A DNA stretch of 64,000 nucleotides, from assembly GCF_040419245.1 (NCBI RefSeq), contig NZ_JAZHOH010000001.1, forward strand, positions 3,720,001 through 3,784,000, given 5' to 3'. Made by a program: the position numbers and the translations under genes. The notes under the pieces are model-generated. The model had not been told where the DNA came from and did not search any database. It saw only the letters and a program-made list of their open reading frames with translations. This DNA comes from Ewingella sp. CoE-038-23. Its GTDB lineage: Bacteria > Pseudomonadota > Gammaproteobacteria > Enterobacterales > Enterobacteriaceae. Positions 1 to 64,000 of this stretch are shown here, piece by piece (positions within the stretch are counted from its first letter, which is position 1; every line of letters starts with the position of its first letter).

Positions 1-18
1 GATCCATCAACGCCGTTT

Positions 19-190
19 TTATCCACAGAGAAAGTCGCTACTTTGTCCAATTATGGGACAAAAAGACAAAATACCCCCTCCGTCAAGCCTGTAAATCGAA
101 CCAGTGATCGGAATAAGCTGAGGTTATCCAGAAAATCTGTGGATAACTAGGGGGAAGATCCTGTTCATTGTCACCCGCAACTGTGGATCA
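19..190. promoter_or_regulatory. DARS2: DnaA-box cluster, probable DARS2
   Basis: The 343 bases before mutH hold no gene but several DnaA boxes. There is a perfect TTATCCACA at 19-27 and a perfect reverse copy at 138-146. One-mismatch copies lie at 124-132 (TTATCCAGA) and, reversed, at 182-190 (TGTGGATCA). A weaker site (CTATCCACG) lies at 263-271. In E. coli the DnaA-reactivating sequence DARS2 lies between mutH and rppH (ygdP), with a core of three DnaA boxes plus IHF and Fis sites. Position and box content match, and the core would be 124-190. I could not place IHF or Fis sites with confidence. The identification is inference from synteny plus motifs. Confidence 0.75.
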
Positions 191-343
191 ACTTTATATT
201 ATCCCTCGCGCGATCGCGGCTATGCGGAAAAAAAAGCGCAATAAATCATGCTATTATTCGACCTATCCACGGGTATAACTTTTAATTCCCGATGTGATTA
301 AACCTGCGTATGAAAATTAACCAATAAATCTGAGACTTGCTGT

Positions 344-1030
344 ATGTCGATTCCATTTCCTATGACAGAACCTCCCAAGGATGAACAGAGCCTGCTGGCG
401 CGCGCCCAGTCCCTGGCTGGTTACTCACTGGGTGAACTGGCTGCCCGGGCTTCTTTGCCTATTCCTCCTGATCTCAAGCGCGAGAAGGGTTGGGTCGGCA
501 TGCTGCTTGAGGTCTATTTAGGGGCGATGGCGGGCAGTAAGCCGGAGCAGGACTTTGCGGACATCGGCGTCGAGCTAAAAACCATCCCCATCGACGCACA
601 GGGTAAACCTTTAGAGACCACTTTTGTCTGCGTCGCGCCCCTGACCGGCAACAGCGGCGTGACGTGGGAAAATAGCCATGTCAGACATAAATTGGCGCGA
701 GTGCTGTGGATACCGGTCGAAGGCGAGCGGCAGATCCCGCTGGCAGAGCGCCGCATTGGTGCGCCTCTCATCTGGAGTCCTTCCGAAGAGGAAGAGCAGC
801 AACTGCGCGAAGACTGGGAAGAGCTGATGGATTTGATTGTTTTGGGCAAGGTCGAAACCATAACCGCGCGTAAAGGCGAATTCTTACAACTTCGTCCCAA
901 AGGGGCCAATAGCAAAGCCCTGACGGAAGCCATTGGTGAGTTTGGGCAGCCGATCATGACCCTGCCCCGTGGCTTTTACTTGAAGAAAAGCTTTACCGGC
1001 CCTCTGCTGGCTCGACATTTCCTGCTTTAA
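344..1030 (+). CDS. mutH: DNA mismatch repair endonuclease MutH
   Basis: Endonuclease of methyl-directed mismatch repair. After activation by MutS and MutL it nicks the unmethylated strand at hemimethylated GATC sites. The product has 228 residues, the normal family length. The catalytic D-x6-E-x-K set is present as Asp70, Glu77 and Lys79, with Glu56 upstream, at the same numbers as in E. coli MutH. The start at 344 gives an N terminus that aligns with the E. coli protein. The gene is monocistronic in appearance and is flanked by the DnaA-box cluster and ygdR, as in E. coli. Confidence 0.98.
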
Positions 1031-1143
1031 ATCAGCCTTATTGATCTATACGAAATAAAACGCTTTTTTTTCAACGGTCGTCTGGCCCTTTTGCTAGGCT
1101 GTTGACTATCTTTATTTACAGCCCATTACTTAGAGGAATAATC

Positions 1144-1362
1144 ATGAAAAAAGGCTTAATGATAATCAGCGCTGCGCTGATGGTTGTCGGTTTGGCAGGG
1201 TGTGCCAGCGATTATGTCATTTCCACCAAAGACGGCAGTATGATCCTGACCGATGGCAAACCTAAGCTGGATAAATCTACCGGCCTGCTGAGCTACACCG
1301 ATGATCAAGGCAATGAGCGTCAGATCAACAACGATAACGTGAGTCAGGTGATGAAACGCTAA
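1144..1362 (+). CDS. ygdR: YgdI/YgdR family small lipoprotein (DUF903)
   Basis: Small lipoprotein of 72 residues. The N terminus is a lipoprotein signal ending in the lipobox L-A-G-C, so Cys20 should be lipidated after cleavage. Ala at +2 predicts transport to the outer membrane. The remaining 52 residues match the DUF903 fold of E. coli YgdR/YgdI. The start at 1144 has a Shine-Dalgarno (GAGG at 1133-1136), and upstream in-frame codons lack one. Its location between mutH and tas matches E. coli ygdR. The biochemical function is not known. A terminator follows 13 bases after the stop. Confidence 0.93.
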   Translation: MKKGLMIISAALMVVGLAGCASDYVISTKDGSMILTDGKPKLDKSTGLLSYTDDQGNERQINNDNVSQVMKR

Positions 1363-1374
1363 TTAACATGAATT

Positions 1375-1401
1375 GCCAGCGGCCCTTTCCGCTGGCCTTT
1401 T
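1375..1401 (+). terminator. Intrinsic terminator of ygdR
   Basis: An 8-base-pair stem GCCAGCGG / CCGCTGGC with a six-base loop is followed by CTTTT. It lies directly downstream of ygdR. Confidence 0.85.
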
Positions 1402-1553
1402 AGGCGCTCTTGCCATTTTCTGCCTATCTCCGCTGCCGCACTTCCCCCACTCGCACCGCTTGTATATAGTCAGTTAACACCCGTTTTGTGAAGATAAGTC
1501 AGTTGAGGCGCTTTTATCGGCCTGACATTCTCAGAGAGTAAGGAAGACCGGCA

Positions 1554-2594
1554 ATGCAATATCACCGTATACCCCATAGTTCTTTAGAAGTGAGTCTACT
1601 GGGACTCGGCACCATGACCTTTGGTGAACAAAACAGCGAAGCCGATGCCCACCAACAACTGGATTACGCCGTGGCGGCGGGTATCAACTTTATTGATACT
1701 GCAGAAATGTACCCCGTGCCACCGCGCCCTGAAACTCAGGGGCTGACCGAGTCTTATATTGGTAGCTGGCTGAAAGCGCGCGGCAATCGCGAGAAAATCA
1801 TTCTCGCCAGCAAAGTGTCCGGGCCTTCACGCAATAACGATAACGCCATTCGCCCGGCACAGATGCTGGATCGCAAGAACATCCGCGCCGCAGTGGACGC
1901 CAGCCTGCAACGTTTGAACACCGACTATATCGATTTGTATCAGGTGCACTGGCCGCAGCGCCCAGCGAACTTCTTCGGCAAACTGGGTTATCAGTACAGT
2001 GAAGACAGCACTCCTGTCACTATTTTGGAAACGTTAGAAGCGTTAAACGAGCAGGTTCGTGCCGGGAAAATCCGCTATATCGGCGTCTCCAATGAAACAC
2101 CTTGGGGCGTGATGCGCTATCTGCAATTGGCCGAAAAGCACGACCTGCCGCGCATTGTGTCGATTCAAAACCCGTACAGCCTGCTGAATCGCAGCTTTGA
2201 GATTGGTCTGGCGGAAATCAGCCAGCACGAAGGCGTTGAGCTGCTGGCCTATTCCAGCCTGGCGTTCGGCACTCTGAGCGGCAAGTATCTCAACGGCGCT
2301 AAGCCTGCCAACGCGCGTAACACGCTGTTTAGCCGCTTTACTCGCTACTCTTCGCCGCAGTCTGAACTGGCGATTGCCGAATACGTCGCGCTGGCTAAGA
2401 AGCACAATCTCGACCCGTCACAAATGGCGCTGGCCTTTGTTCGCCAACAGCCATTCGTTGCCAGCACCCTGATTGGCGCCACCACGCTGGAACAGCTGAA
2501 GACCAACATCGACAGCCAGAACCTGACGCTGGACCAAGAAGTGCTGAACTCGCTGGAAGAGATCCACAAACGCTTCACCATTCCTGCACCTTAA
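1554..2594 (+). CDS. tas: Aldo/keto reductase Tas
   Basis: NADP(H)-dependent aldo/keto reductase of 346 residues, matching E. coli Tas over its length. The TIM-barrel tetrad is visible: Asp48 and Tyr53 (FIDTAEMY), Lys87 (ILASKV) and His132 (QVHWPQ). The C-terminal half carries the usual GVSN and QNPYSLLNR segments of the family. The start at 1554 follows AGGA at 1541-1544. E. coli Tas is known for suppressing tyrosine auxotrophy under starvation, but its physiological substrate is unclear. Synteny with ygdR and lplT supports the name. Confidence 0.95.
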   Translation: MQYHRIPHSSLEVSLLGLGTMTFGEQNSEADAHQQLDYAVAAGINFIDTAEMYPVPPRPETQGLTESYIGSWLKARGNREKIILASKVSGPSRNNDNAIRPAQMLDRKNIRAAVDASLQRLNTDYIDLYQVHWPQRPANFFGKLGYQYSEDSTPVTILETLEALNEQVRAGKIRYIGVSNETPWGVMRYLQLAEKHDLPRIVSIQNPYSLLNRSFEIGLAEISQHEGVELLAYSSLAFGTLSGKYLNGAKPANARNTLFSRFTRYSSPQSELAIAEYVALAKKHNLDPSQMALAFVRQQPFVASTLIGATTLEQLKTNIDSQNLTLDQEVLNSLEEIHKRFTIPAP

Positions 2595-2617
2595 GTCTGA
2601 ACGATGGGCACAAAAAA

Positions 2618-2637
2618 GGGCGCCGAGGCGCCCTTTT
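2618..2637. terminator. Terminator between tas and lplT
   Basis: The palindrome GGGCGCC-GA-GGCGCCC is flanked by A residues on the left and TTTT on the right. It sits between the convergent genes tas and lplT and can serve both strands. Confidence 0.8.
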
Positions 2638-2654
2638 CTTTTATCTGTGACTCA

Positions 2655-3863
2655 TTATGGCGCGCGGCGCTTTTGCGCAATCTGCCACGCCCAGAGCGCG
2701 ATAATCGCCAGAGCAAAGACGACGCCGAAGCCGACACCAATGGCGAGAACCGGCGCACCGGCCATCACCGCCAGCGAATACAGCCCGAGCATCAGCAGCA
2801 TCGCGGTATTCTCACCGAGATTCTGCACCGCAATCGCGTTACCTGCGCCGACAGACGCCTTGCCGAGATGCTGCAATAAGGCATTCAGCGGCACCACGAA
2901 GAAGCCGCCCAATATCCCCACCAGCACCAACAGAATATACGCATTCAGCATCTTGGTTTGCAGCGTGAACACCACCACCGCCACGCCGATAGCGATACCC
3001 GCAGGCAGACAGCGTTTCACCGTTTTTAGCGTGATGAGCTTGGCCGCCGCACCGGCACCGAACACAATACCAATCGCCACCATGGCGTTAAGCAGGGTCG
3101 GGGTTTTGTTATCCGTAATGCCTAGCGCCACCGGCACCCACAGCACCAGCAGGAAGCGCAGCGTCACGCCCGCGCCCCAGAACAGGCTGGTGCCGACTAA
3201 TGAGAAGCGCGTTTCAGCATCTTTCCACAGGATACGGCAGGCGCGGAAGAAGGTGCCGGTCATCGCCGATAAGCGCCATGACTGGCCCGGACGCGCGGCG
3301 GCCAGCTTTGGAATGAACCAGTTAGCCACCACGGCTAAGCCGTAAGTCAGCACACAAACGCCCAAGGCGGCCAGCACGTTCCAGTCGGCCAATGCCCCAC
3401 CGGCCACGGAACCCAGTAGGATAGCGGCGATGGTCGAACCTTCCATCAGGCCGTTAGCTTTTACCAACTGCTCGCCTTCGGTGATTTCGCCCAAAATGCC
3501 GTATTTGGCTGGCGAGTAAGCCGCCGCGCCAATGCCCACCAGAGTGTAACCCAAGAAGGGATTTAGCCCGACGCAGATCACCGCCGCCCCCGCCAATTTG
3601 AGGATATTGGCGAACATCATCACCCGGCCTTTGGCAAAACTGTCGGCGAACTGGCCGACAAAAGGCGCGAGAATGATGTAAGTGGCGACGAAAGCCATTT
3701 GCAGAATAGGCTGGCTCCAGTCGGGGTAAAGCTGTTGTTTAATCAACGCCAACGCGGCAAACAGCAGCGCGTTATCGCCAAAGGCTGACAAAAACTGGGC
3801 GACAATTACCGCGACCATACTGCGCGACATCAGCGGAGATTTGGCGGCTAAAGGCTGATTCAT
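2655..3863 (-). CDS. lplT: Lysophospholipid transporter LplT
   Basis: Major facilitator superfamily flippase of 402 residues with about 12 predicted membrane segments. It moves lyso-phosphatidylethanolamine from the outer to the inner leaflet of the inner membrane so that Aas can re-acylate it. It starts inside the aas stop codon (ATGA overlap at 3860-3863), so the two are translationally coupled, as in E. coli. Sequence and context both support the call. Confidence 0.96.
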
Positions 3864-6025
3864 TCTTGGGGCTCCGGTTTTTCTGCCATCTCTCGCAGAG
3901 TGACAAAATCTGGTTTACCGCTGCCAAGCAGCGGTAAGGCTTTCACCACGCGAATATCGCGCGGCACGGTAAGTTCCGGCAGCCCAAGTTCGCGGGCGGC
4001 TTTGGATAAGGCGTCACGACGTAATTCTGCATCCGTTGTGAACAGCACCAGCGCCTCGCCCTTACTGCTATCGGTGCGCGAGGTCGCCGCATGCTGCCCA
4101 TCAGGTGACGCCTTCAGCGCCAACTGCTCCACACTTTCCAAAGAGACCATTTCACCGGCCAACTTGGCAAAACGCTTAACGCGGCCCTTGATGGTGCAGA
4201 AGCCCTGCTCATCTAAGGTGACAATATCGCCGGTGTCATACCAGCCGGGCTGGATCTCGCCCTCGGCGTTCTCGGCCTGCGGTTTTTCCAACACGCCCGG
4301 ATTTTCTACCCGCAGGTAGCCTTTCATGATATTTGGCCCGCGCAGCTGCAAGCGGCCGCCCTCTTCAATCCCCGGCACCTTGATCAGTCGCGACTCCATG
4401 CCCGGCAGAATACGGCCAACAGTTTTAATTTTGGTCGCCATCGGCACGTTAATCGACACCACCGGGGCACACTCGGTCACGCCATAGCCTTCAAGAATGC
4501 GAATGCCGAACTTGTCCTGCCAGATTTGCTTGGTGCCTTCAGACAGCTTCTCAGCCCCCGCTACCACATAGCGCAGGCGCGCAAAGTCATAAGGATGAGC
4601 GAAACGGGCATAGTTACCGAGGAAGGTGGAGGTGCCGAACAGCACGGTGCAGTTCTGGTCATAAACCAGCTCCGGCACGATGCGATAATGCAACGGACTT
4701 GGGTAGAGGAACACGCGTGCGCCGGTCATCAGCGGCGTTAACAGGCCGACGGTCAGGCCAAAGGCGTGGAACAGCGGCAGTGACGACATAAAACGGTCAC
4801 GCGGCGTGAAGTCTGCAATGGTGCGGATCTGCTCGACGTTGGCCAGCAGACTGGCGTGGGAGTGCACCACGCCTTTCGGATTGCCCTCGGAGCCGGAGGT
4901 GAACAGCACCAGCGCGGCGTCGTCGGGTTTCTGCGGCAGCATGGCCCGGCTTGGGAAAATCAGGTGGAATAAAATCCACAGTTTGTCTTCTTTGGTGACG
5001 GTATCTTTTAAGTCTTCGAGATAGACCCATTTCGCCTCAGGCACGTTCTCCGGCAAATGAGTCAACTTGCCCTTTTCCAAAAACTGGCGCGAGGTGATGA
5101 TGGTTTCAATGTTTGCCGCTTTCATAGCGCTTTTGATGCCCTTCGCGCCAGAGGTGTAGTTGAGCAAAGCAGGAATACGGTTGCGCATCGAGGCGCCGAA
5201 CAGCGCGGCGGCCATAATGGTCGCGTTGGGCAGAAGCATCCCAACGTGCTCGCCCTCGCGGGTAAAGCGTTGCAGGATGCGGCTTACGCCAAGGGATTTC
5301 TTCAGCAACCCCTGATAGCTATCTTCTTTAAACGCGATATCAGCAATGCAGGGTTTTCGGCGGCCGTAGCGAGTTTGAGCTGAAAGCAGCGCCTGATAGA
5401 GCGTTTGCGGCTCGCGGGTCGTCATCCGCGCGTCCATCATAATGTCGTGCAGCTTTTGCCCGGCCAGTACGCGGCGGTCGCGGGCGCGCGGGGCTTCAGG
5501 CATAGACACCTGCTGCGGCGGTAAAACGTTGATAGTGATTTTTGGGAACCAGCGGATTTTAAAGCTGCCGAACAGGCGGCCAAACGGCGTGTACTCCGCG
5601 CCATCAATGCGCACCGGCAGCACCGTGGCCTGCGACTTCGCCGCCACAAAGGCCGCGCCGTCATAAATTTTCATCAATGAGCCGGTCACCGTAATGCGCC
5701 CCTCGGGGAATACCACCACCGGGCGACCTTTCTCCACTTCCCGCACCAGCCGTTTGATTGCCATCGGCTTGGTCGGGTCCAGCGGCACGAAGTCCACATA
5801 CTGCTTCAACCACTGCATATACCAGCTGTCGGTAATATCCGAATAGACCGCAAACACCGGCTTAACAGGCAGAAACAGCACCAGCAGCACGCCATCGATA
5901 AATGACACATGGTTTGGCGTTATCAGCAGCTTAGGGTAATTGAAATTGGGGTGAGCCGGGGTCACCGACACGCGAAACGCCAGGCGGAATACGATACGGA
6001 AAAGAGCGAAAAGAAATCGATACAT
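3860..6025 (-). CDS. aas: Bifunctional acyl-ACP synthetase / 2-acyl-GPE acyltransferase Aas
   Basis: Inner-membrane enzyme that activates a fatty acid onto ACP and transfers it to 2-acyl-glycerophosphoethanolamine. The N-terminal acyltransferase domain (about residues 15-200) has the H-x4-D motif in NHVSFID. The C-terminal AMP-binding domain (about 230-710) has the P-loop-like segment [11 protein letters not shown] and the YDTGD core. The start at 6025 gives 721 residues (E. coli 719) and has AAGGAG nine bases upstream. An in-frame ATG 24 bases further upstream would swallow that ribosome-binding site. First gene of the aas-lplT operon. Confidence 0.96.
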
Positions 6026-6171
6026 CAGTGCCATCTCCTTATGAGCCATCCCTGAGTCTAAGAAAAAAAAGGTTATAGAAACAGCATACTATAGGAGACG
6101 GAGATTTGACGAAGGTAGGGAAGAAGTTTAAGACTTTGCGAGGTGTGCCCATATTACAACCGAATTTTGGC

Positions 6172-6264
6172 AAAAAAAAACCTACGCATCCGCGTAGGTT
6201 GGTGCAAATTTAATCGGTATCAACATACAGTGTACGCTGATGATTCACCAATCAATACCTCTGG
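6172..6264 (-). ncRNA. omrA: OmrA/OmrB-type small regulatory RNA
   Basis: Read on the minus strand, position 6264 begins CCCAGAGGTATTGATTGGTG, the conserved 5' seed of E. coli OmrA/OmrB. The 3' end is GCACCAACC followed by a 7-base-pair GC-rich stem (6181-6198) and nine T residues at 6180-6172. The length is about 93 bases; E. coli OmrA is 88. E. coli carries both copies between aas and galR, and this copy also sits next to aas. The RNAs are Hfq-dependent and OmpR-activated, and repress outer membrane protein and curli regulator mRNAs. A TAAATT hexamer a few bases before the predicted 5' end could be the -10. Only one copy is seen. Confidence 0.92.
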
Positions 6265-6347
6265 GACGTTCAATTTATCCGCTTTGGCCGATCAACAGCC
6301 AGCAGCCAATCGCAACATAATCACGCAAAGTGTAACCAGTGGTGAAA

Positions 6348-6387
6348 AACTGCCTGAGTTTAGCCATTCATGAAACATCAGGCAGTT
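6348..6387 (-). terminator. Terminator of the bisC-like gene
   Basis: A ten-base inverted repeat AACTGCCTGA (6348-6357) / TCAGGCAGTT (6378-6387) has a 20-base loop. On the minus strand it is followed by a run of five T residues. It lies about 60 bases after the stop of the bisC-like gene and upstream of the small RNA, so it would insulate the latter. Confidence 0.7.
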
Positions 6388-6445
6388 ACCTCATTTTTTG
6401 AACATTTATCTCACCATTTCGGTGCAGAAATCCGTCATTTCGACC

Positions 6446-8707
6446 TCACTTATGCCGCGCTACTTCCACCAGACAGCTCATGGCGTTTGGCCCCTGTGTC
6501 AGCCGCGAGGTGCCGATGTCTAAGGTCAGCACGTTGGGATTCCCCGCCTGCTCGGTTTCTTGCCACGGGCCGCCAAATCCCGGATCGAACCAGGCTCCGG
6601 TCGCCATCAGCACCACGCCGCGCGCAATACCTTCATTCAGCTCCACGCCCGCCAGACAGCTGCCCCGCGCGTTGAAAACTTTGACCTGATAACCCTTTTT
6701 CAACTGCCTCGCGGCGGCATCGGCGGGGTGCATCAGCAGCGTCTCTTTGCCTGCAGTCTTGTTGCTCTGCGCCAGAGGGGATTGATCCATCTGGCTGTGC
6801 AGACGATCTTTAGGCTGAATGGAAATCAGGTGCAGCGGCCAGGTTTTTGCCGTCTCCGACCCCAGCCATTCCACCGGCGGCCGCCATTCAGGATGGCCAG
6901 CGAAGTCGTCATAGCCATAACCGGCGATTTTCTCGGAGAAGAGCTCAATCTTGCCACTTTGCGTCGCCAGCGGGTTGGCGCGCGGGCTTTTGCGAAATTC
7001 TTCGAAAAACACATAATCCTGCTGCGGCATGGGCAGTTCGACCGAGCCGCGCTGCCAGAAAGTGTCGAAATCCGGCCATTGCGCTCCCGTCCCCTGCTGC
7101 GCCGCGCCGCACTGCTGGTAAATCTGCCTCAGCCAAGCATTCTCATCGCGCCCCAATGTAAATTGCTCGCGATAGCCCAAGCGTTCAGCCAAATCGGCGA
7201 AAATGTCGATGTCATTGCGCGCCTGATGCCGTGGCGCAATCGCCTGATGCATCGCCAGCACGTAGCGATCGCGCGAAGAGCCGCCAATGTCATTACGCTC
7301 AAGGGAAGTGGTGGCGGGAAGGACAATATCGGCCATGCGCGCCGCCGCGGTCCAGACGTTGTCCTGCACGATAATGGTATCCGGCCGCTGCCAGCCTTCT
7401 ACCAGCCGATTCAGCTGCTGGTGATGGTGAAAGGGATTGCCGCCCGCCCAGTGCACCAGATGGATGTCGGGATAATGAGAGGTTTTGCCTTGAAACTCAT
7501 AAGGCTGGCCCGGATTAAGCAACATGTCGCTGATGCGTGCCACGGGAATAGATAAGCCCGAGGGGTTCGGTCCGGTGCTGACGGCAGGCCCCGGCGTGTC
7601 GAAACGCGGGTTGCCGACGCCGTTCATTGAGCCGTGACCAAAGGAGAAACCGCCGCCCGGTAGCCCAACCTGTCCGAGCATCGCCGACAGGGCAATCATC
7701 ATCCAATAAGGCTGCTCGCCGCGATGGGCGCGCTGCACCGAGTAGGCACAGGTAATGAAACTGCGCACGCCAATCAGCTGTTGCGCCAGTTTGGCGATGC
7801 ATGCAGCGGGGATGCCAGTGATCTGGCTGGCCCACTCCGGCGTCTTCTCCACGCCGTCGCTTTTACCCTGTAAATAAGCCTCCAGCTGGGGATAGCCCAC
7901 GCAGTGCGAGGCGAGGAAGGCATCATCCTGCGCGCCAAGCCTTTGAATTTCAAAAGCCAGCGCCATCATCAGCGCGGCGTCGGTGTTGGGCCGAATCGGG
8001 ATCCACTCGGCGTTGGCAAACTCTGGGCAGTCATCGCGCATCGGGCTAATGTTGACGATCGGCGTGCCCTTTTTCGCCAGCTGCTCCAGCGCCGGTTTGA
8101 GAGTGTGCGCCACCGCCCCGCCCGACGCCACTTGGGCATTTTTCAGCGCTAAGCCGCCAAATGCCAGCAAGATCTCGGCATTATCCACCACGCTCGGCCA
8201 AGTCGTCACCCGGCCAGTAAGCGGCGTGAAGGTGCCGATAATGTAAGGCAGGAAGAATTGCGCCGTCCCCCAGCTGTAGTTCCCCTCCTGATCCACCCCG
8301 CCGCCGCCGGTAAAGTAGAAACGCCGCACCAGCGAACGCGCGTGGTGCAAACGCCCCGCCGACGACCAGCCGTAGGAGCCAGTGAAGATCCCCGCCGCGC
8401 CATATTTTTCCCGCACCCGGCGGTTCTCTTCCGCCACCAGATCCAGCGCCAGATCCCAATCCACTTCGACAAAGTCCTCCTTGCCCCGCAGCGCCCGGTT
8501 GCTGTGCTCACGCTTTTGCAGCCAAGAGCGCCGCACCGCCGGTTTGCGAATGCGTTTGTCGGAATAGACCAGAGGGATGATGGAGTCCAGCATTGGCGAG
8601 GGATCGCTGTCTGCGATGTGGGGTTCACAGCGGATCAGGCGTCCATCTTCAACAACGGCGGTGTAAGCCCCCCAGTGGGCCAACTGTGGGAATCGGCGAA
8701 TAGTCAT
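6446..8707 (-). CDS. bisC: BisC-like molybdopterin-dependent S/N-oxide reductase
   Basis: Molybdenum bis-MGD reductase of the DMSO/TMAO/biotin sulfoxide reductase branch. The protein aligns end to end with E. coli BisC. It contains the segment GSYGWSS, where this family carries the serine ligand to Mo, the conserved ADIVLPATTSLERND block and a C-terminal molydop-binding domain. There is no twin-arginine signal, so it should be cytoplasmic like BisC and repair sulfoxides such as biotin or methionine sulfoxide. The start at 8707 (753 residues) fits the BisC alignment; an ATG at 8749 is also open. Neither start has a clear ribosome-binding site. E. coli has nothing between aas and galR except omrAB, so this is an insertion. 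Confidence 0.85.
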   Translation of the reverse strand: MTIRRFPQLAHWGAYTAVVEDGRLIRCEPHIADSDPSPMLDSIIPLVYSDKRIRKPAVRRSWLQKREHSNRALRGKEDFVEVDWDLALDLVAEENRRVREKYGAAGIFTGSYGWSSAGRLHHARSLVRRFYFTGGGGVDQEGNYSWGTAQFFLPYIIGTFTPLTGRVTTWPSVVDNAEILLAFGGLALKNAQVASGGAVAHTLKPALEQLAKKGTPIVNISPMRDDCPEFANAEWIPIRPNTDAALMMALAFEIQRLGAQDDAFLASHCVGYPQLEAYLQGKSDGVEKTPEWASQITGIPAACIAKLAQQLIGVRSFITCAYSVQRAHRGEQPYWMMIALSAMLGQVGLPGGGFSFGHGSMNGVGNPRFDTPGPAVSTGPNPSGLSIPVARISDMLLNPGQPYEFQGKTSHYPDIHLVHWAGGNPFHHHQQLNRLVEGWQRPDTIIVQDNVWTAAARMADIVLPATTSLERNDIGGSSRDRYVLAMHQAIAPRHQARNDIDIFADLAERLGYREQFTLGRDENAWLRQIYQQCGAAQQGTGAQWPDFDTFWQRGSVELPMPQQDYVFFEEFRKSPRANPLATQSGKIELFSEKIAGYGYDDFAGHPEWRPPVEWLGSETAKTWPLHLISIQPKDRLHSQMDQSPLAQSNKTAGKETLLMHPADAAARQLKKGYQVKVFNARGSCLAGVELNEGIARGVVLMATGAWFDPGFGGPWQETEQAGNPNVLTLDIGTSRLTQGPNAMSCLVEVARHK

Positions 8708-8812
8708 TAAGGGTTTCTGTCTCGGGAGTAGGAGTTTCAGGGGAAACATGCACTAGTTTGGCGTTCAGTTCAACGCCGAGAACTTTTTTGGGCGGCTGCC
8801 CAAGCCCGCCTT

Positions 8813-8853
8813 AAGGTCAAGACCGTGGGCTCGCCGCCCACGGTCTTGACCTT
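8813..8853. repeat. Perfect 18-base-pair palindromic hairpin
   Basis: AAGGTCAAGACCGTGGGC at 8813-8830 is followed after five bases by its exact reverse complement at 8836-8853. There is no T run on either side, so it does not look like a simple terminator. It lies between the divergent bisC-like and galR genes, about 110 bases from each. Origin and role are unknown. Confidence 0.8.
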
Positions 8854-8945
8854 GAAGTTGAATTTGCCCCGTCAACCTTTGACCCAGATCACATGCTTAC
8901 CATCCCATGGCCTTGCGGCCCGAGTCATTTTCCGTAAAACTGATA

Positions 8946-8961
8946 GTGTAAGCGTTTACCC
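8946..8961. promoter_or_regulatory. Probable GalR/GalS operator
   Basis: GTGTAAGCGTTTACCC matches the gal operator pattern GTGnAAnCGnTTnCAC at all but one defined base. It lies 23 bases before the galR start codon, which suggests autoregulation. Confidence 0.7.
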
Positions 8962-8983
8962 TCACACAAATTTTGGACGTGTA

Positions 8984-9988
8984 ATGGCTACCATCAAAGA
9001 TGTTGCAAGACTGGCGGGTGTTTCCGTCGCCACGGTTTCTCGCGTAATAAATCATTCGCCAAAGGCGAGTGACAGCTCGCGGGAGGCGGTGCTTAGCGCC
9101 ATGCAACATTTGCAATATCATCCGAATGCCAATGCACGCGCCCTCGCACAGCAGTCTACGGAAACCCTTGGTCTGATCGTGGCCGATGTTTCTGACCCCT
9201 TCTTTGGCGCGATGGTGAAAGCCGTCGAGCAGGTGGCTTACGCCACCGGCAACTTCCTGCTGATTGGTAACGGTTACCATAATGTGGATAAAGAGCGTCA
9301 GGCGATTGAGCAACTGATTCGCCATCGCTGCGCGGCATTGGTGGTTCACGCCAAGATGCTGCCGGACGACGAGCTGCAAAGCTTAATGAAACAGATCCCC
9401 GGCATGGTGCTGATTAACCGAACCCTGGCAGGTTTCGAGCAGCGCTGCGTGGCGCTGGACGACCGCTACGGGGCATGGCTGGCGACCCGCCATCTGATTC
9501 AAAGCGGCCATCAGCGGATTGCGATTTTATGCTCCAACCACGGAATTTCGGACGCCAGCGATCGCCTACAGGGCTATCTGGACGCGCTGCAAGAACACAA
9601 TATTCCGGTGGACGACAAACTGATTGCCTACGCCGAGCCGGACGAGATTGGCGGCGAGCAGGCGATGGCGGACTTACTGGGGCTGGGGCGCAGCTTCACG
9701 GCGGTGACTTGCTACAATGACTCGATGGCGGCAGGGGCGCTGTCGGTGCTGAGCGACAACAGCATTGATGTGCCGACCGATATTTCACTGGTCGGTTTCG
9801 ACGATGTACTGATTTCCCGCTACCTGCGCCCGCGTTTAACCACGGTGAGATATCCGGTAGTGGCGATGGCCAATCAGGCGGCGCAGCTGGCATTAGCCTT
9901 AGCGAACAACCAGCCGCTGCCGGAAACCACCCACATGTTTAGCCCGACGCTGGTGCGCCGTCATTCCGTCACCAGCCCGGCGAGCTAA
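8984..9988 (+). CDS. galR: HTH-type transcriptional regulator GalR
   Basis: LacI-family repressor of galactose genes, 334 residues. The N-terminal helix-turn-helix and hinge (about residues 2-60, starting MATIKDVARLAGVS) and the periplasmic-binding-like effector domain are near identical to E. coli GalR. The true start is ATG 8984; the reading frame is open further upstream but through non-coding sequence that includes the operator. It converges with lysA, leaving only three bases between the stop codons, as in E. coli. No gal structural gene lies in the window. Confidence 0.97.
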   Translation: MATIKDVARLAGVSVATVSRVINHSPKASDSSREAVLSAMQHLQYHPNANARALAQQSTETLGLIVADVSDPFFGAMVKAVEQVAYATGNFLLIGNGYHNVDKERQAIEQLIRHRCAALVVHAKMLPDDELQSLMKQIPGMVLINRTLAGFEQRCVALDDRYGAWLATRHLIQSGHQRIAILCSNHGISDASDRLQGYLDALQEHNIPVDDKLIAYAEPDEIGGEQAMADLLGLGRSFTAVTCYNDSMAAGALSVLSDNSIDVPTDISLVGFDDVLISRYLRPRLTTVRYPVVAMANQAAQLALALANNQPLPETTHMFSPTLVRRHSVTSPAS

Positions 9989-9991
9989 GCC

Positions 9992-11254
9992 TTAAATCAG
10001 CTCCAGCGCCAGCAATTCCTCAATGGTTTGGCGGCGGCGGATCAGGCGCGGTACGCCATTTTCAAACAACACTTCTGGTAACAGCGGGCGGCTGTTGTAG
10101 TTGGAAGACATGGACGCGCCGTAAGCGCCAGTGTCGTGGAACACCAAATAATCGCCAATTTCCACCTGTGGCAGCGCGAAGGTTTCTACCCCGCCCCCCG
10201 CCTGCTGGGTGAACACGTCGCCGGATTCACACAGCGGACCGGCGATCACTGAGTCAATCAGTGGCGCATTGCTGATGTCGCGGCCATCGGCGGGCAGCAG
10301 GGAAATATGGTGGTAGCTGCCGTACATCGCCGGGCGCATTAAATCGTTGAAACCGGCATCGCACAGCACGAAGTGGCGGCTGCCCATATTTTTGGCGGCA
10401 CGCACCTGCGCCACCAGCACGCCGGATTCGGCCACCAGGAAGCGGCCCGGCTCAATTTCCAGATGAACGGCATGGCCCAGATGTGCAGCAATCTGCTCGC
10501 GGGCGCGGTTCCATAAGCCGTAATAATGCTCGGTATTGATGGCTTCTTCGCCGAAACGGTAAGGAATCGACAGGCCGCCACCGGCAGAAATGGCGTCAAT
10601 ATCATGCCCGGTTTCAATCACCTGACGCACCATGGCGTCGCACACTTGCTCCAGATGGCCGTAGTCCACGCCGGAGCCGATGTGCATATGAATGCCCACC
10701 AGCTTCAGGTCATAACGTTGAATCTCCGCCAGCGCCTGCGGCAAATCGCCGAACCAGATACCGTGTTTACTGTTCTCGCCGCCGGTGTTGGTTTTCTGGC
10801 TGTGGCCGTGACCAAAGCCCGGGTTAACGCGCAGCCAAACCGGGTGCCCGGCTTTCTGGCGGCCAATCTGCCCCAACATATCAATAGAACCGGCGTTAAC
10901 CGGAATATCCAGCTCGGTGACGCGGTCTAGCGTCGGCTGGTCCAGCACGTCGGCGGTAAAGACAATTTCGCTGGCTTCGCGGCCCGGCTTAAAACCGGCC
11001 AGCAGCGCACGCTCGATTTCCCCCAGAGAAACTGAGTCAACTTTCACGCCCTGCTCGCGCATCAGGCGCAGAATATGGATATTGGAGCACGCCTTCTGAG
11101 CAAAACGGATCACGTCGAACTGGCGCAGCTGGCTGATACGCTGAGTGATGATCTCGGCATCATAAGCCCATACCGGGCAGCCAAATTGTTGGGTCAGTGC
11201 CAGTAAATTAGCGGCGTTCAGAGCAGTAGAAGTGTCGTTTAAGGCGCGTGGCAT
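9992..11254 (-). CDS. lysA: Diaminopimelate decarboxylase
   Basis: PLP enzyme that decarboxylates meso-diaminopimelate to L-lysine, the last step of lysine synthesis, in the cytoplasm. 420 residues, full length. The PLP lysine is Lys54 in FAQKACSN. The GGGLS phosphate-binding region, the EPGRFLV segment and the active-site GPLCESGD are present. The start at 11254 follows AGGA. It is divergent from lysR, its expected activator. Confidence 0.98.
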   Translation of the reverse strand: MPRALNDTSTALNAANLLALTQQFGCPVWAYDAEIITQRISQLRQFDVIRFAQKACSNIHILRLMREQGVKVDSVSLGEIERALLAGFKPGREASEIVFTADVLDQPTLDRVTELDIPVNAGSIDMLGQIGRQKAGHPVWLRVNPGFGHGHSQKTNTGGENSKHGIWFGDLPQALAEIQRYDLKLVGIHMHIGSGVDYGHLEQVCDAMVRQVIETGHDIDAISAGGGLSIPYRFGEEAINTEHYYGLWNRAREQIAAHLGHAVHLEIEPGRFLVAESGVLVAQVRAAKNMGSRHFVLCDAGFNDLMRPAMYGSYHHISLLPADGRDISNAPLIDSVIAGPLCESGDVFTQQAGGGVETFALPQVEIGDYLVFHDTGAYGASMSSNYNSRPLLPEVLFENGVPRLIRRRQTIEELLALELI

Positions 11255-11384
11255 ACAAGATCCTGAAGTCTGAAGAAGCGAAAGTTAACCTGAGTATCCC
11301 GCACTCGGCGACTGCTTAAAAATATCTATTTCGCACCATTCTATTCATTTATGATATGGATATTCCTCTCCCACGGAGAAGCCA

Positions 11385-12320
11385 ATGCCCGCCATTTCCC
11401 TGCGCCATATCGAAATTTTCCACGCCGTGATGACCACCGGCAATTTGACCGAGGCCGCCGCGCTGCTCAACACCTCGCAGCCCACGGTGAGCCGGGAATT
11501 GGCGCGCTGCGAGAAGCTGCTCAATCTCCAACTTTTCGAACGGTTGCGCGGCCGCCTCTACCCGACGGTGCAGGGGCTGCGGCTGTTTGAGGAGGTTCAG
11601 CGTTCCTATTACGGGCTGGATCGTATCGTCAGCGCGGCGGAGGGCATTCGCCAGTTCGAGCAGGCGCAGCTCTCCATTGCCTGCCTGCCGGTGTTCAGCC
11701 AGTCGCTGCTGCCCGCCGTGTGTAAGCCTTTTCTGGATCGCTACCCTGACGTCAGTTTCAACATCGTGCCGCAGGAGTCGCCGCTGCTGGAAGAATGGCT
11801 TTCTGCGCAGCGCCACGACCTTGGGTTGACGGAGAATACCCATACGCCCGCGGGCACCGAGCGCCAGCCTTTGCTGACCTTAAACGAAGTGTGCGTGCTG
11901 CCCGCCGACCACCCGCTGGCGGCGAAAAAGCGACTGACGCCGCAGGATTTCGCCGGGCAGAACTTCATCAGCCTGTCGGCGACTGACAGCTACCGCCAGC
12001 TGCTGGACGCGCTGTTTGGCGAGCATCAGGTGGCGCGCCGTCTGGTGCTGGAAACCCACAGCGCCGCCTCGGTGTGCAGCATGGTGCGCGAAGGGGTTGG
12101 GGTATCGATAGTCAACCCACTCACCGCGCTGGACTATGTGGAGCGCGGCAACAGCGGCATGGTGATCAGAGCGTTCAGCCTGCCGGTGCCCTTCACCGTC
12201 AGCCTGATCCGTCCGCTGCACCGCCCCGCCTCGGCGCTGGTTTCAACCTTTATCGAGCACTGTCATCAGCAGGCCCTGCGTTTTCCTCAGCGTTTACAGG
12301 CGGTAATGGCGCATGAATAA
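11385..12320 (+). CDS. lysR: LysR transcriptional activator of lysA
   Basis: Founding member of the LysR family. It activates lysA in response to diaminopimelate and is repressed by lysine. 311 residues: helix-turn-helix at about 5-64 (SLRHIEIFHAVMTTGNLTEAA) and a substrate-binding domain that keeps the E. coli LysR segment IVPQESPLLEEWLSAQRHDL. The start at 11385 has GGAG ten bases upstream. The 130-base lysA-lysR spacer holds both promoters; I could not fix the LysR site. Synteny ends after this gene. Confidence 0.95.
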   Translation: MPAISLRHIEIFHAVMTTGNLTEAAALLNTSQPTVSRELARCEKLLNLQLFERLRGRLYPTVQGLRLFEEVQRSYYGLDRIVSAAEGIRQFEQAQLSIACLPVFSQSLLPAVCKPFLDRYPDVSFNIVPQESPLLEEWLSAQRHDLGLTENTHTPAGTERQPLLTLNEVCVLPADHPLAAKKRLTPQDFAGQNFISLSATDSYRQLLDALFGEHQVARRLVLETHSAASVCSMVREGVGVSIVNPLTALDYVERGNSGMVIRAFSLPVPFTVSLIRPLHRPASALVSTFIEHCHQQALRFPQRLQAVMAHE

Positions 12321-12336
12321 GGCGCAACCTTGACTT

Positions 12337-12355
12337 GTAAATGATAATCATTATC
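12337..12355. promoter_or_regulatory. Fur box
   Basis: GTAAATGATAATCATTATC matches 17 of 19 bases of the Fur consensus GATAATGATAATCATTATC. It ends 54 bases before the chaN-like start codon, so that gene should be repressed by iron. Confidence 0.9.
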
Positions 12356-12409
12356 CATAACATGCTGGCAACTTGTGATTTACCCGGTTATGGGATGATG
12401 AGGATCGTC

Positions 12410-13246
12410 ATGAAAAAGTTACTGTTTTTAGCCACCTTGCTGCTGGTCGCCTGCGCCCAGCACCCGGCGTCGCCCAATTTGGCCTCCAGCAGCATTAAAG
12501 ACCTGCATACCGGGGAAACCCTCACGCCGCAGCAGCTGTTGGCGCGACTGGCGAAACACCCACGGGTGATTGTCGGCGAGAAGCACGACAACCCGGCGCA
12601 TCACCAGATTGAAGCCTGGCTGGTGGAAAACCTGCCCGACCAGCGCCCGCAGGGCAGCGTGCTGATGGAGATGCTAACGCCGAGCCAGCAACCCGCCGTC
12701 GAGAGCACCAAGCGGCTGTTGCAAACCCAGCCGGACCTGTCGGCGACGAAGGTAGCGGAACTGCTTAAATGGCAGAAAGGCTGGGATTGGTCGATGTACG
12801 GCCAAGTGGTAATGCCAGCAATCAAAGCCCCTTATCCGCTGCTGGCGGCGAATCTGGATCGCAGCGAAATCATGGCTTTCTACCAGAAACCGGCCTTCCC
12901 GGCGGGAGCCAACAGTGCGGATCCTAAAGTTAGAGAGGCCATCGCCGACACCATTCGCGTTTCGCATCAGCAGAATATCGAGCCGCAGCAGCTTCACGCC
13001 ATGTTGGCAATCCAGCAACAGCGCGACCGCCGCATGGCTGAACGGCTGCTAGCCGCGCCAACGCCGGCTTTGCTGATCGTCGGTGGCTATCATGCCAAAC
13101 GTAATGTCGGGGTGCCGGTGCATCTTCGCGATTTACAGCCTAAGGCGCAGGTGACGGTAGTCATGCTGGCGGAACAGGGGGCGGAAGTGGATAACCAGCA
13201 GGCGGATTATGTGTGGATAACCCCGGCGGCGGGTAAAAAGCAATAA
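12410..13246 (+). CDS. ChaN family (DUF399) iron-regulated lipoprotein
   Basis: Lipoprotein of 278 residues. The signal peptide ends in the lipobox L-V-A-C with Cys15, and Ala at +2 points to the outer membrane. The body is a ChaN/DUF399 domain (TIKI-like, heme-associated) with the typical GEKHDNPAHH segment near the N terminus and GGYHAKRNVGVP near the C terminus. Homologues lie in heme-uptake loci and Campylobacter ChaN binds heme. Start 12410 has AGGA upstream; the frame is open earlier, but that part overlaps the Fur box. The Fur box supports a role in iron or heme handling. The exact reaction is unknown. Confidence 0.85.
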   Translation: MKKLLFLATLLLVACAQHPASPNLASSSIKDLHTGETLTPQQLLARLAKHPRVIVGEKHDNPAHHQIEAWLVENLPDQRPQGSVLMEMLTPSQQPAVESTKRLLQTQPDLSATKVAELLKWQKGWDWSMYGQVVMPAIKAPYPLLAANLDRSEIMAFYQKPAFPAGANSADPKVREAIADTIRVSHQQNIEPQQLHAMLAIQQQRDRRMAERLLAAPTPALLIVGGYHAKRNVGVPVHLRDLQPKAQVTVVMLAEQGAEVDNQQADYVWITPAAGKKQ

Positions 13247-13290
13247 TAATAAGAAGAAAGAAGCCGCCCCCGGCCAGAGCCAGAGGGCGG
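13247..13290 (-). terminator. Terminator of the MFS exporter gene
   Basis: The stem CCGCCC (13285-13290 on the minus strand) / GGGCGG (13264-13269) is followed on the minus strand by CTTCTTTCTTCTT. It lies just after the MFS stop. Confidence 0.55.
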
Positions 13291-13298
13291 TGAATGTC

Positions 13299-14462
13299 TT
13301 AAGCCAGCGCTTTTTCAGCTTTCTTCGCCGCGCGGCGGAAAGTGATAATACAGAGCACAAAGCCAACCAGCCCCAACGACCCGGCCGCCAGCGGAACCGC
13401 CGTCAGACCCAGGCCACGAGCGATAACCGCGCCGCCTACCCAGGCCCCCAAGGCATTACCGACGTTAAAGGCGGCGATGTTGAGAGTCGACACCAGATTC
13501 GGCGCATTCTTGCCATAAGTCACCACGTTAATTTGCAGCGCAGGCACGGCGGCAAAGCTGACCATCGCCCAGAAGAACAGCGTCACTTCCGCCGCCAGCA
13601 GGTTCACGCTGGTCCAGCTAAACAGTGCCGAGAAGATGGCAATCAGCAAGAAGATCAGGGTCAGCGTAGCGCCTAAACGCCAGTCAGCCAGACGTCCGCC
13701 AAGCACGTTACCGATAGTCAGCCCCAGGCCGATCAGCAGCAGAGTCCAGCTCACGCCGTGCTCGGACACGCCGGTGATTTCCGTCAGCATCGGCGCAATA
13801 TAGGTGAACAGGGCAAACATCGCGGCGGAGAAGAACACGGTGATCGACAGCGACAGCCACAGGCCCAAACCACGCAGCGCGCCCATCTCTTTGCGCAGGT
13901 CCGTCGGCTCTTCGTCTTTGGTGTCCGGCAGTTTTTTATAGAGTGCAAACAGCGATGCCACGCCGATAATTGCCACCGCCCAGAAGGTAGAACGCCAGCC
14001 GAGCGCCTGGCCCAGCGCGGTACCTAAAGGTACGCCCAGCACGTTCGCCAGCGTCAGGCCGGTAAACATCAGGGCCACGGCAGACGCGCGGCGGTTCGGC
14101 GCCACCAGATTGGCCGCCACCACGGCACCAATGCCGAAGAAGGCGCCGTGACACAGCGCCGTGATAACCCGCGCCAGCATGAGGAAGCCGTAGCTGTAAG
14201 AGAGCGCACACATCAGGTTGCCGAAGATGAAGATAGTCATCAGCAGCAACAGCGTTTTTTTACGCGGCAGTTTGGCGGTCAGCACGGCCATGATAGGCGC
14301 GCCGATGGCCACGCCCAGCGCGTAGCCACTGATAAGCCAACCCGCCAGCGGAATACTCACCTGTAAATCATTGGCCACATTGGGCAACAGCCCCATGATG
14401 ACAAACTCAGTCGTGCCGATCGCAAATGCGCTCAGCGCCAGTGCCAGTAACGAAACAGGCAT
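13299..14462 (-). CDS. MFS drug/sugar exporter, YdhP/AraJ-like (DHA1)
   Basis: Inner-membrane proton antiporter of the DHA1 group, 387 residues with 12 predicted segments. The N terminus GTTEFVIMGLLP and the HGAFFGIG and VTYGKNAP-type segments place it near E. coli YdhP and AraJ. The substrate cannot be read from sequence. The start at 14462 has GGGGAG eight bases upstream. A LysR-type gene in the same orientation lies 320 bases upstream and could control it. Confidence 0.85.
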   Translation of the reverse strand: MPVSLLALALSAFAIGTTEFVIMGLLPNVANDLQVSIPLAGWLISGYALGVAIGAPIMAVLTAKLPRKKTLLLLMTIFIFGNLMCALSYSYGFLMLARVITALCHGAFFGIGAVVAANLVAPNRRASAVALMFTGLTLANVLGVPLGTALGQALGWRSTFWAVAIIGVASLFALYKKLPDTKDEEPTDLRKEMGALRGLGLWLSLSITVFFSAAMFALFTYIAPMLTEITGVSEHGVSWTLLLIGLGLTIGNVLGGRLADWRLGATLTLIFLLIAIFSALFSWTSVNLLAAEVTLFFWAMVSFAAVPALQINVVTYGKNAPNLVSTLNIAAFNVGNALGAWVGGAVIARGLGLTAVPLAAGSLGLVGFVLCIITFRRAAKKAEKALA

Positions 14463-14783
14463 AGGAAACTCCCCATTAATTAATTATTTACCCAACGAAC
14501 ACCACTAAAGCGGGCTGACTCGTGCAGTCAGTCCGCGAAAAGTAAGCAAGAGATCAAGATATCAGGATGGTGAAACGGGCCGCTAAAACCCGTCGCAAAG
14601 TACATTGCTGCGTTAATTCATTTGTTAGCGCAATGTTGTATCTTGCCAACAGAAATACCACGCAGATCACACTTTTGACCAGTTAGCGGCCGAATCAACG
14701 GCACAAATTGTTAGGGAATAAGTGATAACTCACTGATAAATAATCAGTTAGAAGATGTGTGCAAATATTTCGAAAAATGGAGT
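14463..14783. other. Intergenic region upstream of the MFS gene
   Basis: No gene is seen. It holds the leader of the MFS gene and the tandem TTAATTAATTAA at about 14475-14487. No terminator or recognisable operator was found. Confidence 0.5.
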
Positions 14784-15701
14784 TTAGGCCCCGGCCATGA
14801 CCCAGCGAGGATTTCCGGCAAACCATGCCACCAGAAAATCCAGCAAGGCGCGCAATGCGGCTGGCATTTGGCGGCGCGACGCATAGATGGCGTAAATCCC
14901 CAAGGTTTGCGGTTGCCATTGCGGCAGCAGCGCCACCAACTGCCCGCTGGAAATTAGCGGCGCGGCGGAGTAGTAGGGTTGCATCACAATCCCTGCCCCC
15001 TCTACTGCCCCGCTCAGCAATACCTGCGACTCGTTGGCGCTAAGATTGCCACTCACCGGTATCGCCAGCTTTTCGCCTTGGCGCTCCAACTGCCACAGGC
15101 TTTTGCCGAAATAGCTGTAGGTCAGGCAGTTATGCAGCGCCAAATCCTCCGGCTTTTGCGGGGTGCCGTGGGCCGCCAGATAGGTAGGAGAGGCGCAGAT
15201 CACCGAGGCACACTCGGCCAGCGGCCGGGCAATCAGGTTCGGATCGAGATCATTGGTAATGCGCAGCGCCAGATCGATTCGATCTTCCACCAGATTGATC
15301 GCCTTACTCTCCAGTTGCAGATCAATACTCACCTGCGGGTGTAGCCGCAAGAACTCGGTCACGGCGATCGCCACCGCCCCCTGCCCGAAGGACTGAGAGC
15401 AGCTCAGGCGCAGCAGGCCGCGCAGCGCGTCATCTTCGCTCTCCCCCGCGCAGGCCATTTCCGCCGCCACCGACAGCATTTTCCGGCAGCGCGCCAGCGT
15501 GTTCTCCCCGGCATCGGTCAGGCTGAGTTTGCGCGTGGTGCGGTGCAGCAGGCGCGCGCCGGACCACTTCTCCATTTCAGATAAATAGCGCGTGACCATC
15601 GCACGGGACATATCCAGCGATTCGGCGGCGCTGACCATGCTTCCCCGTTCAACAATGGCGACAAAGACTTCGGCTGCGGTGATCCTGTCCATATCATTCA
15701 T
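14784..15701 (-). CDS. LysR family transcriptional regulator
   Basis: 305-residue LysR-type regulator: winged helix-turn-helix at about 5-64, effector domain about 95-295, close to the CrgA/DsdC-like subgroup that regulates exporters and dehydrogenases. It is divergent from the MBL-fold gene (118 bases between starts), the usual arrangement for a regulator and its target. It could also act on the MFS gene downstream. Target and ligand are unknown. Confidence 0.9.
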   Translation of the reverse strand: MNDMDRITAAEVFVAIVERGSMVSAAESLDMSRAMVTRYLSEMEKWSGARLLHRTTRKLSLTDAGENTLARCRKMLSVAAEMACAGESEDDALRGLLRLSCSQSFGQGAVAIAVTEFLRLHPQVSIDLQLESKAINLVEDRIDLALRITNDLDPNLIARPLAECASVICASPTYLAAHGTPQKPEDLALHNCLTYSYFGKSLWQLERQGEKLAIPVSGNLSANESQVLLSGAVEGAGIVMQPYYSAAPLISSGQLVALLPQWQPQTLGIYAIYASRRQMPAALRALLDFLVAWFAGNPRWVMAGA

Positions 15702-15819
15702 CCGATTTACGCAATAAACAGTTGCGCATTATCCGGTTTTTCTCTCGATTTATGCAACGTAAAGTAGCGGCATTAACCCACATTATTTGGCGACAACGCC
15801 CAACCTCCGAGGACACATT

Positions 15820-16689
15820 ATGCGCCTGAAAAAATTGGCTCTTACCGCCGCGCTGCTTCTGGGCACTAGCCTGACGGCTCGCGCTGCCGACATGAAAATG
15901 GACGTTTACAATCCGGGTCAAAACAGCATTTTTGCCGTTTCCTCAGAAATTGTCTCTGGCGAGAAAGACGCCGTGCTGATTGATGCCCAGTTCCAGCGCA
16001 ACGATGCGCAGAAGCTGGTGGAGATGATCAAAGCCAGTGGCAAGAACCTCACCACTATTTACATCAGCCAGGCAGATCCTGATTTCTACTTCGGCCTGGA
16101 TACCCTGCACGCCGCCTTCCCTAAGGCCAAAATCGTCGCCACTCAGGCGACAATTGATGAAATCAACGCCACCAAAGACGGCAAAGTGGCGTTTTGGGGC
16201 CCGCAGTTGAAAGACAACGCGCCAAAAACGGTGATTGTCCCTGAGCCGCTGAAAGGCAATTCTTTCGAGCTGGAAGGCAAAAAGTTTGAAATTAAAGGGC
16301 AAACTCCCGCCCGCACCTTTGTATGGATACCGGCGCTAAAAACCGTAGTCGGCGGCGTTATTGTGGATGGTAATACCCAGCATCTGTGGGTCGCAGATAC
16401 ACAAACGCCTGAATCACGCCAAGCCTGGATTGCCACGCTGGACCAGATCACGGCGTTGCAGCCAACTACGGTGGTGCCGGGCCACTTCCTGCCCGGTGCG
16501 GCACAGACGCTGAAGTCGGTCGAGTTCACCAAGCAGTATTTACAGACGCTGGAGAAAGAACTGCCAAAAGCTAAGAATGCGGAGGCGCTGGTGAAAGCCA
16601 TGAAAGGACATTACCCGGCACTGAAAGGCGATGAGTCATTAGAAATGAGCGCCAAAGTGCTGAAAGGCGAAATGAAGTGGCCGCAGTAA
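15820..16689 (+). CDS. Secreted MBL-fold protein lacking the HxHxDH motif
   Basis: 289 residues with a Sec signal peptide (cleavage near LTARA-A, residues 20-23), so periplasmic. The body has the metallo-beta-lactamase fold: the strand VLIDAQF with Asp55 and the PGH triplet with His222. The metal-binding HxHxDH segment reads Q-A-D-P-D-F at residues 84-89, so all three histidines are replaced. This suggests that it is not a standard di-zinc hydrolase. Start 15820 has GAGGA upstream. Divergent from a LysR regulator. The function is unknown. Confidence 0.75.
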   Translation: MRLKKLALTAALLLGTSLTARAADMKMDVYNPGQNSIFAVSSEIVSGEKDAVLIDAQFQRNDAQKLVEMIKASGKNLTTIYISQADPDFYFGLDTLHAAFPKAKIVATQATIDEINATKDGKVAFWGPQLKDNAPKTVIVPEPLKGNSFELEGKKFEIKGQTPARTFVWIPALKTVVGGVIVDGNTQHLWVADTQTPESRQAWIATLDQITALQPTTVVPGHFLPGAAQTLKSVEFTKQYLQTLEKELPKAKNAEALVKAMKGHYPALKGDESLEMSAKVLKGEMKWPQ

Positions 16690-16719
16690 AATAAGTCAAT
16701 TTTTGCATAAAACGATTTG

Positions 16720-16748
16720 ATGGGTCCTTAAAAGTGGACCCATTTTTT
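16720..16748 (+). terminator. Intrinsic terminator of the MBL-fold gene
   Basis: An eight-base-pair stem ATGGGTCC / GGACCCAT with an eight-base loop is followed by TTTTT. Confidence 0.88.
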
Positions 16749-17365
16749 AACGTCATAACAAAACCAGGTTACTGAGCAATAATTAGCAGACTGATAAGAA
16801 TACACCTCGAAAAATACTCAATAATCCTGTCCCAATCTCCTTCTTAAGAATTTCCTCACACTATTAACGCCAATCGATAAATCTTCAATTTTCGAACAAA
16901 TAGTTTTTACGGGACTATTTCTCCATAAATTTCCGCCAGTAAGGCAAATAGTGCTCTCTAAATAGAGAAAATCGGCTTTTTGGCGGCGTTGTCGATTCTT
17001 CCAGCAGTATCTTCAGAAAACTCTTACTTCCAACCCTCAAATAACCAAACTCTAATTATCTTATTGTTTATTATAACTATTTAATTAATTATGTTCAGTA
17101 TTATCTTAATAACCAATCACTTCAAACGATCAGTGAAAGCATTTCAATCGTCAAAACCTATTAAAAGTAATCCCAAACATCGGGTTAAACGATTTGTTTC
17201 GAACTTTATATAATTTATATTGATTGTTAATTATTCATAAAAAACTCACCAACCTTTTGCGCAGAAAATTCTTTTCTGGGCTTATGCTTTATGCTTTTGG
17301 GTGGTTTTTTTCTCTGTGTGAATCGCCTTTTTGACTGGATTATTTGTGTTACATGGAAGGCTATC
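16749..17365. other. AT-rich intergenic region
   Basis: About 600 bases without a gene, with a much lower GC content than the flanking genes. The composition continues into the LuxR gene and fits acquired or H-NS-bound DNA. It must contain the LuxR promoter, but no specific site was recognised. Confidence 0.6.
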
Positions 17366-17956
17366 ATGCCAAGAGTTATTATATGGAGTGAATGTCAATT
17401 CACTCAACTGGCGCTTGAGACACTTATTCTAAAGTTGCCTTTCCACGTTGATGTTTTAAATTTCCCACAAAATAAAAATAATATTATTTTCGACTCTTCT
17501 GACTATTTTATCCTTGACCCTTCACATAAAAGCTTCTCTCGATGCTATGAGTTTTTATTAGCGCATCACGAGAGAATGGATGATAACCGGATGATTTTTT
17601 ACTCTGAGTCGCTGGACGCTACCATCATGTCCACGCTGCTGAAAAGAGGAATTCGTTCTTTTTCTAAAAACAACAACTTACAAGAGACGACCAGCCTCAT
17701 TACCAAGTTTATCCTGCTGAAAGATATTTCAGACTTATGCGATCAGCACTTTCTGGTGATCACCAAAATGGAAATAAAGATTCTTTCTATGCTGGTATCA
17801 GGCGTTTCTATCCGCGATATCTCAATGATATTAAAAAGAAGCATCAAAACGGTCAGTGCACATAAATGCAATCTATTTAAAAAAATAGGCATAACGAATA
17901 ATCAGGAACTATTCTTTCTCTTTAACCACAGCGTTGCGGATATGACTGCGCTCTAG
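17366..17956 (+). CDS. LuxR-type HTH regulator, MrkI/FimW-like
   Basis: 196-residue regulator with a C-terminal LuxR helix-turn-helix (about 130-185: MEIKILSMLVSGVSIRDIS then KTVSAHKCNLFKKIG). The N-terminal part lacks the residues of a phospho-receiver, as in the fimbrial and capsule regulators MrkI, FimW and BglJ. Start 17366 has GGAAGG five bases upstream. The gene is AT-rich compared with its neighbours. It precedes an EAL gene by 56 bases, like mrkI beside mrkJ in Klebsiella type 3 fimbria loci, but no fimbrial genes are in the window. The targets are unknown. Confidence 0.8.
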   Translation: MPRVIIWSECQFTQLALETLILKLPFHVDVLNFPQNKNNIIFDSSDYFILDPSHKSFSRCYEFLLAHHERMDDNRMIFYSESLDATIMSTLLKRGIRSFSKNNNLQETTSLITKFILLKDISDLCDQHFLVITKMEIKILSMLVSGVSIRDISMILKRSIKTVSAHKCNLFKKIGITNNQELFFLFNHSVADMTAL

Positions 17957-18012
17957 AGCGATAGTCTGGCGATGTTGCAAATACCAGCCGCGATAAATAT
18001 AGAGAAAGAAGA

Positions 18013-18708
18013 ATGGACCCAGCTTCGGCGTCAGAATTCTATTTTGTTTTCGAGCCCATCGTCGACCCGGCAGGCAATGTGCTGGGTTTTGAAATGCTCA
18101 CGCGGCAAAATTCGCTCAATGGGCCATGCCGAAGCATTGAACATCTATTTTCTCAGCTGCATCCTGAACACAAGTTCGATATTTTTTACACCCAATTGAA
18201 TACGCTGAGCCATCAAGCGGAGTTCTTCTTAGAGCACCGGTTTAGCGTCTCTTTAAATGTGGATACGGAGATTGCCGAGGGCATCGTTCGCTCCGTGGCA
18301 TTAACCAATAGACTCAAATCTATGGGTTTTATTCGTTTAGAGATCAACGAGCACTTCTCAGAACTCTTCCACCCAAGCCCCCAGCCTCTGCTCAGCAAGT
18401 TAGCCGCCTGCTGCCCACTTTGGCTCGATGACTTCAGCGCCGATCATCAACGCTTATCGCCCGTCATGCTCAACCAGTTTGAGTGCATTAAAGTGGATAA
18501 ACATTTCTTTTGGCAGCATCAGGGCAGCGAGGAGCTGAAGTCGGTGATTCAGCAGCTAGGCCGCAGCTGTCAGGGCGTCATTGTCGAAGGGGTGGAAACC
18601 TCCGAGCAGCTCAGAGGTTTAAAATCACTGAATATCAAGGGGATGCAGGGTTATTTATGGCCTGCCAGATTCCAACATAATCTGCAAAGCAGAGTGAGTA
18701 TCGACTGA
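18013..18708 (+). CDS. Stand-alone EAL-domain cyclic-di-GMP phosphodiesterase
   Basis: 231 residues, all EAL domain. The signature reads E-M-L (Glu27-Leu29). The other catalytic positions appear intact: Asn82, Glu110, Asp139-Asp140 (LDDF), Lys160 (IKVD), Glu192 (VEGVET) and Gln212 (QGY). It should therefore hydrolyse c-di-GMP. Its size and the C-terminal QGYLWP also recall the YdiV/MrkJ group, some members of which are inactive adaptors. It follows the LuxR gene and probably shares its transcript. It converges directly on the next gene, with no spacer. Confidence 0.82.
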   Translation: MDPASASEFYFVFEPIVDPAGNVLGFEMLTRQNSLNGPCRSIEHLFSQLHPEHKFDIFYTQLNTLSHQAEFFLEHRFSVSLNVDTEIAEGIVRSVALTNRLKSMGFIRLEINEHFSELFHPSPQPLLSKLAACCPLWLDDFSADHQRLSPVMLNQFECIKVDKHFFWQHQGSEELKSVIQQLGRSCQGVIVEGVETSEQLRGLKSLNIKGMQGYLWPARFQHNLQSRVSID

Positions 18709-19425
18709 TTAAGGCTGTACGCGAACAAATGTCCCCGCAGCCTGCACGTTCATGCCAAAGCCACAGTCACCGTCGGTATGCAATTTGACAGTTTCTGGCG
18801 CGAATTCCATGCTCACTTTACACTCTCCGCCGCCCGCGTTCTGGTCATCTGCCTGATTGTAAACCGCTTTGCCGTCTTTCACGGCCGTCACCACCGAGAA
18901 TTCGCCGGTATTCGGCCCGTAATAGAGCGACATCAGCCCCATGTACATGCCGCTGAAATCGATTTTAAACTGGGCTTCTTCCGCTTTGACATCCACTTCG
19001 TTCCAACTGCCGTAACCGGCATATTGCCAATACTGCCCGGCCACGCTGGGTGCGGCAGGCAAGGCATCGAGCTGGGGTTGGATTTGGCTAAGATTAAATT
19101 GTGATTTTTTATCATCCGGCGCCAGCATCAGCCAGGCTTTAGCTTTGCGATATTGCCCCTGACGGATATAGGTCAGCGCGATGTTGTTGTAGGCCGTGGC
19201 GATAGTGTCCTGCGGCTTGTGGCAAAACTCGCTCCAGGCCACCTGATCGCGGAATAGCTCGCGCGCTTTGTCATAAGCGCCTTGCTGATAAGAGACTTTC
19301 CCCGCCGCCGCGTAAATCCCCGCCTTCAGACAATCCTTTTCAATATCAGGCTCATCGATTTTCGCCAATACCTGAAGACTGACAGAACAGCCCGCCACCA
19401 GCAGCAAATTCAACCCCAATTTCAT
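18709..19425 (-). CDS. TPR-containing exported protein of unknown function
   Basis: 238 residues from ATG 19425. The N terminus is a signal peptide. L-V-A-G-C (Cys13) fits a lipobox, but a Sec cleavage after LQVLA is also possible. Residues about 35-105 contain two TPR-like helix pairs (AAAGKVSYQQGAYDKARELF and AYNNIALTYIRQGQYRKAK). The C-terminal 110 residues are beta-rich and unrecognised, with two conserved-looking cysteines in GGECKV and GDCGFG. No function is assigned. It is divergent from the ABC exporter gene. Confidence 0.7.
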   Translation of the reverse strand: MKLGLNLLLVAGCSVSLQVLAKIDEPDIEKDCLKAGIYAAAGKVSYQQGAYDKARELFRDQVAWSEFCHKPQDTIATAYNNIALTYIRQGQYRKAKAWLMLAPDDKKSQFNLSQIQPQLDALPAAPSVAGQYWQYAGYGSWNEVDVKAEEAQFKIDFSGMYMGLMSLYYGPNTGEFSVVTAVKDGKAVYNQADDQNAGGGECKVSMEFAPETVKLHTDGDCGFGMNVQAAGTFVRVQP

Positions 19426-19567
19426 CGAACACCTTTTTCTTATAACCAAATGGAACTTTTTGCAGGAAAAACATCCTTACATGTGTGCCATTGCCCTCTC
19501 GCGCTGGCTGACCCATTCTGGGATGATTACGCATTCACAACATGAATATATTGAAACATGGCTATTT

Positions 19568-21307
19568 ATGACTAACAAACCTGGGAAATCGGCACCTTGG
19601 CGTGCTGTCTGGCAGTTGATTAAGCCTTATTGGCTTTCCGAAGAGAAGTGGCGTGCCTGGGGCATGTTATCCGCCATCATTATCCTCTCATTGGCCGGCG
19701 TCTATCTGAGCGTCCAGCTAAATGAATGGAACAGAGTCTTTTACGATGCGCTGCAAAATCGTAATTACCCCGTATTCAAAGCCCAGCTGTTGAAATTCAC
19801 CTGGCTTGCACTGATCTTTATCGTCATTGCCATCTACAAAGTCTATCTGACCCAGGGCCTGCAAATGAGCTGGCGTCGCTGGATGACCGAAGAGTATATG
19901 GACAAGTGGCTGGGCAATCACGCCTATTATTACACGGAGTATCAGCATCAGGTCGATAACCCCGACCAGCGTATTGCTGAGGACCTCAACGCGCTGACCA
20001 GCGGCACCCTTTCGCTGGTGCTTGGCCTGCTATCCAGCGTGGTCACGCTGTTCTCCTTTGTCTTTATTCTGTGGTCGATCAGCGGCCCGCTGACCTTTAT
20101 GTTTTCCTCCCATGAATTCACCATTCCGGGCTACATGGTGTGGTTCGCCCTGCTCTACGCGGTGGTCGGCTCGGTGATTGTCTGGTGGGTGGGTAAGCCA
20201 TTGGTTCGTTTAGGATTCAACCAAGAATGGTTCGAAGCAAACTTCCGTTTTGGCCTGATCCGTATCCGTGAGAACAGCGACGCCATCGCCCTTTATCACG
20301 GTGAGAAGAGTGAACGCGACCAGCTGAGCAGCAAGTTTGAATCCATCAAAACCAACTGGTGGTCGATTATGAAAGTGACCCGTCGCCTCAACGTGGCGTC
20401 CACTTTCTATGCCCAGTTCGCTAACATCTTCCCGATTCTGGTGGCTTCGCCGCGTTACTTCTCCGGCGCCATCCAGATGGGTTCCTTGATGCAAATCTCC
20501 TCGGCCTTTGGTCAGGTGCAGGGCGCATTGTCGTGGTTTATCGGCGCCTTCACCGATTTAGCCAGCTGGAAAGCCTGTGTTAACCGTCTGGCCGGTTTTA
20601 ACGCCGCCATTGAACAGGTGAACGCCCAGCCGCGCGGCATTGACGTGCGCGAATCCGACAAACTGGATCTACAACTCGACGATTTAACCCTCAAGCTGCC
20701 GAACGGCACCGCGCTGTTCAGCAATGTCTCCGCCAGCCTGCAGGCCGGTGAGCGCGTGCTGATCGCCGGCCCGTCTGGCTGCGGTAAGTCCACCCTGCTG
20801 CGCGCTATCGCCGGTATCTGGCCTTACGGCGCGGGCAGTATTCACCTCGCCGCAGGCAAAAATTATTTGTTCCTGCCACAGCGCAGTTATATTCCGATTG
20901 GCACTTTGCGCGAAGCGCTAAGCTACCCGCAGTCAGATCGTGAATACACTGACGACCAGCTGATTACCGTGTTGGAACAGTGCTGCCTGCCGCATCTGCA
21001 AAGCGTGCTGGATGACTATGCCAACTGGAGCCAGCGCCTGTCGCCGGGTGAGCAACAGCGCCTGTCGTTTGCTCGTGCACTGCTGATTAAGCCTGCCATT
21101 CTGTTCCTCGACGAAGCCACCAGCGCGCTGGATGACGAAACCGAGCAGCGCATGTACAGCTTGTTAGTCAGCGAATTGCCTGGCACTTCGGTGATAAGCG
21201 TAGCGCACCGCAATACCGTCGCCAAGTACCACCAGCACTGCTGGCGCTTCAAACGCAGCGAAGAGGGCGGCAGCCACTTCTCGGCGTCCGCGCTATTACC
21301 TGAGTAA
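19568..21307 (+). CDS. SbmA/BacA-YddA-like ABC transporter (fused permease-ATPase)
   Basis: 579-residue half transporter. The N-terminal membrane domain (about 20-320) belongs to the ABC_membrane_2 / SbmA-BacA type with the NPDQRIAED signature. The C-terminal ATPase (about 370-560) has Walker A GPSGCGKST, the signature LSPGEQQR, Walker B ILFLDEAT and the H-loop VAHR. It resembles E. coli YddA and the very-long-chain acyl/peptide transporters. The substrate is unknown. The start is uncertain: ATG 19568 fits the family N terminus but lacks a clear ribosome-binding site. Confidence 0.85.
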   Translation: MTNKPGKSAPWRAVWQLIKPYWLSEEKWRAWGMLSAIIILSLAGVYLSVQLNEWNRVFYDALQNRNYPVFKAQLLKFTWLALIFIVIAIYKVYLTQGLQMSWRRWMTEEYMDKWLGNHAYYYTEYQHQVDNPDQRIAEDLNALTSGTLSLVLGLLSSVVTLFSFVFILWSISGPLTFMFSSHEFTIPGYMVWFALLYAVVGSVIVWWVGKPLVRLGFNQEWFEANFRFGLIRIRENSDAIALYHGEKSERDQLSSKFESIKTNWWSIMKVTRRLNVASTFYAQFANIFPILVASPRYFSGAIQMGSLMQISSAFGQVQGALSWFIGAFTDLASWKACVNRLAGFNAAIEQVNAQPRGIDVRESDKLDLQLDDLTLKLPNGTALFSNVSASLQAGERVLIAGPSGCGKSTLLRAIAGIWPYGAGSIHLAAGKNYLFLPQRSYIPIGTLREALSYPQSDREYTDDQLITVLEQCCLPHLQSVLDDYANWSQRLSPGEQQRLSFARALLIKPAILFLDEATSALDDETEQRMYSLLVSELPGTSVISVAHRNTVAKYHQHCWRFKRSEEGGSHFSASALLPE

Positions 21308-21325
21308 GCTTTAACACTCGCCTTC

Positions 21326-21361
21326 CTTGCCTCTTCTCGCCCCTGCGCGGGGAGAGGCAAG
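21326..21361. repeat. Palindromic hairpin after the ABC gene
   Basis: CTTGCCTCT and AGAGGCAAG bracket an inner CGCCCC / GGGG stem. No T run follows, so it may be an mRNA-stabilising hairpin or an intergenic repeat and not a terminator. Confidence 0.6.
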
Positions 21362-21405
21362 ACAAAACCCATCCTAGCGCACAATTCTCCGCCTCAAATT
21401 TGTTC

Positions 21406-21429
21406 AATTGTATACCCCGCTATACAATT
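21406..21429. promoter_or_regulatory. Inverted-repeat operator before the GntR gene
   Basis: AATTGTATA, six bases, TATACAATT: a perfect nine-base inverted repeat 22 bases before the gntR-type start codon. It is likely the regulator's own operator. The half-site TTGTATA recurs upstream of the PTS gene. Confidence 0.7.
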
Positions 21430-21451
21430 AATTTTGACAACCGGAGGGCTG

Positions 21452-22204
21452 ATGAAAATCGACAAAACCTCGTTCGTACCGCTTTATCTACAAATAGAAC
21501 AGCAGCTTACTGAACGGATCAGCGCCGGAGAGATCAAACCTGGCGATCCGATCCCCACCGAAGCCGCGCTGTGTGACATTTATGGCGTCTCGCGCATGAC
21601 AGCGCGCAAGGCGGTGGACTATCTGGTGCGCCAAGGTCGGGTCGAACGTTTTCGCGGGCGCGGCACCTTTGTGGTGAAAAAGGCACTGACGCGCAAAGTG
21701 AACCTGCCTCTCGACCGCCACCTGACCTCCAGCGAGCTGGCGGTTGAAATCAACGCGCCGATTGAAAACCGCGTGCTGGCTTTCGAGTGCGTCTCGGCCA
21801 CGCCCGACATCGCCAACGCGCTGCAAGTCCCGGTCGGCACGGCCCTGCACTTTATGGTGCGCCTACGCCTGCTGGGGGAAGAGCCTTTTGTTTATGAGCA
21901 GTGCTGGCTACTGGCGGATCTGTTCCCCGACCTGACACCACGGCATCTGGAAACCTCGAAATACGCCTATCTGCGCTCTAGAGGTTATGAACCGGCAGGC
22001 AGCAATAAGCAGATATCGGCAGAACTTCCCGCCAATGAAATCCGTCTGGCCCTGCACCTGTCGCGCGATGAGCCGGTGCTACACGCCCACGCCATCTCGG
22101 AATTCACCGACGGTACGCTGTTTGAAGTCTCAGACGTGTATTACAACCAGAAGCACTACAGCTTCAGCATTCGGGCCAGAGTCAAAGGCAAAGAGCAAAA
22201 ATAA
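21452..22204 (+). CDS. GntR family regulator, HutC/UTRA subfamily
   Basis: 250 residues: winged helix-turn-helix at about 8-72 (PLYLQIEQQLTERISAG to FRGRGTFV) and a UTRA ligand domain at about 90-240. Start 21452 has GGAGG five bases upstream. Regulators of this group (TreR, MngR, FrlR, AglR-like) sense phosphorylated sugars. It converges on a PTS permease gene with which it shares an operator half-site, so it is the probable repressor of that transporter. The inducer is unknown. Confidence 0.88.
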   Translation: MKIDKTSFVPLYLQIEQQLTERISAGEIKPGDPIPTEAALCDIYGVSRMTARKAVDYLVRQGRVERFRGRGTFVVKKALTRKVNLPLDRHLTSSELAVEINAPIENRVLAFECVSATPDIANALQVPVGTALHFMVRLRLLGEEPFVYEQCWLLADLFPDLTPRHLETSKYAYLRSRGYEPAGSNKQISAELPANEIRLALHLSRDEPVLHAHAISEFTDGTLFEVSDVYYNQKHYSFSIRARVKGKEQK

Positions 22205-22230
22205 AGGCTGACCCCAGGGCCAGCCTTCTT
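22204..22230. terminator. Bidirectional terminator between gntR-type and PTS genes
   Basis: The stem AAGGCTG (22204-22210) / CAGCCTT (22221-22227) has TTCTT on the plus side and TTTATTTTT on the minus side. It separates the two convergent genes. Confidence 0.75.
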
Positions 22231-22255
22231 ACTTCTTACTCTTCTTCAACACGCA

Positions 22256-23854
22256 TTAGCTAATACCGGAAAGCTCGGCTTTCACCAGATTCGCCACCTG
22301 CTCGACCTGCGGGCCGTAAATCACGTGCACGTCATTGTCAGTCACGCGCTTCACGCCCATCGCCCCGGTTCTCAGCAGCTTGTCATCTTGCACCTGCGAC
22401 ATATCCTTCACCTTCACGCGCAGGCGGGTAAAGCAGCAATCCACCTGAGAGATATTGCCTTCGCCGCCCAGCCCAAGAATGATGTCTTTGGTCTTCTGGT
22501 TGCCTTCGGCGGGCTTGGCGCGCTCTTCGGCATCATTCTCATCTTCACGCCCCGGCGTTTTGATCTGCATGCGTAAGATCACCCAGCGGAAGCTGAAGTA
22601 GTAGATTGGCGCGTAGATGATCCCAAGGATCAGCGGGTACCACCAGTGGGTTTTCGCCCCGCCCAGCACCCCAAAGATCAGGAAGTCTATCGCCCCACCC
22701 TGCACGTTACCGATCATCACGTGGAACATCTGCATCAGCACAAATGAGATCCCGGTCAGCACGGCGTGCAGCACGTAGAGTACCGGCGAAACAAAGATAA
22801 AGCAGAACTCCAGCGGCTCGGTGATCCCGGTGGTGAAGGAGGCCAGCGCCCCGGCTAGCATCAAGGCTTTCACCCGCCCTTTGTGCTCGGGCCGCGCGCA
22901 GTGATACATCGCCAGCGCCGCCGCAGGCAGTCCAAACATCATCACCGGGATTTTACCCTGCGCCAGGAAGCGCGTGGCCTGCTGGGTGACGGTATCGGTA
23001 ATAGCGCCGGGATTGGCCAGCGAGGCGTTGAAAATATTCAGCGCGCCGACGATGCTCTGATTATCCACCGTCGTCACCCCGCCGATTGGCGTGAAACGCA
23101 CGGTTTCGTTGATGATGTGATGCAAACCGGTGGGGATCAGTAAACGCTCAGAGGTGGCGTAAATAAAGGTGCCTATCTCGCCGGTGCGCCCGATTAACTC
23201 TCCCACCCACTGAATGCCCTCAGCGACGGTCGGCCAAACCAGCGACATCAGCACGCCGACGATTGGCAGCACCAGCACGGTAATAATCGGTACAAAGCGC
23301 CGACCGCCGAAGAAGGCGATGGCCGTCGGTAAGGTGATGGTGTAGAAGCGATTGTGTAGCCACATGGTGATCAAACCGACCAAGACCCCGCCCAGCACGC
23401 TCATGTTATAGGTGAAAATACCCAGCGTTTGGGTGAACTCAGCGGCGTAAATCATCGCCTCACTTTGCGACATGCCCTGCGCGGTAAGGTGCGCCACGCT
23501 GATGGTGTCTGGCGTAATATTCTGCGCCAGTAAGCTATAATTAACCCCAACGTGCAGCCCCACAAAGCCGATCACTGCAGAGAAAGCCGCCGTGGCTTTC
23601 TCTGCATTGGCCAGCCCCATTGCCGTCGCAACGGCAAAGAAAAGCGGCAGGTTGGCGAACAGCGCGCCGGAAACCTGACGAATAAAGCCGATCACCAGTT
23701 GTAAGGATTTTATCTCAGCGAACGCTTCGCCGGTCACCGCAGGGTTCTGCAATGCCGCCGCCAGCCCCAAAAATATCCCGGCTGCCGCGATCACCGAGAT
23801 CGGTGTCATCAGCGCTTTACCCAGATCGTGGATTTTGCTGCCTAATTTGATCAT
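22256..23854 (-). CDS. PTS permease EIICB, glucose/alpha-glucoside type
   Basis: 532-residue phosphotransferase permease. The EIIC domain (about 1-430) has many membrane segments and the motif GITEPLEF. It is joined to an EIIB domain (about 455-530) with the phosphorylated cysteine in CCFTRLR. There is no EIIA, so it should use the glucose EIIA (Crr). It is related to MalX, GlvC and alpha-glucoside EIICB proteins. No phospho-glucosidase lies beside it, so the sugar is uncertain. The start at 23854 has AAGGGG upstream. Confidence 0.85.
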   Translation of the reverse strand: MIKLGSKIHDLGKALMTPISVIAAAGIFLGLAAALQNPAVTGEAFAEIKSLQLVIGFIRQVSGALFANLPLFFAVATAMGLANAEKATAAFSAVIGFVGLHVGVNYSLLAQNITPDTISVAHLTAQGMSQSEAMIYAAEFTQTLGIFTYNMSVLGGVLVGLITMWLHNRFYTITLPTAIAFFGGRRFVPIITVLVLPIVGVLMSLVWPTVAEGIQWVGELIGRTGEIGTFIYATSERLLIPTGLHHIINETVRFTPIGGVTTVDNQSIVGALNIFNASLANPGAITDTVTQQATRFLAQGKIPVMMFGLPAAALAMYHCARPEHKGRVKALMLAGALASFTTGITEPLEFCFIFVSPVLYVLHAVLTGISFVLMQMFHVMIGNVQGGAIDFLIFGVLGGAKTHWWYPLILGIIYAPIYYFSFRWVILRMQIKTPGREDENDAEERAKPAEGNQKTKDIILGLGGEGNISQVDCCFTRLRVKVKDMSQVQDDKLLRTGAMGVKRVTDNDVHVIYGPQVEQVANLVKAELSGIS

Positions 23855-23910
23855 CCGTTCCCCTTAATCAGTTGGCGAAAAAAGAACCACCTATTGAGTA
23901 AAGACCATAA

Positions 23911-23928
23911 TGTATAGTTGTATAGACA
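23911..23928. promoter_or_regulatory. Putative GntR-type operator upstream of PTS gene
   Basis: TGTATAGTTGTATAGACA contains TTGTATA, the half-site of the palindrome in front of the GntR gene, in tandem with a second TGTATAG. It lies about 57 bases before the PTS start codon. Confidence 0.5.
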
Positions 23929-23952
23929 TAATGACCGAGAGTATGAATGGGA

Positions 23953-24321
23953 TCACAGTTTGGGGGGGAGTTGGAGCTGGTTGATATATCGCCTCAAGAA
24001 ATCTAAAACCTCCTTTTTTTCATTCATGATTTGCCGATTAGTGAAGCGCAGCACGGTCATTCCTAAACCGCCAAGAAAATGTGTTCTCACTTCATCAGCT
24101 GATTTTTCTTCATCAGAAAAATGGCTATCTCCGTCAATCTCTACGATAAGCCTGACTTCTGATGCATAGAAATCAACAATGTAGCGCCCGAATCCCTGTT
24201 GACGGCGAAATTTGACACCGAGTGATTTACCTCTCACTGCCTGCCAGAAAATAAACTCGGGATAGGTTAAGTTGTGTCTCAATTTCCGCCGAAAAACCTT
24301 TTGCTTCGAATCATTGAACAT
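23953..24321 (-). CDS. DUF559 domain protein (Vsr-like endonuclease fold)
   Basis: 122 residues, the whole being a DUF559 domain. Visible core motifs are FRRQQ (38-42), IVDF with Asp50, and EIDGDSH with Glu61, Asp63 and His67, the pattern of the Vsr/PD-(D/E)xK-like fold. Members occur widely beside intergenic repeats in bacterial genomes. The biochemical role is not established. Two inverted copies of a GC-rich palindromic repeat lie upstream (24343-24381 and 24486-24523). Confidence 0.82.
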   Translation of the reverse strand: MFNDSKQKVFRRKLRHNLTYPEFIFWQAVRGKSLGVKFRRQQGFGRYIVDFYASEVRLIVEIDGDSHFSDEEKSADEVRTHFLGGLGMTVLRFTNRQIMNEKKEVLDFLRRYINQLQLPPKL

Positions 24322-24342
24322 GACATTCGTTCCCTGTGTGAA

Positions 24343-24381
24343 TACCCCATCCCAGCCTTCCCCTTTCCAGGGGAAGGAGTC
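24343..24381 (+). repeat. GC-rich palindromic intergenic repeat, copy 1
   Basis: The sequence begins TACCCCATCCCAGCC and continues with a TTCCCC / GGGGAA hairpin and AAGGAG. It matches copy 2, reverse-complemented, at nearly every position. Confidence 0.8.
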
Positions 24382-24485
24382 GCCCCAGCATAAAATTAAC
24401 TGCGGTGCCTAGACTGAATTTTGGAAGAGTTATGCGAGAGACATTCCAATAATCATCTGATATTTAATAAGAAATAGGAGCCTTA

Positions 24486-24523
24486 GCTCCTCCCCCTGAT
24501 AAGGGGGAGGCTGGGAGGGGGTA
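24486..24523 (-). repeat. GC-rich palindromic intergenic repeat, copy 2
   Basis: On the minus strand it begins TACCCCCTCCCAGCC and continues with a CTCCCCC / GGGGGAG hairpin. It is inverted relative to copy 1, about 105 bases apart. The remaining gap up to 24697 holds no gene, only the leader of the next gene. Confidence 0.8.
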
Positions 24524-24697
24524 TTGCAGACATCACCAAACTCACCCAATACCACCAAGAATCCACAGCCACCCCCCCAACTTCCTACAAAACATCTCCT
24601 TATGTTAAAATTGTTAAAAATATTACTACCCATAACAGCCTTACTTTTACCGCGCCTCTCCAAACGCGGGTTAATCAAGACTCTTTAAGGAAGCACT

Positions 24698-26608
24698 ATG
24701 GCTATCTCTCGCCGCGATTTTCTCAACGGTGTGGCTATTACCGTCACTGCCGGCATGACGCCGTGGCAGGCGCTGCAGGCCTCGCCGCAAACCGCGACGC
24801 AAACGCTCTATTATCCGCCTTCGCTCACTGGGCTGCGCGGCAACCATCAGGGCTCTTATGAGGCGGCGCACCTGCTTGGGCGCGAAGGCAAAAAAGTGGA
24901 TCCTTCCAGCCTGCCGATTGAGGGTGAATTTGATCTGGTGATTGTCGGCGCGGGCATCAGCGGGCTGGCGGCGGCGTGCTTCTGGCAGGAGCAGCATGGC
25001 AAGCAGCAACGTATCCTGCTGCTGGATAACCACGACGACTTTGGCGGTCACGCCAAGCGCAATGAATTTCACGTCGAAGATAAAACTATTCTCGGCTACG
25101 GCGGCAGTGAGTCTTTTCAGTCACCGCGCACCAATTTCAGCCCGGTGGCGATGGGCCTGCTGAAGACGCTGGATGTCGATGTCGAGCGCATGGCGAAAGA
25201 CTTCGACCAGACCTTCTACCCGGACCTGCACCTCAGCCGCGGCGTCTATTTCGACCGCAAAAACTTCGGCGTGGATAAAATCGTCAGTGGCGATCCGGGC
25301 CGCGCCGTGGCCGATGACATCCCGCCAGAGCGCCTCAACGGCCGCGACATCAGCGACTTTATTAGCGATTTCCCGCTGTCGGACGCCGACCGTAAAGCCT
25401 TGATTGCGCTGCATACGGAGTCGAAAGATTATCTGGCAGGCATGAGCAAAGAGCAGAAAATCGAGTGGGTCGATAGCCACAGCTACACCCAGTTCCTGCG
25501 CGAAAAAGTGGGCTTGAGCGAAATCGCCATTCGCTACTTCCAGCAGCGGACCAACGATTTTCAGGCCGTGGGCATTGACGCCACCTCGTGCAGCGACGCG
25601 CGGATCTGCGCCCTGCCGGGTCTGGAAGGCATGGGCTTACCGCCGCTAGACGCCGAATCCCTCGCCGACCTCGACGAGCCTTACATCTTCCACTTCCCGG
25701 ATGGCAACGCCGGTCTGGCGCGGCTGATGGTGCGCCATCTGATCCCGGAAGTGGCGCCGGGCAGCACCATGGACGACGTGGTGCTGGCGAAATTCGATTA
25801 CAGCCAGCTCGACCGCGACGGCGCGCCGGTGCGCCTGCGCCTCAACAGCACCGGCATGCACGTCGAAAACATTGAGCATCAGGGCAAGCCTGCGGTGGAA
25901 GTCACCTACATGACCGGCAGCAAGCTGCACCGCGTGCGCGCCGGGCAGGCGGTGATGGCGGGGTATAACATGATGATCCCCTATCTGGTGCCGGAGATGC
26001 CGGAAGAGCAGAAAGCCGCGCTGAAGGAGAACGTCAAAGCGCCGCTGGTTTATTCCAAAGTGGTGATCCGCAACTGGCAGCCGTTCATCAAGCTTGGTGT
26101 GCATGAGATTTACTCCCCCGCCGCGCCCTACAGCCGCGTCAAGCTCGACTATCCGGTCAACATGGGCGGCTACCAGCACCCGCGCGACCCTAACCAGCCC
26201 ATTGGTCTGCATATGGTTTACGTGCCGACCCTGCCGGGCAGCGGCCTCAGCCCGCGCGAGCAGTCGCGCAAGGGGCGCGCGCTGTTACTGGGCACCTCGT
26301 TTGACGCCCACGAGAAGATGATCCGCGAGCAGCTGCAAGGCATGTTCGGCGAAGCCGGTTTTGACCATGAGCGCGACATCATGGCGATCACCGTCAATCG
26401 CTGGTCCCACGGCTACTCCTACTTCCTCAGCGGCATGTTCGATGATGAAGCCGAAGCGCAGAAAACCATTCAGCGCGCCCGCCAGCCGGTCGGCCGTATT
26501 ACCATAGCCAACTCCGACGCAGACTGGAGTCCGTACGCCAACTCGGCCATCGATCAGGCGTGGCGCGCCGTCAACGAACTGACCGCCATGAAGAAGGTGA
26601 ACGCATGA
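24698..26608 (+). CDS. Tat-exported FAD oxidoreductase, spermidine dehydrogenase-like
   Basis: 636 residues. The N terminus has a twin-arginine signal (S-R-R-D-F-L at 4-9), so the folded flavoprotein is sent to the periplasm. The FAD dinucleotide fold has GAGISG at 84-89 after VIVG. The segments YYPPSLTGLRGNH and LDNHDDFGGHAKRNEF are, as I recall, characteristic of SpdH-type spermidine dehydrogenases of Pseudomonas and Citrobacter. These oxidise spermidine and pass electrons to a cytochrome. The cytochrome c gene overlaps its stop by four bases. The assignment to polyamine substrates is by family only. The start has AAGGAAG upstream. Confidence 0.8.
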   Translation: MAISRRDFLNGVAITVTAGMTPWQALQASPQTATQTLYYPPSLTGLRGNHQGSYEAAHLLGREGKKVDPSSLPIEGEFDLVIVGAGISGLAAACFWQEQHGKQQRILLLDNHDDFGGHAKRNEFHVEDKTILGYGGSESFQSPRTNFSPVAMGLLKTLDVDVERMAKDFDQTFYPDLHLSRGVYFDRKNFGVDKIVSGDPGRAVADDIPPERLNGRDISDFISDFPLSDADRKALIALHTESKDYLAGMSKEQKIEWVDSHSYTQFLREKVGLSEIAIRYFQQRTNDFQAVGIDATSCSDARICALPGLEGMGLPPLDAESLADLDEPYIFHFPDGNAGLARLMVRHLIPEVAPGSTMDDVVLAKFDYSQLDRDGAPVRLRLNSTGMHVENIEHQGKPAVEVTYMTGSKLHRVRAGQAVMAGYNMMIPYLVPEMPEEQKAALKENVKAPLVYSKVVIRNWQPFIKLGVHEIYSPAAPYSRVKLDYPVNMGGYQHPRDPNQPIGLHMVYVPTLPGSGLSPREQSRKGRALLLGTSFDAHEKMIREQLQGMFGEAGFDHERDIMAITVNRWSHGYSYFLSGMFDDEAEAQKTIQRARQPVGRITIANSDADWSPYANSAIDQAWRAVNELTAMKKVNA

Positions 26609-27783
26609 AAAAGTTGATGATGTTTACCGCGCTGATGGTGGCCAGCTCCTCGGCGCTGGCGATGTCCGAAGGGGAATATGTCGCCAAAGCTGCCGACTGC
26701 GCCGCCTGCCACACTGCGCCGCAGGGCCGCGACATGGCGGGCGGGCTGCGCTTTGCCACGCCGATTGGCGACATCTACTCCACCAATATCACGCCAGACA
26801 AAACCGCCGGAATCGGTAATTACAGCTTTGACGATTTCGACAAAGCCATGCGCCAAGGCATCGCCAAAGACGGCCACCCGCTCTACCCGGCCATGCCTTA
26901 CACCTCCTACGCCAAAATGAGCGACAAGGACATGCGCGCGCTTTACACCTATCTGATGGATGAGGTGAAACCCCAGCCAGAAGCCAATCGCGAAAACCCC
27001 ATCAGCTGGCCACTGTCAATGCGCTGGCCGCTACGGGTGTGGAACTCGCTGTTCCTCTCCTCCGGCGAATTTAAGCCACGGGCCGACCAGAGCGAGGAGT
27101 GGAATCGCGGCGCGTACTTGGTGCAAGGCGCGGGGCACTGCGGTGCCTGCCATACGCCACGGGGCTGGGCGCAGCAGGAGAAAGCCGAGGATGAAAGCGA
27201 CGCTAAATTCCTCAGCGGCGGCGAGCTGGACGGCTGGTACGCCCCTTCCCTGCACGGCATAAAAGGCAGCCAGCAAGAGCTGGTCACCCTGCTTAAAACG
27301 GGCCGCAACACCCACGCGGCGGTCAGCGGGCCAATGGGCGAGGTGATCACCAACAGCACGCAGTTCATGACCGACGCCGACCTCAACAGCATGGCGGTTT
27401 ATCTGCTGAGTCTGAAGTCTGAGCCAGCAGCCTCTCCAGCAAAACCGGCACAAGTCACCGCCAGCGGCCAGCAGACCTACGCGCGCTACTGCTCGACCTG
27501 TCACGGCACTCAGGGCGAAGGTCAGGACTTCAACATTCCGGCGCTGGCGGGCAATGTGACGGTCACCTCGCCGAATCCACAAACCCTGTTGCGGGTTATC
27601 CTGAGTGGCGGGCAGACGCCAGTCACCGCCGAGCATATGTCGAAAACCATGCCGGGATACGGCTGGGCGCTGAACGATCAGCAAGTGGCGGAGCTGACTA
27701 ACACGCTGCGCGACAGCTGGGGAAATCAGGCCGAAGCCGTCACCGCCGAACAGGTGAAAGCGGCACGCGACGCCTCAAAATAG
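26605..27783 (+). CDS. Triheme cytochrome c, electron acceptor subunit
   Basis: 392 residues with a Sec signal peptide (cleavage after SSALA, residue 19). Three CxxCH heme sites: CAACH (32-36), CGACH (179-183) and CSTCH (296-300). The order resembles the triheme cytochrome subunits of gluconate, sorbose and alcohol dehydrogenases, which carry electrons from a periplasmic dehydrogenase to the quinone pool or an oxidase. The ATGA overlap with the flavoprotein gene implies a translationally coupled two-subunit enzyme. Followed by a strong terminator. Confidence 0.9.
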   Translation: MKKLMMFTALMVASSSALAMSEGEYVAKAADCAACHTAPQGRDMAGGLRFATPIGDIYSTNITPDKTAGIGNYSFDDFDKAMRQGIAKDGHPLYPAMPYTSYAKMSDKDMRALYTYLMDEVKPQPEANRENPISWPLSMRWPLRVWNSLFLSSGEFKPRADQSEEWNRGAYLVQGAGHCGACHTPRGWAQQEKAEDESDAKFLSGGELDGWYAPSLHGIKGSQQELVTLLKTGRNTHAAVSGPMGEVITNSTQFMTDADLNSMAVYLLSLKSEPAASPAKPAQVTASGQQTYARYCSTCHGTQGEGQDFNIPALAGNVTVTSPNPQTLLRVILSGGQTPVTAEHMSKTMPGYGWALNDQQVAELTNTLRDSWGNQAEAVTAEQVKAARDASK

Positions 27784-27800
27784 GCCCAAAACCAAAGCAA

Positions 27801-27830
27801 AAAGGCCAGCTCAGCGCTGGCCTTTTCTTT
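27801..27830. terminator. Bidirectional terminator
   Basis: The ten-base-pair stem AAAGGCCAGC / GCTGGCCTTT with a five-base loop is followed by TCTTT on the plus strand and preceded by AAGC. It separates the cytochrome gene from the convergent efflux operon. Confidence 0.85.
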
Positions 27831-27846
27831 AGCTGAATCTAAAACC

Positions 27847-29286
27847 TTACTGACCTACATCGCCATTCCAGCCGCCGCCCAGCGCGGCAATCAGCTTAAC
27901 GCTGGTGACCATCTGGGTGCTGAGCAGGGACAGGACGTTTTGCTGCTGGCTGAGGCTGGTGTTCTCAGTGGTGGCGACGTCGAGATAGTCAATCATCCCC
28001 GCCTGATATTGGTTGTAAGTCACCCGCGCCGACTCCTTGGCAGCGTCGGCGGCGCGCTGCTGGGCCAGCGTCTGGGCATCCAACGTGCGCAGCTCGACCA
28101 GATAATCCTCCACTTCCTGCAACGCCCCTAACACGCTCTGGCGATAGGCGGCCACCTGCGCGTCATAGGCCGCCTCGGCCTGCGCTACGCGGCTGCTGGT
28201 CGCGCCGAAGTCGAGCACCGTCTGGCTCAGTTCCGGCCCCAACGACCAGACGCGGTTCGGCAGGGAGAACAGGTTGTGGAAGGCGTCGCTGGCAAAACCG
28301 CCGCTGGCGCTGAGGGTCAGATCCGGATAATAGGCCGCAGTCGCCACGCCCACCGCCGCGTTGGCCGAGGCCATGTTGCGTTCGGCAATAGCGATATCAG
28401 GGCGGCGCTGCAACAGCTGTGACGGCAGGCCCGGCGGGATCGACGGCAGGGTGAATTTGATCTCCCGCGCGGTCAGGGTGAACTGTGCCGGAGGCTTGCC
28501 AATCAGCACCGCGATGGCGTGCTCCAACTGGGCGCGCTGCCACTGGGCCTCCAGCGCCGAGGCGCGGGTGCTTTCCAGCTGAGTTTGTGCCTGAGCCAGC
28601 GTGGCGCGCGAGGTATTACCGCCTTCATACTGGTTCTGGATCACCGTCAGGTAGCGCTCGTAGGCGGCAATGCTGCGCTGATAGAGCGCGATTTGTTCAT
28701 CCATCACCCGCAGTTGGAAGTAATCCTGCGCCAGCTCAGACTGGGCGCTCAGCGTGGCGTTTGCCAGCTCGGCCTTGCTGGCCTGCGCGCTGGCCCGGTC
28801 CTGCTCCTCGGTGCGACGCAGTTTGCCCCACAGGTCGAGCTCCCAGCTGGCGCCAAGCTTGGCCGACTGCTGCTTGGTCACCGCCTGCGCCGTGCCGCTG
28901 CGCGTGCTGTCGCCGGTAGCACTAATCGTCGGGAACAGCCCGGCGCGCGCCTCGGAAACCAGCGCCTGCGCCTGGCGATACTGCGCGGCGTACTGGGCTA
29001 CGTTTTGGTTGGAAATCTGTACCTGACTCAGCAAAGACGACAGCTCAGGGTCCTGATACACCGCCCACCAGTCGCCCTTGGTTTGGGTATCCTTCGGGAT
29101 GGCCGCCGTCCAGCCCTTAGCCTCTTTAAACTCCAAAGAGAGAGGGGCCGAAGGCCGCTGATAGTCAGGCCCGACGGTACAACCCACCAGCAGCAATGCC
29201 AACGCCAGCGGGGCGAGACGGAAAACGGCGGAGCCGGAATTACGCAATGTCATCAAAGTCGTTTCGCTTTTCAATGAATTAGTCAT
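27847..29286 (-). CDS. opmB: RND efflux outer membrane lipoprotein (OprM/OpmB-like)
   Basis: TolC-type outer membrane channel of 479 residues from ATG 29286 (an ATG at 29253 is possible). The lipobox L-V-G-C followed by TVGPDYQRP is typical of the OprM/NodT family, so the N terminus is lipid-anchored. Two outer-membrane-factor repeats follow (about 75-260 and 290-470). The start overlaps the end of the upstream permease gene by eight bases, which indicates coupling. As last gene of the operon it supplies the dedicated exit duct that E. coli mdtABC lacks. Confidence 0.88.
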   Translation of the reverse strand: MTNSLKSETTLMTLRNSGSAVFRLAPLALALLLVGCTVGPDYQRPSAPLSLEFKEAKGWTAAIPKDTQTKGDWWAVYQDPELSSLLSQVQISNQNVAQYAAQYRQAQALVSEARAGLFPTISATGDSTRSGTAQAVTKQQSAKLGASWELDLWGKLRRTEEQDRASAQASKAELANATLSAQSELAQDYFQLRVMDEQIALYQRSIAAYERYLTVIQNQYEGGNTSRATLAQAQTQLESTRASALEAQWQRAQLEHAIAVLIGKPPAQFTLTAREIKFTLPSIPPGLPSQLLQRRPDIAIAERNMASANAAVGVATAAYYPDLTLSASGGFASDAFHNLFSLPNRVWSLGPELSQTVLDFGATSSRVAQAEAAYDAQVAAYRQSVLGALQEVEDYLVELRTLDAQTLAQQRAADAAKESARVTYNQYQAGMIDYLDVATTENTSLSQQQNVLSLLSTQMVTSVKLIAALGGGWNGDVGQ

Positions 29287-32200
29287 GTGAACCTGCCGGT
29301 GACGATGGCTCATGGTGCGGGCGCAGGCGATGCCATAAACGGCGCGTCGCCCGGCTCGAACGGTCCATATAGAGATAGACCACCGGCGTGGTGAACAGGG
29401 TCAGAATCTGGCTCAGGGCCAGACCACCGGCGATCGCCAAGCCTAGCGGGCTGCGCAGGTCGGCGTCGCCGCCGCTGCCCAGCGCCAGAGGCAAGGCACC
29501 GAAGAAGGCCGCCAACGTGGTCATCAAGATCGGGCGAAAACGCATCAGGCAGGCCTGGGTGATCGCCTGCTGCGGCGTCAGCCCGAGGCGGCGCTCGGCG
29601 TCGAGCGCGAAGTCGATCATCATGATCGCATTCTTCTTCACGATACCAATCAGCAGCAAGATGCCGATCAGCGCGATCACCGTCAGCTGGGTATTGGTCA
29701 GCAGCATCAGCAGCAGCGCGCCAAGCCCGGCGGAAGGCAACGTGGACAGAATGGTCAGCGGGTGAATGTAACTCTCATAGAGCATGCCGAGCACGATATA
29801 CACCGCCGCCAGCGCCGCCAGAATCAGCCACGGCATCATGCTCACCGACGAGTCAAAAGCCTGCGCCGTGCCGGCAAATCCGGCCTGAACCGTTTCCGGC
29901 AGGCCGATTTTCGCCATGGTGGTTTTAATCAGCTGTTGGGCATCCCCCAGCGCCACGCCGTCGGACAAGTTAAAGGCCAGCGTGGTGGTTGCCGACTGCC
30001 CCTGATGCGCCACCGACAGCGGCGCGTTGGCTCCGCTAAAGGTGGTGAAGGCCGATAGCGGCACCTGCGCGCCACTGTCCGTGACCACGTAAAGCTGGTT
30101 CAGCACATCAGGATTGCTGGTGTAGTCGTCGGTCAGATTCATCACTACGTGGTACTGGTTCAGCGTCTTGTAGATGGTGGCGATCTGCCGCTGGCTGAAG
30201 GCGTTATTGAGCAGCGTGTCGATCATCTTGACGTTAACCCCCAGCCGCGTGGCCTTGTCGCGGTCAATGTTCAACATCACTTCCTGCCCGCCGGTTTGCG
30301 AGTCAGAATCCACGCCGGTCAGCTGCGGCAGCTTCTCCAGCGCGGCTTTGACCTTCGGCCCCCACTCGCGCAGCAGCGAAAGGTCATCGGCTTGCAGGCT
30401 GTACTGGTATTGCGCGTTAGCACTGCGCGCGCCGACTCGCAGATCCTGTGCGGCTTGCATAAACAGCTGTGCCCCGGTCAGTTTGCTGGTTTTCGCCATC
30501 AGGCGGTTTGCCACTTGGCTGGCGGTGGCGGTGCGGTCTTTAATGTCTTTCAGGCGAACGAAGAACAGCGCGGTGTTGCGCGAACCAAAGCCGCCGCTGC
30601 CCGCCGAACTCATCACCGCGTCCACCGCCGGATCGTCTTGAATGATCTTGCTGTACTCCAGCAGCTTCGGCTGAATAGTCTGGAATGAGGTGTTTTGATC
30701 CGCGCGCATCATGCCCATCAGCATGCCGGTATCCTGCTCGGGGAAGAAGCCCTTCTCCACCACGGTGTACAGGTAGAAGTTAAGCATGATGGTCAACAGC
30801 AGGCCGAACATGGTGATCAACTGGTGGCGCATCACCCAGCCGAGTGCCGCCGCATAGCCCGCCAGTAGGCGATTAAGCCAATGTTCAATCAGGCGATAAA
30901 TGCGCGGCTGGCGCTTTTCCACCGCAGGTTTACGCCGCAGAAAACGGGCGCACAGCATCGGGGTCAGGCTGAGGGACACCAGCATCGAAATCACCAGCGA
31001 CACGGTGAGCGTGACGGCGAACTCGCGGAACAGCCGCCCGAGGATGCCGCCCATCAGTAGCAGCGGAATAAACACCGCCACCAGCGAAAGGGTCATCGAC
31101 AGCACGGTAAAGCTGACTTCCTGCGCGCCTTTGATTGCCGCGCGCACTGGCCCCAGCCCCTCTTCGATATGCCGGGTAATGTTCTCCAGCACCACGATGG
31201 CGTCATCCACCACGAAGCCGGTGGCGATGATCAGCGCCATCAGCGACAGGTTATCCAGGCTGTAGCCCAGCAGGTACATCACCGAGCAGGTGCCAATCAG
31301 CGAGACGGGCAGCGCCAGCGCCGGAATGATCACCGCCTGCAGGTTGCGCAGGAAGACGAACACCACGGCGATCACCAGCACCGTGGCTTCCAGCAGGGTC
31401 ACTTCGGTGGCGCGCAGCGAGCCAGAAATGGTGCCGGAACGGTCCAGCGCGATGTGCAGCTCAACGTCGCCCGGCAGGTTCTCTTCCATCTGCGGCAACG
31501 CATTTTTAATTGCCTGAATGGTTTCCAGCATGTTGGCCCCGGCCTGCCTCGTCACGCCCAGCATCACCGACGGCGTGCTGTTGTAGTAGCCTACGTTGTA
31601 TTTATCTTCAACCGAATCATAGACATTGGCCACGTCGCTCAGACGAATGGCCGCGCCCTTGATATAAGTCACAATCAGGGTTTTATACTGCGCCGCCGTG
31701 CTCTGCTGGCCGTTACCTTCAATCATCCACGACTGGTTCGAGCCTTGCAGCACGCCCTTCGGCAAGTTAGTGGTGCTGTTAGCGATGGCGGCGCGAATGG
31801 TGTCGAGGGAAATGCCGTAATGGCTGATCGCCTCCGGGCGCAGGTCAATACGCACGCCGGGCAGCGCCGAGCCGACAATCGAAACCTGCCCCACGCCGTT
31901 CACCTGCGCGATTTTTTGCTGCAACTGGCTGGAGGCAATGTCGTACAGCTCGCCCTTGCTGCGCGTGGCCGAAGTCAGAGAGAGCATGATGATCGGCGCG
32001 TCGGACGGGTTGGCTTTGCGATAGGTCGGCAGCGACGGCATGCTGCTCGGCAGCAGCGCCCGCGAGGCGTTAATCGCCGCCTGCACGTCGCGCGCCGCGC
32101 CGTTGATTTCACGGTCGAGGTCGAACTGCAGCACCACGCTGGTGGTGCCCTGCGAGCTGCTGGAGGTCATCTCAGTGACGCCCGCAATCTGTCCCAGCGC

Positions 32201-32407
32201 GCGCTCCAGCGGCGTCGCCACCGTGGCCGCCATGGTTTCCGGGCTGGCTCCCGGCAGGCTGGCGCTCACCAGAATCACCGGCAGGTCCAACTGCGGCAGC
32301 GGGGCCACCGGCAGCAGGCGATAGCCAAGCAGCCCGAGCAGCAGCACCGCGCTGGTTAGCAGCAGCGTGGTGACGGGCCGGAAGATGAAAAAGCGCGAGA
32401 TATTCAT
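29279..32407 (-). CDS. muxC: RND multidrug permease, second subunit (MuxC/MdtC-like)
   Basis: 1042-residue inner-membrane proton/drug antiporter with 12 membrane segments and two large periplasmic porter domains. The proton relay aspartates are in GFVVDDAIVVLEN (TM4) and the relay lysine in [13 protein letters not shown] (TM10). In MdtBC and MuxBC the two permeases form a heterotrimer, and this one is the C-type subunit by order. It starts one base after the muxB-like stop. The start at 32407 is the normal MNISRFF N terminus. Confidence 0.92.
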   Translation of the reverse strand: MNISRFFIFRPVTTLLLTSAVLLLGLLGYRLLPVAPLPQLDLPVILVSASLPGASPETMAATVATPLERALGQIAGVTEMTSSSSQGTTSVVLQFDLDREINGAARDVQAAINASRALLPSSMPSLPTYRKANPSDAPIIMLSLTSATRSKGELYDIASSQLQQKIAQVNGVGQVSIVGSALPGVRIDLRPEAISHYGISLDTIRAAIANSTTNLPKGVLQGSNQSWMIEGNGQQSTAAQYKTLIVTYIKGAAIRLSDVANVYDSVEDKYNVGYYNSTPSVMLGVTRQAGANMLETIQAIKNALPQMEENLPGDVELHIALDRSGTISGSLRATEVTLLEATVLVIAVVFVFLRNLQAVIIPALALPVSLIGTCSVMYLLGYSLDNLSLMALIIATGFVVDDAIVVLENITRHIEEGLGPVRAAIKGAQEVSFTVLSMTLSLVAVFIPLLLMGGILGRLFREFAVTLTVSLVISMLVSLSLTPMLCARFLRRKPAVEKRQPRIYRLIEHWLNRLLAGYAAALGWVMRHQLITMFGLLLTIMLNFYLYTVVEKGFFPEQDTGMLMGMMRADQNTSFQTIQPKLLEYSKIIQDDPAVDAVMSSAGSGGFGSRNTALFFVRLKDIKDRTATASQVANRLMAKTSKLTGAQLFMQAAQDLRVGARSANAQYQYSLQADDLSLLREWGPKVKAALEKLPQLTGVDSDSQTGGQEVMLNIDRDKATRLGVNVKMIDTLLNNAFSQRQIATIYKTLNQYHVVMNLTDDYTSNPDVLNQLYVVTDSGAQVPLSAFTTFSGANAPLSVAHQGQSATTTLAFNLSDGVALGDAQQLIKTTMAKIGLPETVQAGFAGTAQAFDSSVSMMPWLILAALAAVYIVLGMLYESYIHPLTILSTLPSAGLGALLLMLLTNTQLTVIALIGILLLIGIVKKNAIMMIDFALDAERRLGLTPQQAITQACLMRFRPILMTTLAAFFGALPLALGSGGDADLRSPLGLAIAGGLALSQILTLFTTPVVYLYMDRSSRATRRLWHRLRPHHEPSSPAGSHD

Positions 32408-35400
32408 CTATTCGCCAGCCTGCTGTTGGTTCAGCTTAGCGGCGCGTTTGCGTTTCAGCCGCGGGTTCCAGCGGGTCGCCAGACGGTCAAACATCAGGTA
32501 AATCACCGGCGTGGAGAACAGGGTCAGCACCTGACTGAAGATCAGCCCGCCGACAATCACCAAGCCCAGCGGCTGGCGCAGTTCAGCACCCGATCCACTG
32601 GCGAGCATCAGCGGCAGTGCGCCGAGCAGCGCCGCCATGGTGGTCATCAAGATCGGGCGGAATCGCAGCAAACAGGCCTGATGAATGGCTTCGCGCGGCG
32701 ACATGCCGTGCTTGGTTTCGGCCTCCAGCGCGAAGTCGATCATCATAATGGCGTTCTTTTTCACGATACCAATCAGCAAGATAACGCCAATTAGTGCGAT
32801 CAGGCTGAACTCGGTATCGGCAAACAGCAGCGAAAGCAGCGCCCCCACCGCCGCCGACGGCAGCGTCGACAGGATAGTCACCGGGTGAATAAAGCTTTCA
32901 TACAGAATACCCAGCACCACATACATGGTCAGCAGCGCGGCGAGGATCAGCCACAGGGTGTTGCCGGTGGCGCTTTCAAACGAGGCAGCGGCCCCCTGAT
33001 AGCGCAACGTGATACTGTCCGGCACCTTCAGCTCGGCCAAGCTCTGCTTGACGGCGGCCTGCGCCTGCTCCAGCGAATAGCCGTCTTTGACGTTGAAGGA
33101 AACCGTCACCGTCGGGAACTGGTTTAATCGCGCCTGCAACAGCGAGCCGGTGCGCATATGGATTTTGGCAATCGAGGTCAGCTTGACCATGCCCGTCGCC
33201 GAGCTGGTGGAAGTGCCGGTGTCGGACGTCGAGGTGGTCGAGCCCGAGGCACTGGTGGTGGTGGTGCTGTTGGCATCGGTAGAGGCCGACGAAGACGAAT
33301 TGGTATTGCTGGTCGCCAGATAGATATCGTCGAACGACGCCGGAGACTGCTGATATTGCGGCGCGACTTCCAGCACCACGCGGTACTGGTTCGACTGGGT
33401 AAAGATGGTGGACACCAGACGCTGGCCAAAGGCGTTATACAGCGCGGTATCGACATCCGACGCGGTAATGCCAAAACGCGCCGCGGCGTCGCGGTCCAGC
33501 TCGACATAGGCCACCTGCCCCTGATTTTGCAGGTTGCTCACCACGTCGCTGAATTCCGGCAGCTGGCTGAGCTTTTCAGTCAGTTTCGGCGTCCAGGTCA
33601 CCAGATTTTCACTGTCGGCATCGTCGAGGGTGAACTGGTACTGGCTGGGCGTGACCTGATCGTCCACGGTTAAATCCTGCGACGCCTGCATATAGAGCGA
33701 AATGCCCGGCACCGAGGCGGTTTCTTGTTTCAGACGGGCAATAATCGCCGGAGCGCGCTCGTCGCGCTGGTCGAAGGATTTGAGGTTAATTTGCAGACGG
33801 CCGCTGTTCAGGCTGGTGTTATTGCCGTCCACGCCGATGGTGGAGGAGACGCTGTCCACCGCCGGATCTTGCAAAATAGCGGCAGTCAGCATCTGCTGGC
33901 GACGGCCCATTTCGCCGAAAGAGACGTCCTGCGAGGCCTGGGTGATCCCCTGAATCATGCCGGTATCTTGCGACGGGAAGAAGCCCTTCGGCACCATCAC
34001 ATAGAGCAGCGCGGTGAATACCAAGGTCGCCGCCGCCACTAGCAGAGTGATGCGCTGATGATTCAGCACCACGATCAGCAGACGGTCATAACCGGCTATC
34101 AGTCGGTCAAAAATTTGGCCGCCTTTGCGGTAGAACCGGCTCTGTTTCTCTTCGGGAATGTGGCGCAGCAAATAGGCGCAGAGCATTGGCGTTAGGGTCA
34201 AGGAGACCACCATCGACACCAATATCGACACCGCCAGCGTGATAGCAAATTCGCGGAACAGCCGCCCGACCACGTCCCCCATAAACAGCAGCGGGATCAG
34301 CACCGCGATCAATGAGAAGGTAAGAGAGATAATGGTGAAACCGATTTGCGCCGAGCCTTTGAGCGCCGCCTGCATCGGCGTTTCGCCCTCTTCCAGCCGC
34401 CGGGTAATGTTTTCCACCACCACGATGGCGTCATCAATAACAAAGCCGGTGGCGACGGTGAGCGCCATCAGCGACAGGTTGTTGAGGCTGAAACCGCAGA
34501 GATACATCACGCCAAAGGTGCCAATCAGCGACAGCGGCACCGCGACGCTCGGGATAAGCGTCGCCGCCACGTTGCGCAGGAACAGGAAAGTGACCATCAC
34601 CACCAGCGCGATGGAGAGCATCAGCTCGAACTGCACATCGCTGATTGAAGCGCGAATGGTCTGGGTGCGGTCGGACAAAATAGTGACTTTGACCGAGTCT
34701 GGCAGCGCGGCCTGAAGCGTCGGCAACTGGCGCTTGATACCGTCGACCACCGCAATCACGTTGGCCCCCGGCTGGCGCTGAACGCTGATGATAATCGCTG
34801 GCTGCTTGTTGGCCCAGGCAGATAAATATTGGTTTTCCGGCGCTTCGGAGAGCGTGGCGAGGTCCCGCAGACGCAGCGCAGCGCCGTTTTGGTAGGTGAC
34901 AATCAGGTTGCCGTACTCCGCCGCGGTGCGCAGCTGGTCGTTGGCGTCAATGGTGATGGAGTGGTGCTTGCCGTCGAAACCGCCCTTCGAGCCGTTAACA
35001 TTACTGTTGCCAATCAGCGTGTTGATGTCTTCCAGCGTCAGATTGTGGGCCGCCAGCGCGCGCGGATTGACCTGCACGCGAATTGCCGGTTGATTGCCGC
35101 CGGCCAGCGTCACCATGCCGACGCCGGAAATCTGCGACAGCTTCAGCGCGACGCGGGTGTTCACCAGATCCTGCACTTTGGTCAGCGGCAGCGACTCAGA
35201 GGTGACTGCCATGGTCAGCACCGCGCTATCAGCCGGGTTAACCTTTTTGTAGGTTGGCGGGTTCGGCAAGTCCTTTGGCAGCAGGTTGTCCGCCGCGTTG
35301 ATCGCCGCCTGCACTTCCTGCTCGGCGACGTCGAGAGAGAGGTCTAGCGAGAACTTCAGGGTGATAATCGACGAGCCGCTGGCGCTGGTGGAATACATCT

Positions 35401-35635
35401 GGCTCAGCCCGGCCATCTGCCCAAGCTGGCGCTCAAGCGGCGCGGTAATGCCCGACGCCATCACGTCCGGACTGGCGCCCGGGTAGAGCGTGGTCACCTG
35501 AATGGTCGGGTAATCCACCTGCGGCAAGGCCGAGGTAGAGAGCATGTTGTAGGCGAAAATGCCCGACAGCATAACCGCCACCATCAGCAGGATGGTAGCG
35601 ACCGGCCTTTGGATAAAGAGGCGTGATGGATTCAT
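32408..35635 (-). CDS. muxB: RND multidrug permease, first subunit (MuxB/MdtB-like) with Ser/Thr-rich insert
   Basis: 1075 residues, about 35 longer than usual for MdtB (1040). It has the TM4 relay [13 protein letters not shown] and the TM10 [15 protein letters not shown] motif. The extra length is a stretch of about 40 residues (776-815) made only of Ser, Thr, Ala, Asn, Asp and Gly. It lies in the second periplasmic half, between the IYLATS strand and VKLTSIAKI, where E. coli MdtB has only a short loop. The start overlaps the muxA stop as ATGA. The insert is encoded in frame and the flanking domain is intact. Confidence 0.92.
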
Positions 35636-36927
35636 TTCGACCCGCTGTCTTTGCCGGTGGTGGCCTTATCAACGCCGCCTTGTTCAGCGCGCTGTTTCGA
35701 GCTTCCGGCCTTGCTGGCGGTGGCTTCATCCTCGGCGCTGGCGGTTACCACCTGCACCTTGCTGCCATTATTCAGGTGGTCAATGCCGGTCGTCACCACC
35801 TGCTCACCCAGCTGAATGCCGGACAGAATCGCCACTTTGTCATCGCCAAAGGCCGGGCCAGATTTCACTTCGCGGCGCTCGACGGAGTTGTCGGCTTTCA
35901 CCACATAGACGAAGTCGCCGTTGGCACTGAGCTGCAAGGCCGCCGCCGGAATCACCGTGGCTTTTTCCAGCGTGCCAACTTGCAGACGCGCGTTTACAAA
36001 CTGATTCGGATAGAGCTTTTCATCCTGATTGTCGAACAGGGCTTTTAGCTTGATGCTGCCAGTGCTGGTGTCGATTTCATTGCTGATGAACTGTAACTTG
36101 CCCTGCCCGAGCACCTCGCTGCCGTCTTGGTCAAAGGCGGTGGTCGGCAACTGTTGCCCGCCACGCAGGGCTTTGAGCAGGGTTTGCAGATTGCTTTGCG
36201 GCACGCTAAAGGTGACGGCAATCGGCTGAGTTTGGGTGATGGTGACGATGCCCGTGGTGCTGCCGCTAGTCACCATATTGCCCGGATCGACCAGACGCAG
36301 GCCGACGTGGCCGCTGACCGGCGCGGTTATTTTGGCAAATTCGAGGTTCAACTTGGCGGCGGCGATCTGCGCCTGATCGGCCTTCACCGCACCGGCGTAC
36401 TGACCGGCGGTCGCCATCTGGCTTTCTAAATCTTGTCGGGCTAAGGAGTCTTGCGCGTAGAGTTTCTTATAGCGCGCCAGGGTCAGCTCGGCGCTTTTCG
36501 CCAGCGCCTGATTCTGGGCTAAGTCGCCCTGATACTGCTCCAACGTCGCCTGATAACTGCGTGGGTCAATCTGCGCCAAGAGCTGCCCCTGCTCCACTTT
36601 CTGCCCTTCGGTGAAGTAGACCTTCATCAGTTGACCGTCCACCCGGCTGGTGACGGTCACCGTGGCATTGGCGACCACGGTCCCCAGCGCGCGCAAATAA
36701 ACCGGCACGTCGGCCTGTTCCGCTTTCCCCGCCTGCACTGGCGTTTGCATCCCCGCCATGGCCGCACCGCGCATACCGCCACGGCCCTGCCCGGCATGCT
36801 TTTCTGGCGCGCTCGAACTGCTGTGATGGAAGGCAAAATACCAAACCAGAATAGCCGCGATAATCACCGCGATGACTAACCACAATCTATTGCGGTTCTT
36901 AGGACGAGAAGAGGTATTTGGCAGCAT
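35632..36927 (-). CDS. muxA: RND periplasmic adaptor (MuxA/MdtA-like)
   Basis: 431-residue membrane fusion protein: an N-terminal membrane anchor (about 14-33), a Ser/Gly/Met-rich linker, then biotinyl-lipoyl, alpha-hairpin and beta-barrel domains (about 60-380). The tail (about 390-431) is charged and Ser/Lys/Gly-rich. It joins the permeases to the outer membrane channel. First gene of muxA-muxB-muxC-opmB, all coupled by overlaps or one-base gaps. No baeSR-like regulator is adjacent. Confidence 0.92.
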
Positions 36928-37246
36928 AAAGTTATTGGCTTCGCACTAATTATGAGAAGAAAGCAGCTGAAAACGATCCTTCAACCAGAGAGTTCCGTTA
37001 CCCGGCATTTATTATCCCGAAAAATACCTCCGGCGGTTTTAGGACTACGCAAAGATTGCGTTAACAATTAAGAAAGTATATTTCGGGTGAATGGGTGGAA
37101 TTCTAACATCTTCTTCACTACGGGGAAGTTGATTAAAACTGAGACACATTCTTAGACAAGCATATCTTTAGACTGCATTTTGCTCAAATGTAATGACATT
37201 AGCGTTACGTGGTGCTACTTTCACCCTCAACAAAGAGAGGTAGAAA
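36928..37246. other. Divergent promoter region, muxA / toxin-antitoxin
   Basis: No gene is seen. It holds the promoter of the efflux operon (minus strand) and of the DUF1778 gene (plus strand). The only clear motif is the TAATGACATTA palindrome listed separately. I did not find a convincing BaeR box. Confidence 0.5.
37191..37201. promoter_or_regulatory. Candidate antitoxin operator
   Basis: TAATGACATTA is a perfect five-base inverted repeat around a central A, followed by another TTAC half-site at 37205-37208. It lies 45 bases before the DUF1778 antitoxin, where the ribbon-helix-helix protein would autoregulate. Confidence 0.45.
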
Positions 37247-37558
37247 ATGAATCGAACGCCAACACGAGCTGTCTCTGGCAGCGACGACGTGAAGCGCAAA
37301 CGGGAAGCGCTGAACCTGCGTATCCATCCCGATGAGCGCGATTTGATTGATCGCGCCGCAGAAGTAAAAGGTAAAAATCGTACTGATTTTATTCTTGAAG
37401 CTGCGATGCAAGCTGCAGAAGCCGCTTTACTGGATCAGGTAATGATATCTGTTGATCCAGATGCCTATGCTGAGTTCGTTGCTCGGCTCGACCAGCCCGC
37501 AAAAAGCAATGATCGCTTGCGCGCTTTACTGAATACACCGGCACCTTGGGATAAATAA
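37247..37558 (+). CDS. DUF1778 (TacA-type) antitoxin
   Basis: 103 residues. The N-terminal ribbon-helix-helix DNA-binding segment (about 18-62: REALNLRIHPDERDLIDRAAEVKGKNRTDFILEAA, only partly quoted by key parts ALNLRI and NRTDFI) is followed by a C-terminal toxin-neutralising tail. The toxin gene starts two bases after the stop. The start has GAGG at 37236-37240. The pair corresponds to TacA/AtaR-type modules. Confidence 0.92.
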   Translation: MNRTPTRAVSGSDDVKRKREALNLRIHPDERDLIDRAAEVKGKNRTDFILEAAMQAAEAALLDQVMISVDPDAYAEFVARLDQPAKSNDRLRALLNTPAPWDK

Positions 37559-37560
37559 AT

Positions 37561-38052
37561 ATGGCATTGGAAGCCCCTGTACCGCTGACGGACAAGCACA
37601 ATATTCGCGCTTTTGATTGTGGGGAAAACAGCCTGAATGAATGGCTGATAAAACGCGCTCTTGCCAACCAATATAGCGGCGCGTCACGAACTTTTGTTGT
37701 ATGCAACGCGGGCCGAGTAGTCGCGTTTTATGCCCTTTCATCTGGTGCTCTTTTTTGTGCCCATAGCACCGGCAAAGTTAAACGTAACATGCCAGATCCC
37801 ATCCCTGTGGTGATCCTCGGCAGGTTGGGTGTTGACCAAGCTATTAAGGGGAAAGGTATCGGAAGCGCACTGGTGCGTGATGCTATTTTGAAGATAGTGG
37901 TCGCAGCAGAATCATTGGGGATACGTGCAATGGTGATCCATGCACTGAATAATCGAGTGAAATCCTTCTATGAGTCCCTCGGCTTCACGCCTTCCCCGAC
38001 CGACCCTATGATTTTGATGGCAACGCTCAATGATCTCAAAGACAGCCTTTGA
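37561..38052 (+). CDS. GNAT toxin (TacT/AtaT-type tRNA acetyltransferase)
   Basis: 163-residue GCN5-type acetyltransferase. Toxins of this family acetylate the amino group of charged tRNAs and stop translation. The family features FDCG (18-21), NEWL, ASRTFVV, the acetyl-CoA loop KGKGIGSAL (96-104) and the conserved Tyr137 in FYESLGF are present. Start 37561 is two bases after the antitoxin stop. Appears intact. Confidence 0.92.
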   Translation: MALEAPVPLTDKHNIRAFDCGENSLNEWLIKRALANQYSGASRTFVVCNAGRVVAFYALSSGALFCAHSTGKVKRNMPDPIPVVILGRLGVDQAIKGKGIGSALVRDAILKIVVAAESLGIRAMVIHALNNRVKSFYESLGFTPSPTDPMILMATLNDLKDSL

Positions 38053-38234
38053 AATTTCCCCACTCTAAACCAACCTTTCCAGCCAGCGTAACGAACCCAT
38101 TACAGAGCCAAATATCAAATAACAAAAACATTGATAATTTGTATTGTTTCACGCGCCGCCCTGTTGATATGTTGAGGGAAAGTGTTTTTCTCATCATTTT
38201 AATTTGAGTTAATAACAGAACTCGGCGGAGAGCT

Positions 38235-39053
38235 ATGAGCGCGAATTTTCCCTCTAAACCGGTTATTGGTGTGACACTTGATAGTGAAGAGGCTGGAGGC
38301 TATGCCGATTTTCCATGGTATGCGTTACGGCAAAATTATATGACGAGTCTGGCTTCGCTCGGCGCGGTGCCGCTGGCGCTTCCCCATCACGGCGAGTTGG
38401 CTGAAGAGTATTTGTCGCTCTGCGACGCCATCGTGGTCACGGGCGGCGCGTTTGATGTTTCCCCCGCGCTGTTTAACGAGCAGCAGTCGAGCGACCAGAT
38501 TCGCCTGAAACCTGCCAGAACCGAGTTCGAAATCGCCATTATCCAAGGGGCAATGCGCCGCAATATGCCCTTGCTGGGTATTTGCGGTGGGCAACAGCTG
38601 CTGGCGGTATTGACCGGCGGCACCCTGCATCAGCACATTCCCGACGCCCTGCCTGACGCCCTCGAGCACAGCACCACGGTAGATACTGAGAACGCTGGCG
38701 GCAAAAAGCGCGCGCGCCATCAGGTCGACATTGTGGCTGATACCCTGCTTGCTCGCTGCGTGAAGGCTGCTCGCTATGAGGTCAACAGCTCCCACCACCA
38801 GGCGGTGAAAAGCGTCGGCGAAGGTTGCCGCGTCAACGCCGTCGCGCCGGACGGGGTGATCGAAGGGATTGAGTGCGAAGGCTACGATTTTTGCCTTGGC
38901 GTGCAGTGGCATCCTGAATATCAGCAGCATGAGCAGGACCAGCGGCTGTTAGCCGCCTTCGTCAGCGCCGCCACCCATTATCAGCAGAACATGCGTAGCA
39001 GCGGCCGGGCCATGGCCTTGGCGATGAACCGTCTGGGCAAGGCTGAAGAATGA
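38235..39053 (+). CDS. Class I glutamine amidotransferase-like hydrolase (PuuD/peptidase C26)
   Basis: 272 residues, a gamma-glutamyl hydrolase of the C26 group. The nucleophile is Cys117 in GICGGQQ, and the His226/Glu228 pair is in QWHPEY. PuuD of E. coli cleaves gamma-glutamyl-GABA. Here the gene overlaps a carboxypeptidase gene and precedes an amino acid importer, so another gamma-glutamyl compound, perhaps a cell-wall peptide, is possible (inference). No signal peptide, so cytoplasmic. The start at 38235 follows a GGCGGAGAG purine stretch. Confidence 0.85.
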   Translation: MSANFPSKPVIGVTLDSEEAGGYADFPWYALRQNYMTSLASLGAVPLALPHHGELAEEYLSLCDAIVVTGGAFDVSPALFNEQQSSDQIRLKPARTEFEIAIIQGAMRRNMPLLGICGGQQLLAVLTGGTLHQHIPDALPDALEHSTTVDTENAGGKKRARHQVDIVADTLLARCVKAARYEVNSSHHQAVKSVGEGCRVNAVAPDGVIEGIECEGYDFCLGVQWHPEYQQHEQDQRLLAAFVSAATHYQQNMRSSGRAMALAMNRLGKAEE

Positions 39054-39583
39054 GCCGCCCACTGGCTGCGACCACCGAACAGGCCTTACGTGCGTTGGGC
39101 ATTGACCCGCAGGTGATTGCTCACCGCGCGTTGCCGTTTTTCGAGGATATCGATCCCAGCCTGCTGGTCATTGCCGAGACGGACCAAACCGGCAAAGCCC
39201 ATCGGCTGACGGCCCCCGCTGCCGATGCCTGGCTGACGATGAAGCGCGCCGCCGAGCTGGATGGCGTGGAGATTGTGCTGATTTCGGCATGGCGCGATGT
39301 GGCTTATCAATCCGGGCTGATTGAGCAGAAGCTGCAAGCCGGGCTTTCGCCCGAGAAGATTTTCAGCTCGCTGGCCCCTCCAGGTTGTAGCGAACACCAC
39401 ACCGGCCGTGCGGTGGACATCAATACCCCCGATTGTGACGAAGTCACCGGCGTTTTCGGCGAAACCGAGGCTTTCCGCTGGCTTAGCGGCAACGCGGCGC
39501 GTTTTGGTTTCACCCTCTCCTTCCCGCCGAATAACCCTTGGGGCTTCATTTACGAACCCTGGCATTGGTGCTGGAACCCTTAA
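39050..39583 (+). CDS. M15 family D-Ala-D-Ala / L,D-carboxypeptidase-like protein
   Basis: 177 residues, VanY-type M15 peptidase. The zinc motif SxHxxGxAxD is complete (Ser114, His116, Gly119, Ala121, Asp123), as are the catalytic Glu169 and zinc ligand His172 in EPWHW. No signal peptide is seen, unlike VanY, so it may act on muropeptides inside the cell. It overlaps the upstream hydrolase stop (ATGA), so the two are coupled. The substrate is unproven. Confidence 0.85.
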   Translation: MSRPLAATTEQALRALGIDPQVIAHRALPFFEDIDPSLLVIAETDQTGKAHRLTAPAADAWLTMKRAAELDGVEIVLISAWRDVAYQSGLIEQKLQAGLSPEKIFSSLAPPGCSEHHTGRAVDINTPDCDEVTGVFGETEAFRWLSGNAARFGFTLSFPPNNPWGFIYEPWHWCWNP

Positions 39584-39706
39584 TCCACCTCGCTTGCCCG
39601 CCATGTAATACACAAAACTCCGTTGTTTTTAGTTGAAGCTATTCGTCAATTTATGTATTTTTATGCAAGTTAAGTGCATAAAACAACAAACACAACAGGA
39701 GTTACC

Positions 39707-40474
39707 ATGTTTAAGTCCTTTATTCTCGCCGGGTGCCTGCTTTCCTCTCTCGCCACTTCTGCTTTCGCGGCACAGCAAACCTACGTGGTTGGCTCAGGTG
39801 GTACATACCGTCCGTTCGAATATGAAAACAACCAGAAAGAGCTGGAAGGTTTTGATATTGATATCATTAAAGCCATCGCCAAAGCCGAGAACTTCAACGT
39901 GAAACTGGTGAATACGCCGTGGGAAGGTATCTTCGCGACGCTGAACTCTGGCGACCGCGACATCATCATTTCCGGTATCACTATCACTGACAAACGTCAG
40001 CAAATGGTTGATTTTTCTACTCCTTACTTCCCGGCCGAGCAGTCCATCGTGGTGCCAGCGGATTCAAAAGTAGACTCCGTCGCGGCCTTGAAAGGCCAGA
40101 AAGTGGGCGTAGTTAACTCCAGTACCGGCGACATCGTGGTGTCTGACGAGCTGGGCAAAAACAGCACAGATATCAAACGTTTCGACAACACCCCGCTGAT
40201 GCTGCAAGAGCTGTCTGAAGACGGTATCGGCGCGGCGGTTGGCGACGTGGGCGTGGTGAAGTACTACATCAAATCCCATCCTGAGAAAGCGCTGAAGCTG
40301 GTTCCGGACAGCAAATTCCAGCGCCAGTACTTCGGCATCGCGGTGGCGAAAGGTAACACCGAGCTGCTGGGCAAAATCAACGCCGGTCTGAAAACCATTA
40401 TTGCCGACGGTACCTACGCCAAGATTTACGCCAACTGGTTCGATAGCAACGTTCCTACCCTGCCAACTAAGTAA
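39707..40474 (+). CDS. Amino acid ABC transporter, periplasmic binding protein
   Basis: 255 residues with a Sec signal peptide (cleavage after TSAFA, residue 21). It belongs to the polar amino acid binding family 3 (GlnH/HisJ type), with GTYRPFEYEN, GFDIDI and the ISGITITDKRQQMVDFSTPY block. The ligand cannot be named from sequence. The start has AGGAG upstream. A GC-rich hairpin separates it from the permease gene. Confidence 0.92.
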   Translation: MFKSFILAGCLLSSLATSAFAAQQTYVVGSGGTYRPFEYENNQKELEGFDIDIIKAIAKAENFNVKLVNTPWEGIFATLNSGDRDIIISGITITDKRQQMVDFSTPYFPAEQSIVVPADSKVDSVAALKGQKVGVVNSSTGDIVVSDELGKNSTDIKRFDNTPLMLQELSEDGIGAAVGDVGVVKYYIKSHPEKALKLVPDSKFQRQYFGIAVAKGNTELLGKINAGLKTIIADGTYAKIYANWFDSNVPTLPTK

Positions 40475-40487
40475 TTACGCATAAAAA

Positions 40488-40506
40488 GGGGGCTTCATCG
40501 GCCCCC
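40488..40506 (+). terminator. Attenuating hairpin in the ABC operon
   Basis: The stem GGGGGC / GCCCCC with a seven-base loop has no T run. Between a binding protein and permease gene such hairpins usually stabilise the upstream message so that more binding protein is made. Confidence 0.6.
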
Positions 40507-40520
40507 AATCAAGGAAAAGC

Positions 40521-41285
40521 ATGACCGGATTTCGTTGGGAGATCATCTCCGAATATGCCCCGCTGTTTGTTCAGGGCGCGTTGATGACCATCAAATGCAC
40601 CATTATTTGCGTTATTTTGGGCACCGCCTGGGGGCTGTTATTGGGTCTGGGTCGCATGGCCCGCGCCGATGATGGTCCGTGGAAACTCATTTTGCGCTTC
40701 GCGGTCCAGTGGCCGGTGCGCGTTTACGTCAGCGCCTTCCGCGGTACGCCGCTGTTTGTGCAAATCATGGTGGTGCACTTCGCACTGGTGCCATTATTTA
40801 TTAACCCGCGTGACGGCATTTTAGTCGCCAACGGCCTGATGTCCTCGGACTTCGCTCGCTCTCTGCGGTCGGATTACGGCGCGTTCCTCTCCTGCGTGGT
40901 GGCGATCACCCTAAACGCCGGTGCCTACGTGTCGGAGATTTTCCGCGCCGGTATTCAGTCAATCGACAACGGCCAGATGGAAGCGTCCCGCGCGCTCGGC
41001 ATGGGCTGGGGCAAAACCATGCGCAAAGTGATTTTGCCGCAGGCGTTTCGCCGCATTCTGCCGCCGCTGGGCAACAACGCCATCGCCATCGTTAAAGATT
41101 CCTCGCTGGCCTCGGCTATCGGGCTGGCTGATCTGGCCTACGCCGCGCGTACCGTTTCCGGCGCTTATGCCACCTATTGGGAACCCTACCTGACTATCTC
41201 CTTAGTCTATTGGGTACTGACGTTCCTGCTGTCGCTGCTGGTTCAACACATGGAAAAGAGGTTCGGCAAAAGTGATTCACGTTAA
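40521..41285 (+). CDS. Amino acid ABC transporter permease
   Basis: 254 residues, HisMQ family inner-membrane permease with about five or six segments. The EAA loop that contacts the ATPase is [23 protein letters not shown] single permease gene implies a homodimer, as in GlnP. It begins 14 bases after the hairpin with AAGGAAAAGC before the ATG and overlaps the ATPase start. Confidence 0.92.
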
Positions 41286-41994
41286 GGATTTACAGAAGCA
41301 GTTTGGCGAAACTCACGTCTTGCGCGGCATCTCTTGCGATATCGCGGAGCAGGAAGTGGTCTGCGTGATTGGCCCGTCAGGCTCTGGCAAAAGTACCTTC
41401 CTGCGCTGCTTAAACGCGCTGGAGAAGCCAAACGGCGGCGAAGTAGTGGTCAACGGTTTTGCGGTGCACGACCCGAAAACCAACCTGAACACGCTGCGTT
41501 CCGGCGTGGGCATGGTGTTCCAGCGCTTCAACCTGTTCCCGCACATGACGGTGCTGGAAAATCTGATCATGGCGCCTATGTCTTTGAAAGGGTTGTCGAA
41601 AGCCGAAGCCGTGTCGCGCGCTGAAAAGCTGCTGCAAAAGGTCGGTCTGATCGACAAAATCGACGCCTGGCCTTCCAGCCTGTCCGGTGGTCAGCAGCAG
41701 CGCGTAGCGATTGCTCGCGCACTGGCGATGGAACCGGCGTTGATTCTGTTTGATGAGCCGACTTCGGCGCTGGACCCGGAGTTGGTTGGCGAAGTGCTGG
41801 CGGTGATGAAACAGCTGGCGCTGGAAGGCATGACGATGGTGATCGTTACCCACGAAATGGGCTTTGCCCGCGAAGTGGCCGACCGCGTGGTGTTTATCGA
41901 TCAGGGCGTGATCCAAGAGCAAGGCACGCCGGAGCAGTTGTTTACCAATCCAACCAATCCGCGCACCAAGTCGTTCTTGAGTAAGGTGTTGTAA
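41272..41994 (+). CDS. Amino acid ABC transporter ATPase (GlnQ/HisP type)
   Basis: 240 residues. Walker [10 protein letters not shown], signature LSGGQQQR, Walker [15 protein letters not shown] and the H-loop VTHEMGFA are all present. It starts at a GTG, 14 bases inside the permease gene, with an AGAGG purine tract upstream. The N terminus then aligns with GlnQ. Confidence 0.94.
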
Positions 41995-42010
41995 TCACGG
42001 CCGATAGTGG

Positions 42011-42036
42011 AAAAGGGCACCTCGCGTGCCCTTTTT
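42011..42036. terminator. Bidirectional terminator after ABC operon
   Basis: AAAAGGGCAC / GTGCCCTTTT with a five-base loop and a T run on both sides. It separates the ABC operon from the convergent fucA. Confidence 0.9.
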
Positions 42037-42045
42037 TATGGCTGT

Positions 42046-42693
42046 TTAGGCCACGTCGCTCAGGCCATAGCCGTGGAATTTGCGCAGCACTTCATCAATG
42101 GCTTCATCACTCAGCAACGGCACTTCCGGCGTGACGGCCAGCGTCAGCAGATAGAGCCTCGCCAGCACCTCGACCTCTTGCGCCAGCCACAGCGCTTTTT
42201 CTAAGGTTTTCCCGCAGGTTATCATGCCGTGATGCTGCAACAGCGTGGCTTTATAGCCGGTCAACGCCGTCACCGCATGGTCCGACAGCGCCTGAGTGCC
42301 ATAGGTCGCATACCCCGCGCAGGGGATCTTTTTGCCACCCGCCGCTGCCACCATGTAGTGGATCGCCGGGATCTCTCTATTCAGAATCGCCACCGCCGTG
42401 GCGTGTACCGCGTGGTTATGCAACACCACGTTTTCCGCCGGTTTGGCTTGCAGAATCGCCAGATGAAAACGCCATTCGCTGGAGGGGGTTTTACCCCTTT
42501 CGGCATTGCCCTGACCATCGACAAACACGATGTCGTCTTCGCTCAACTGCTCGTAGGGCACGCTGGTCGGCGTGATAAGCATGCCGTCGCCAAAGCGAAC
42601 GCTGATATTCCCAGAGGTGCCTTGGTTCAGGCCCATGCGGCTCATTTCCAGACAGGTGTCGATTATCTGGCGTGCAATAACGTTTCTTTCCAT
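42046..42693 (-). CDS. fucA: L-fuculose-1-phosphate aldolase
   Basis: Zinc class II aldolase that splits L-fuculose 1-phosphate to dihydroxyacetone phosphate and L-lactaldehyde. 215 residues, same as E. coli FucA. The catalytic Glu73 (PSSEWRFH) and zinc ligands His92, His94 and His155 are at E. coli numbers. The start has GAGG upstream. Divergent from fucR, and the 265-base spacer contains one copy of the shared operator. Confidence 0.95.
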   Translation of the reverse strand: MERNVIARQIIDTCLEMSRMGLNQGTSGNISVRFGDGMLITPTSVPYEQLSEDDIVFVDGQGNAERGKTPSSEWRFHLAILQAKPAENVVLHNHAVHATAVAILNREIPAIHYMVAAAGGKKIPCAGYATYGTQALSDHAVTALTGYKATLLQHHGMITCGKTLEKALWLAQEVEVLARLYLLTLAVTPEVPLLSDEAIDEVLRKFHGYGLSDVA

Positions 42694-42851
42694 GGTGATT
42701 TCCTCGGCGCGGCAAACTGCGATGTGGTGACGTTGCGCCTATCTTCTGGTGCGATGCCGGCTGGCAACAGTTGGCCGCGTGGATGTGTGACCGTCTTCAA
42801 AATATCGCTGAAAAAAGCGCGATTTCACCCACGCCGATTAACCTCTCCAGC

Positions 42852-42885
42852 GCCCGTTTTCAGCGCCTTTGCGGCAAACGGGCAG
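42852..42885. promoter_or_regulatory. Composite inverted-repeat operator A (fucA-fucR spacer)
   Basis: The half GCCCGTTTTCA at 42852 and the half GCAAACGGGCAG ending at 42885 face each other over 34 bases. The same two halves with the same 34-base span occur upstream of fucK (45226-45259). Likely bound by the adjacent DeoR-type regulator. Confidence 0.7.
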
Positions 42886-42958
42886 TTAGCGCATCCTTGA
42901 CTTGGCGGGCCGAAAAGTGCCATTTATTGAGCCGCCGAATGTCGAATAAGGGTTTGCA

Positions 42959-43666
42959 GTGAAGATGAATAAGCAGGCACGGCTGGATGAAATTGTTGCC
43001 TTACTCAAAGGCAATGCCTCTCTGCGGGTCAATGATCTCGCTGAGTCACTGAATGTCAGCAAAGAGACGCTACGCCGGGATCTCAAATATCTGCAACTCA
43101 AAGGCCTGCTGGTGAGGGAGTATGGCAAAGCGAAAAGCCTGAAACGCCCCTTCGACGACCCCAGCGTGGCCTTTGAATCACGCTCGAAAAGCCACGCCCA
43201 GCGCAAAAGCCTACTGGCGGATAAAGGTATTGAGTGGATAACGCCGGGGATGTGCATCGCGTTGGATGCCAGTTCAACCTGCTGGCACTTGGCGAAGAAA
43301 CTGCGCGACCAACCGCTGACGGTGTACACCAACAGCTACCGAATTTGCCACGAGTTAGAGAAAAAAGCGCAGATTGAGATTTTATGCTCTGGCGGCACGC
43401 TGGACAGAAAATACGCCAGTTATATTAATGATTCGCCGCTGCACATGGTGCGCAATATCGACATCGATTTATTCATTTTCTCCTGCGACGGCGTGGATGC
43501 CGACGGCAATATCTGGGACACGGATAACGGCAACACGCTGTTTAAAAAATTTATGCTGAAGAAGAGCCTGCAAAGCATTTTGCTGGTGGATTCCAGCAAA
43601 ATTGAGCGCAGCGGTGAGGTGATTATCGGCCAGGTTTCGGCCGTGACGACGGTTATCCGCCAATAA
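42959..43666 (+). CDS. fucR: DeoR-type regulator FucR
   Basis: 235 residues. DeoR helix-turn-helix at about 6-60 (RLDEIVALLKGNASLRVNDL, then KETLRRDL) and a C-terminal sugar-phosphate sensor domain with LDASSTCWHLAKKL and SGGTLDRKY, as in E. coli FucR, which responds to fuculose 1-phosphate. The GTG at 42959 is preferred because AAGGG sits six bases upstream; ATG 42965 is the alternative. It lies between fucA and fucK and converges on fucK with one base between the stops. Confidence 0.9.
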   Translation: MKMNKQARLDEIVALLKGNASLRVNDLAESLNVSKETLRRDLKYLQLKGLLVREYGKAKSLKRPFDDPSVAFESRSKSHAQRKSLLADKGIEWITPGMCIALDASSTCWHLAKKLRDQPLTVYTNSYRICHELEKKAQIEILCSGGTLDRKYASYINDSPLHMVRNIDIDLFIFSCDGVDADGNIWDTDNGNTLFKKFMLKKSLQSILLVDSSKIERSGEVIIGQVSAVTTVIRQ

Positions 43667-43667
43667 T

Positions 43668-45068
43668 TTAACGGGGATAATAGGTATCGTAATCGAAGCT
43701 GACCTGCTGGCGCGCCTCGTCGGCTGAGCCATAAACACCAATTCCCGCCCAGGCAAACATCGCCGCGCCCGACACCGTGGTTTCCGCCTTTGCCAGCACC
43801 TTCACCGGCAGTTGCAAAGTATCAGCCTTTATCTGATTCCACAGGGCATTGCGGCTGCCACCGCCGACTAAGACCAGCTCCTGAGTGTTAAATCCGGCCA
43901 CCTGCTCCAGCATCGCCAACTGCTCGCGCAGGCGCACAGACAGCGCCTCCAGCGCCGAGCGATAGAGATGGCCGCGCTGGGTGGAAAGCGTGACGCCCTG
44001 CCACCCGGCCTGCTTATCACCCATCAGGTCGCTGCGCATGGTCACCCCTTCACTCCCCGCCGGAATACGCCCGGCCTCCAGCAGCATCTGTTCATAAACC
44101 TGCGGCGCGGGCACCTCAGGCCAATAGAGTTTGCGGATCCACTCCAGCACGCCGGAAGCCAGATATTGGCAACCGGGATTAAAGTAGCCATGGGCGCTGT
44201 CCAGCTCACAGGTCGCCGCGTGGTGAGATTGCAGCAGATCCGTATTGATGCTGGCCGAGCGGACCATCAAAATCTCCCAAGTGCCGGATGACAGCACCGG
44301 CTGGTTGATGCCCACGCCCGAGCCGTAAAGGGCAAATTGGGTGTCGTGGCCGGTAGAAATCACCGGAATGCCCGGCGTCAAACCCAGCCGCGCCGCCATC
44401 TGCGGCTGCAATTCGCCAATTTTATCTCCGGCATTAATCATGCGCGGGAACAGCGAAGCGTCGATGCCCACCAGTTTCAGCAGCCGCTGGCTGAACACTT
44501 CCTGAGTGACGTCCAGCAGCTGGCTGGTGCCCGCCATGGTTCTTTCGGTGGTCATTTCGCCGGTCAGCTGGAAGCTAATCAGCGACGACATAAACAGCCA
44601 CGCGTGGGCGCGGTCGAGCAAGTCTGGAGCATTTTCGCGCAGCCAAATCAGCTTATACAGCGTGTTGAAGCTGTAAGGCGCGATGCCGGTAATGGCCTTA
44701 AGCTCGGCGGCGGGAATGTATTTATCGATGTTGTTCATCACGGCTTCGGTGCGCGGGCATTTCCAGCTGATCACCGGGTAAAGCAGCTCGCCCTGACGGT
44801 CCACCAGCGCGCCGTCGACGCCAAAGGCCGTGACGGTCAGGGCGCGCACCGGATGGTCGGGCAGCTTGGCCACCAACGACTGGCAGCAGCTTTCGAGGCT
44901 TTGCATAATTCTCGCCAGCGGCCAAATGTGCCACAGCGGGTTTTCTGCCGGGTTCAGCGTAAAATTTTGCTCATGGGCGCTGGCCAACACATTGCCTTGG
45001 CTATCGATGGCCATCGCGCGAATATTGGTGGCTCCACAGTCCAGAACAATCACGATCTCTTTTTGCAT
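43668..45068 (-). CDS. fucK: L-fuculokinase
   Basis: FGGY-family kinase that phosphorylates L-fuculose to L-fuculose 1-phosphate. 466 residues (E. coli 472). The N-terminal LDCGATNIRA phosphate-1 loop, the family core SWKCPRTEAVMNNI, SGTWEILMVRSA and the C-terminal GGGSRNALWNQI nucleotide segment match FucK throughout. Start 45068 has GAGGGG upstream. fucI and fucP are absent from the window. A CRP-like site and operator B lie in its upstream region. Confidence 0.95.
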   Translation of the reverse strand: MQKEIVIVLDCGATNIRAMAIDSQGNVLASAHEQNFTLNPAENPLWHIWPLARIMQSLESCCQSLVAKLPDHPVRALTVTAFGVDGALVDRQGELLYPVISWKCPRTEAVMNNIDKYIPAAELKAITGIAPYSFNTLYKLIWLRENAPDLLDRAHAWLFMSSLISFQLTGEMTTERTMAGTSQLLDVTQEVFSQRLLKLVGIDASLFPRMINAGDKIGELQPQMAARLGLTPGIPVISTGHDTQFALYGSGVGINQPVLSSGTWEILMVRSASINTDLLQSHHAATCELDSAHGYFNPGCQYLASGVLEWIRKLYWPEVPAPQVYEQMLLEAGRIPAGSEGVTMRSDLMGDKQAGWQGVTLSTQRGHLYRSALEALSVRLREQLAMLEQVAGFNTQELVLVGGGSRNALWNQIKADTLQLPVKVLAKAETTVSGAAMFAWAGIGVYGSADEARQQVSFDYDTYYPR

Positions 45069-45169
45069 CTTTTCCCCTCACCTCGGCGCATCCTCTGTAG
45101 GGATGGTTATCACTTCGCGGAAGATTGGAAAGAGGCATCCCGCCTCATCGGGTGATTGCGCGGCTAATC

Positions 45170-45185
45170 TGTGAAAAGGATCACT
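45170..45185. promoter_or_regulatory. CRP site upstream of fucK
   Basis: TGTGAAAAGGATCACT matches the CRP core TGTGA-N6-TCACA at nine of ten bases. It lies about 100 bases upstream of the fucK start codon. Confidence 0.75.
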
Positions 45186-45225
45186 AAAAACCGGGATTTA
45201 GCGGCAAAATCGCAGCGCGCGTTCT

Positions 45226-45259
45226 GCCCGTTTTCACGCGATGGTGGGCAAGCGGGCAG
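45226..45259. promoter_or_regulatory. Composite inverted-repeat operator B (upstream of fucK)
   Basis: The half GCCCGTTTTCA at 45226 and the half GCAAGCGGGCAG ending at 45259 span 34 bases, as in operator A. It lies between fucK and the divergent LysR gene, just upstream of the CRP-like site as seen from fucK. Confidence 0.7.
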
Positions 45260-45347
45260 TGTTGCGCAATATGCTCAATCGGGGGCTGTAATGACGCCTG
45301 CGCCAGCGATATAGTAGCCGCCGGGCAAGAGCGTCAGAGGAACAAAT

Positions 45348-46289
45348 ATGCGGCAAAATCAGTTAGACGGCATAGTGTCATTTATCGTGGTGGCGGAAGA
45401 GTACAGCTTCTCTGCGGCGGCGGCGCGTCTTGGTGTTTCCCCTTCTGCCGTTAGTCAGTCAATCCGCACCTTGGAGCAGCGGCTGGGCGCCACGCTGTTC
45501 AACCGCACCACGCGCAGCGTGTCGCTGACCGACGCCGGTAAGCAGTTTATGGAGCGCGCCCTGCCCTGTGTGCAGGAGTTGGTGTCAGCCAGCGAAGAAC
45601 TTGGCCAGTCTGGCGAAACCCCCACCGGGCTGCTGCGCATTAACATTCCCCGCAGTGCCCATCTGATTCTTCTCCAGCCGATTTTGCGCCGTTTTCTTGA
45701 CGCCTGGCCGGGGATCCAGCTGGAAGTGATGATCGAAAATGCGCTGGTAGACATTGTCGGTCGCGCCTTCGATGCCGGGATCCGTTTCGGCACGATGGTG
45801 GATAAAGACATGGTGGCCGTGCCGCTCGGGCCGCCGCTGAAAACCTATATTGTCGCGACGCCCGAGTATCTTGAACGCCACGGCATGCCCGAAAAACCTA
45901 CCGATCTACTGCATCACGACTGCATCGTTTTCCGCCACAACACCAGCGGCCAGCGCGAACGCTGGAGCCTGAGCAAAGATGGCGAAGAGCTGACTCTGCC
46001 GGTCAATGGTCGCTTTATTATCAACGACTCGCTGGCGATGATGCAGGCCACCCTCGACGGCGTGGGTGTTTCATGGATGATCAGCGGCTACGTGGAAAAC
46101 CTGATCGCCGAGGGGCGGCTGATTTCGATCCTTCCCGACTGGTGCCCGCAGGTGCCAGGTTTTTGCCTCTATTATCCCGACCGCCGCCAAATGTCGTTGA
46201 AACTGCGCGTGTTTATCGACTTCTTAAAGCAGGAGCTGGCCACCTCCGGCTCGACCATCGCCAAAGATAGCTTCGCCCATCAGTTCTAA
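45348..46289 (+). CDS. LysR family transcriptional regulator
   Basis: 313 residues: helix-turn-helix at about 8-65 (FSAAAARLGVSPSAVSQSI) and a CrgA/YafC-type effector domain. It precedes the SDR gene on the same strand and is divergent from fucK. Control of the SDR gene is plausible but unproven. The start at 45348 follows AGAGGAA. Confidence 0.9.
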   Translation: MRQNQLDGIVSFIVVAEEYSFSAAAARLGVSPSAVSQSIRTLEQRLGATLFNRTTRSVSLTDAGKQFMERALPCVQELVSASEELGQSGETPTGLLRINIPRSAHLILLQPILRRFLDAWPGIQLEVMIENALVDIVGRAFDAGIRFGTMVDKDMVAVPLGPPLKTYIVATPEYLERHGMPEKPTDLLHHDCIVFRHNTSGQRERWSLSKDGEELTLPVNGRFIINDSLAMMQATLDGVGVSWMISGYVENLIAEGRLISILPDWCPQVPGFCLYYPDRRQMSLKLRVFIDFLKQELATSGSTIAKDSFAHQF

Positions 46290-46404
46290 TTGTGAAGTTT
46301 TTCTTCATGACTCGACAACCATTATACGGATTATCGCCCCGCGACCTGAGGAGTAGCCTGTAACGAGTTCTACAGGCATCCCTTCTGATAAATAAGGTCG
46401 CAAA

Positions 46405-47250
46405 ATGACAGATTCATCTTCCGCAAAAACGCTTCTGATCACCGGTGTTTCCTCTGGATTTGGCCGCGCCTTGGCCGAGCAGGCGCTCAAAGAGGGCCAC
46501 AAAGTGGCAGGCACGCTGCGCAATATGCAGGACGCCAAGGCGTTCGAACAACTCAAACCAGGCAGCGCCTTCGGCTATGTGCTTGATGTCACTCACAATG
46601 AGCTTATCGCCGCCACCATCGCCGATATCGAAGCCGAGGTCGGACCGATTGACGTGCTGGTGAATAACGCCGGGTATGGCTACGAGGGCCTGGTGGAGGA
46701 AGCTTCGCTGGACGCCGTGCGCCAGCAGTTTGAAGTCAACGTGTTTGGCGCGGTGGCGATGATTCAGGGCGTGCTGCCCTATATGCGCCAGCGCCGCGCG
46801 GGGCACATTCTCAACGTCACCTCGATGGGCGGCATTATCACCATGGCGGGCCTGGGCATCTATCACGGCAGCAAATTTGCGCTGGAGGGCATCTCGGAAA
46901 GTCTGGCGAAAGAGGTCAAAGGCTTGTGGATTCACGTCACCGCCGTGGAGCCGGGCGGCTTTCGCACCGACTGGGCGGGCCGCTCGATGACCCGCGGCGA
47001 GCGCAGCATCGGCGACTACGATGACGTTTTCGAGCCGCTGCGCCAGCGCCGTCAGGAGTACAGCGGCAAGCAACTGGGCGATCCTGTCAAAGCCGCGCAG
47101 GCAATGCTCAAACTGATCGCCACGGAAAACCCGCCGATGCACCTGCTGCTGGGCAGCGACGCGGTGAAACTGGTTGGCGAAAAGCTGGCGTTTTTGCAGC
47201 AGGAGTTCAGCGAGTGGGAAGCCGTTTCGCGTTCAACCGATTTCCAATAA
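46405..47250 (+). CDS. Short-chain dehydrogenase/reductase
   Basis: 281-residue classical SDR. Cofactor motif TGVSSGFG (13-20), NNAG (87-90) and the catalytic Ser140, Tyr153 and Lys157 (YHGSK). Arg39 at the end of the second strand (TLRN) suggests NADPH preference. The substrate is unknown. It lies 115 bases after the LysR gene and ends at a strong terminator. Confidence 0.9.
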   Translation: MTDSSSAKTLLITGVSSGFGRALAEQALKEGHKVAGTLRNMQDAKAFEQLKPGSAFGYVLDVTHNELIAATIADIEAEVGPIDVLVNNAGYGYEGLVEEASLDAVRQQFEVNVFGAVAMIQGVLPYMRQRRAGHILNVTSMGGIITMAGLGIYHGSKFALEGISESLAKEVKGLWIHVTAVEPGGFRTDWAGRSMTRGERSIGDYDDVFEPLRQRRQEYSGKQLGDPVKAAQAMLKLIATENPPMHLLLGSDAVKLVGEKLAFLQQEFSEWEAVSRSTDFQ

Positions 47251-47272
47251 TCGCTGGCTAACTCCCTTCGAC

Positions 47273-47298
47273 AAGAGGCTCCCCGAGCCTCTTTTTTT
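47273..47298 (+). terminator. Intrinsic terminator of the SDR gene
   Basis: AAGAGGCTC / GAGCCTCTT with a three-base loop is followed by five further T residues. Confidence 0.9.
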
Positions 47299-47385
47299 AT
47301 GCGCATTTTCTTGGCTGACTTTCACATGCAATCTGGTCATAAATTGATACAGTAGGAAGAAAATCAACTAAAACGAGCATTTATC

Positions 47386-49077
47386 ATGACTACCTCTCTG
47401 ATTAACCAGTTAAAAGACGTGGTTGGACATAGCCACGTGCTGACCAAAGCCAACGACAAAGTGCCCTACACCAAAGGTTTTCGCGTCGGCAAGGGCGAGG
47501 CGCTGGCCGTCGCGCTGCCGAATTCACTGATAGAGATGTGGCAGCTGCTGAAAGTCTGCGTCGCCCATGATGTGATCATTCTGATGCAAGCCTCCAACAC
47601 CGGCGTCACCGGCGGTTCCACCCCGGACGGCAATGATTATGACCGCGATATCGTGATTATCAGCACTCGCAAAATTAACGGTTTGCATCTGCTGGATAAT
47701 GCCAATCAGGTGCTAGCCTTCCCCGGCACGACCCTCACCGAGCTGGAAAATGCCCTGAAGCCTTACCAACGCGAGCCGCACTCGGTGATTGGCTCCTCCT
47801 GCATCGGGGCGTCGGTGATTGGCGGCATCTGCAATAACTCTGGCGGTTCGCTGATCCGCCGTGGGCCTGCCTTCACTGAAAAATCGCTCTATGCCGCCAT
47901 TGATGAGCAGGGCCAGCTGCAGCTGATTAACCATTTGGGCATTGAGCTGGGCGAAACGCCCGAAGAGATCCTCGCCAATCTGGTCAGCCAAAAATACACC
48001 ACCGGCGACGCGGCGGACTGGCAGGGGCGGATTTGGGCCGATGATTATGAGAAAAAGCTGCGCGATGTCGATTCTGACCAGCCGACGCGCTACAACGGCA
48101 ACCCTGAATATCTGCACGAAAGTGCCGGCTCCAGCGGCAAGCTGGCGGTATTCTCGGTGCGCCTGCCGACCTTTGAAAGCAGCCGTGGCACCACCACGTT
48201 TTACATCGGCGCCAATGACGAAACCGAGCTGGTGGAGCTGCGCCGCTTCTTGCTAAAAAGCCTTAAAGCCTCGCCGTTGCAGGCTGAATACATTCACCGT
48301 CAGGCCTTTGATTTAACTATTCGCTATGCCAAACACGTGTATAAGGCCATTGGCAAACAGGGCGCGGCAAAGATCCCCGAAATGTTCGCGCAAAAAAACC
48401 AGATTGATAAAATCGTTCGCGCCATCCCGATCCTGCCAAACCACGCGTTTGACAGCCTGATCCAGCTTTACAATCGCGTCACGGCAGACGGCGTGGAGCC
48501 GCGCATCATGGATTTCCACCACCAGTTTGAGCATCACCTGATGCTGAAAACCGAGCAAAAAGACGCGCCGGAGCTGAAAGAACTTTTGCAGAGTTTCTTT
48601 GCCAGCCGGCAGGGTAAATTCTTTGAGTGCAGCAGCGCCGAAGAGAAGAATGCGTTTTTGATTCGCTTCGGCGTCGGGGCCTGTACCGTCTACTATTGCG
48701 AAGGCAAGGGGCTGGATATCAACCAGCGTCTGGTGGCGTTCGACGTAGCGCTGCGCTCCAACGACCCCGAATGGCGGCTGAAACTACCGGCTCATTTACA
48801 ACAGCAGGTGCTGCTGGAGTCCTGCTGCGGCCACTTCTTCTGTTTCGTCAATCATCAGGATTATATCCTCAAACCCGGCTATGACCCGACTGCCTTCAAG
48901 CACGGCGTGCTGGAGTATGTCGAAACGCGCGGGGCGAAATACCCCGCCGAGCACAATGTCGGCAACCAGTACCACGCCTCGCCGGACTACGAGCGGCATA
49001 TGCACCAGCTTGACCCAACCAACAGTTTCAACGCCGGGGTCGGCAAAACCAGTAAGAAGAAGTTCTGGCGGGTTTAA
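47386..49077 (+). CDS. dld: Quinone-dependent D-lactate dehydrogenase
   Basis: Peripheral inner-membrane flavoenzyme that oxidises D-lactate to pyruvate and reduces ubiquinone. 563 residues (E. coli Dld 571). The N-terminal FAD-binding PCMH domain (about 35-215) has the segments NTGVTGGSTP and GSSCIGASVIGGICNNSGGS. A membrane-binding domain and a C-terminal cap follow. The full alignment to Dld leaves little doubt. It sits between the SDR terminator and a convergent tetR-type gene. Confidence 0.96.
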   Translation: MTTSLINQLKDVVGHSHVLTKANDKVPYTKGFRVGKGEALAVALPNSLIEMWQLLKVCVAHDVIILMQASNTGVTGGSTPDGNDYDRDIVIISTRKINGLHLLDNANQVLAFPGTTLTELENALKPYQREPHSVIGSSCIGASVIGGICNNSGGSLIRRGPAFTEKSLYAAIDEQGQLQLINHLGIELGETPEEILANLVSQKYTTGDAADWQGRIWADDYEKKLRDVDSDQPTRYNGNPEYLHESAGSSGKLAVFSVRLPTFESSRGTTTFYIGANDETELVELRRFLLKSLKASPLQAEYIHRQAFDLTIRYAKHVYKAIGKQGAAKIPEMFAQKNQIDKIVRAIPILPNHAFDSLIQLYNRVTADGVEPRIMDFHHQFEHHLMLKTEQKDAPELKELLQSFFASRQGKFFECSSAEEKNAFLIRFGVGACTVYYCEGKGLDINQRLVAFDVALRSNDPEWRLKLPAHLQQQVLLESCCGHFFCFVNHQDYILKPGYDPTAFKHGVLEYVETRGAKYPAEHNVGNQYHASPDYERHMHQLDPTNSFNAGVGKTSKKKFWRV

Positions 49078-49083
49078 GCCTTC

Positions 49084-49707
49084 CTAACCGCAAATCATCT
49101 TCACCGCGCCATCGGCAATCTCGGTCAGTTCTGCGCGAGATTGCCCGGCCCGCGCCCGTATCGAAATACTGTGTAAAACCGATGAAGCCAGCATCGCCAA
49201 GGTCGCGGCGCTGGCCTCTTGGCCTAGCTCTCCGGCGTCAATGGCAGTCTGAATTCGCCCGGTAAGAAAAGCATCCAGTTTGCCCATCCCCTCGAGCAGA
49301 AAAGCTTTAATCTCAGCATCTTCAATGGCTTCCGTGGCGGCGGTGCCAATCATAAAGCAGCCGCGAGGCTGTCCCTCGCCCGAGAAATAGATCTCCAGTT
49401 GGCCTTGGTAGAACTGTATCAGCGCCTGCCGCAGCGTGAGGCCGTCATCGCCCAGCGCGGCGTCCATGGCGGCGGCGGCCTGCGACCAATAATGGCCCAG
49501 CGCCTTGAGGTAGAGCGCGTGCTTATCGCCAAATGCAGCATACAAACTTGGGCGATTCATGCCCGCCGCGCTGGCGATGCTGTCCAGCGACGCCGCTGAA
49601 AAGCCGGTATTCCAAAATACGCCCAACGCCTGCCCTAAGGCTTCCTCAGGGTTATAGGCGCGAGGACGCCCGCGGCCTTTTGACTCCTTCGCTTTATTTT
49701 GTTCCAT
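49084..49707 (-). CDS. TetR family regulator
   Basis: 207 residues from ATG 49707; a TTG nine bases upstream is too close to the AAGGA to be the start. The N terminus is basic (KGRGRPRAY). Helix-turn-helix at about 20-62 (AALDSIAS-type ASLDSIASAAGMNRPSLYAAFGD is the region), followed by a TetR_C domain. It is divergent from an EmrA-like gene, so it probably represses the exporter. The palindrome TTGTACAA at 49709-49716 overlaps its own leader and may be an operator half. Confidence 0.9.
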   Translation of the reverse strand: MEQNKAKESKGRGRPRAYNPEEALGQALGVFWNTGFSAASLDSIASAAGMNRPSLYAAFGDKHALYLKALGHYWSQAAAAMDAALGDDGLTLRQALIQFYQGQLEIYFSGEGQPRGCFMIGTAATEAIEDAEIKAFLLEGMGKLDAFLTGRIQTAIDAGELGQEASAATLAMLASSVLHSISIRARAGQSRAELTEIADGAVKMICG

Positions 49708-49841
49708 GTTGTACAAAATTCCTTGAATTCGGTTAGCGGATCGATATTCTTACATTGTCGCACAAAAATAAAAACTGTGCCTGTCTGAGCTGAAATCGCT
49801 CCAGGTTTTCACCACGCACTCTGAGAAAAGTGATAGTTACC

Positions 49842-50924
49842 ATGACCCAAGCCGCTGATAACACTGCCACTCAAACCCGGCAACGCCTCCACTTTACACG
49901 CCCGATACTGCTGGTGGGATTGCCCGTGCTGCTCACGCTGGTGGGCGGCGGCTACTTTCTGGCAACGCTAAATTCGGTTTCCACTGATAACGCGTATGCG
50001 CGAGTGGCGAAAACCGCCATTAACGCCAGAGTGTCGGGGCAGGTGGTCAATATTGCCGTGGTGGACAATGAGCCGGTGCGCAAGGGTCAGGTGCTGTTCC
50101 AGATAAACCCAGAGCCATTACAAATCGCAGTAAACCGGGCGCAGGCCCAGCTCAGCGTGGCTCGCCTGCGGATTGAAGGGCTGAAAACCAGCTACCGCGA
50201 ACAGCTGGCGGAGCTGCAATCAGCCCGCGAACAGGCCGATTTCGAGCAAAAGGATTTTGCCCGTAAAAAAGCCTTATTGGCGAATCAGTTTGTGTCGCAG
50301 TCGATGTACGAGCGCGCCGATACCGACCTGAAAGTCGCCCGCCAGCGCATCGCCTCCATTGAACAGCAGGTGGCGAATATTCTGGTATCCCTGAATGGCG
50401 ATCCAAATATCCACGTCGACAGCCACCCGGCGGTACGCGAGGCCCAGAGCCAGCTCGACGAGGCCCAGCTTTACCTCTCTTACGCCACCGTCAGCGCGCC
50501 AGAAGATGGCATTGTCACCAAGGTTGACGACTTACAGGTCGGCAACTTTATCAATAGCGGCGCGCCGGCCTTTGCCCTGCTGTCAAAGAAACACGTGTGG
50601 ATTGAGGCCAATTTCCGCGAAACCCAAATCAGCCAGATGCGCGCCGGGCAGTCGGCGACCGTGCATCTCGACAGCTACCCAGACCGGGCTTTTAAGGCCC
50701 GCGTGGTCAGCATGAGTCCGGGAGCTGGGTCTGACTTTTCCCTGCTGCCGCCGGAAAATGCCACGGGTAACTGGGTCAAAGTGGTGCAGCGCGTGCCGGT
50801 GCGCCTGGAACTGGAGGAGATAGCGACGCAAATCCCACTGTTTTCCGGCACCAGCGCCAGCGTACAAGTGGAAACCGGCAAGCATAGTTGGTGGCAAGCC
50901 TTAAGCGGGCTGATAGCAAAATGA
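49842..50924 (+). CDS. HlyD/EmrA-type membrane fusion protein
   Basis: Periplasmic adaptor of an MFS tripartite exporter, 360 residues from ATG 49842 (GTG 49830 is also open; neither has a good ribosome-binding site). One N-terminal membrane anchor (about 23-45), a lipoyl domain, a long coiled-coil hairpin (about 95-195) and a beta-barrel (VWIEANFRETQISQMRAGQ). The stop overlaps the MFS start as ATGA. Confidence 0.9.
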   Translation: MTQAADNTATQTRQRLHFTRPILLVGLPVLLTLVGGGYFLATLNSVSTDNAYARVAKTAINARVSGQVVNIAVVDNEPVRKGQVLFQINPEPLQIAVNRAQAQLSVARLRIEGLKTSYREQLAELQSAREQADFEQKDFARKKALLANQFVSQSMYERADTDLKVARQRIASIEQQVANILVSLNGDPNIHVDSHPAVREAQSQLDEAQLYLSYATVSAPEDGIVTKVDDLQVGNFINSGAPAFALLSKKHVWIEANFRETQISQMRAGQSATVHLDSYPDRAFKARVVSMSPGAGSDFSLLPPENATGNWVKVVQRVPVRLELEEIATQIPLFSGTSASVQVETGKHSWWQALSGLIAK

Positions 50925-52378
50925 GTCGCCGCGCGCTGCGTTTTGCCGCCCTGCTGGCGACCTATCTTCAGGCGATGAACCTGTCCATCCCCAACTCGGC
51001 ACTGCGTTTTATTCAGGGTGGCCTGTCGATGGCGGACGATCAGGCGGGCTGGATTTTCACCTCTTATCTGGCCGCCAGCGGCATTACCCTGCCGATTGCC
51101 CAGTGGCTCGCGGGCCGTTTTGGCTTGAAGAGGACCTATCTGGCGGCCTTAGCCACCTTTGCTTGCGGCCTATGGCTGGCGGCCACGGCCAATACCCCAC
51201 TGGGATTTATCGCCACGCGTATTGTTCAGGGCGCGGCCAGCGGCATTATTGCGCCCCTTTCCATGGCGATTGCGTTGGAAACCCTGCCCCCGGAGCGTCG
51301 CCCCCATTTTGCAGCGAGCTGGACCGCCATCGTGCTGCTCGGCATTGTCAGCGGCCCGGCGATTGGCGGCTGGCTGGCCGACGACTTTGGCTGGCCGTCG
51401 CTGTTTCTCACCAGCATTCCCTTGGTGGCGTTTATCGCCTTAGTGACCAGTCTGGATCTGCTGGAGAAAAAATCCGCGCAGCCCGCACGCTTTGATTTCT
51501 TTGGCTTTATCAGTTTTACCGCCGCCATTATCGGCCTGCAAATGGTGCTGGATCGAGGCGAACGGCTGGAGTGGTGGGACTCGCCAGAGATTTGGCTGGA
51601 AGCCGCCACGGCGCTGCTTGGGTTCTGTTGGTTGGTGGTGCACGTGCTGACTTCACCAAGCCATTTCCTCAGCAAAGCGCTGTTTCGCGATCGCAATTTT
51701 GTCTTGTGCACACTGCTGTTTTTCGCCGCCGGTTTTGTGCTGCTGCCGACCATGGCGCTGACTTCGCCGATGCTCGAGGAGCTGCTGGGCTACCCGCCCA
51801 TGACGACCGGCCTGCTGACCCTTCCTCGCGGCATCGGCATTGTCGGTGGGTTTGTATTGATGAGCCGCGCGCCGAGGGGGATTGACCGTCGGCTGGCGGT
51901 AGCGGCGGGAACCGCCACGGTGATTTATGCCAATGCCACGATGCTCGATTACTCGCCGTTAATGGATTGGCCGCCGGTGGCGATTGCCGGAGCGATTCAG
52001 GGCCTTGGGCTGGGGGTGTTAATGCCAGCTCTGAGCCATGTCGCCTTTAGCACCCTTGCCCCGCAGCTTCGCCCAGAAGGGGCCGGGCTGTTTAATTTAG
52101 CCCGCACCTATGGCAGCACTCTGGGGGTCGCCGTGGTGCAGGCGCTGTTTTTCAACCATACGCAGGCGCTGCACCTGGCTTTCGCCAGCCACCTGACGCC
52201 GTATTACTTCGCGGCTGATCGCATCCCCGCCGCCAATCTGCCACAGCTGGCGGCGCTGAATGAAGCCATCACCGGCCAGGCGGCGTTTATCGCCCTGATC
52301 GGCCAGTTCAAAACGTTAATGGTGGTGATGCTGGTGGTGAGTCCACTGGTGCTGCTGTTACGAAAACCCAGCCCGTAA
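50921..52378 (+). CDS. MFS drug exporter, DHA2 (EmrB/QacA) family
   Basis: 485 residues with about 14 membrane segments. It has the N-terminal GWIFTSYLAASGITLPIAQWLAGRF region typical of EmrB relatives. It is coupled to the EmrA-like adaptor by a four-base overlap and should export a drug or metabolite through the adaptor to an outer-membrane channel. The substrate is unknown. Confidence 0.9.
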   Translation: MSRRALRFAALLATYLQAMNLSIPNSALRFIQGGLSMADDQAGWIFTSYLAASGITLPIAQWLAGRFGLKRTYLAALATFACGLWLAATANTPLGFIATRIVQGAASGIIAPLSMAIALETLPPERRPHFAASWTAIVLLGIVSGPAIGGWLADDFGWPSLFLTSIPLVAFIALVTSLDLLEKKSAQPARFDFFGFISFTAAIIGLQMVLDRGERLEWWDSPEIWLEAATALLGFCWLVVHVLTSPSHFLSKALFRDRNFVLCTLLFFAAGFVLLPTMALTSPMLEELLGYPPMTTGLLTLPRGIGIVGGFVLMSRAPRGIDRRLAVAAGTATVIYANATMLDYSPLMDWPPVAIAGAIQGLGLGVLMPALSHVAFSTLAPQLRPEGAGLFNLARTYGSTLGVAVVQALFFNHTQALHLAFASHLTPYYFAADRIPAANLPQLAALNEAITGQAAFIALIGQFKTLMVVMLVVSPLVLLLRKPSP

Positions 52379-52400
52379 ATAGAACCCAAGAGGTCAGAAT

Positions 52401-53348
52401 ATGAGTACCCAAGACAGGCTCCGCGAGACAAGATTCCCGATTCAACACGGCAGCGGCGCGATGCCAGCGGCAGGGTTTGGCACGCTATTTAAGGATCTTA
52501 GCGTCACCACGCAGGCAGTAACAGAGGCGCTGGAGGCCGGTTTCCGCCACTTCGACTGCGCCGAGCGCTACCAAAATGAAGCTCAGGTTGGCGCGGCGTT
52601 TCAGCAGGCATTAGCCTCTGGAAAGGTTAGCCGCGAGCAGCTGTTTGTCACCACTAAGCTGTGGAATACCCACCATCGCCCGGAATATGTCGCCCCGGCT
52701 TTGGAGGCCAGCTGCCGCCGTTTGCAGGTGGACTATGTGGATTGTTATTTGATTCACACGCCATTTGCTTTCCAGCCGGGAGACAATCTCGACCCGCGCG
52801 ACGCCGAGGGGAAAGTGATTTATGACTCTGGCGTGACCTTACTCGAGACATGGCGGGCGATGGAGAAGCTGGTGGACGACGGGCGCTGCAGGGCTATCGG
52901 TTTGTCCGACATCACCCTGCCCGCGTTAAAACAGATTGTCGCCGACGCGCGCATCAAACCGGCGGTGGTGCAGGTGGAGTCCCACCCTTACCTGCCCGAG
53001 TGGGAGCTGCTGGAGTTTTGCCAACAGCAGGGCATTATCCTGCTGGCATTCGCCCCGCTGGGGCACGGCATGGAGCCGCGAGTGTTGGAGAATAACGTGA
53101 TCACCACAATCGCTCAGCAGGTGGAGAAAACCCCGGCGCAGGTGGCCTTGGCTTGGGCGGCGCAGCGCGGCACAGCGTTCCTGACCACGTCTACCCGCCG
53201 CAGCCACATTGAAGAAAACTGGGATATTTCGACCCTGCCGGAGAGCGCGCTGAGCAGAATGAAGCAGGAGATTACTACCCGCATTCGCCTGAACTCGGTG
53301 GTGGAGACGGGCGTGCCGGGCTTTATTCCCCAGAAGAAAAACGACTGA
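52401..53348 (+). CDS. Aldo/keto reductase
   Basis: 315-residue NADPH-dependent reductase with the full tetrad Asp52, Tyr57, Lys86 and His119. It starts 22 bases after the MFS stop with AGAGGTC upstream, so it is the third gene of the exporter operon. It may detoxify an aldehyde or ketone that is also an efflux substrate (inference). Confidence 0.9.
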   Translation: MSTQDRLRETRFPIQHGSGAMPAAGFGTLFKDLSVTTQAVTEALEAGFRHFDCAERYQNEAQVGAAFQQALASGKVSREQLFVTTKLWNTHHRPEYVAPALEASCRRLQVDYVDCYLIHTPFAFQPGDNLDPRDAEGKVIYDSGVTLLETWRAMEKLVDDGRCRAIGLSDITLPALKQIVADARIKPAVVQVESHPYLPEWELLEFCQQQGIILLAFAPLGHGMEPRVLENNVITTIAQQVEKTPAQVALAWAAQRGTAFLTTSTRRSHIEENWDISTLPESALSRMKQEITTRIRLNSVVETGVPGFIPQKKND

Positions 53349-53362
53349 TTGAATCAACAATG

Positions 53363-53383
53363 CCTCCCCGTTTACTGGGGAGG
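53363..53383. terminator. Hairpin between convergent genes, repeat-like
   Basis: CCTCCCC-gtttact-GGGGAGG is followed by TTTGGGGGATTTTG. It lies between the convergent aldo/keto reductase and diguanylate cyclase genes. Its design resembles the repeats at 24343 and 24486, so it may be a member of the same family doing terminator duty. Confidence 0.6.
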
Positions 53384-53415
53384 TTTGGGGGATTTTGCCG
53401 GGCGAAAGGAAAAAG

Positions 53416-54435
53416 TCAGGCCACGCGCCATCTTCTGCGGCGGTTTTTCTCTTCATACATCTGGGCGTCGGCTTCGCGCAGCGCCATGTCCGGCGTGCTG
53501 TCCGTTGGGTTGATGGCCACCGCGCCGATGCTCGGCCCGGCGTAATCAATCAGACAAGATTGCAGCTGATATTCGCCGGTCAGCAGTTCGGACAGGCGCT
53601 TTTTGAAAGCCTGCGCCGCCTGTTGAGCTTCGCTAAACTCCATCGGCCCGGCCCCCGCGACCACAAACTCATCGCCGCCCACGCGGGCCATCACTTCATC
53701 GCCGCGCACGCCCTCTTTCAGCCTCTCTCCCACCGCCACCAGAAAATCATCCCCCACTTCATGGCCGTGGAGGTCATTGATCTCTTTAAAATCATCCAGA
53801 TCGGCAAAGGCAATCAGCACATAGCGCGAAGTGGCGTGGGCCTGAGAAAACAGGGTCGGCAGCTGGTTGAACAGCGAACGGCGGTTCGGCAAGCCGGTCA
53901 GCTCATCGGTATAGCTGGCGGTGGTCAGCGCGTCGTTGGCGAGCTGTAATTTCTTCAACAACTGCTCGCTCTGGATCTGTTGAGCAATCAGGTTGGCGAA
54001 CAGCTGAAGCACCTGCTCGCTGCGCTCGGACAATTCGCGGTGTTCAGAGCTGGCGGCGCACAGCGTGCCGTACAGCGAGCCGTCGGCCAGCGTTACCGGC
54101 GTGCTGACATAGGTGGTGATCCCCAGCGCCCTCGCGGCTTCTGAATCCCCCCAAATCCCAGCAACGTCGCAGGTGTAGCGGCGGCCTTCGTCCAGCGCGC
54201 GCTTGCACAGGGTGTCTCCCCAAGGCACCGACAGCCCCTCGGGGATATGCATATTGCTGCCATTGCGGGAAAACAGAATGTGCTGCTGCCCGCCATCTTC
54301 GTCAATACGAGTCAGGTAGGTGGACTCCATATTGGTCACCAGCTCGAGCATCTCCAGCAACTGCCGAACCAGTCCTTCGAGCGTATATTCTGCTTCTAAC
54401 GCTGTCGAAATGCGTTCGAGAAGATTATCTGTCAT
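53416..54435 (-). CDS. GAF-GGDEF diguanylate cyclase
   Basis: 339 residues: GAF sensor domain about 20-155, then a GGDEF domain about 172-335. The active site is intact (GGDEF 253-257, with LDDF and GLPNR upstream), so it should make c-di-GMP. The inhibitory I-site position reads RGDE (244-247) and not RxxD. There is no membrane segment, so it is cytoplasmic. The GAF ligand is unknown. Start 54435. Confidence 0.92.
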   Translation of the reverse strand: MTDNLLERISTALEAEYTLEGLVRQLLEMLELVTNMESTYLTRIDEDGGQQHILFSRNGSNMHIPEGLSVPWGDTLCKRALDEGRRYTCDVAGIWGDSEAARALGITTYVSTPVTLADGSLYGTLCAASSEHRELSERSEQVLQLFANLIAQQIQSEQLLKKLQLANDALTTASYTDELTGLPNRRSLFNQLPTLFSQAHATSRYVLIAFADLDDFKEINDLHGHEVGDDFLVAVGERLKEGVRGDEVMARVGGDEFVVAGAGPMEFSEAQQAAQAFKKRLSELLTGEYQLQSCLIDYAGPSIGAVAINPTDSTPDMALREADAQMYEEKNRRRRWRVA

Positions 54436-54672
54436 ATGTCATGAAACCTTTGGTGGAGAGAGTCGAGCGGGTGCGAATTTTGAGAGCGAACGTTTTAACA
54501 TAAATTGCGCGCCCTCGACACGGGAGTTGAGCAAAAAATAATCGTTTAGCCATCAGGCGAGAAAGCTTCGCGTTCAGTTTGCGGCAATAGAGTAACAAGC
54601 TAGACTCTCGGCTGACAAACGTGGACCATAAGCTACCCCCTATGGTTAACGACACTTTTCCTTGAGACTTCA

Positions 54673-56304
54673 ATGAGAGACACCAAACAACCTTTTGCCA
54701 CGCGCAAACGCCCCATGAAACTGATGACGTCGGTCATTTTGATGATTGGCGCAGTGATCCTCTCCGTCCTGCTGGTTGTACATCTGCTCTATCTTATTCA
54801 GGTCAGCGATACCACCCGCGACGGCGTGAAAGAGAAGGCGCTGGCGGTGGCCCGCACGCTGGCTGACCTGCCGGAAATCAGGCGCGGGCTGACTCAGCCT
54901 TCGGACAGCGGCATCATTCAGCCAATTGCCGACGCGGCGCAGAAGAGAAATGACCTGCTGTTCGTGGTGGTGACCAACATGAGCGGCATTCGCTTCTCGC
55001 ATCCAAATAAAGAGGTGATCAGCCGCCGCTTTATTGGTGACGATATCAATCCAGCCTTGCAGGGCAAAGAAAATGTGGCGATCAATCACGGGGTGTTGGT
55101 GGAGGCGCTGCGGGTGTTCACGCCAGTTTATGATGACCAGCACAAGCAAATTGGCGTGGTGGCGATTGGCATTTCCCTCAGCAAAGTGACCGAGCAAATC
55201 AATAAGAGCCGCTGGAGCATTTTGTGGACCGTGCTGTTTGGTACGCTGGTCGGCGCACTGGGGACCTTCGCCTTGGTGAAGATGCTCAAACGCATCTTGT
55301 TCGGGCTGGAACCTTATGAAATATCGACGCTTTTTGAACAGCGGCAGGCGATGTTACAGTCGATCAAAGAGGGGGTGATTGCCGTAGACCAAGACGCGCG
55401 GGTGACGCTGATTAATCAGGAAGCGCGCCACCTGTTTGGCGAAACCGCCCCCGAGTTTTCCATTAATGTCGAAAACATCGGCGGCTCCCAGCCACTGATC
55501 CATAATCTTAACGACGTGCTGCAAACTGGCGTGCCGCGTCAGGATGAAGAGATCAATGTCAAAGGCCGTTTACTGCTGAGTAATACCGTGCCGGTGCGCA
55601 GCAATGGGGTGATTATCGGCGCTATCTGTACCTTCAGGGATAAGACCGAAGTCAGCCAGTTGATGCAGCGCCTGAGCGGCATGGTAAACTACGCCGATTC
55701 GCTGCGTGAGCGCTCGCACGAGTTTATGAACAAGCTGCACGTGATCCTCGGGTTACTGCACATGAAGAGCTACACGAAGCTTGAGGATTACATTCTCAAA
55801 ACGGCCAATAACTATCAGACAGAAATTGGCTCGTTGCTGTTAAAAATCAAATCGCCTGTTATTGCCGGTTTCTTGTTAAGCAAGATGAAACGCGCCACGG
55901 ATATGCACCATCAGCTGACGCTCAGCGATGATAGCCTGCTGCCCGACAATGCCAATGAAGATCAGGTGGCGGCGCTGATCACCGCGCTAGGTAATTTGAT
56001 TGAGAATGCGCTGGACGCTCTGGGCCAGCAGCCGAACGGAGAGATAAGCGTGTTGCTGCATTACCAGAATGGCTGGCTCGCTGGCGTGGTCAGCGATGAC
56101 GGCCCCGGCATTCCGCCTGAGCATATTGATGCTATTTTTGAGAAAGGGTTTTCGTCGAAAGGTGAAGAGCGCGGCGTCGGGTTATCCCTGGCGAAACAGC
56201 AAATTGAGAACCTTGGCGGAAGCATAAGCGTTGAGTCAGAACCTGACGTATACACCCAATTTTTTGTACAACTCCCGTGGGATAGTGAGAGGAAACCGGC
56301 ATGA
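54673..56304 (+). CDS. dcuS: C4-dicarboxylate/citrate sensor kinase DcuS
   Basis: Membrane sensor kinase that responds to fumarate, malate, succinate and citrate. 543 residues, same as E. coli. Two membrane segments (about 21-42 and 182-203) bracket the periplasmic PAS domain. Its ligand residues Arg107, His110, Arg147 and Phe149 are at E. coli numbers. A cytoplasmic PAS domain follows (about 215-325), then the phospho-acceptor His349 in RSHEFMNKLH and the HATPase (about 430-535, DDGPGI and GVGLSL). The stop overlaps dcuR. Confidence 0.96.
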   Translation: MRDTKQPFATRKRPMKLMTSVILMIGAVILSVLLVVHLLYLIQVSDTTRDGVKEKALAVARTLADLPEIRRGLTQPSDSGIIQPIADAAQKRNDLLFVVVTNMSGIRFSHPNKEVISRRFIGDDINPALQGKENVAINHGVLVEALRVFTPVYDDQHKQIGVVAIGISLSKVTEQINKSRWSILWTVLFGTLVGALGTFALVKMLKRILFGLEPYEISTLFEQRQAMLQSIKEGVIAVDQDARVTLINQEARHLFGETAPEFSINVENIGGSQPLIHNLNDVLQTGVPRQDEEINVKGRLLLSNTVPVRSNGVIIGAICTFRDKTEVSQLMQRLSGMVNYADSLRERSHEFMNKLHVILGLLHMKSYTKLEDYILKTANNYQTEIGSLLLKIKSPVIAGFLLSKMKRATDMHHQLTLSDDSLLPDNANEDQVAALITALGNLIENALDALGQQPNGEISVLLHYQNGWLAGVVSDDGPGIPPEHIDAIFEKGFSSKGEERGVGLSLAKQQIENLGGSISVESEPDVYTQFFVQLPWDSERKPA

Positions 56305-57020
56305 TCAATGTGCTGATAGTCGATGATGATGCCATGGTTGCAGAGCTTAACCGCTGTTATGTGACTCAGATTGAAGGGTTTACCTGCACTGGCGTGGCCT
56401 CAACCTTACAACAAGCCAAAGATCTGGTGTTGAATCCTCAACATCCTATCGACCTTATTTTGCTTGATGTCTATATGCAGCAGGAGAACGGGCTGGATTT
56501 GCTTCCCGTACTGCGCGATGCCGGTCGGCCAATCGACGTGATTGTGATCTCCTCCGCCGCCGATGCCGCCACCATAAAGAAGTCACTGAACTACGGCGTG
56601 GTGGATTACCTGATCAAGCCTTTCCAGTTCCCGCGTTTTGAAGAGGCCCTGACCCACTGGCAGCAGAAGAAAACGCTGATGGATCACCATCAGTATTATG
56701 AGCAGTCTGACGTGGATCGCCTGATACACGGCGAGCCGCAGACCACGTCTGACAACAAAAAGCTGCCGAAGGGCTTAACGCCGCAGACCCTGCGCACCCT
56801 GTGCCAGTGGATTGACGCCCATCCTGACACCGAGTTCTCCACCGATGAGCTGGCGCACTCGGTGAATATCTCGCGCGTTTCCTGCCGTAAATACCTGATT
56901 TGGCTGGCTGACAGCCATATCCTGTTCACCAGCATTCACTACGGGGTGACGGGAAGGCCGGTCTATCGCTATCGGCTGCAAGAAGATCATCACGCCCTGC
57001 TAAAACAGTATTGCCAGTAG
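56301..57020 (+). CDS. dcuR: Response regulator DcuR
   Basis: 239-residue CitB-family response regulator. The receiver domain has Asp8-Asp10 and the phospho-acceptor Asp56 (LLDVYM). The C-terminal helix-turn-helix is in GLTPQTLRTLCQWID to SRVSCRKYL. Translationally coupled to dcuS (ATGA). In E. coli it activates the dcuB, fumB and frd genes under anaerobic growth with dicarboxylates. Here the neighbouring fumarate reductase, transporter and fumarase genes are the natural targets. Confidence 0.96.
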   Translation: MINVLIVDDDAMVAELNRCYVTQIEGFTCTGVASTLQQAKDLVLNPQHPIDLILLDVYMQQENGLDLLPVLRDAGRPIDVIVISSAADAATIKKSLNYGVVDYLIKPFQFPRFEEALTHWQQKKTLMDHHQYYEQSDVDRLIHGEPQTTSDNKKLPKGLTPQTLRTLCQWIDAHPDTEFSTDELAHSVNISRVSCRKYLIWLADSHILFTSIHYGVTGRPVYRYRLQEDHHALLKQYCQ

Positions 57021-57031
57021 TAATTGGGGAA

Positions 57032-57991
57032 TTAGCGCAGCAGCTGGTAGCTATTATCCAGCAGCGTGAAGCCAAACTGGCGCTGTGATGAGCAGACAAT
57101 CTGCCGCTGTTTAGTGACAAAAATCGCCTCGATATGTGCAAGGTCTTGCAGATACTCGAGGCTTTTTTCTACCCCCATGCCATACAGCAGCGTGGTGTAG
57201 ATATCGCCGTCGATGGAATCCTCAGAAATCACCGTCACGCTCTGTAACTCGTTATCCAGCGGATACCCGGTTTTCGGGTCGAGAATATGATGATAGCGGC
57301 GGCCGTCCAGCTCAAAATAACGCTCGTAGATACCCGACGTAACCACCGATTTGTTGCTGACGTGGATCACGCCTAGCAGCGCATCTTCGGCGGCAAACGG
57401 CTTTTTCAGCCCAATCCCCCACCCCTGTTCCCCACTGGCGCCCAGCGTCTGGACATTGCCGCCGAGGTTAATCAGCCCGTGCGGCACCTGCTCGGACAGC
57501 AGGAAATCCCTCACCACGTCGGCAATATAACCTTTGGCTATCGCGCCTAAGTCGATCTCCATTCCGGCGTATTGCAGGAAGACGGAGCGCGCGGTGTCAT
57601 CGAGCACCACGTCATGGGGATTGGTCAGGGCGAGCAGGCTTTGCAGGTCGCTGGCGGCGGGCACGCTGTGGCCGCTAAAGCCAATTTTCCAGCGTTTTAC
57701 CACAGGGCCGATAGTGAAGTTGAACAGGCTGTCTTCGAGCAAACTCACGGCCTTGGCGCGTTTTATCAGCTCGTAAACCGGCGGGCTAACCACCACCGGG
57801 TGGCTGCCCGCCGCGTGGTTTATCGTCATCACTTCAGAGTGCGGGCGATTGACCGTGAAGATGTTCTCTTGCTGTTTGATCAGCCGGAAAACGCGTGACG
57901 CCAGACTCTCATTATGTTCAAACAGCTTGAGCAGAATGGGGGAACCCATCAGCACGGCGGAGTAAGCATAAATTCGATCGTCTGGCGTCAT
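57032..57991 (-). CDS. apbE: Cytoplasmic ApbE-type FMN transferase
   Basis: 319-residue flavin transferase that attaches FMN from FAD through a phosphodiester bond to Thr/Ser in D-x-x-(S/T)-G-A-(T/S) motifs. Family motifs: LGAIAKGYIAD (148-158), LINLGGN (173-179) and HHILDPKTGYP (about 243-253). Unlike usual ApbE proteins it has neither signal peptide nor lipobox, so it acts in the cytoplasm. It lies 66 bases downstream of the fumarate reductase gene on the same strand, whose product carries the target motif, so that protein is the likely substrate. Converges on dcuR. Confidence 0.93.
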   Translation of the reverse strand: MTPDDRIYAYSAVLMGSPILLKLFEHNESLASRVFRLIKQQENIFTVNRPHSEVMTINHAAGSHPVVVSPPVYELIKRAKAVSLLEDSLFNFTIGPVVKRWKIGFSGHSVPAASDLQSLLALTNPHDVVLDDTARSVFLQYAGMEIDLGAIAKGYIADVVRDFLLSEQVPHGLINLGGNVQTLGASGEQGWGIGLKKPFAAEDALLGVIHVSNKSVVTSGIYERYFELDGRRYHHILDPKTGYPLDNELQSVTVISEDSIDGDIYTTLLYGMGVEKSLEYLQDLAHIEAIFVTKQRQIVCSSQRQFGFTLLDNSYQLLR

Positions 57992-58057
57992 AGCGTTATC
58001 TCGTCAATCAAGTGGATAAAGCCTGCGCGCCGGGGAGGCGACACAGGCTATTCGCCG

Positions 58058-60835
58058 TTATTTCATCGAGAAGCGAGCGGCGTTGCGTCCTGCAAGAATA
58101 CCGAAGATGATGATATCCGCAACGGCATTACCGCCAATTCGGTTGCCGCCGTGGATGCCTCCGACCACTTCACCGGCTGCGAAAGCGCCGTTCAGCGCCT
58201 GCTGCTGGCTGTCCAGCACGCAGGTTTCGGTGTTAATGGTCACGCCGCCCATGGTGTGGTGAACCCCCGGCGCGATGCGGATGGCGTAGAACGGCCCCTG
58301 ATTGATTGGGTGGCGCATCGCCGTGGTGCGGCCGAATTCGGCGTCGTGCTGCTTATCCACTGCGACATTGTAAGTCTCGAGGGTGGCGAGGAAGGCGTGG
58401 AAATCCATCTCCAGCTTGTTAGCCAGCTCGCGCGGAGACTCGGCGCTAATCACAAAACCGCGCGCGATATACTCATCGGCAGCCTTGTTGTTCAGTCGAA
58501 CTTGCTCATCAAATACCACGTAAGCATATTTTTCCGGCTGGGCAATGATTTGCTCCGAGACTTTGTCGCGGGTTTCCATCTCATTAAAGAAGCGTTTACC
58601 GGCCTGATTGACCAGAATCGCCCCGCCGCCGCGAATGGCTTCTGAAATCAGGTAAGAGGTGGTTTGCTCAACCGTTGGGTGGATTTGAATTTCGCCCATA
58701 TCCACAGTATCTGCGCCGATGTTCTGCAAAATCGCGATACCGCCGCCGGTTGCGCCTTTATGGTTGGTGGTGACGAAGCCGTCCAACTCAGGGCGATATT
58801 TCACCACCATGTCGCGGTTGGCGCTGAAGCCACCAGTGGCCACAATCACGCTTTTAGCATTGATGGTCAGCACTTCGTTTTCATCGTTTAACAGCTCTAC
58901 GCCCTGCACTGCGCCCTGCTCATAACGAATCTGAGTCACCGAGGTATCGAGCATCACGTCGATATTGCGTTTGTTGAGGTTCTTCACCAGGCCGCTAATC
59001 AGGAAGCCACCCACCGCGCTGCGATCCGCCGGGCGATGAGTACGGTCGATGCTCATCCCGCCGGTGATGGTGATATCACTCAGCTCGATGTCGTGTTCGG
59101 CTAGCCACTCCACGGCCTGCGGCGCGCGCTCGACGAACTCTCTCAGCAAGACCTGATTGTTCTTGAACTGGCCGCCTTTCAGGCTCTCTTGGTAGAACAG
59201 CTCTTTGCTGTCTTCAATGCCTTTGAGTTTCTGGAAACGCGTTTCCGCCGCGTTCATGCCGACAGAGGCTTTGATGGTGTTGCCGCCGATGGTGGACATT
59301 TTCTCCACCACCAGCACTTTCGCCCCTTCATCACAGGCTTGGATCGCCGCGGCCAAACCCGCACCGCCGCTGCCGACCACCACCACGTCATAGCTTTGCG
59401 GCGCTGACGGGCTGCCGCCCTCTTCCAGCAGCTGGGCTTTGCAGGATTTAGCAATAGCTTTTGAAACGGCTTTCTTCACGGCTTCGCTTTGCGTGGTCGC
59501 GCCGGTGACGGCGTCCACGTGCGGGCTGTTAGCATCCAGAATGCGGCTGCGGATGATTTCGAAGCTGGTGGTGAAGGCCACGTCTAGCTCGGCATCGGCA
59601 TCCAGCTCGATGTCAGCAATGCGGTCAGTTTCCAGACTGACGTTAATGGCCAGCTGATGGGTATCGTCCTGCACTTTTTCATTAAAGACGCCGGCTTTGA
59701 ATTTTTTCGACGTCATGCTCATGTCGCGGATCATCGCGTCGACCAGCGAGAAGCGCCACAGCGGCTGCGGGATGGTCAAAGCTTCGCGCTGGGTGCTGTC
59801 GATAAATAGCTCGAGTTTCTTATCTTGGGTGATGCGATCCGCCCAATCTGGATAAGCGATGCAGGCTTTGCCGACCGCCACCATGTCATAACCGTGCTCC
59901 AGCGCCAGCTCGGCATCTTCCATATTCACCACGCCACCGACGCCCATCACCGGCACTTTAGCCAGCGTCTCAGAGCGCATCGCGACATATTTGTCGATCA
60001 GCGGCGTTGGATCTTGGCTATCAACAATCGAAGGACGTAGGGTATAGCCGACGGAGAAGTGCAGGTAATCCACACCGCGCGCCGCCAACTTTTCCAGCAG
60101 GTACATGGTGTCAGCGAAGCGAATGCCCGGCTCTTCAATCTCTTCTGGTGAGAAGCGGTAGCCGATAATGAAAGAAGGATCGGCGTATTGCTGCGCCATC
60201 TGGTGGGTGATTTCCAGCACCGCTAGCGGGAATTTGGCGCGGTTTTCGCGGCTGCCGCCCCATTGGTCGGTGCGCTGGTTGGAGTTTGGTGAGAAGAACT
60301 GCTGAATCAGGTAGGTGTTGGCGCCGTGGATCTCCACGCCGTCGAATCCGGCTTCAATGGCGCGACGCACGCCTTCGCCAAACTTAGCAATCATGCCGTC
60401 CACTTCTTCCGTGGTCAGCGCGATGGGGGTGGCGGCACCTTCACGCGGCGCGGCCAGCGCGCTCGGCGCGACCGGAGACTGGCCGCCAATCAGTTTTGGC
60501 TCGGTCATGCGGCCGCCGTGATAAATCTGCAATACGGCTTTTGAACCTTTCTCTTTGATTGCTTGCGCAATTTTAGCCAGCCCCGGCACTTTGCTGTCGG
60601 TGTCGATACCAATGGCGCCGGGGAAGGCCAGACCTTTGTCGTCGATAAAGCAGCACTCGACGATAACCGTGCCGATGCTACCAGCACGGGCGCGGTAGTA
60701 TTCCACCAGCTCGCTGTTGACTGAGCCGTCGTAAAAGCCGGTGCAGGTGGTCATCGGTGCCATCAGCAAACGGTTTTTCAACGCGGTGCCGTTTGGCAGA
60801 GTAATAGGACTCAATAACCGATCGCGATTTTTCAT
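58058..60835 (-). CDS. Soluble NADH:fumarate reductase (OYE - FMN_bind - FAD_binding_2)
   Basis: 925-residue three-domain flavoprotein. Residues about 5-355 are an Old Yellow Enzyme-like NADH:flavin oxidoreductase barrel (HGAN, His170 and Asn173). About 375-465 is an FMN_bind domain whose DAVTGATT (441-448) is an ApbE flavinylation motif with Thr447 as expected acceptor. About 482-920 is a fumarate reductase flavoprotein domain (GSGGAG 488-493, IQIHPT with His719, TRDK with Arg756, GGNRIGGNA). There is no signal or heme site. As I recall, an enzyme of this layout from Klebsiella pneumoniae reduces fumarate with NADH. ATG 60835 has GGAG nine bases upstream; an in-frame TTG at 60850 is disfavoured. 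Confidence 0.9.
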   Translation of the reverse strand: MKNRDRLLSPITLPNGTALKNRLLMAPMTTCTGFYDGSVNSELVEYYRARAGSIGTVIVECCFIDDKGLAFPGAIGIDTDSKVPGLAKIAQAIKEKGSKAVLQIYHGGRMTEPKLIGGQSPVAPSALAAPREGAATPIALTTEEVDGMIAKFGEGVRRAIEAGFDGVEIHGANTYLIQQFFSPNSNQRTDQWGGSRENRAKFPLAVLEITHQMAQQYADPSFIIGYRFSPEEIEEPGIRFADTMYLLEKLAARGVDYLHFSVGYTLRPSIVDSQDPTPLIDKYVAMRSETLAKVPVMGVGGVVNMEDAELALEHGYDMVAVGKACIAYPDWADRITQDKKLELFIDSTQREALTIPQPLWRFSLVDAMIRDMSMTSKKFKAGVFNEKVQDDTHQLAINVSLETDRIADIELDADAELDVAFTTSFEIIRSRILDANSPHVDAVTGATTQSEAVKKAVSKAIAKSCKAQLLEEGGSPSAPQSYDVVVVGSGGAGLAAAIQACDEGAKVLVVEKMSTIGGNTIKASVGMNAAETRFQKLKGIEDSKELFYQESLKGGQFKNNQVLLREFVERAPQAVEWLAEHDIELSDITITGGMSIDRTHRPADRSAVGGFLISGLVKNLNKRNIDVMLDTSVTQIRYEQGAVQGVELLNDENEVLTINAKSVIVATGGFSANRDMVVKYRPELDGFVTTNHKGATGGGIAILQNIGADTVDMGEIQIHPTVEQTTSYLISEAIRGGGAILVNQAGKRFFNEMETRDKVSEQIIAQPEKYAYVVFDEQVRLNNKAADEYIARGFVISAESPRELANKLEMDFHAFLATLETYNVAVDKQHDAEFGRTTAMRHPINQGPFYAIRIAPGVHHTMGGVTINTETCVLDSQQQALNGAFAAGEVVGGIHGGNRIGGNAVADIIIFGILAGRNAARFSMK

Positions 60836-61314
60836 AATAATTAACTCCAACCTAAAGTGTTTAATATTTTGTGAATTCGGTATCGGATTAATTAATTCTT
60901 TTTAGTTAGTCTCCGTTCTCATAGTATTAATATATTACTTTCTTTAGTTTCATAATCTCTAACCTTAGTTATTTAACTATTTACCTATTAATATCCCGCT
61001 GCATTTATTAATGCATTGTTAAATGACAAATAGAATGATCACATTTAATCAAACACTCACCAGCTTTATATTTAATTAGGAAAAAATGCTTTATCAAGAA
61101 TGAGACGCAATAACCCGACACAAGCCATCAATTAAAATAACCCTTTAAAATCATAAAACTAAAATCAACCACACTTCCCCAGAGTATGACCAATGATTAC
61201 GGGAGCAAGCATTTCATACTAAAATTCCTATCTTAATTTCACTTAGTATCACTCCCACCAAAATTAACCTTTATTTTTGTGCATGATTAAAAAGAAAAAT
61301 ATAAATAGCTTTTC

Positions 61315-61328
61315 TTGATCCAGATCAA
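61315..61328. promoter_or_regulatory. FNR box
   Basis: TTGATCCAGATCAA matches the FNR consensus TTGAT-N4-ATCAA at all ten defined bases. It lies about 270 bases before the transporter start and 480 bases before the fumarate reductase start, and points to anaerobic control. Confidence 0.85.
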
Positions 61329-61425
61329 AAGTAATAAACAGGAAAATCGCATTATATAAATAACTTCTCCCCATTAAGGGGGATAACCCTACCAAATAAT
61401 GAATATCAATAATGGAGCAACGTAA

Positions 61426-61464
61426 ATGCCGCCATTAAATAGCTTAAGAAAGTTAAGTAACTAA
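61426..61464 (+). CDS. Possible 12-residue leader peptide
   Basis: ATG 61426 has GGAG at 61414-61417, eight bases upstream, and reads MPPLNSLRKLSN before a TAA. It lies 131 bases before the transporter start. A translated leader in an anaerobic operon would be interesting, but such short frames also occur by chance. No terminator hairpin was found between it and the transporter. Confidence 0.25.
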   Translation: MPPLNSLRKLSN

Positions 61465-61595
61465 AAAAATCAAAAATACGCTGACTTTATTACGCACATC
61501 AACCCAACAGAGCCGTTAAGAGCCCGCAGTGACCTCCCTGCCGCTCGCGAGATCTTGGGTACTCAGAATTCTCAACTACTTGTTAGGTCAAACCT

Positions 61596-63107
61596 ATGAC
61601 TGATATCTCTAAAACGATGGTGACACCTCCGGTTAGCAAAGTTTCAGGCGGTAAAAAAAACCGCCTGATGATGATGCTTATGCCCATTCTGGTAACCGTA
61701 ATTCTGTTGTTTATCCCAGTCCCTGAAGGCTTGCAGCCTCACGCATGGCACTTCTTCGCCGTGTTCGTCGGTGTCATTGTCGGTCTGATTTTTGAGCCTC
61801 TGCCTGGCGCGGTGATTGGCCTGACCGGCGTGGTGGTGATTGCGCTGTTCAGCCAGTGGCTGCTGTTTAGCCCGGCTGAGCTGGCTGACCCGAAATTCAA
61901 AATGGCGGCGCAGTCCTTTAAATGGGCAGTGAGCGGCTTCGGCAACTCCACCGTGTGGCTTATCTTCGGCGCATTCATGTTTGCCGCGGGCTACGATAAA
62001 ACCCAGTTCGGTCGCCGTCTGGCACTGATTCTGGTGAAATATCTTGGCCGCCGCAGCCTGACGCTAGGTTACGCCATCGCCTTCGCGGATCTGCTTCTGG
62101 CGCCTTTCACTCCGTCAAACACGGCGCGCAGCGGCGGGACTATTTACCCAATCATTGCTAACTTACCGCCGCTGTACGGTTCAAAACCGAATGACCCAAG
62201 TGCGCGTAAAATCGGCTCTTATCTGATGTGGGTCGCTATCACCGCAGCCTGTATCACCAGCTCCATGTTCCTCTCCGCGCTGGCACCTAACTTGCTGGCA
62301 CTGGGCATCGTTAACAGCATCACCGGCATCAATATCTCTTGGGGAATGTGGTTCTTCGCCTTCCTGCCAGTGGGTCTGTTGTTACTGCTGACCATGCCGC
62401 TGCTGGCTTACTGGCTCTACCCGCCGGAAGTCAAAGTGAATGATGAAGTGCCGCGCTGGGCCACCGCCGAGCTGGCCAAACTGGGCAAAATGTCCCGTCA
62501 TGAAATCCTGCTGCTGGTCTTTGTATGCTGCGCCCTGATGATGTGGATTTTCGCCGCCAGCTTCATTGAACCTGCGATGGCTGCCCTGTTGGTAGTGGTG
62601 CTGATGCTGTGGACCGGCGTATTGAACTGGAACGACATCACCAGCAACAAACCGGCGTGGAACACCTTCGCGTGGTTCGCCACATTGGTGGCTCTGGCCG
62701 ACGGCTTATCTCGCACCGGCTTCATCTCTTGGTTAGGTAAAGAAGGCGCGCTGCTGATGGGCGGCATCTCTCCGGGAACAGCGACCATCGTGCTGCTGCT
62801 GGCGTTCTACCTGCTGCACTACCTGTTTGCCAGCACCACCGCGCACACCACGGCGCTGCTGCCTGCGATGCTGACCATCGGTGCCGCTATCCCAGGCATC
62901 AATCTGCAAGTCTTCTGCCTGCTGATGGTGACGTCTCTGGGTGTGATGGGGATCATCACTCCATACGGTACTGGCCCAAGCCCGATTTACTACGGCAGCG
63001 GTTATCTGCCAACCAAAGACTACTGGCGCCTAGGCACCATCTTCGGCGCACTGTTCTTAGCCGCCCTGCTGTTTATCGGCTACCCTTGGATGGCCATGCT
63101 GTTCTAA
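61596..63107 (+). CDS. DASS-family dicarboxylate/citrate transporter (CitT/TtdT-like)
   Basis: 503-residue inner-membrane carrier with about 12 segments, aligned throughout with E. coli CitT (citrate/succinate antiporter) and TtdT. Signature segments: APFTPSNTARSGGT, the ASTTAHT repeat and ITPYGTGPSPIYYG. The context (DcuSR, fumarate reductase, fumarase) suggests exchange of an external C4/C6 acid such as malate, tartrate or citrate for succinate. Start 61596 has TTAGG upstream. The exact substrate is inference. Confidence 0.9.
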   Translation: MTDISKTMVTPPVSKVSGGKKNRLMMMLMPILVTVILLFIPVPEGLQPHAWHFFAVFVGVIVGLIFEPLPGAVIGLTGVVVIALFSQWLLFSPAELADPKFKMAAQSFKWAVSGFGNSTVWLIFGAFMFAAGYDKTQFGRRLALILVKYLGRRSLTLGYAIAFADLLLAPFTPSNTARSGGTIYPIIANLPPLYGSKPNDPSARKIGSYLMWVAITAACITSSMFLSALAPNLLALGIVNSITGINISWGMWFFAFLPVGLLLLLTMPLLAYWLYPPEVKVNDEVPRWATAELAKLGKMSRHEILLLVFVCCALMMWIFAASFIEPAMAALLVVVLMLWTGVLNWNDITSNKPAWNTFAWFATLVALADGLSRTGFISWLGKEGALLMGGISPGTATIVLLLAFYLLHYLFASTTAHTTALLPAMLTIGAAIPGINLQVFCLLMVTSLGVMGIITPYGTGPSPIYYGSGYLPTKDYWRLGTIFGALFLAALLFIGYPWMAMLF

Positions 63108-63172
63108 AGGAGGATTAATTTGACACTCAAGCCATTAACAGAGCTTTTACTCAAATAAAACATCCCCAGCCT

Positions 63173-63201
63173 GTTGCCAGCCAATCACCTTGGCTGGCAA
63201 C
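63173..63201. repeat. Perfect 12-base-pair hairpin between transporter and fumarase
   Basis: GTTGCCAGCCAA, five bases, then TTGGCTGGCAAC. No T run follows, so transcription could continue into the fumarase gene. It may set relative expression or protect the upstream message. Confidence 0.7.
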
Positions 63202-63298
63202 ATACACACGAATAAAAACGTCGCCCCCGATCTACCCGAAGATCACTCCAGGAAATCGCTGTACCCATGGCGGCAATAACGGATTAAGTGAGAAAACA

Positions 63299-64000
63299 AT
63301 GTCGAATAAAACTTTCCATTATCAAGATCCATTCCCTCTCGCCAAAGAGGACACCGAATATTATCTGTTAACCCGTGACCACGTTTCCGTTAGCCAGTTT
63401 GATGGCGAAGAAGTGCTGAAAGTCGCGCCAGAAGGTCTGACTTTGCTGGCACAGCAAGCCTTCCACGACGCCTCTTTCATGCTGCGCCCGGCTCACCAGA
63501 AACAAGTGGCGGCCATTCTTGATGACCCGGAAGCCAGCGAGAACGACCGTTACGTCGCGCTGCAATTCCTCAGAAACTCCGAAATCGCCGCCAAAGGCGT
63601 GTTGCCAACCTGTCAGGACACCGGCACGGCGATCATCATGGGTAAAAAAGGTCAACGCGTCTGGACCGGCGGTGGCGACGAAGCCGCGCTTTCCAAAGGC
63701 GTGTACAACACCTTTATCGAAGATAACCTGCGCTACTCGCAAAACGCCCCGCTGGATATGTATAAAGAGGTGAACACTGGCACCAACCTGCCAGCGCAGA
63801 TCGACCTCTACAGCGTAGATGGCGACGAATACAAATTCCTCTGCGTCGCCAAAGGCGGCGGCTCGGCGAACAAAACCTATCTGTATCAAGAAACTAAGGC
63901 GCTGATCACTCCGGCCAAGCTGAAAGATTATCTGGTCGATAAAATGCGTACTTTGGGAACGGCTGCCTGCCCGCCGTACCATATCGCCTTCGTGATTGGC
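63299..64000 (+). CDS. fumA: Class I fumarate hydratase (FumA/FumB), 3' end outside window
   Basis: The first 234 codons of an oxygen-labile [4Fe-4S] fumarase that interconverts malate and fumarate. The N terminus [20 protein letters not shown] and the run to the window edge match E. coli FumA/FumB almost residue for residue. Cys105 ([10 protein letters not shown]), a cluster ligand, is present. E. coli FumA and FumB have 548 residues, so more than half lies beyond 64000. The anaerobic context suggests a FumB-like role: making fumarate from malate for the reductase. The ribosome-binding site is weak (AAGTGAGAAAA). Confidence 0.95.

What the first reader, a model, noticed from the sequence alone, without database searches (positions are those of the whole stretch)
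54673..64000. One-locus cytoplasmic fumarate respiration-like module under DcuSR and FNR
Seven genes that fit one task are grouped: sensor and regulator for C4-dicarboxylates, a flavin transferase lacking an export signal, a soluble three-flavin fumarate reductase, a dicarboxylate carrier and a class I fumarase, with an FNR box in the middle. In E. coli fumarate reduction is membrane-bound and quinol-linked (FrdABCD), and these functions are scattered. Here the design would regenerate NAD+ directly in the cytosol without energy conservation, letting the cell ferment malate, citrate or tartrate-type acids to succinate. A similar reductase is known from Klebsiella; the complete regulatory and transport cassette is what merits attention.
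Basis: partly seen in the sequence, partly recalled or inferred. Interest (0 to 1): 0.75.

Follow-up and report, generated by a model that had tools for sequence, protein, structure and literature searches.

The report
DcuSR-linked NADH fumarate reductase cassette
One stretch of this Ewingella-type genome carries a two-part acid sensor, a flavin-attaching enzyme, a soluble fumarate reductase, an acid carrier and a fumarase, a six-gene set kept in the same order in many related bacteria including Klebsiella, and it is predicted to let cells without oxygen pass surplus electrons from NADH straight to fumarate and release succinate.

Summary
The genes are DcuS, DcuR, an ApbE without export signal, a three-domain reductase (FRD), a DASS carrier nearest TtdT, and a class I fumarase, with a perfect FNR box in the 760-bp divergent gap. 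FRD occurs in 93 of 392 family genomes; of their 104 FRD loci, 61 show the whole cassette and 6 more are cut by contig ends. K. pneumoniae has it too, and its enzyme is already reported as a soluble NADH-dependent fumarate reductase. E. coli has the same frame, fumB-dcuB-dcuR-dcuS, with DcuB instead of DASS and no FRD-ApbE. DcuS lies beside FRD (66 genomes) or DcuB (28), never both. New here: the FNR box is nearly invariant (perfect in 69 of 81 gaps), and a palindrome TAGTT-N4-AACTA before FRD, a candidate DcuR operator, is present within one mismatch in 58 of 64 loci with DcuR and 0 of 17 without; relatedness leaves few independent contrasts. The enzyme kind is known; operator, carrier swap and a carrier co-sensor role are untested leads.

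The parts
54673..56304 (+). DcuS, C4-dicarboxylate sensor histidine kinase, 543 aa; H349, and R107, H110, R147, F149 (ligand contacts as recalled) at the same numbers as in E. coli
   Evidence: NF008298 828.8 bits, cut-off 520; 69% to E. coli DcuS; PDB 3by8 alignment; positions
56301..57020 (+). DcuR response regulator, 239 aa, D56 present
   Evidence: NF007750 454.7 bits, cut-off 262; 74% to E. coli DcuR
57032..57991 (-). ApbE-family FAD:protein FMN transferase, no signal sequence seen at the N-terminus (read by eye)
   Evidence: PF02424 274.9 bits; the genome's only other ApbE starts with a lipoprotein-like signal
58058..60835 (-). FRD, predicted three-flavin NADH:fumarate oxidoreductase, 925 aa
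   Evidence: PF00724, PF04205, PF00890; FAD domain aligns to flavocytochrome c3 fumarate reductase, E 5.4e-115
59813..60817 (-). OYE-like (Oxidored_FMN) domain of FRD, likely NADH site
   Evidence: PF00724, residues 7-341
59495..59515 (-). flavinylation motif DAVTGAT (residues 441-447) inside FMN_bind
   Evidence: motif rule D-x-x-[ST]-G-A-[ST] from PMC12052999 passage
58121..59389 (-). FAD_binding_2 fumarate-reducing domain; IHPT, ETRDK, HHTMGG and GGNRIGGN blocks present
60966..60979 (.). palindrome TAGTT-ATTT-AACTA upstream of FRD: candidate DcuR operator; TTAGTT half-sites start at 60965 and 60944, 21 bp apart
   Evidence: only perfect match in the window; conserved in FRD-type cassettes
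61315..61328 (.). FNR box TTGATCCAGATCAA
61450..61463 (.). weaker copy of the palindrome (1 mismatch) upstream of the carrier
   Evidence: within 1 mismatch in 14 of 64 loci with DcuR, 1.95 expected
60836..61595 (.). 760-bp AT-rich divergent control region
   Evidence: no Rfam match up to E 0.1
61596..63107 (+). DASS-family carrier, predicted dicarboxylate:succinate antiporter
   Evidence: TIGR00785 498.7 bits; 56% to E. coli TtdT, 50% to CitT, no hit to DcuB at 1e-10
63299..64000 (+). class I (Fe-S) fumarase, complete as 549 aa beyond the window end
   Evidence: 88% to E. coli FumB; the only PF05681 hit of the genome

Best explanation
The locus is a six-gene cassette, of the kind also found in Klebsiella pneumoniae, that is predicted to take up malate or fumarate in exchange for succinate and to reduce fumarate with NADH in the cytoplasm, likely switched on by missing oxygen (FNR) and by C4-dicarboxylates (DcuSR). 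Shown by sequence: gene identity, order, conservation, the FNR box and the palindrome. Inferred: the carrier (nearest TtdT) imports malate or fumarate against succinate; fumarase makes fumarate from malate; the ApbE without export signal attaches FMN to the DAVTGAT motif; electrons run NADH, FMN of the OYE domain, covalent FMN, FAD, fumarate. FNR would act mainly on the carrier-fumarase operon, since its box would sit near -41.5 from a conserved TATAAT-like element, and phosphorylated DcuR mainly on FRD-ApbE through TAGTT-N4-AACTA. The likely use is NADH re-oxidation beside, not instead of, the membrane FrdABCD that the genome keeps.
For: Domains and families; fumarate-site blocks shared with flavocytochrome c3; flavinylation motif; two ApbE in the genome, one with and one without a signal-like start. 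The same six genes in the same order in 61 of 104 FRD loci, plus 6 cut by contig ends, from 93 FRD-bearing of 392 genomes; complete in 25 of 44 named enterobacterial loci. A K. pneumoniae record carries the cassette with perfect FNR box and palindrome and has no second FRD place at 1e-100; the K. pneumoniae enzyme is reported as soluble, flavinylated by a cytoplasmic ApbE, NADH-dependent and independent of the electron transport chain (passages of PMC12052999, PMC11325843). FNR box perfect in 69 of 81 gaps, 0.3 expected. Palindrome within 1 mismatch in 58 of 64 loci with DcuR and 0 of 17 without. FRD and DcuS co-occur: DcuS in 83 of 93 FRD genomes against 63 of 299 others. A malic enzyme and an AEC transporter are near 10 of 104 loci, where malate dismutation would balance NADH.
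Against: No activity, transport, binding or expression was measured. FrdABCD is present in the genome, so need for the cassette is unproven. The palindrome is not shown to bind DcuR: E. coli dcuB has only a 1-mismatch copy (shuffle P 0.05), frdA and dctA none within 1 mismatch, and only 3 of 10 other DcuB loci have one within 1 mismatch, two of them near-copies of E. coli; a DcuR footprint in EHEC LEE1 reads differently (passage). In the window itself two matches within 1 mismatch are reached by 11 of 100 shuffles. With relatedness allowed for, the link of palindrome and DcuSR rests on 4 independent pairs, about 3 for and 0 against, p 0.25. The sigma-70 scan calls no promoter at the positions I propose and finds no more than shuffles do. 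15 of 44 named loci have FRD-ApbE without DcuSR, so DcuSR is not essential to the reductase. An FNR gene was not searched for.
Confidence: 0.8

Rival explanations
1. The reductase acts mainly on another unsaturated acid (acrylate, urocanate or cinnamate type), and fumarate is a side substrate.
For: Related proteins with this FAD domain include a urocanate reductase (6t85). One residue of the site block differs from flavocytochrome c3 (SEAIRG against TEAVRG).
Against: Best match by far is the fumarate reductase flavocytochrome c3 (5.4e-115 against 1.8e-83 for urocanate reductase); the K. pneumoniae enzyme, called fumarate reductase in the passages seen, has the same Ser variant in the record read; fumarase, DcuSR and a TtdT-like carrier adjoin.
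Confidence: 0.06
2. The grouping is a loose neighbourhood of C4-dicarboxylate genes kept by descent, without joint regulation of FRD by DcuR or FNR.
For: DcuSR was not seen in 37 of 104 FRD loci (2 of these are cut right behind FRD); few independent contrasts for the palindrome.
Against: Order and strand kept over 26 genus codes among the 64 gaps with DcuR; FRD and DcuS are both on 74 Pantoea and 12 Rahnella plasmid records, with the full order read in one of them; FNR box and palindrome conserved far above shuffles.
Confidence: 0.1
3. The enzyme runs the other way in vivo, as a succinate dehydrogenase, or is a general ene-reductase of the OYE kind.
For: The OYE domain aligns with ene-reductases.
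Against: FNR box and fumarase point to anaerobic fumarate supply; the genome has another complex-II-type flavoprotein frame of 589 aa, probably SdhA (name inferred); flavocytochrome c3 relatives are one-way fumarate reductases (recalled).
Confidence: 0.04

Closest known systems
Soluble NADH:fumarate oxidoreductase of Klebsiella pneumoniae with its own cytoplasmic ApbE (Bertsova 2014, 2020; not read, known here from passages of PMC12052999 and PMC11325843 and from recall)
   Same: Cytoplasmic ApbE next to it, same six-gene cassette with FNR box and palindrome in a K. pneumoniae record; FRD 77% identical over residues 118-921
   Different: No structural difference found; in the record used, fumarase and FRD are each split over two frames and unannotated
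E. coli fumB-dcuB-dcuR-dcuS locus
   Same: Same order and strand of fumarase, carrier, DcuR, DcuS; FumB 88%, DcuR 74%, DcuS 69%
   Different: Carrier is DcuB, not DASS; no FRD or ApbE between; E. coli uses membrane FrdABCD encoded elsewhere
E. coli TtdT and CitT (DASS antiporters for succinate)
   Same: 56% and 50% identity
   Different: Linked there to tartrate dehydratase and citrate lyase, here to fumarase and FRD
Shewanella flavocytochrome c3 fumarate reductase
   Same: FAD domain and fumarate-site blocks
   Different: Periplasmic and haem-fed (recalled); here OYE and FMN_bind domains precede it
Gilliamella frd (PMC11325843, passages)
   Same: Full-length FRD beside ApbE in Gilliamella-like genomes (genus inferred)
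   Different: About 67% identity; other DASS type; no DcuSR near in the two loci read with long flanks

Membership tests
K. pneumoniae-type soluble NADH:fumarate oxidoreductase | OYE + FMN_bind + FAD_binding_2 in one chain | tested here: met
   that this set defines the K. pneumoniae enzyme is recalled
K. pneumoniae-type soluble NADH:fumarate oxidoreductase | D-x-x-[ST]-G-A-[ST] flavinylation motif in FMN_bind | tested here: met
   DAVTGAT, residues 441-447
K. pneumoniae-type soluble NADH:fumarate oxidoreductase | ApbE without export signal | tested here: met
   N-terminus read by eye, other ApbE has lipoprotein-like start; no signal-peptide program was run
K. pneumoniae-type soluble NADH:fumarate oxidoreductase | fumarate-site residues of flavocytochrome c3 | tested here: met
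   His, Arg, His, Arg blocks kept, one Thr to Ser; residue roles recalled
K. pneumoniae-type soluble NADH:fumarate oxidoreductase | NADH as donor, covalent FMN, anaerobic induction by fumarate or malate | not testable with these tools
   needs enzyme and transcript assays
DcuSR two-component system | curated DcuR cut-off and DcuS/MalK subfamily cut-off | tested here: met
   454.7 over 262; 828.8 over 520
DcuSR two-component system | C4-dicarboxylate contacts in the periplasmic domain, H349, D56 | tested here: met
   contacts recalled
DcuSR two-component system | transporter co-regulator (DcuB or DctA) | tested here: inconclusive
   no DcuB; a DctA homologue 86% identical with the LD-X3-L-X3-L pattern is present
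E. coli-type fumB-dcuB-dcuR-dcuS locus | DcuB beside DcuSR | tested here: not met
Membrane quinol:fumarate reductase FrdABCD | FrdB and membrane subunits beside the flavoprotein | tested here: not met
   not in this locus; frdABCD lies elsewhere in the genome
TtdT/CitT-like DASS antiporter | DASS family and closest identity to TtdT among the E. coli carriers compared | tested here: met
   (compared: TtdT, CitT, YbhI, DcuB)
TtdT/CitT-like DASS antiporter | exchange for succinate | not testable with these tools
   needs transport assay

The most novel reading that the evidence does not exclude
Enterobacteria carry two mutually exclusive builds of the DcuSR locus. In one, DcuB feeds quinol-linked FrdABCD. 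In the other, a DASS antiporter replaces DcuB both as carrier and as the structural co-sensor that holds DcuS in its ligand-responsive state, and DcuR reads TAGTT-N4-AACTA operators to drive an NADH-linked soluble reductase. The E. coli locus may even be a stripped descendant of the cassette: same order and strand, a long dcuB-dcuR gap where FRD-ApbE sits in relatives, and one relative (L245) caught with a decaying FRD-ApbE in that place.
Probability: 0.3. Interest if true: 0.62.

Novelty: new member of a known kind. Interest (0 to 1): 0.42.

Why it matters
It gives the known K. pneumoniae enzyme a genomic and regulatory frame: carrier, fumarase, sensor, two candidate switch sites and a wide host range. 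It also offers an NADH-linked, quinone-independent succinate route with its own predicted import and export, of use for succinate production and for understanding anaerobic life of plant and gut enterobacteria.

Tried and rejected
Rejected: that the FNR box alone is evidence; two perfect matches occur in the 64-kb window, and 26 of 100 shuffles give as many matches (3) within 1 mismatch, so only conservation counts. Rejected: a global FRD versus DcuB exclusion; over 392 genomes the two are unlinked (28/65/77/222, p 0.42), only adjacency to DcuS (within 12 kb) is exclusive. Not settled: E. coli locus derived from the cassette; on a chosen set of 49 loci, holding the 35 cassette-type and derived DcuS+DcuR rows together costs 0.11 log units, p-AU 0.49. 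Not supported: E. coli dcuB, frdA and dctA promoters as proof of the palindrome. Papers on the cassette as such: none recognised in the listings of open-licence searches; a 2025 paper on DcuSR in K. pneumoniae (PMC12772337) has no occurrence of 'fumarate reductase', 'frd' or 'apbE' in its main text; the two Bertsova papers themselves were not seen. No Rfam match up to E 0.1 in 50000-64000. The promoter scan found 2 sites in 60700-61700 against 3.6 in shuffles. Structure prediction was not run, as it would not decide donor or regulation.
Full report
WHAT IS THERE. DcuS and DcuR overlap by 4 bp; ApbE and FRD run the other way; a 760-bp AT-rich gap separates FRD from the carrier, which is followed by a class I fumarase that leaves the window and is complete in L064. 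The host is Ewingella-like: FRD is 99% identical to Ewingella americana ATCC 33852. DcuR and DcuS pass their curated cut-offs and keep the E. coli positions of R107, H110, R147, F149, H349 and D56 (the four ligand contacts are recalled). The carrier is a DASS protein, 56% to TtdT and 50% to CitT, with no match to DcuB. FRD has OYE, FMN_bind and FAD_binding_2 domains, the motif DAVTGAT and a FAD domain nearest to flavocytochrome c3 fumarate reductase.

THE REST OF THE GENOME. There is one DcuS (the next hit is 30%), one class I fumarase, two ApbE proteins, the other one with a lipoprotein-like start, one PF03605 carrier that is only 38% like DcuB and so probably DcuA, a DctA homologue of 86%, and frdABCD at 83, 84, 67 and 81% to E. 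coli. A second FRD (77%) with a divergent second DASS (85%) lies near a mutS-like gene (named by eye), without ApbE, DcuSR or fumarase around it. It must borrow the cassette's ApbE if it is flavinylated in the cytoplasm (inference).

CONSERVATION. One search gave 52 named loci; 44 are enterobacterial with FRD (L004-L047), 7 are from other phyla and match mainly the FAD domain (L048-L054), and L055 is a broken match. Of the 44, 25 have all five neighbours (Ewingella, Rahnella, Hafnia psychrotolerans, Mangrovibacter, Rouxiella, Erwinia, Pantoea), 4 are cut by contig ends, 1 lacks only DcuSR and 14 (Dickeya, Pectobacterium, Brenneria roseae) show FRD-ApbE without the others. In the family sample, 93 of 392 genomes have FRD (E at most 1e-250), in 35 of 154 genera, with 104 loci. 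All 104 were read with flanks of up to about 8.5 kb: 61 have fumarase, DASS, FRD, ApbE, DcuR, DcuS in that order and strand (4 with an extra OYE-like hit, 1 with FRD and ApbE each in two pieces); 6 more are cut by contig ends; 12 are DASS-FRD pairs, 11 of them second copies in genomes that also hold the cassette; 10 show FRD-ApbE; 6 lack only DcuSR; the other 9 are smaller variants or cut. The cassette also lies on large plasmids: FRD matches 98 plasmid records, 90 of them over at least 80% of its length, mostly Pantoea (74), Rahnella (12) and Duffyella (3); DcuS matches 74 Pantoea and 12 Rahnella records too. Only Rahnella pRAHAQ01 was read in full. The one K. pneumoniae record there is 5.37 Mb and so looks like a chromosome; it holds the cassette with a perfect FNR box and palindrome, though its fumarase and FRD are each in two frames.

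E. COLI COMPARED. E. coli K-12 has fumB, dcuB, dcuR, dcuS contiguous on one strand, with 570 bp between dcuB and dcuR. The cassette is the same frame with DcuB replaced by DASS and FRD-ApbE set on the opposite strand in the carrier-dcuR gap. DcuS was found in 146 of 392 genomes: within 12 kb of FRD in 66, of DcuB in 28, of both in 0, of neither in 52. Of 20 further loci read, one (L245) has fumarase, DASS, DcuR and DcuS with only remnants of FRD and ApbE between them, and four (L247, L249-L251) have DcuSR next to a different DASS of 33-34%, three of them from genomes with FRD elsewhere. In a tree of DcuS (87 rows) and one of DcuS+DcuR (49 chosen rows), four of five lone DcuSR and the decayed locus sit inside cassette groups, which reads as losses; the fifth (L248) does not. 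Two of the DcuB-adjacent rows (L239, L240) group with the soft-rot type, so DcuB linkage did not arise once only, or was lost. The other DcuB rows, with E. coli, form one group whose place, inside or beside the cassettes, is not resolved (p-AU 0.49).

CONTROL REGION. In 81 of the 104 loci the FRD-DASS gap could be extracted; the 23 others lack DASS, are cut, or failed the script's open-frame check. The FNR consensus is perfect in 69 and within one mismatch in 79 of 81, against 0.3 and 4.85 in single-base shuffles. Alignment of 43 cassette gaps shows a TATAAT-like element placed so that the FNR box would sit near -41.5 of a carrier promoter (my reading of positions, not called by the promoter scan). 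The next best block is TAGTT-N4-AACTA about 140 bp before FRD. It is perfect in 52 and within one mismatch in 58 of 64 loci with DcuR nearby, and within one mismatch in 0 of 17 loci without (shuffle expectation 0 and 2.3 of 64). Successive AACTAA half-sites on the FRD side are 21 bp apart in 36 cases. In the window, matches within one mismatch occur only twice, once before each divergent gene, though 11 of 100 shuffles reach two. By type, FRD-type loci with DcuR have it in 55 of 56 and Pantoea/Erwinia-type (FRD2) in 3 of 8; without DcuR 0 of 4 and 0 of 13. Against: relatedness leaves only 4 independent pairs, p 0.25, and E. coli DcuR targets do not clearly share it. I therefore call it a candidate operator.

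CO-SENSOR QUESTION. In E. coli, DcuS without DctA or DcuB is permanently on, and the TM2/PAS linker binds the transporter (PMC8307970, abstract and passages). The linker here reads FALVKMLKRILFG against CILVKVLKKILFG, so the partner site looks kept while DcuB is gone. The DASS carrier is the natural candidate anaerobically, but the DctA homologue keeps the LD-X3-L-X3-L tail, so this stays open.

KNOWN OR NEW. That K. pneumoniae has a cytoplasmic ApbE needed to flavinylate a soluble fumarate reductase is stated in PMC12052999 (passage); that this enzyme is NADH-dependent and independent of the electron transport chain is stated in PMC11325843 (passage), citing Bertsova 2020. From recall only, that paper also reports induction under anaerobiosis with fumarate or malate. 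So the enzyme kind is known, and the Ewingella locus is a new member. I recognised no paper on the DcuSR cassette in the listings of the searches named under Tried and rejected, in an open-licence library only.

METABOLIC READING. Malate to fumarate by fumarase, fumarate to succinate with NADH, succinate out against malate. In 10 of 104 loci homologues of the Rahnella NAD-dependent malic enzyme and AEC transporter lie within the fetched flanks; there, two malate would give pyruvate, CO2 and succinate with NADH balanced. This is inference from gene content.

Noticed in passing
L065:6038-10927 (own genome C1:728038-732927): Second FRD (77%) with a divergent second DASS carrier near a mutS-like gene, with a one-mismatch FNR box and no ApbE, DcuSR or fumarase; of 12 such DASS-FRD pairs, 11 are second copies in genomes with the cassette.
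   Followed up: partly
L080-L095, L125, L130 (family f27, genus g61; GC 0.32-0.37, 2.2-3.1 Mb): In 16 of 16 genomes examined (of 25 g61 genomes with FRD), FRD has ApbE beside it and the start of a DASS carrier behind that. PMC11325843 (passage) says no fumarate transporter gene was identified in 95 Gilliamella genomes; this carrier is a candidate. That g61 is Gilliamella is my inference.
   Followed up: partly
L245:1412-9070: Decaying cassette: FRD remnant (residues 1-188) and ApbE remnant between DASS and DcuR, while the neighbours match over full length. Described only.
   Followed up: partly
L253 (K. pneumoniae CP125156.1, 5.37 Mb, listed as a plasmid): Record labelled plasmid is chromosome-sized; its fumarase and FRD each lie in two frames and are unannotated, possibly assembly error.
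   Followed up: no
L252:1711-4836 (Rahnella pRAHAQ01): NAD-dependent malic enzyme and AEC transporter next to the fumarase; homologues of both lie near 10 of 104 FRD loci.
   Followed up: partly
L249-L251, L247: DcuSR beside a different DASS carrier (33-34%), a third build of the DcuSR locus.
   Followed up: no
window 53416-54435: GAF-GGDEF diguanylate cyclase-like gene beside DcuS; a close homologue beside DcuS was seen only in E. americana ATCC 33852, and a 67% homologue lies near FRD-ApbE in L116.
   Followed up: no
L055: Type-B symbiont of Plautia stali: weak, broken match to FRD with a fumarase nearby; looks like gene loss in a symbiont.
   Followed up: no
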